Assembly: GCA_012033095.1 (NCBI GenBank)
Contig: JAAUPO010000012.1
Coordinates: 1-14,087 of the forward strand
Length of the DNA: 14,087 nt
Direction of reading: 5' to 3'
Source: Synechococcaceae cyanobacterium RL_1_2
Lineage (GTDB): Bacteria > Cyanobacteriota > Cyanobacteriia > Cyanobacteriales > JAAUPO01
Shown here in pieces: positions 1-14,087 of this stretch. The first letter of the stretch is position 1; each line of letters starts with the position of its first letter. The translations under genes were made by a program, and so were the position numbers. The notes below the pieces were generated by a model. That model saw only the letters and a list, made by a program, of their open reading frames with translations. It was not told where the DNA came from and searched no databases.

Positions 1-140
1 TAGGTACGACTCGATCGCTGACTAACCTGATTCACCTCCCCTGCCGCATTTTTTGCGGTTACTTCCTGGGGGCTTAGCCCTGGATAGGTGGAGATAATTT
101 CCTGTACCCTAGGCCCGACGGAGTGGTATTGATCTGCCAT
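1..140 (-). CDS. 5' end of an unrecognised protein gene (partial)
   Basis: Reading leftwards from an ATG at 140-138, the frame stays open for 46 codons to the window edge. The peptide begins MADQYHSVGPRVQEIISTYP and continues with a soluble, mixed-charge composition (SPQEVTAKNAAGEVNQVSQ). A HIP1-like CGATCG lies inside it, as in the native genes nearby. There is no purine-rich Shine-Dalgarno motif before the ATG, which is common in cyanobacteria. I do not recognise the family and only the N-terminus is visible. It may be a real gene running off the edge; a chance open frame of this length is also possible. Confidence 0.45.
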   Translation of the reverse strand, partial: MADQYHSVGPRVQEIISTYPGLSPQEVTAKNAAGEVNQVSQRSSRT

Positions 141-213
141 AGGAGGAGTGATGTTCTGATCCGGTCTGCTGCTCCATCATAAACGGGAATTTGACTAAAT
201 TTTGTCTAGATTC

Positions 214-333
214 TCTAGGGAGTATCATCAATTAGCATTAAAACATTGATCCTGAGCCAGGTTCAGAAAGTATAGTTTTAAACTGAAATCCTTAGCTAAA
301 AAGAGCTTCAGGTTTAAATGATGACAGGCCCTA
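214..333 (+). repeat. 120-bp MITE-like repeat R1, copy 1
   Basis: This 120-bp segment recurs in inverted orientation at 13291-13410 with only a handful of mismatches. Its ends form an imperfect terminal inverted repeat: CTAGGG at the left edge and the complement CCCTAG at the right, followed inward by a TCATCA match (about 16 of 20 positions). It has no open reading frame of note. Small size, terminal inverted repeats and multiple copies suit a miniature inverted-repeat element mobilised by a transposase elsewhere; the parent family is not identifiable from this window. Confidence 0.75.
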
Positions 334-541
334 GAATGTCTAGATTATAGTCACTAGCGATCGAGCTATAGCAATCCTAAATAACTTGTGGCCATTGAGT
401 ACATTGAAAACCAAGTCTAGTAAGGATCTTCATGGCATGACCTAGTTAGGACTGCTGGGGAATTTAGGGAACAAAATGCCAATTCAATTGACTGGATAAA
501 CCGCCTCTAATGGCTTCACTAATGTCCTTATCCTACTTAGT

Positions 542-640
542 ATCGTGAATTAAATAACTTAGAAATTTGTAGGGTATCCTTCAAGGGAGCGTAACCCATC
601 GATATTTAAGTTTTAGATGTTATTAAATTCTTATTCCTTA
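542..640 (+). repeat. 99-bp repeat R2, copy 1
   Basis: This segment matches 12996-13094 in the same orientation at 98 of 99 positions; the only difference is G here against T there in the CAAGGGAG/CAATGGAG motif. Both copies are preceded by TTAG plus one base. The middle contains GGGTA...TAACCC complementary segments that could form a short stem. No coding frame is evident. The near identity implies recent duplication or the end of a larger mobile element; which one cannot be decided here. Confidence 0.8.
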
Positions 641-646
641 CTGGAC

Positions 647-673
647 GGATTGGGGGGCTTGTGCTTAAGTCCT
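647..673 (+). repeat. Fragment of the AGGACT-terminated MITE (family A)
   Basis: The 27 bases ending in AAGTCCT match one terminus of the family-A element seen complete at 7994-8113 (its right end, 8086-8113), with small differences. Only this end is present; the repeat R2 ends seven bases before it. It reads as a remnant left by deletion or by insertion of another repeat. Confidence 0.6.
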
Positions 674-676
674 AAA

Positions 677-2060
677 TTATTTTGTTTTAAACATACTTTT
701 TAACAGGCTTAATTTATCTTTGTAGGGAGGAAAACGCCAACTGCCACTAATGGCAAACCCTTTTTTTAGCACACTTTTATAATGGCTAAAGGTATCAAAG
801 CTGCTTTTGCCGTGGTAAGCACCCATCCCGCTGGCCCCGACTCCCCCAAACGGGAGGTTTTCTACTCCCACCTGAAGAATCGTATCGTTGATACAGATGC
901 CACCGGAGCTTGTTCTTTGGATAATTTGAGTTTGAACCTGTTGATCCTTGCTAAAGATATACAACGCTAAGGGTTTGGGTCTTGCTTGGATAAAAGCGAT
1001 CGCGTCATCTAAAGTGCGATAGGGGATCACTGGTAATAGGGGCCCAAAAATTTCCTCCTGCATCAAGGGAGAATCTAATTGAGGATTGGTGAGGATGGTG
1101 GGGGCCACATAGAGATCTGCTAGATCATAATTACCGCCGTAGTAAATATCACCATAGGCCATCAAATCAATAATTCTTTGGCAATGGCCCTGGTGGATCA
1201 ATCGAGGATAATCCGGGTTTTGGTGGGGTTGGGGGGCCATAAAAATTTTCAACGCATTGACGCAAAGCCATTAACAGCTCATCTTTTATTTCTTCCTGGA
1301 CTAACAAATAATCGGGGGCAATACAAATTTGGCCAGCATTAATAAATTTTCCCCAGGCAATTCTTTGGGCGGTTTTTTGTAGATCGGTGTCGCGATCGAT
1401 CAAGCACGGGCTTTTCCCTCCCAACTCCAACGTCACAGGGGTTAGATGTTGGGCTGCTGCTGCCATTACTAACTTACCTACCTTTTCCCCACCGGTAAAA
1501 AAGATATGATCAAAAGGTTGGGTTAATAGGGTTTGAGCAATGTCTACTCCCCCTTCCTGTACTGTGATGTATGGTTCTTCAAAGGTCGCTGCAATCAGTT
1601 TCGCCGTCACTTGGGACACTGCCGGAGCCATTTCTGAGGGTTTAACCACGCTACAATTACCCGCCGTGATCGCTCCCACTAAAGGCTGAAATACTAAGGA
1701 AAAGGGGAAATTCCATGGCCCCATAATCAAAACACTACCCAATGGTTCCGGCAGTTGATAGGCCTTGCCTGGCAGGTTAATCAGACTCAGGGCCACAGGT
1801 TTGGGTTTCATCCATTGCTTAAGATGCTTCAGCACAAAATCAATCTCTTGGATGACACCAATGATTTCAAACCGCGCTTCAAACTCTGATTTTTTTAAAT
1901 CCGCTGCTAAAGCAAAAATTATTTCCGATTGAAACTGTAACACCGCGTTTCTTAGTTTCCTTAATTGCTCTAGCCGAAAGGCTAAGGATCTGGTTTGGTG
2001 GGAGGCAAAAAACTGACGTTGCTTCACAAGGAAAGAAGGGGAAGAAGCTTGGGCTAGCAT
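677..2060 (-). pseudogene. Aldehyde dehydrogenase (class 3 type), split by a +1 frameshift
   Basis: This encodes an NAD(P)-dependent aldehyde dehydrogenase that would oxidise aldehydes, probably fatty or apocarotenoid aldehydes as for cyanobacterial class-3-type members (substrate inferred from family). The N-terminal part (2060 to about 1231, ~276 aa) has PWNFPF (115-120), the cofactor-site motif FTGGEKVGK (188-196), the general base Glu212 in LELGGKSP and the catalytic Cys246 in NAGQICIAPDY. The C-terminal part lies in another frame, from about 1236 to 677, with EEIFGPLLPV, ENLPFGGVGASGMG and a hydrophobic end. The frames join if one C is removed from the C6 run (plus-strand G6 at 1231-1236), giving ENFYGPQPHQNPDYPRL and a normal ~460-residue enzyme. 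All catalytic residues are intact, so this is either a very recent lesion or a base-calling error. ATG at 2060-2058 is the plausible start. Confidence 0.85.
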
Positions 2061-2170
2061 AGGATCAACAAAATTAATTCTCCACTTAAGTTTAACGAAA
2101 TGTTAATGGGGAAATCTAATCCCAAATATCCAGTATTCAAAATTGAAATTACCATGGCGGAGCGAATAAC

Positions 2171-2263
2171 TATAGTCTTTTTAAATGATTACGGGAAATA
2201 AATAGAGCTGAAAGCACTCCATAGAGAGAAACAATCATCCCATACTAAATTAAATTGACTATA
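2171..2263. repeat. MITE family B (TATAGTC/GACTATA ends), copy 1
   Basis: The 93-bp segment starts TATAGTC and ends GACTATA, a perfect 7-bp terminal inverted repeat, and aligns in inverted orientation with 10871-10973. Both share an internal ATTACGGGAAA block, AATAGAGCTGAAAGCACTCC and the AAATTAAATTGACTATA end. It lies in the gap between metK and the aldehyde dehydrogenase. Palindromic TA-rich ends suggest IS630/Tc1-mariner-type insertion at TA. Confidence 0.8.
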
Positions 2264-2283
2264 GCAACCCTTAATTAAAACAG

Positions 2284-2320
2284 ACTAAAAATCCCACAAG
2301 TCTTGTGGACATTGCGGGAT
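2284..2320 (-). terminator. Rho-independent terminator of metK
   Basis: On the minus strand, 2320 to 2284, an ATCCC...GGGAT outer stem encloses CCACAAG-A-CTTGTGG, followed directly by ATTTTTAG. It lies ~110-120 bases past the metK stop codon and points in the right direction. A strong inverted repeat plus T run is the standard intrinsic terminator layout. Confidence 0.7.
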
Positions 2321-2426
2321 AGATACACTAAATCAACTAAACTTCAATAAAATTGAGTAAAGGCAAAGGGCATTACGAGGAGCTTGATCAAGGAAAATTG
2401 ATCCTATCTCTCTCCCCCGCCCAAAC

Positions 2427-3668
2427 TTAGGCATTAAGGGCTTGTTTTAGGACATCTACTTTGTCTAATCTTTCCCATGGCAAATCTAAATCGTTACGAC
2501 CAAAATGGCCATAGGCCGCAACGTCTTGATAGAAACGACCTCCCCGTTGGCTGGGTAAATTCCGTAGATCGTAGGCTTGAATAATACCTGCTGGTCTGAG
2601 GTCAAAGTTTTTGTTTACTAAATCTAGTAGAACATCTTCTCCCACTTTGCCAGTACCAAAGGTTTCTACAAATACGCTGACTGGTCTGGCCACACCGATC
2701 GCGTAGCTAACCTGTACTTCGCATTTATCCGCTAAACCAGCTGCGACAATATTTTTAGCCACATGGCGAGCGGCATAACAAGCACTGCGATCGACTTTAG
2801 TAGGATCTTTACCGGAGAAGGCTCCACCACCATGGCGAGAATAACCACCGTAGGTATCTACAATGATTTTACGGCCAGTCAGACCAGAATCCCCTTGGGG
2901 CCCACCAATCACAAATTTGCCCGTAGGATTTACAAAATACTTAGTTTTGTCATCGGGTTTGATATCAATATCCGCAAAAACTGGTTTAATGACTAGATCC
3001 ATCAGATCCGCCTTGATTTTGGCTTGAATCTGATCGTTATCTGTGATGTCTGCGATCGTGGCAGTATGCTGGGTGGAAATTAAAATCGTATCAATACCGA
3101 CGGGTTTTCCACCTTCATAGATCACCGTAACTTGGGTTTTACCATCGGGGCCTAGATAACTTAGGGTTCCATCCTTGCGCACTTTGGTTAGTTGACGGGA
3201 TAGACGATGGGCTAAGCTAATGGGTAAGGGCATTAGTTCAGGGGTTTCGTTACAGGCAAACCCAAACATGAGCCCCTGATCCCCCGCTCCAATTTGATCT
3301 AATTCATTATCACTTAATTTTGTGCGTTGTTCTTGGGCTTGGGTTACCCCTTGGGAAATATCAGGGGATTGTTCGTCCACGGCCACTAAAACAGAACAAC
3401 TATTGGCAGAAAAGCCATTATCGGCGTTAGTATAGCCAATCTCAGCGATTTTTTTACGGGCTAAAGTAATTAAGTTAGTGGAACTTTTACTAGTAATTTC
3501 TCCTGTAATGACCACTAAACCAGTATTTACCACAACCTCTGCAGCCACACGACTAGCAGGGTCTTCTGCAAGGAGAGCATCAAGCACCGCATCGGAAATT
3601 TGGTCACAAATTTTATCGGGATGCCCTTCCGTTACGGACTCGGAAGTAAAGAGATAACGACTAGACAC
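2427..3668 (-). CDS. metK: S-adenosylmethionine synthetase
   Basis: MetK makes S-adenosylmethionine from methionine and ATP in the cytoplasm, feeding methylation and polyamine pathways. The 413-residue product is full length for the family. Visible signatures are GHPDKICDQ near the N-terminus (15-23, ATP/metal site), [11 protein letters not shown] (127-137, methionine-site loop) and the glycine-rich GGGAFSGKD (280-288). The C-terminus ends cleanly in DVLKQALNA. The start is GTG at 3668-3666, giving [19 protein letters not shown], which matches where the family begins. A GGAGG lies rather far upstream (about 13 bases), so it may not be the functional ribosome site. It is flanked by a terminator downstream and a long gap upstream, so it is probably monocistronic. 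No SAM riboswitch was recognised in the leader. Confidence 0.98.
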
Positions 3669-4307
3669 AGTAGGTTAACGGCCTCCATCTATATTATTTG
3701 CATGCACATTACATATATTAGGTAACTGTATCAGATATAACTATGATCTAAGCCATGGAGTTCCCAAACTATAGCTGTAACTTCCACAATGACTCTGGCT
3801 CAAAGATCATCCATCATCGCCCTTACAGGATAAGACGCGATCGCTGCGGGCAGGTTTTAAATTTTCTGGCTAGGGCCATAAATTTAGTTTTTTCCTAGTT
3901 TACTTATTGTTTAAAGGAGATGTTTAAAGAAAACAATAACTGAACTTAATTGTGCCCCCAGACTGGTTGGGCATTTCACCAGGCAACAGTAAGCATCTTA
4001 ATTGTCCCTCCCCCCAGGGCAGCGATCGCGGTTCCCTGGGCTATGACAACAATCATCGTTAAGGAGGGACTAGAAGCGATCGCTATAGAATAGGCCGTTC
4101 TCACATTGGATGTGTCTTTACTTCTTTGGTTATAGGGATACCTCGTTACCTCTTGGGTATTTTAAGGAATTTTTGGGAATAAATTGATGAATTCCCATAG
4201 CTTGGCAGCCCCAAAATCGAGAGGTAGGCAACGGAACCAAGGAATTTCTACAAAGAATTTCTTGCCAAAGTTCGGATTTTATTCTAAAGTTATAAATTGT
4301 CTAATGT
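3669..4307. other. 639-bp intergenic region between metK and tRNA-Ser
   Basis: No protein frame here looks real on either strand; the longest starts give only about 15-18 codons. The region contains three complete HIP1 octamers (3837-3844, 4022-4029, 4076-4083) within 250 bases, unusually dense for non-coding DNA. The metK promoter should lie at its left end and the tRNA promoter at its right end. A short stem (GGGAAT...ATTCCC, about 4175-4200) is present, but no known small RNA was recognised. Confidence 0.5.
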
Positions 4308-4397
4308 GGAGAAGTGGCTGAGCGGTTGAAAGCGGCTTCCTGCTAAGAAGTTGTAGGGTTTATAGCTCTACCGAGGGTTCGAATCCCTCCTTCTCCG
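4308..4397 (+). tRNA. tRNA-Ser (anticodon GCU)
   Basis: A complete class II tRNA is visible. The acceptor stem pairs GGAGAAG (4308-4314) with CTTCTCC (4390-4396) and G4397 is the discriminator. The D-arm includes TGGCTGAGCGGTTGAAAGCGG. The anticodon loop CTGCTAA carries GCT, reading AGC/AGU serine codons. A long variable arm (GTAGGG...CTCTAC) and the T-arm GAGGGTTCGAATCCCTC follow. The long variable arm is the serine hallmark. CCA is not encoded (TCCA follows, not a CCA at the discriminator+1), so it must be added enzymatically. It is the only plus-strand gene in the window. Confidence 0.96.
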
Positions 4398-4409
4398 TCC
4401 ACAAACTGA

Positions 4410-4449
4410 CCCCTAGGTATAGAATTTCTAAACCTAGGGGGATTTTTTT
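4410..4449 (+). terminator. Terminator of tRNA-Ser
   Basis: CCCCTAGGT (4410-4418) pairs with ACCTAGGGG (4432-4440), with a weaker TAGAA/TTCTA inner stem, followed by GGATTTTTTT. It lies 13 bases after the tRNA. The T run overlaps the last codon of the convergent hsp gene at 4448, so tRNA transcription ends exactly at the border. The minus-strand side has no T run, so it is not clearly bidirectional. Confidence 0.85.
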
Positions 4450-4897
4450 ATGTAACGGTGGGTTCTAGCTTCACTTTGATGGCCTTATCCACCATGGATT
4501 CCACTTTTGGTAAAGTCAGGGTCAAAATACCGTCCTTGAGGGCTGCACTAACTTTATCGTTTTGAATGGGAACCGGTAGTTTAATATTGCGGACAAACTT
4601 ACCGTAGGTAAACTCAGAATGATAATATTTATCTTCATTTTCTGATTTGCTATATTGGTGTTCCCCAGAAATACTTAGGGTATGGCGAGTAGCGGTAACA
4701 TCAATATCTTCCCGTTGAATACCCGGCAGACAAACTTTAATGGTTAATTTATCTTCCTGGTCAATGATTTCCACCGCAGGAGACCAAAGATTATGTTCTT
4801 CTAAATTTGCGGCGTTCGTTAGATCCTCAAACAAGCGATCGAGTTGGTGGCGAACGGATTGAACATCGGAGAAGGGGGAAAAACGAATTAAAAACAT
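4448..4897 (-). CDS. hspA: Small heat-shock protein (Hsp20 / alpha-crystallin family)
   Basis: This is an ATP-independent chaperone that binds unfolding proteins and, in cyanobacteria, also membranes and thylakoid-associated proteins during heat stress (known for the Hsp16.6/Hsp17 family). The 149-residue protein has an N-terminal arm with FSDVQSVRHQLDRLFEDL (9-26), an alpha-crystallin domain from about 38 to 131 including LPGIQREDIDV and the signature AALKDGILTLTLPK (118-131), and a short tail with IKV (140-142), matching the I-x-I/V anchor used for oligomer assembly. ATG at 4897-4895 is preceded by AAAGGAG at good spacing. The leader can fold over this ribosome site (see 4898-4928), suggesting temperature control. 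It converges with tRNA-Ser. Confidence 0.95.
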   Translation of the reverse strand: MFLIRFSPFSDVQSVRHQLDRLFEDLTNAANLEEHNLWSPAVEIIDQEDKLTIKVCLPGIQREDIDVTATRHTLSISGEHQYSKSENEDKYYHSEFTYGKFVRNIKLPVPIQNDKVSAALKDGILTLTLPKVESMVDKAIKVKLEPTVT

Positions 4898-4928
4898 AAC
4901 TTAAAACTCCTTTAATTGAGGTTAATTA
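4898..4928 (-). promoter_or_regulatory. Candidate RNA thermometer in the hspA leader
   Basis: The leader RNA just before the hspA ATG contains UAAUUAACCUC, a short A/U-rich loop, then GGAGUUUUAAGUUA. Folding pairs the AACCUC side with the GGAGUU ribosome site, and A/U pairs separated by small bulges continue toward the start codon. A short, imperfect, A/U-rich hairpin hiding the ribosome site is the design of the hsp17 thermometer described in Synechocystis. Pairing was worked out by eye; no energy was calculated. Confidence 0.5.
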
Positions 4929-5017
4929 AATGTTTTTTGTTTACATTCCTATTATGGCGATCGTAATAAGTTATGCCTTGTCCGTAAAACCGAATCATGT
5001 TTCGAGGTAACCGAATG

Positions 5018-5359
5018 CTAACCTGGGGGCCAATTCATCGATCGCTCCCCTAAAAGATGTAAATGAAGATGTTCTACGGTTTGTCCACCATCATCGCCGT
5101 TATTGATCACCACTCGATAACCGTTGGTTAATCCGACCTGGGCGGCTACGGTTTTAACGGTGAGTAGCAGGTGGCCCAGTAGGGCTTGATCGCTATCCTG
5201 GGCATTTTCTAAGCGATCGATGCGTCGTTTTGGGATCACCAAAATATGGGTCGGGGCTTGGGGATTAATATCCCTAAAAGCGAGGCAGAGATCATCTTCA
5301 TAAACAATAGCTGCCGGAATCTGGCGATGGATAATCTTATCGAAAATAGTTTCACTCAT
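5018..5359 (-). CDS. HIT-family nucleotide-binding hydrolase (Hint/PKCI-like)
   Basis: Proteins of the histidine-triad family hydrolyse nucleoside phosphoramidates and similar AMP conjugates in the cytoplasm. The 113-residue length is typical of the Hint branch. The N-terminus [19 protein letters not shown] and the [11 protein letters not shown] strand are characteristic. The triad HLHLHLL (97-103: His97, His99, His101) follows [12 protein letters not shown]. The protein ends ERSMNWPPG, the usual Hint C-terminus. ATG at 5359-5357 fits the family. It lies 120 bases upstream of hspA, in the same direction; the gap holds the hspA leader, so cotranscription is possible but not required. The in vivo substrate is unknown. 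Confidence 0.93.
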
Positions 5360-5449
5360 GGTGGTTGCCTCAATGGATGTGCCTCCGAAATTAGCTAACC
5401 TTGATTCCCACCGTCAATCTTTGGTTACTAAACTTTAAAACTACTTAAT

Positions 5450-5560
5450 AGGCCTTACGCCCAAGCCCCCTAAATCCCTGAAATTTAGGGGACTTGCTTG
5501 AACAATTGTCCCCAAACATCATGGTTCCCAAGACAGAATCGAAATTTTTGCGTAAGTTCT
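5450..5560 (-). repeat. MITE family A (AGGACT termini), copy 1
   Basis: The 111-bp segment begins AGGCCTTACGC and ends GCGTAAGTTCT, imperfect inverted ends of the AGGACTTACGCA type. It aligns in inverted orientation with 7994-8113 over its whole length (shared CAAGCCCCCTAAATC, ATTGTCCCCAAACAT, ATGGTTCCCA and CGAAATTTTTGCGT blocks). An internal CCCCTAAAT/ATTTAGGGG stem is present. It lies between the DUF805 and HIT genes. Confidence 0.85.
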
Positions 5561-5570
5561 GAAAAATACC

Positions 5571-5666
5571 TATAGCGGATCTCAAAAAAATCAAGAACAC
5601 TGCTTCCCCATTTCTAATAGTAATTGAGGGAAATCTTGGTTCATTCACTTTATGAAAACTACTATA
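5571..5666. repeat. Possible further TATAG-ended small element
   Basis: The segment starts TATAGCGG and ends ACTACTATA, short TA-rich inverted ends like those of family B, and abuts the family-A copy ending at 5560. No second copy is in the window and the inner sequences of the two ends do not pair well. An open frame crossing it (5445-5678) looks like chance because it continues into the repeat. Confidence 0.3.
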
Positions 5667-5740
5667 GTTGGGATTCATTAAAGCAAAAAAATCAGCTTAG
5701 ATCTATTGACGACTAAACTGAAACCTTTGACCAGCGGGAT

Positions 5741-6106
5741 CTAAAATTTATCCATGCTGGATTTTTTAGGGTTAGGCCCGTATTCATTACTTTCTGGTTG
5801 GCTATCTTGACAGAAAAATACGATTAACACGATCGCGCCAATCAGAGGAATTAAACCAATTAACATCCACCAACCACTACGTCCAGTGTCATGGAGTCGA
5901 CGACAGGCAACGGCTAAGGAGGGAATGATTACCCCTAATTGATAAACGCCGCCTAAAATCCCTGACTGTTTAGCAACGATGCCTTCAATAATGGCTAAGC
6001 CCATCGCAATTAAAAAATTGAACAGCACAAAATACCAATATTCTGCACGCCTTGCTCTGCCTGTAAAAGTGGCGTAGTTTCTTAAAACTTTTACATACCA
6101 TTCCAT
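5741..6106 (-). CDS. DUF805 family small membrane protein
   Basis: The 121-residue protein shows the complete DUF805 pattern: FTGRARRAEYW (14-24), hydrophobic helices at about 25-44, 47-66 and 78-99, the conserved RRLHDTGRSGWW (69-80) between helices, and a polar tail with NEYGPNP (108-114). The family is inner-membrane and has no established biochemical role. The ATG at 6106-6104 is preferred to a TTG six bases upstream because AAGG sits about eight bases before the ATG and only two before the TTG. It stands alone, with gaps of about 180-220 bases on both sides; the downstream gap holds small repeats. Confidence 0.92.
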   Translation of the reverse strand: MEWYVKVLRNYATFTGRARRAEYWYFVLFNFLIAMGLAIIEGIVAKQSGILGGVYQLGVIIPSLAVACRRLHDTGRSGWWMLIGLIPLIGAIVLIVFFCQDSQPESNEYGPNPKKSSMDKF

Positions 6107-6327
6107 AATCAATACCTTAAATTGTGGTTTATAGGTCTAGTTTAAGTTCCATAACAACTAGCTTCTAAATTATTATGAAAAAATTAAGATTTCAGCCAAT
6201 ATAAGCCTAGCTTTTCCAGGTTGAAATCCGTCTAAATGTTAATAATCAATCTGGGAAAAACCCATGATTAGAAATGCTTTTTTCCATAGTTTTTGATTGT
6301 TTATTAAAAAAAATTAAGTCCATGGGA

Positions 6328-7812
6328 TCAGGCATTAAGTTTAGCTTTAATACTATCAATAACCGTTTCCAGGACTTTAACCCTGGCAAAATATTTATCA
6401 TTTCCCGCAATGATAGTCCAGGGGGCATGGGGGGTATGGGTGCGGGCAATCATTTGATTTACGGCCACATGATATTCCGGCCATTGTTCGCGATTGCGCC
6501 AATCTTCTGGGGTTAATTTATAACCTTTAAAAGTGTCTCCTTTTCGTTGTTCAAATCGTTTTAATTGCTCTTCTTGATCGATGTGAATCCAAAATTTAAT
6601 CAACACATAGTTGCTGTGGGTAAGACTAATTTCAAATTCGTTAATTTCTTTATAAGCCCGTCGCCATTCCTGTTCGCTGGCAAAGCCTTCAATGCGTTCT
6701 ACTAAAACACGGCCATACCAAGTGCGATCGAAGATGCCGATCGTGCCCCGGCCAGGTAAATGACGAGAAAAACGCCATAGGTAGTTATGTTGGAGTTCTT
6801 CGGTGGTGGGTGCGGCGAAACTATTAATTTTATAACTACGGGCATCTAAACTATCGGTGAGACGTTTGATGGCTCCCCCTTTCCCCGCAGCATCCCAACC
6901 TTCAAATAAAATTAAAATCGGTATTTGGGACTTGAATACGTCTAGCTGAATCCGTTGCAGTTCAATTTGGGCGTTCCGTAGTCTTTTTTTGTAGGTTTGA
7001 CTATTGAGACTTTGGGTTAAATCTACCGGGGAAAGATAATCTGGTTCGGTGGGGAGGAGTTGTTTTTGGGGTTCTACTTTGGGGCTAGGCAGGGCGATCG
7101 CTTGGCGATCTAAGGCTTCTTTGATGGTGGCCACCAGTTGAGATAGCACTTTAACCCTTGTCCAATACTCACAATCGCCTTCGACCAATGTCCAAGGAGC
7201 CGCGCCAGTGCTGGTATAGGTCAGCATCTCCTCCACCAAACGACTATAGGCTTTATAGTTTTTTTCCTGCTGCCAATCCTCCGGTCTAACCCGCCAGGAA
7301 TTAAGTTCATCCTTGGCCGATTTTTTCAGGCGTTTTTTTAGTTCCTTATTACTGAGGTGAATCCAAAATTTAGCGATCGCGGCCCCGTCATCTATCAATA
7401 ACCGCTCAAAATTATTAATTTGACGCATCAGATCCGGAGCTTCCACATTAGAGACGCGATCGAATAGGCGATCTTCTAGGACATGGGTGTACCAACTATG
7501 GTAGAAAAAGGCGATGCTACCTTTGGGGGGAAGTTTATGCCAAAACCGCCAGAGGAAAGGATATTTTTTTTCATGGCCGCTGGGGGGAAAAATAGGATGG
7601 ACACTAAATCCCCTAGGATCCATGTAATTAGTGATTTTTTTGAGTAAGGAACCTTTGCCAGCCCCGGCCCAACCCTCTAACACCACCACGATCGGTAATT
7701 TATTTTGCCAGCATTGTTGTTGGAGGGTTCTAAGCTCCTTCATTAAAGCTTCTAATTGTTGTTTGTAGAGTTCCTTTTCAAGGGTCAGCTTCAAATCGAG
7801 GGTACTAAGCAT
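6328..7812 (-). CDS. Tandem-domain PPK2 polyphosphate:AMP phosphotransferase
   Basis: PPK2 enzymes move phosphate between polyphosphate and nucleotides; the two-domain class (II) phosphorylates AMP to ADP. The 494-residue protein has two PPK2 domains, roughly 20-235 and 268-492. The C-terminal domain keeps all signatures: Walker A EGWDAAGKGG (304-313), FDRTWYGRV (361-369) and the lid-type FEQRKGD region near 420. In the N-terminal domain the Walker A reads EGWAGAGKGS (46-55), lacking the conserved Asp, and FDR is replaced by FYHSWY (103-108), so it is probably inactive in catalysis. This matches the known arrangement in which only the second domain works. ATG at 7812-7810. The upstream gap carries a perfect CGGTTAACCG palindrome. 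Which nucleotide it prefers cannot be read from sequence. Confidence 0.93.
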   Translation of the reverse strand: MLSTLDLKLTLEKELYKQQLEALMKELRTLQQQCWQNKLPIVVVLEGWAGAGKGSLLKKITNYMDPRGFSVHPIFPPSGHEKKYPFLWRFWHKLPPKGSIAFFYHSWYTHVLEDRLFDRVSNVEAPDLMRQINNFERLLIDDGAAIAKFWIHLSNKELKKRLKKSAKDELNSWRVRPEDWQQEKNYKAYSRLVEEMLTYTSTGAAPWTLVEGDCEYWTRVKVLSQLVATIKEALDRQAIALPSPKVEPQKQLLPTEPDYLSPVDLTQSLNSQTYKKRLRNAQIELQRIQLDVFKSQIPILILFEGWDAAGKGGAIKRLTDSLDARSYKINSFAAPTTEELQHNYLWRFSRHLPGRGTIGIFDRTWYGRVLVERIEGFASEQEWRRAYKEINEFEISLTHSNYVLIKFWIHIDQEEQLKRFEQRKGDTFKGYKLTPEDWRNREQWPEYHVAVNQMIARTHTPHAPWTIIAGNDKYFARVKVLETVIDSIKAKLNA

Positions 7813-7863
7813 AAATCATCCGATCTCCTAGGGATACAGTACATCGGTCAAAGGGAAATATAC

Positions 7864-7885
7864 TAATAGCCGGTTAACCGATATT
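7864..7885. promoter_or_regulatory. Palindrome upstream of the PPK2 gene
   Basis: A perfect 10-bp palindrome CGGTTAACCG (7871-7880) is bracketed by TAATA and TATTA, giving a dyad of about 20 bases some 60 bases upstream of the PPK2 start codon. This is where an operator would lie. It does not form the tandem 8-bp Pho-box pattern expected for phosphate control, so the regulator is unknown. Confidence 0.3.
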
Positions 7886-7993
7886 AGGTCTGATCATAAA
7901 AGCTCTATTGAAGGTCTTTCCTAGTATTCCCACAAGAATTAAGGATTGTTACTTTTGTTAACCCTTGATAGCAATCGTGGCAGACGAGCGTTC

Positions 7994-8113
7994 AGGACTG
8001 ACGCAAAAATTTCGATTCTGTCCTGGGAACCATGATATTTGGGGATGTTTGGGGATAATCTTTCAAGCAAGTCCCCCACATTTGGGGATTTAGGGGGCTT
8101 GTGCATAAGTCCT
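7994..8113 (+). repeat. MITE family A, copy 2 (most complete)
   Basis: The 120-bp element has clean inverted ends: AGGACTGACGCA at the left and, read on the other strand, AGGACTTATGCA at the right. The interior matches the copies at 5450-5560 (inverted) and 10256-10341 (inverted, cut short). No protein domain is encoded; the small open frame across it is a by-product of the repeat. It fills the gap between the PPK2 promoter region and the end of ligA. No clear target duplication is seen. Confidence 0.88.
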
Positions 8114-8160
8114 AGGGTTAGATCATTACCAAAGAGAAACTCTGATCAATCTTTGCCTGA

Positions 8161-10224
<2,064 letters not shown>

Positions 10225-10255
10225 TTACTACTGCTGTGGCTTAGGTGCCCAAAAG

Positions 10256-10341
10256 AGGACTTATCCACAAGCCCCCTAAATCCTCCAACGATGGGGGACT
10301 TGGTTGAACGATTGTCCCCAAACATGATGGTTCCCAGGACA
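10256..10341 (-). repeat. MITE family A, copy 3 (truncated by the IS1 element)
   Basis: This copy starts with AGGACTTATCCACAAGCCCCC, the intact terminus, and follows the family through ATTGTCCCCAAACAT and ATGGTTCCCAGGACA. It then stops where the IS1-type element begins (10343), missing the final ~30 bases that the other copies have. It lies about 90 bases upstream of ligA. Confidence 0.82.
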
Positions 10342-10342
10342 A

Positions 10343-11185
10343 GGCACTGGTCAGCTGAGGGAGGATAGGTTCAAAGCCCCTAGAATTAAGCATCTCCTGG
10401 AAACCTATCGGGCAGGAAATAAATCCCCTCTTCATTGCTGGCGTAGTATTCTTTCCTAAACTCTGGTGGGGACGTATCCAGTTGTGAACTAATCTTTGGA
10501 CATCCAATACCCTCTGCAATGCTTCCCGTGTCTTACTGTAGAGATTTTGTCTTCTGCGATAGCCACTACAACGACGACGCAAAGAGGCATTATGGGCTTC
10601 ATTGTGATTGGCATGAACTTCTGATTTATGGCTGATAGCGGTGTAGGGATGTTCCTGTTTCACCCACTCCCTCCTGGGTTTTCCTTGGGAGCCTTTAATT
10701 TTCATTGCTACTTCTAGTCCCTCTCGCCAGACTTTTCGATAGGGGTAGTTTTTGGGATACTTGTCCTGGACAAGATACACACTGGCTAATTTCCATAGTT
10801 CTTTGCCATAGCGTCTTTCTCCATCGGGGAACCAGCGACTATATGCACTAGCTTGAGCCCACTCCCAAGTTATAGTCAATTTAATTTAGTGTGGGTTGGC
10901 TGTATCTTGCGACGGAGTGCTTTCAGCTCTATTTGTTTCCCGTAATTATGCAAAATTATGCAAAAAGACTATAATTGAGTACTTTCTTGGAATAGTTTTT
11001 TGGTCTTTACTTCCTGTTTGCCCACTCACCCAATAACGGCTTTCTCGTTCGTAGAAGTTGATTGTCCATCCTTCACTCTCTGAGGGGGGGATGGTTTTTC
11101 CCTACGCGAGTGTAAATCTCATCTCCTTCTAGAGTAATGTCACTTTTTTCTGGGGCCCCTGGGTTCCACTTCTGTGCTTGGGCTG
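10343..11185 (-). pseudogene. IS1-family transposase, catalytic (InsB-like) part, broken
   Basis: This is the DDE catalytic region, read in -1 relation to the upstream InsA-like frame. Pieces in order: KIAAQAQKWNPGAPEKSDITLEGDEIYTRVGKNHPP; GWTINFYERESRYWVSGQTGSKD after a one-base insertion in the C7 run (11084-11090); LFQEST after a second one-base excess in the A6 run (10996-11001); then a nested repeat; then TWEWAQASAYSRWFPDGERRYG, the HANHNEAHNASLRRRCSGYRRRQN helix and HNWIRPHQSLGKNTTPA. These carry the expected acidic residues (GDE, PDGERR, NHNE). The frame reads out of the IS end into the truncated MITE and stops at 10241, so its tail is chimeric. It cannot make an intact transposase as sequenced. 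Confidence 0.85.
10871..10973. repeat. MITE family B, copy 2, inserted in the IS1 transposase
   Basis: The 103-bp element has perfect TATAGTC/GACTATA ends and matches 2171-2263 in inverted orientation. Removing it while keeping one TA joins the flanks as CAA TTA ACT TGG, which reads in frame across the transposase as FQESTQLTWEWAQA. This is direct evidence of a clean insertion with TA duplication. Insertion came after the IS arrived. Confidence 0.9.
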
Positions 11186-11455
11186 CTATCTTTTTTCCCA
11201 GTCCATAATGGTGACGTGGGATTTTCCGTATACTCTGCCCGTTGCTCGTAATCCCATGCCCTCTGTTCGACTATGAATGGCATATTCTATTATTTTGGGT
11301 TCAGTTCTCAGTTTTGCCATGGGGGTTCCTGTTCGTTCATTGAATCTACCACCACAGTCATGACACCGATAGTATTGGATTTTTTCTCCTATGCTTTTTA
11401 GGGTTCTTTTGCCATTTTTAATGGTATTTTTGCTTTCGCAGTAAGGGCAATTCAT
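11186..11455 (-). CDS. IS1-family InsA-like protein (zinc ribbon + HTH)
   Basis: The 89-residue product has an N-terminal zinc ribbon with CPYC (3-6) and CHDC (31-34), followed by KIIEYAIHSRTEGMGLRATGRVYGKSHVTIMDW, the helix-turn-helix of the InsA family. In IS1 elements InsA binds the ends and represses transposition alone, and fuses with InsB by a -1 ribosomal frameshift to make transposase. Just before the stop there is an A6G run (plus-strand T6 at 11191-11196): slipping back one base changes EKR-stop into EKKIAAQAQKW, which runs on into the catalytic part. The frame itself is intact, but its partner is ruined. Confidence 0.85.
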   Translation of the reverse strand: MNCPYCESKNTIKNGKRTLKSIGEKIQYYRCHDCGGRFNERTGTPMAKLRTEPKIIEYAIHSRTEGMGLRATGRVYGKSHVTIMDWEKR

Positions 11456-11503
11456 GGTTTTTCTCGTCTTGTATTCATCCTCTCTTCTACACCCTCCTTT
11501 TAG

Positions 11504-12058
11504 TTACCAGTGCCATGATCTACTCCTCACCCGCCCCGCAGATTGGATTATATCTTCTATCAGCTTAATGGCTTCAGTAATAGTTATGTGACCATTTTCA
11601 ACAGCAGACATTAATTCCTGGGCTTTTGCAGGGGTTAATAAATTAAGTCTAATTGGTTCTTTTAATAAACTGTATAGTTTTATGTTGTCTTTCTCATCAA
11701 TAGTAGAAACTCTTTCATTCCTTTCCATTTCTCTATGTAAATCTTTTAATTGTCTAAGCATTTCTGCTTTTTTCCCTTCATCGTAAGTGCCATCAAAGAT
11801 TATTTTTTTTACACCTACCAGGGCCGCTGCACCTAAAGCAGCACCACCTACGACTAATCCAATAGGAGGAGCAACTGTTACTAAACCAAACAAAACTGAT
11901 GTTCCTCCAAAAGCTGCTACAGCAGCGCCAGCACCAGCAGCACCAACAGCGCCAATGCTAATGTCAGTTAAAATACTTGATTTATTATGAGGATTTTTTT
12001 CTAGCTCTTCTATCGCTTTAAGAAGTTGCTCTTTAGTTAATTTTTTCTTGTCAAACAT
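11504..12058 (-). CDS. Glycine-zipper-like membrane protein, unknown function, C-terminus altered by IS
   Basis: I do not recognise this 184-residue protein. An N-terminal charged helix (1-28) is followed by a Gly/Ala-rich hydrophobic stretch at 34-84 (GAVGAAGAGAAVAAFGG, then VAPPIGLVVGGAALGAAALVG) that could be a membrane hairpin of glycine-zipper type. A charged, helical C-terminal part follows (KKAEMLRQLKDLHREMERNE, then LLTPAKAQELMSAVENGHITITEAIKLIEDII). The final residues HW and the stop TAA come from the terminal repeat of the IS1 element, so the native C-terminus is lost or at least altered. ATG at 12058-12056, 18 bases after the upstream gene, so the two are surely cotranscribed. AT-rich, without HIP1. 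Membrane or pore activity is inference only. Confidence 0.7.
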   Translation of the reverse strand: MFDKKKLTKEQLLKAIEELEKNPHNKSSILTDISIGAVGAAGAGAAVAAFGGTSVLFGLVTVAPPIGLVVGGAALGAAALVGVKKIIFDGTYDEGKKAEMLRQLKDLHREMERNERVSTIDEKDNIKLYSLLKEPIRLNLLTPAKAQELMSAVENGHITITEAIKLIEDIIQSAGRVRSRSWHW

Positions 12059-12076
12059 AATATATAGTTTAGATAT

Positions 12077-12613
12077 TTATGCTGTTATAACTTCGGCAAA
12101 AATTGTGTTGAAAATATCAGCAATAAACGTAAAAAACTCTTTAGCTATTTCAACAATATCTTCAGCCATACCCATGAAATTATTGGAAACTTGTTTTTCC
12201 TGTGCTTTTTTATCCAATCTATGGCCAGCTAGACCTAATATCGTAATTCCTAGTATACATGTTAAAGCTCCTGCAAGTGGTGATAAAACTGGGCCAATAA
12301 AGGGAATTGCATTTACTAAAGTTTGTACTGCTAAACCGATACTCAAGCCTATTCCTATCCCTGCAACTAAATGAGGATGAGCTTTTACAAACTCAATAAT
12401 TTTAATTAAAACTATTTTGCCAATATTAAACACTTTTTTTCCAATTTTTTTTGTGTATGTAATTAACTCATGTAGCTTATTCGCTATCTCTTTTGGTACA
12501 TCAATATCTACGAGCCATACATATATTTCGTTACTGGTAAATGAATCTGCTGTTGCTTGCAAAAGAGAAAGTTCTAAGTTGCTTTGGGCTAATTTTAATG
12601 TTGCTGAAGCCAT
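12077..12613 (-). CDS. Small membrane protein of unknown function, first gene of a two-gene operon
   Basis: The 178-residue protein begins with a soluble helical region (1-58: TLKLAQSNLELSLLQATAD, then VWLVDIDVPKEIANKLHELI), continues with an amphipathic lysine-rich helix (55-78), then two hydrophobic segments, about 82-101 (VAGIGIGLSIGLAVQTLV) and 104-130 (PFIGPVLSPLAGALTCILGITILGLAG). HRLDKK follows, then a further amphipathic helix at 148-174. The paired Gly-rich hydrophobic helices resemble those of the next gene. No enzyme motif or signal peptide is visible. ATG at 12613-12611 has no clear Shine-Dalgarno. A CRP-like palindrome lies about 70-85 bases upstream. I cannot name the family; a pore-forming or membrane-perturbing role is speculative. 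Confidence 0.7.
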   Translation of the reverse strand: MASATLKLAQSNLELSLLQATADSFTSNEIYVWLVDIDVPKEIANKLHELITYTKKIGKKVFNIGKIVLIKIIEFVKAHPHLVAGIGIGLSIGLAVQTLVNAIPFIGPVLSPLAGALTCILGITILGLAGHRLDKKAQEKQVSNNFMGMAEDIVEIAKEFFTFIADIFNTIFAEVITA

Positions 12614-12648
12614 GACATTCTTAATTTCAAATAGGTAAGGATAGGTAA

Positions 12649-12699
12649 CTTATTTTAAAATAAGATAAACCCATAATCATATATGTGATATATATCACT
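12649..12699 (-). promoter_or_regulatory. Putative promoter with CRP-like operator for the membrane-protein operon
   Basis: TGTGATATATATCACT (12684-12699) contains the perfect 14-bp palindrome GTGATATATATCAC and fits the TGTGA-N6-TCACA consensus of CRP and cyanobacterial SYCRP1. A second perfect palindrome, CTTATTTTAAAATAAG, occupies 12649-12664 and includes TATTTT (12662-12657 on the minus strand), usable as a -10 box. If so, the CRP-like site would be centred near -41.5, the classical activating position. A tandem ATAGGTAA repeat (12631-12648) lies in the leader. No start site has been measured. Confidence 0.4.
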
Positions 12700-12832
12700 T
12701 GATGAATAATCTGCTTATTGAGAGGTTAAAGTAATTGCATTTTTATGGTTTATTACCTTATTATTCATTCGCCTTACCCTTTAACACAGATAACTTGTGG
12801 GTACATCTCAATTATTCAGTGAGTAAGAATAC

Positions 12833-12993
12833 TCATTGGTAGAGAGAAAAGTAACTATTAAGGTAGGCACAACGACGATGAAGTACTTGGGGAACATTAT
12901 CTCTTTTCCATTGAGCTCCAGATATTTTGACTCGTTGTGCAATTTGTTTAACCGTAGATTCTACAGCTCCAGAACCAATGGTAATCCCCCTTA
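12833..12993 (-). pseudogene. C-terminal remnant of an ISKra4-type transposase
   Basis: Reading from 12988 down to the stop TGA at 12835-12833 gives 51 residues: GITIGSGAVESTVKQIAQRV, then KISGAQWKRDNVPQVLHRRC and AYLNSYFSLYQ. The GSGAVES...QRVKISGAQW pattern with the RRCAYLN tail is typical of the C-terminus of ISKra4-family transposases. The upstream part is gone: the frame is cut where repeat R2 begins (12996), so R2 insertion or a deletion removed the rest. Family assignment is from pattern memory. Confidence 0.65.
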
Positions 12994-12995
12994 GG

Positions 12996-13094
12996 ATCGT
13001 GAATTAAATAACTTAGAAATTTGTAGGGTATCCTTCAATGGAGCGTAACCCATCGATATTTAAGTTTTAGATGTTATTAAATTCTTATTCCTTA
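12996..13094 (+). repeat. 99-bp repeat R2, copy 2
   Basis: It matches 542-640 at 98 of 99 positions in the same orientation. Here it interrupts the ISKra4-type remnant on its left and is followed immediately, without a spacer, by the TGGTGCAGAAA element. This copy carries T in the CAATGGAG motif. Confidence 0.8.
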
Positions 13095-13228
13095 GTGGTG
13101 CAGAAAAGTCCTGAAACCAACTAAACTCCTTGTTTCCAAAAATGGAAATTATCAGATTTTTAACGACAGTTAAGGCTTTTGGATTGTAGTACATTTGTTA
13201 ATTTCGATTCGAAAAGTTTCTGCACCAC
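13095..13228. repeat. 134-bp MITE-like element with GTGGTGCAGAAA ends
   Basis: The segment starts GTGGTGCAGAAA (13095-13106) and ends with its exact complement TTTCTGCACCAC (13217-13228), a 12-bp perfect terminal inverted repeat. No coding frame is inside. It has no second copy here and no obvious target duplication. Length and ends fit a small non-autonomous element. Confidence 0.7.
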
Positions 13229-13290
13229 CAAGGTAGTGAGGGTAGCAACTTAGGTTGCTTAATTGAAACTTTCAAAATTTTTAGTTTTAT

Positions 13291-13410
13291 TAGGGCCTGT
13301 CATCATTTAAACCTGAAACTCTTCTTAGCTAAGGATTTCAGTTTAAAACTATACTTTCTGAACCGGGCTCAGGATCAACGTTTTAATGCTAATTGATGAC
13401 ACTCTCTAGA
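13291..13410 (-). repeat. 120-bp MITE-like repeat R1, copy 2 (inverted)
   Basis: This is the reverse complement of 214-333 with a few substitutions (for example AGAGAGTGTC for AGGGAGTATC). TA is found on both outer flanks (TTA before GGGCC, TAG after CTCTC), compatible with insertion at TA. It lies immediately downstream of the IS630-type transposase remnant. Confidence 0.75.
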
Positions 13411-13441
13411 AGTCATTATTTTTTTTATTTGGTATAACTTC

Positions 13442-13925
13442 TCATTTCGGTTGATGGGACTTAAGCGACTTAAGCCGTTGGGATTTAATTACTTTCAACT
13501 TAAATTTCAATCGATATCTGACCATGTGATGAACTGTGCCATACTCCGCTTTGATTCCTAATTCTTCCTTTAGCCATTGTTGAATTTCCCCATAGCTGTT
13601 GAATTGATGGCCTGGATCTTTTAATTTTTTCGCTAAAGCTTCTTCTGCCGATGGGGGGATCTTTCTCGTTCTTCCTTTTGCCTTCGGTTTGTCAGTGAGT
13701 AGTTGACTCAGCCCCCCTTGTTGATATTCCCTCAGCCATCTTTGTACGGTGGTTCTGTTTCTGCCGATCACTTGGGCTACTTGCACCACTTTGAGGGGTT
13801 GTTCTTGCTTTAACCAATACAACACCTGTAATTTTTCTTTTTTTGATGCCTTCTTTTTCTATTTTGAGTCTTTCCTGTAGGTTTTCTAGCGTTTCTTCTA
13901 TTTTGACTCCGGTTACTCCTACCAT
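13442..13925 (-). pseudogene. IS630-type transposase, N-terminal (HTH) half, frameshifted
   Basis: From ATG 13925-13923 the product begins MVGVTGVKIEETLENLQERL. After KEGIKK the frame is lost; removing one A from the A7 run (plus-strand T7 at 13838-13844) gives KEKLQVLYWLKQEQPLKVVQ and on through VAQVIGRNRTTVQRWLREYQ, a clear helix-turn-helix, then the winged second DNA-binding part ending ...KFKLKVIKSQRLKSLKSHQPK at 13442. This is the DNA-binding half typical of two-frame IS630-like cyanobacterial elements. The DDE half is not found downstream; repeat R1 lies there instead. It therefore cannot transpose unaided. Confidence 0.75.
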
Positions 13926-14087
13926 ATTTTTTTCGGGGAATATGAATATTTTTGTTTTTTGTTTTTTTTTGATTCTAACTATATTTTTCCCTTTTTGATT
14001 TAGCCTTCGTTTGATCAAAAATGCCACTCAAGTTCAACGTTAATCAATAATTAGGATTCAATAATCCACTCCCTAATAAATTGATAT

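Follow-up and report, generated by a model that had tools for sequence, protein, structure and literature searches.

We describe two uncharacterised families of membrane proteins, here called A and B, which are recurrently paired in cyanobacteria and proteobacteria, and for which we see an even chance that, judged from sequence comparisons, they form one inducible, exchangeable conflict or stress cassette that would act on the cell's own membrane. The pair was found in the window, that is, the whole stretch of 14,087 nucleotides analyzed from a contig of Synechococcaceae cyanobacterium RL_1_2. Recurrent pairing, a patchy distribution, adjacent regulators whose relatives in part serve conflict genes, and exchange of both the pair and the hairpin of B together suggest an inducible cassette of this kind, and the glycine-rich hairpins of A and B suggest the membrane as its site of action.

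A sequence-only reading had proposed two adjacent genes at this position, and their ORFs, strand, lengths and intergenic gap are all as claimed (Table 1). Given cyanobacterial relatives of similar length and high identity, A and B are to be regarded as genes and not as chance ORFs. The helical N-terminus and hydrophobic Gly/Ala hairpin that the same reading assigned to each protein also hold, as does the charged tail of B, whereas the tail of A is amphipathic rather than simply charged. In A, the helical N-terminus leads into a hydrophobic portion (residues ~81-131) of two helices with GxxxG motifs (80-101 and 107-137), which is followed by the amphipathic C-terminal helix (146-176). Structure prediction gave one confident model of A out of five, with six helices (mean pLDDT 82, pTM 0.60); the remaining four have mean pLDDT values of 45-62. 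B comprises N-terminal helices, the Gly/Ala-rich hairpin (~33-88) and a C-terminal domain (94-174) that is helical and charged; AlphaFold modelled this last domain but gave no model of the hairpin (pLDDT <50 at 36-90; mean pLDDT of B 63). The family match of B ends at position 11534, with the final nine residues beyond it. Fold comparison of the A and B models gave no informative match.

Table 1. Features of the window around the A-B pair.
Feature	Position	Strand	Basis or remark
89-aa ORF adjoining B	11186..11455	-	ORF listing; Pfam match sub-threshold
Gene B	11504..12058	-	184 aa, second gene of pair, ORF listing
A-B gap	12059..12076	-	18 bases
Gene A	12077..12613	-	178 aa, first gene of pair, ORF listing
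Region upstream of A	12614..12913	-	10-bp operator-like repeats absent (pattern test 0)
Transposase-type helix-turn-helix remnant	13442..13825	-	HTH_32 1.9e-12, HTH_29 1.5e-8

A search of 5.8 billion proteins at E <=1e-3 yields 288 relatives for A and 306 for B. Among the 120 matches listed for each, identity to other cyanobacterial relatives reaches 76% (A) and 79% (B), and the organism-named relatives are cyanobacterial, labelled hypothetical or, loosely, DUF2273; the A profile extends to proteobacteria, such as Nitrosomonas and Methylovulum. Neither protein has a match above cut-off in Pfam or NCBIfam, and the aligned relatives (39 of A, 38 of B) give no convincing core family, which agrees with the earlier statement that no named family is known for them; nor did these comparisons find a characterised housekeeping family, an outcome that would have refuted the sequence-only reading. 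Several candidates were rejected. DUF2273 (PF10031) is the label of A in some records, yet only 3 of 39 A proteins match it (best E 0.011). DUF883 (ElaB/YqjD) has no match to window A at E <=1, and the matches of its relatives are weak (12 of the 39 aligned A proteins match DUF883_C at E <=0.5, best 0.0025); A resembles the DUF883 and Gly-zipper families in its glycine-zipper-like hairpin, all sequence matches being weak. In PADLOC 2.0, window A has no match, B weakly matches LeoBC and PDC-M09A, and no system is matched by both; one A relative (P0048) weakly matches PDC-M40B and BnzA. LeoABC proteins, the subject of PMC4159319, are bacterial dynamins. The LeoBC match of B (1.6e-5) spans hairpin and tail and may reflect hairpin composition; a search of A and B for a dynamin or GTPase domain gave no Pfam match, and in NCBIfam only release factor 3 at 0.13, for B alone.

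The pairing itself recurs throughout. At all 37 loci from named genomes that were found with A (25 cyanobacterial, 12 from other bacteria), a B match lies downstream of A on the same strand; the non-cyanobacterial sources include Crenothrix, Methylococcaceae, Methylovulum, Burkholderiales, Thioploca, Desulfobulbaceae and Accumulibacter. These loci are not independent, and the counts are inflated by near copies (L005/L012/L013; L011/L016/L017; L096 and L097, which repeat L005 and L017). Some copies are damaged, with B split over two frames (L014), B ending after ~50 residues (L025) or A split (L036). Among 292 cyanobacterial genomes, the window genome included, A occurs in 18 and B in 16; A adjoins B in all 16 genomes that have B, and the two with A alone hold a fragment of 52 residues in one case (G048) and a weak, partial match in the other (G213). 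The sequence-only reading had proposed recurrent pairing elsewhere as a check, and A and B do occur together across phyla, in cyanobacteria and proteobacteria. Their spread is patchy: A is found in 10 of 201 genomes of the Crenothrix order, in 2 of 250 of the order of the Burkholderiales member, and, for the A type of L083, in 2 of 229 in the class to which L083 belongs. B directly adjoins A in seven of nine Crenothrix-order surroundings (L027, L031, L078-L084), a count that leaves out the tenth A genome (G461); in L081 a 116-aa B match lies ~630 bp downstream of A, and in L084 an ORF that by eye is transposase-like (632 aa) separates the two. Many A-B loci, including L003, L018 and L024, have housekeeping neighbours with no regulator in view, and the window is likewise of this sort. 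GTPase- and dynamin-type genes lie downstream of A-B in L029. A small repeat protein (repeats like GNIQYNKPSY) is encoded near A-B at loci from genomes of methane-oxidiser type (L026, L028, L080), two of which (L028, L080) have an additional Gly-rich hairpin protein nearby.

The window copy sits in distinctive surroundings. Of nine HIP1 sites the last is at 9979, and GC content is 0.35 from 11504 onward vs 0.43-0.45 before 11460, in agreement with the setting noted earlier as HIP1-free and AT-rich. The accompanying claim of transposon remnants stands in part: the 13442-13825 remnant matches helix-turn-helix (HTH) families found in transposases, whereas the Pfam match of the ORF adjoining B is sub-threshold, and in our reading that ORF resembles InsA, ORF 1 of IS1-type elements. 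Transposase-like fragments lie on either side of the A-B region (10241-10879, by eye, and 13442-14027). That the pair lies in mobile DNA is likewise upheld only as regards this insertion-sequence debris: window A is absent from plasmid and phage collections and its profile from viral contigs, and window B is absent from the plasmid collection. In relatives, the mobile unit looks like a cassette swapped at fixed chromosomal places. The source genome is an incomplete assembly (2.88 Mb, 61.7% complete) with a single copy of A. Searching the window by tblastn for the two types of regulator described below, HTH-NB-ARC and WYL, gave best E 1.1, located elsewhere. With neither regulator nor repeats in view, and amid insertion-sequence debris, the window copy may be silent or otherwise controlled, and is probably an orphan left behind among insertion sequences.

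At 13 of the 25 cyanobacterial loci, an HTH gene lies 179-420 bp upstream of A in divergent orientation; its product also matches NB-ARC in 12 of the 13, and in L010 matches the HTH part only. At 8 of 22 non-cyanobacterial loci, the TerB branch described below included, an HTH-WYL regulator instead stands beside A (L026, L029, L030, L035, L037 on the opposite strand, L080, L100 and L107), and both WYL regulators tested have HTH, WYL and WCX domains. Ten of the 37 named loci reach less than 1500 bp upstream of A, so that a missing regulator is hardly informative there. At these eight loci the arrangement resembles the BrxR/CapW-type WYL cassettes of BREX, CBASS and others (PMC9122601; see also PMC9122588), and relatives of the A-B regulator are neighbours of dynamins and of cas genes of type I-F; it differs in that A and B are no known effector. 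A sequence search of the WYL regulator against the PDB found nothing at 1e-3, and hence no match to the solved BrxR or CapW.

The spacer between regulator and A often carries direct repeats with a 10-bp period, for example CCGACTTTTTCCGAC. Compared with shuffles (<=2 of 200), the best short-period repeat stands out in 8 of 11 A-B spacers and in 17 of 40 spacers of other copies of the regulator; in the other three A-B spacers periodicity is not significant. The pattern ACWTT-N5-ACWTT occurs in 9 of 11 A-B spacers, an in-sample count since the pattern was chosen after seeing the loci; among the 40 other copies it occurs cargo-ward in 12 and in reverse in one. It is absent from 143 control upstream regions drawn from the same loci, occurs in 51 of 4000 random windows, and is absent from the window analyzed here.

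Relatives of both regulators stand beside other genes, of which known conflict types make up only a part. With the WYL regulator of L080 as query, 17 places were found in 16 of 201 Crenothrix-order genomes. Neighbours at the 16 further places were assigned by Pfam and PADLOC on chosen proteins (ten Pfam-checked; L126 assigned from its similarity to L125 and L127). Among them are, at L131, the type I-F proteins Cas1 and Cas3; L125, L126, L127, L132 and L139 have dynamin or GTPase genes, L134 and L139 have TerD and TerB, and L128 has LRAT. The other eight (L129, L130, L133, L135-L138, L140) show unknown or ordinary genes, a pair that by eye is toxin-antitoxin-like, or contig ends. In L131 (6456-13497) the regulator is directly upstream of the type I-F genes. 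At four places (L129, L130, L134, L135) it is followed by a protein of 522-536 aa without known identity, cut by the contig end in L134; four genes downstream of the regulator in L129 lies a match to PADLOC IetA (1e-28). According to PMC9122601, defence genes are under the control of BrxR-type WYL regulators, about half of which adjoin known phage-defence systems, and WYL-TerB fusions are mentioned in PMC4012209.

At 1e-60, 30 of the 146 cyanobacterial genomes searched have the HTH-NB-ARC family, which occupies at least 75 places; two of these genomes carry no fewer than 11 copies each, scoring being capped at 11 candidates per genome. Of these places, 40 were fetched (L171-L210), with proteins of ~450-490 aa. 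The nearest upstream ORF is divergent for 38 of the 40 vs 53 of 130 control ORFs, and the layout is typically one regulator and one cargo, with 10-bp repeats in many of the spacers. The majority of the 40 cargos have no assigned identity; Pfam checks of eight neighbour proteins from six places revealed varied types, namely an AIG1-like GTPase (L188), a dynamin with HTH (L176), a vWA, PP2C-like and kinase set (L201) and an N6_N4 methylase-Mrr protein (L204), the PP2C match and a GTPase match in L179 being below the Pfam cut-off, and the L173 protein having no Pfam match. Modular effectors with STAND-type NTPases, many of them cyanobacterial, are described in passages of PMC7159879 on NTP-dependent conflict systems, as is EACC1, a membrane system of two genes in which a transmembrane helix bears a glycine patch. 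A and B differ from these systems in that no caspase, EAD or VMAP part was found in either, and in that the NB-ARC protein at A-B loci is divergent, HTH-bearing and likely a regulator.

Cargo exchange is apparent at three chromosomal places: between flanks ~82-94% identical, the same regulator stands opposite A-B in certain genomes and opposite a different gene in further ones; we read these exchanges without direction. On a tree of 50 HTH-NB-ARC regulators, the label of facing A-B needs five changes. L014 and L177 share DNA of 91-93% identity adjoining the exchanged part on both sides, up to 53 bp upstream of the regulator start and again from 11440 of L014; the A-B stretch between (9839-11439 of L014) differs in L177, whose ORF there has 144 aa, apart from a 54-bp matching island. 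With flanks of 82-94%, L178 (a 133-aa ORF, by eye a relative of that in L177) shows exchange against L005, L012 and L013, and L171 (a 154-aa ORF) against L011 and L017; for L025, likeness to L171 is confined to the regulator side. No trace of A or B was found in L171, L177 or L178 at E <0.4. The regulators of L011 and L171 are 44-56% identical over their first 100 residues and 64-98% over the remainder, suggesting that the HTH may have swapped with the cargo, or diverged faster; for L014 vs L177 and L013 vs L178, the first 50 residues are 94-96% identical. Within B, comparison of L013 with the syntenic L005 and L012 gives dN of ~0.5 in residues 31-90, 0.01-0.04 in 1-30 and ~0.13 in 91-180, values which point to exchange of the hairpin between syntenic loci. 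For close loci, 12 pairs of A give dN/dS values of 0.19-0.84 and 9 pairs of B give 0.48-1.14, in overlapping pairs of low divergence; by this measure the tested pairs show purifying selection on A.

B is also modular, in that its C-terminal domain differs among relatives. It ends in a zinc-ribbon-like tail in L015, L018, L023, L024 and L056, in a tandemly repeated unit in L020, P0122 and P0201, and in a tail that by eye is SHOCT-like in L026, L028 and L035 (Pfam E 0.25 only). Distant B proteins carry TerB (E 2.3e-11 in L084; just above cut-off in L083), a component of the Ter stress and phage-resistance systems (TerB, TerC, TerD) treated in passages of PMC7824862. The relatives of the A-B regulators adjoin TerD and TerB and, in cyanobacteria, the vWA, PP2C-like and kinase set. 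Neither window protein matches any Ter domain at E <=1, including TerB for B and TerC for A. TerB-type relatives of B on plasmids of Paracoccus and Ideonella adjoin insertion sequences (annotated as IS21 in L106; by eye in L105).

If A-B is such a cassette, the regulator would repress it through the 10-bp repeats until a signal of stress or infection arrives, whereupon A and B would assemble in the membrane through their glycine-rich hairpins. The variable C-terminal domain of B might be the sensing or partner-binding part, and the hairpin and amphipathic helix of A the part working on the membrane. As the outcome, disturbance of the membrane that arrests the cell, of the abortive type, is slightly favoured over membrane protection. 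Against such a cassette speak the many loci with housekeeping neighbours and no regulator in view, the failure to find window A or B in plasmids and A in phages or viral contigs, and the purifying selection on A. The earlier suggestion of a defence module would find indirect support in the adjoining regulators and the cassette exchange, whereas the pore-forming effector and the toxin/immunity pair suggested with it stay conjectural. A more specific proposal, which we offer only tentatively, is that A-B may be an undescribed membrane effector pair, one interchangeable cargo of a repeat-bound, infection- or stress-sensing HTH-NB-ARC (STAND) switch, with cargo, HTH and B hairpin recombined at fixed places.

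Among competing explanations, one that we consider possible, on the doubtful side, is that A-B is an envelope-protection module, a scaffold that stabilises or repairs the membrane, induced by envelope or chemical stress and killing nothing. PspA-type and Ter-type systems presumably work in this way. The occurrence of TerB in distant B proteins, the TerD/TerB and dynamin neighbours of the WYL family, the small lipoprotein-like and repeat proteins seen by eye near A-B in L026, L028 and L080, and the lack of a toxic signature in A-B would all suit a protective scaffold; exchange of whole cassettes, and of a hairpin within B, is however more typical of conflict genes. A toxin-antitoxin or toxin-immunity pair, in which one hairpin protein disturbs the membrane and its partner neutralises it, is unlikely: two small, recurrently paired neighbouring genes, and the faster change of B than of A, are in keeping with it, but both proteins have the hydrophobic hairpin, no DNA-binding antitoxin family is matched, and the pair is absent from the plasmid collection. 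That A and B are accessory membrane proteins of ordinary physiology, unconnected with conflict, is very improbable: housekeeping neighbours at several loci and purifying selection on A speak for it, but most genomes examined have no A-B and a different gene occupies the same place in relatives.

Should the reading of A-B as a conflict or stress cassette prove true, two uncharacterised, recurrently paired families would join the conflict and stress repertoire of cyanobacteria and of methane-oxidising and other proteobacteria, and would be tied to Ter-type and WYL-governed systems. Fixed chromosomal places would then exist at which one STAND-type regulator stands opposite exchangeable effector genes, and both the switching-on of these effectors and their swapping between strains would become directly testable. 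If the tentative STAND-switch proposal is also true, a bacterial population would possess a changing repertoire of effectors.
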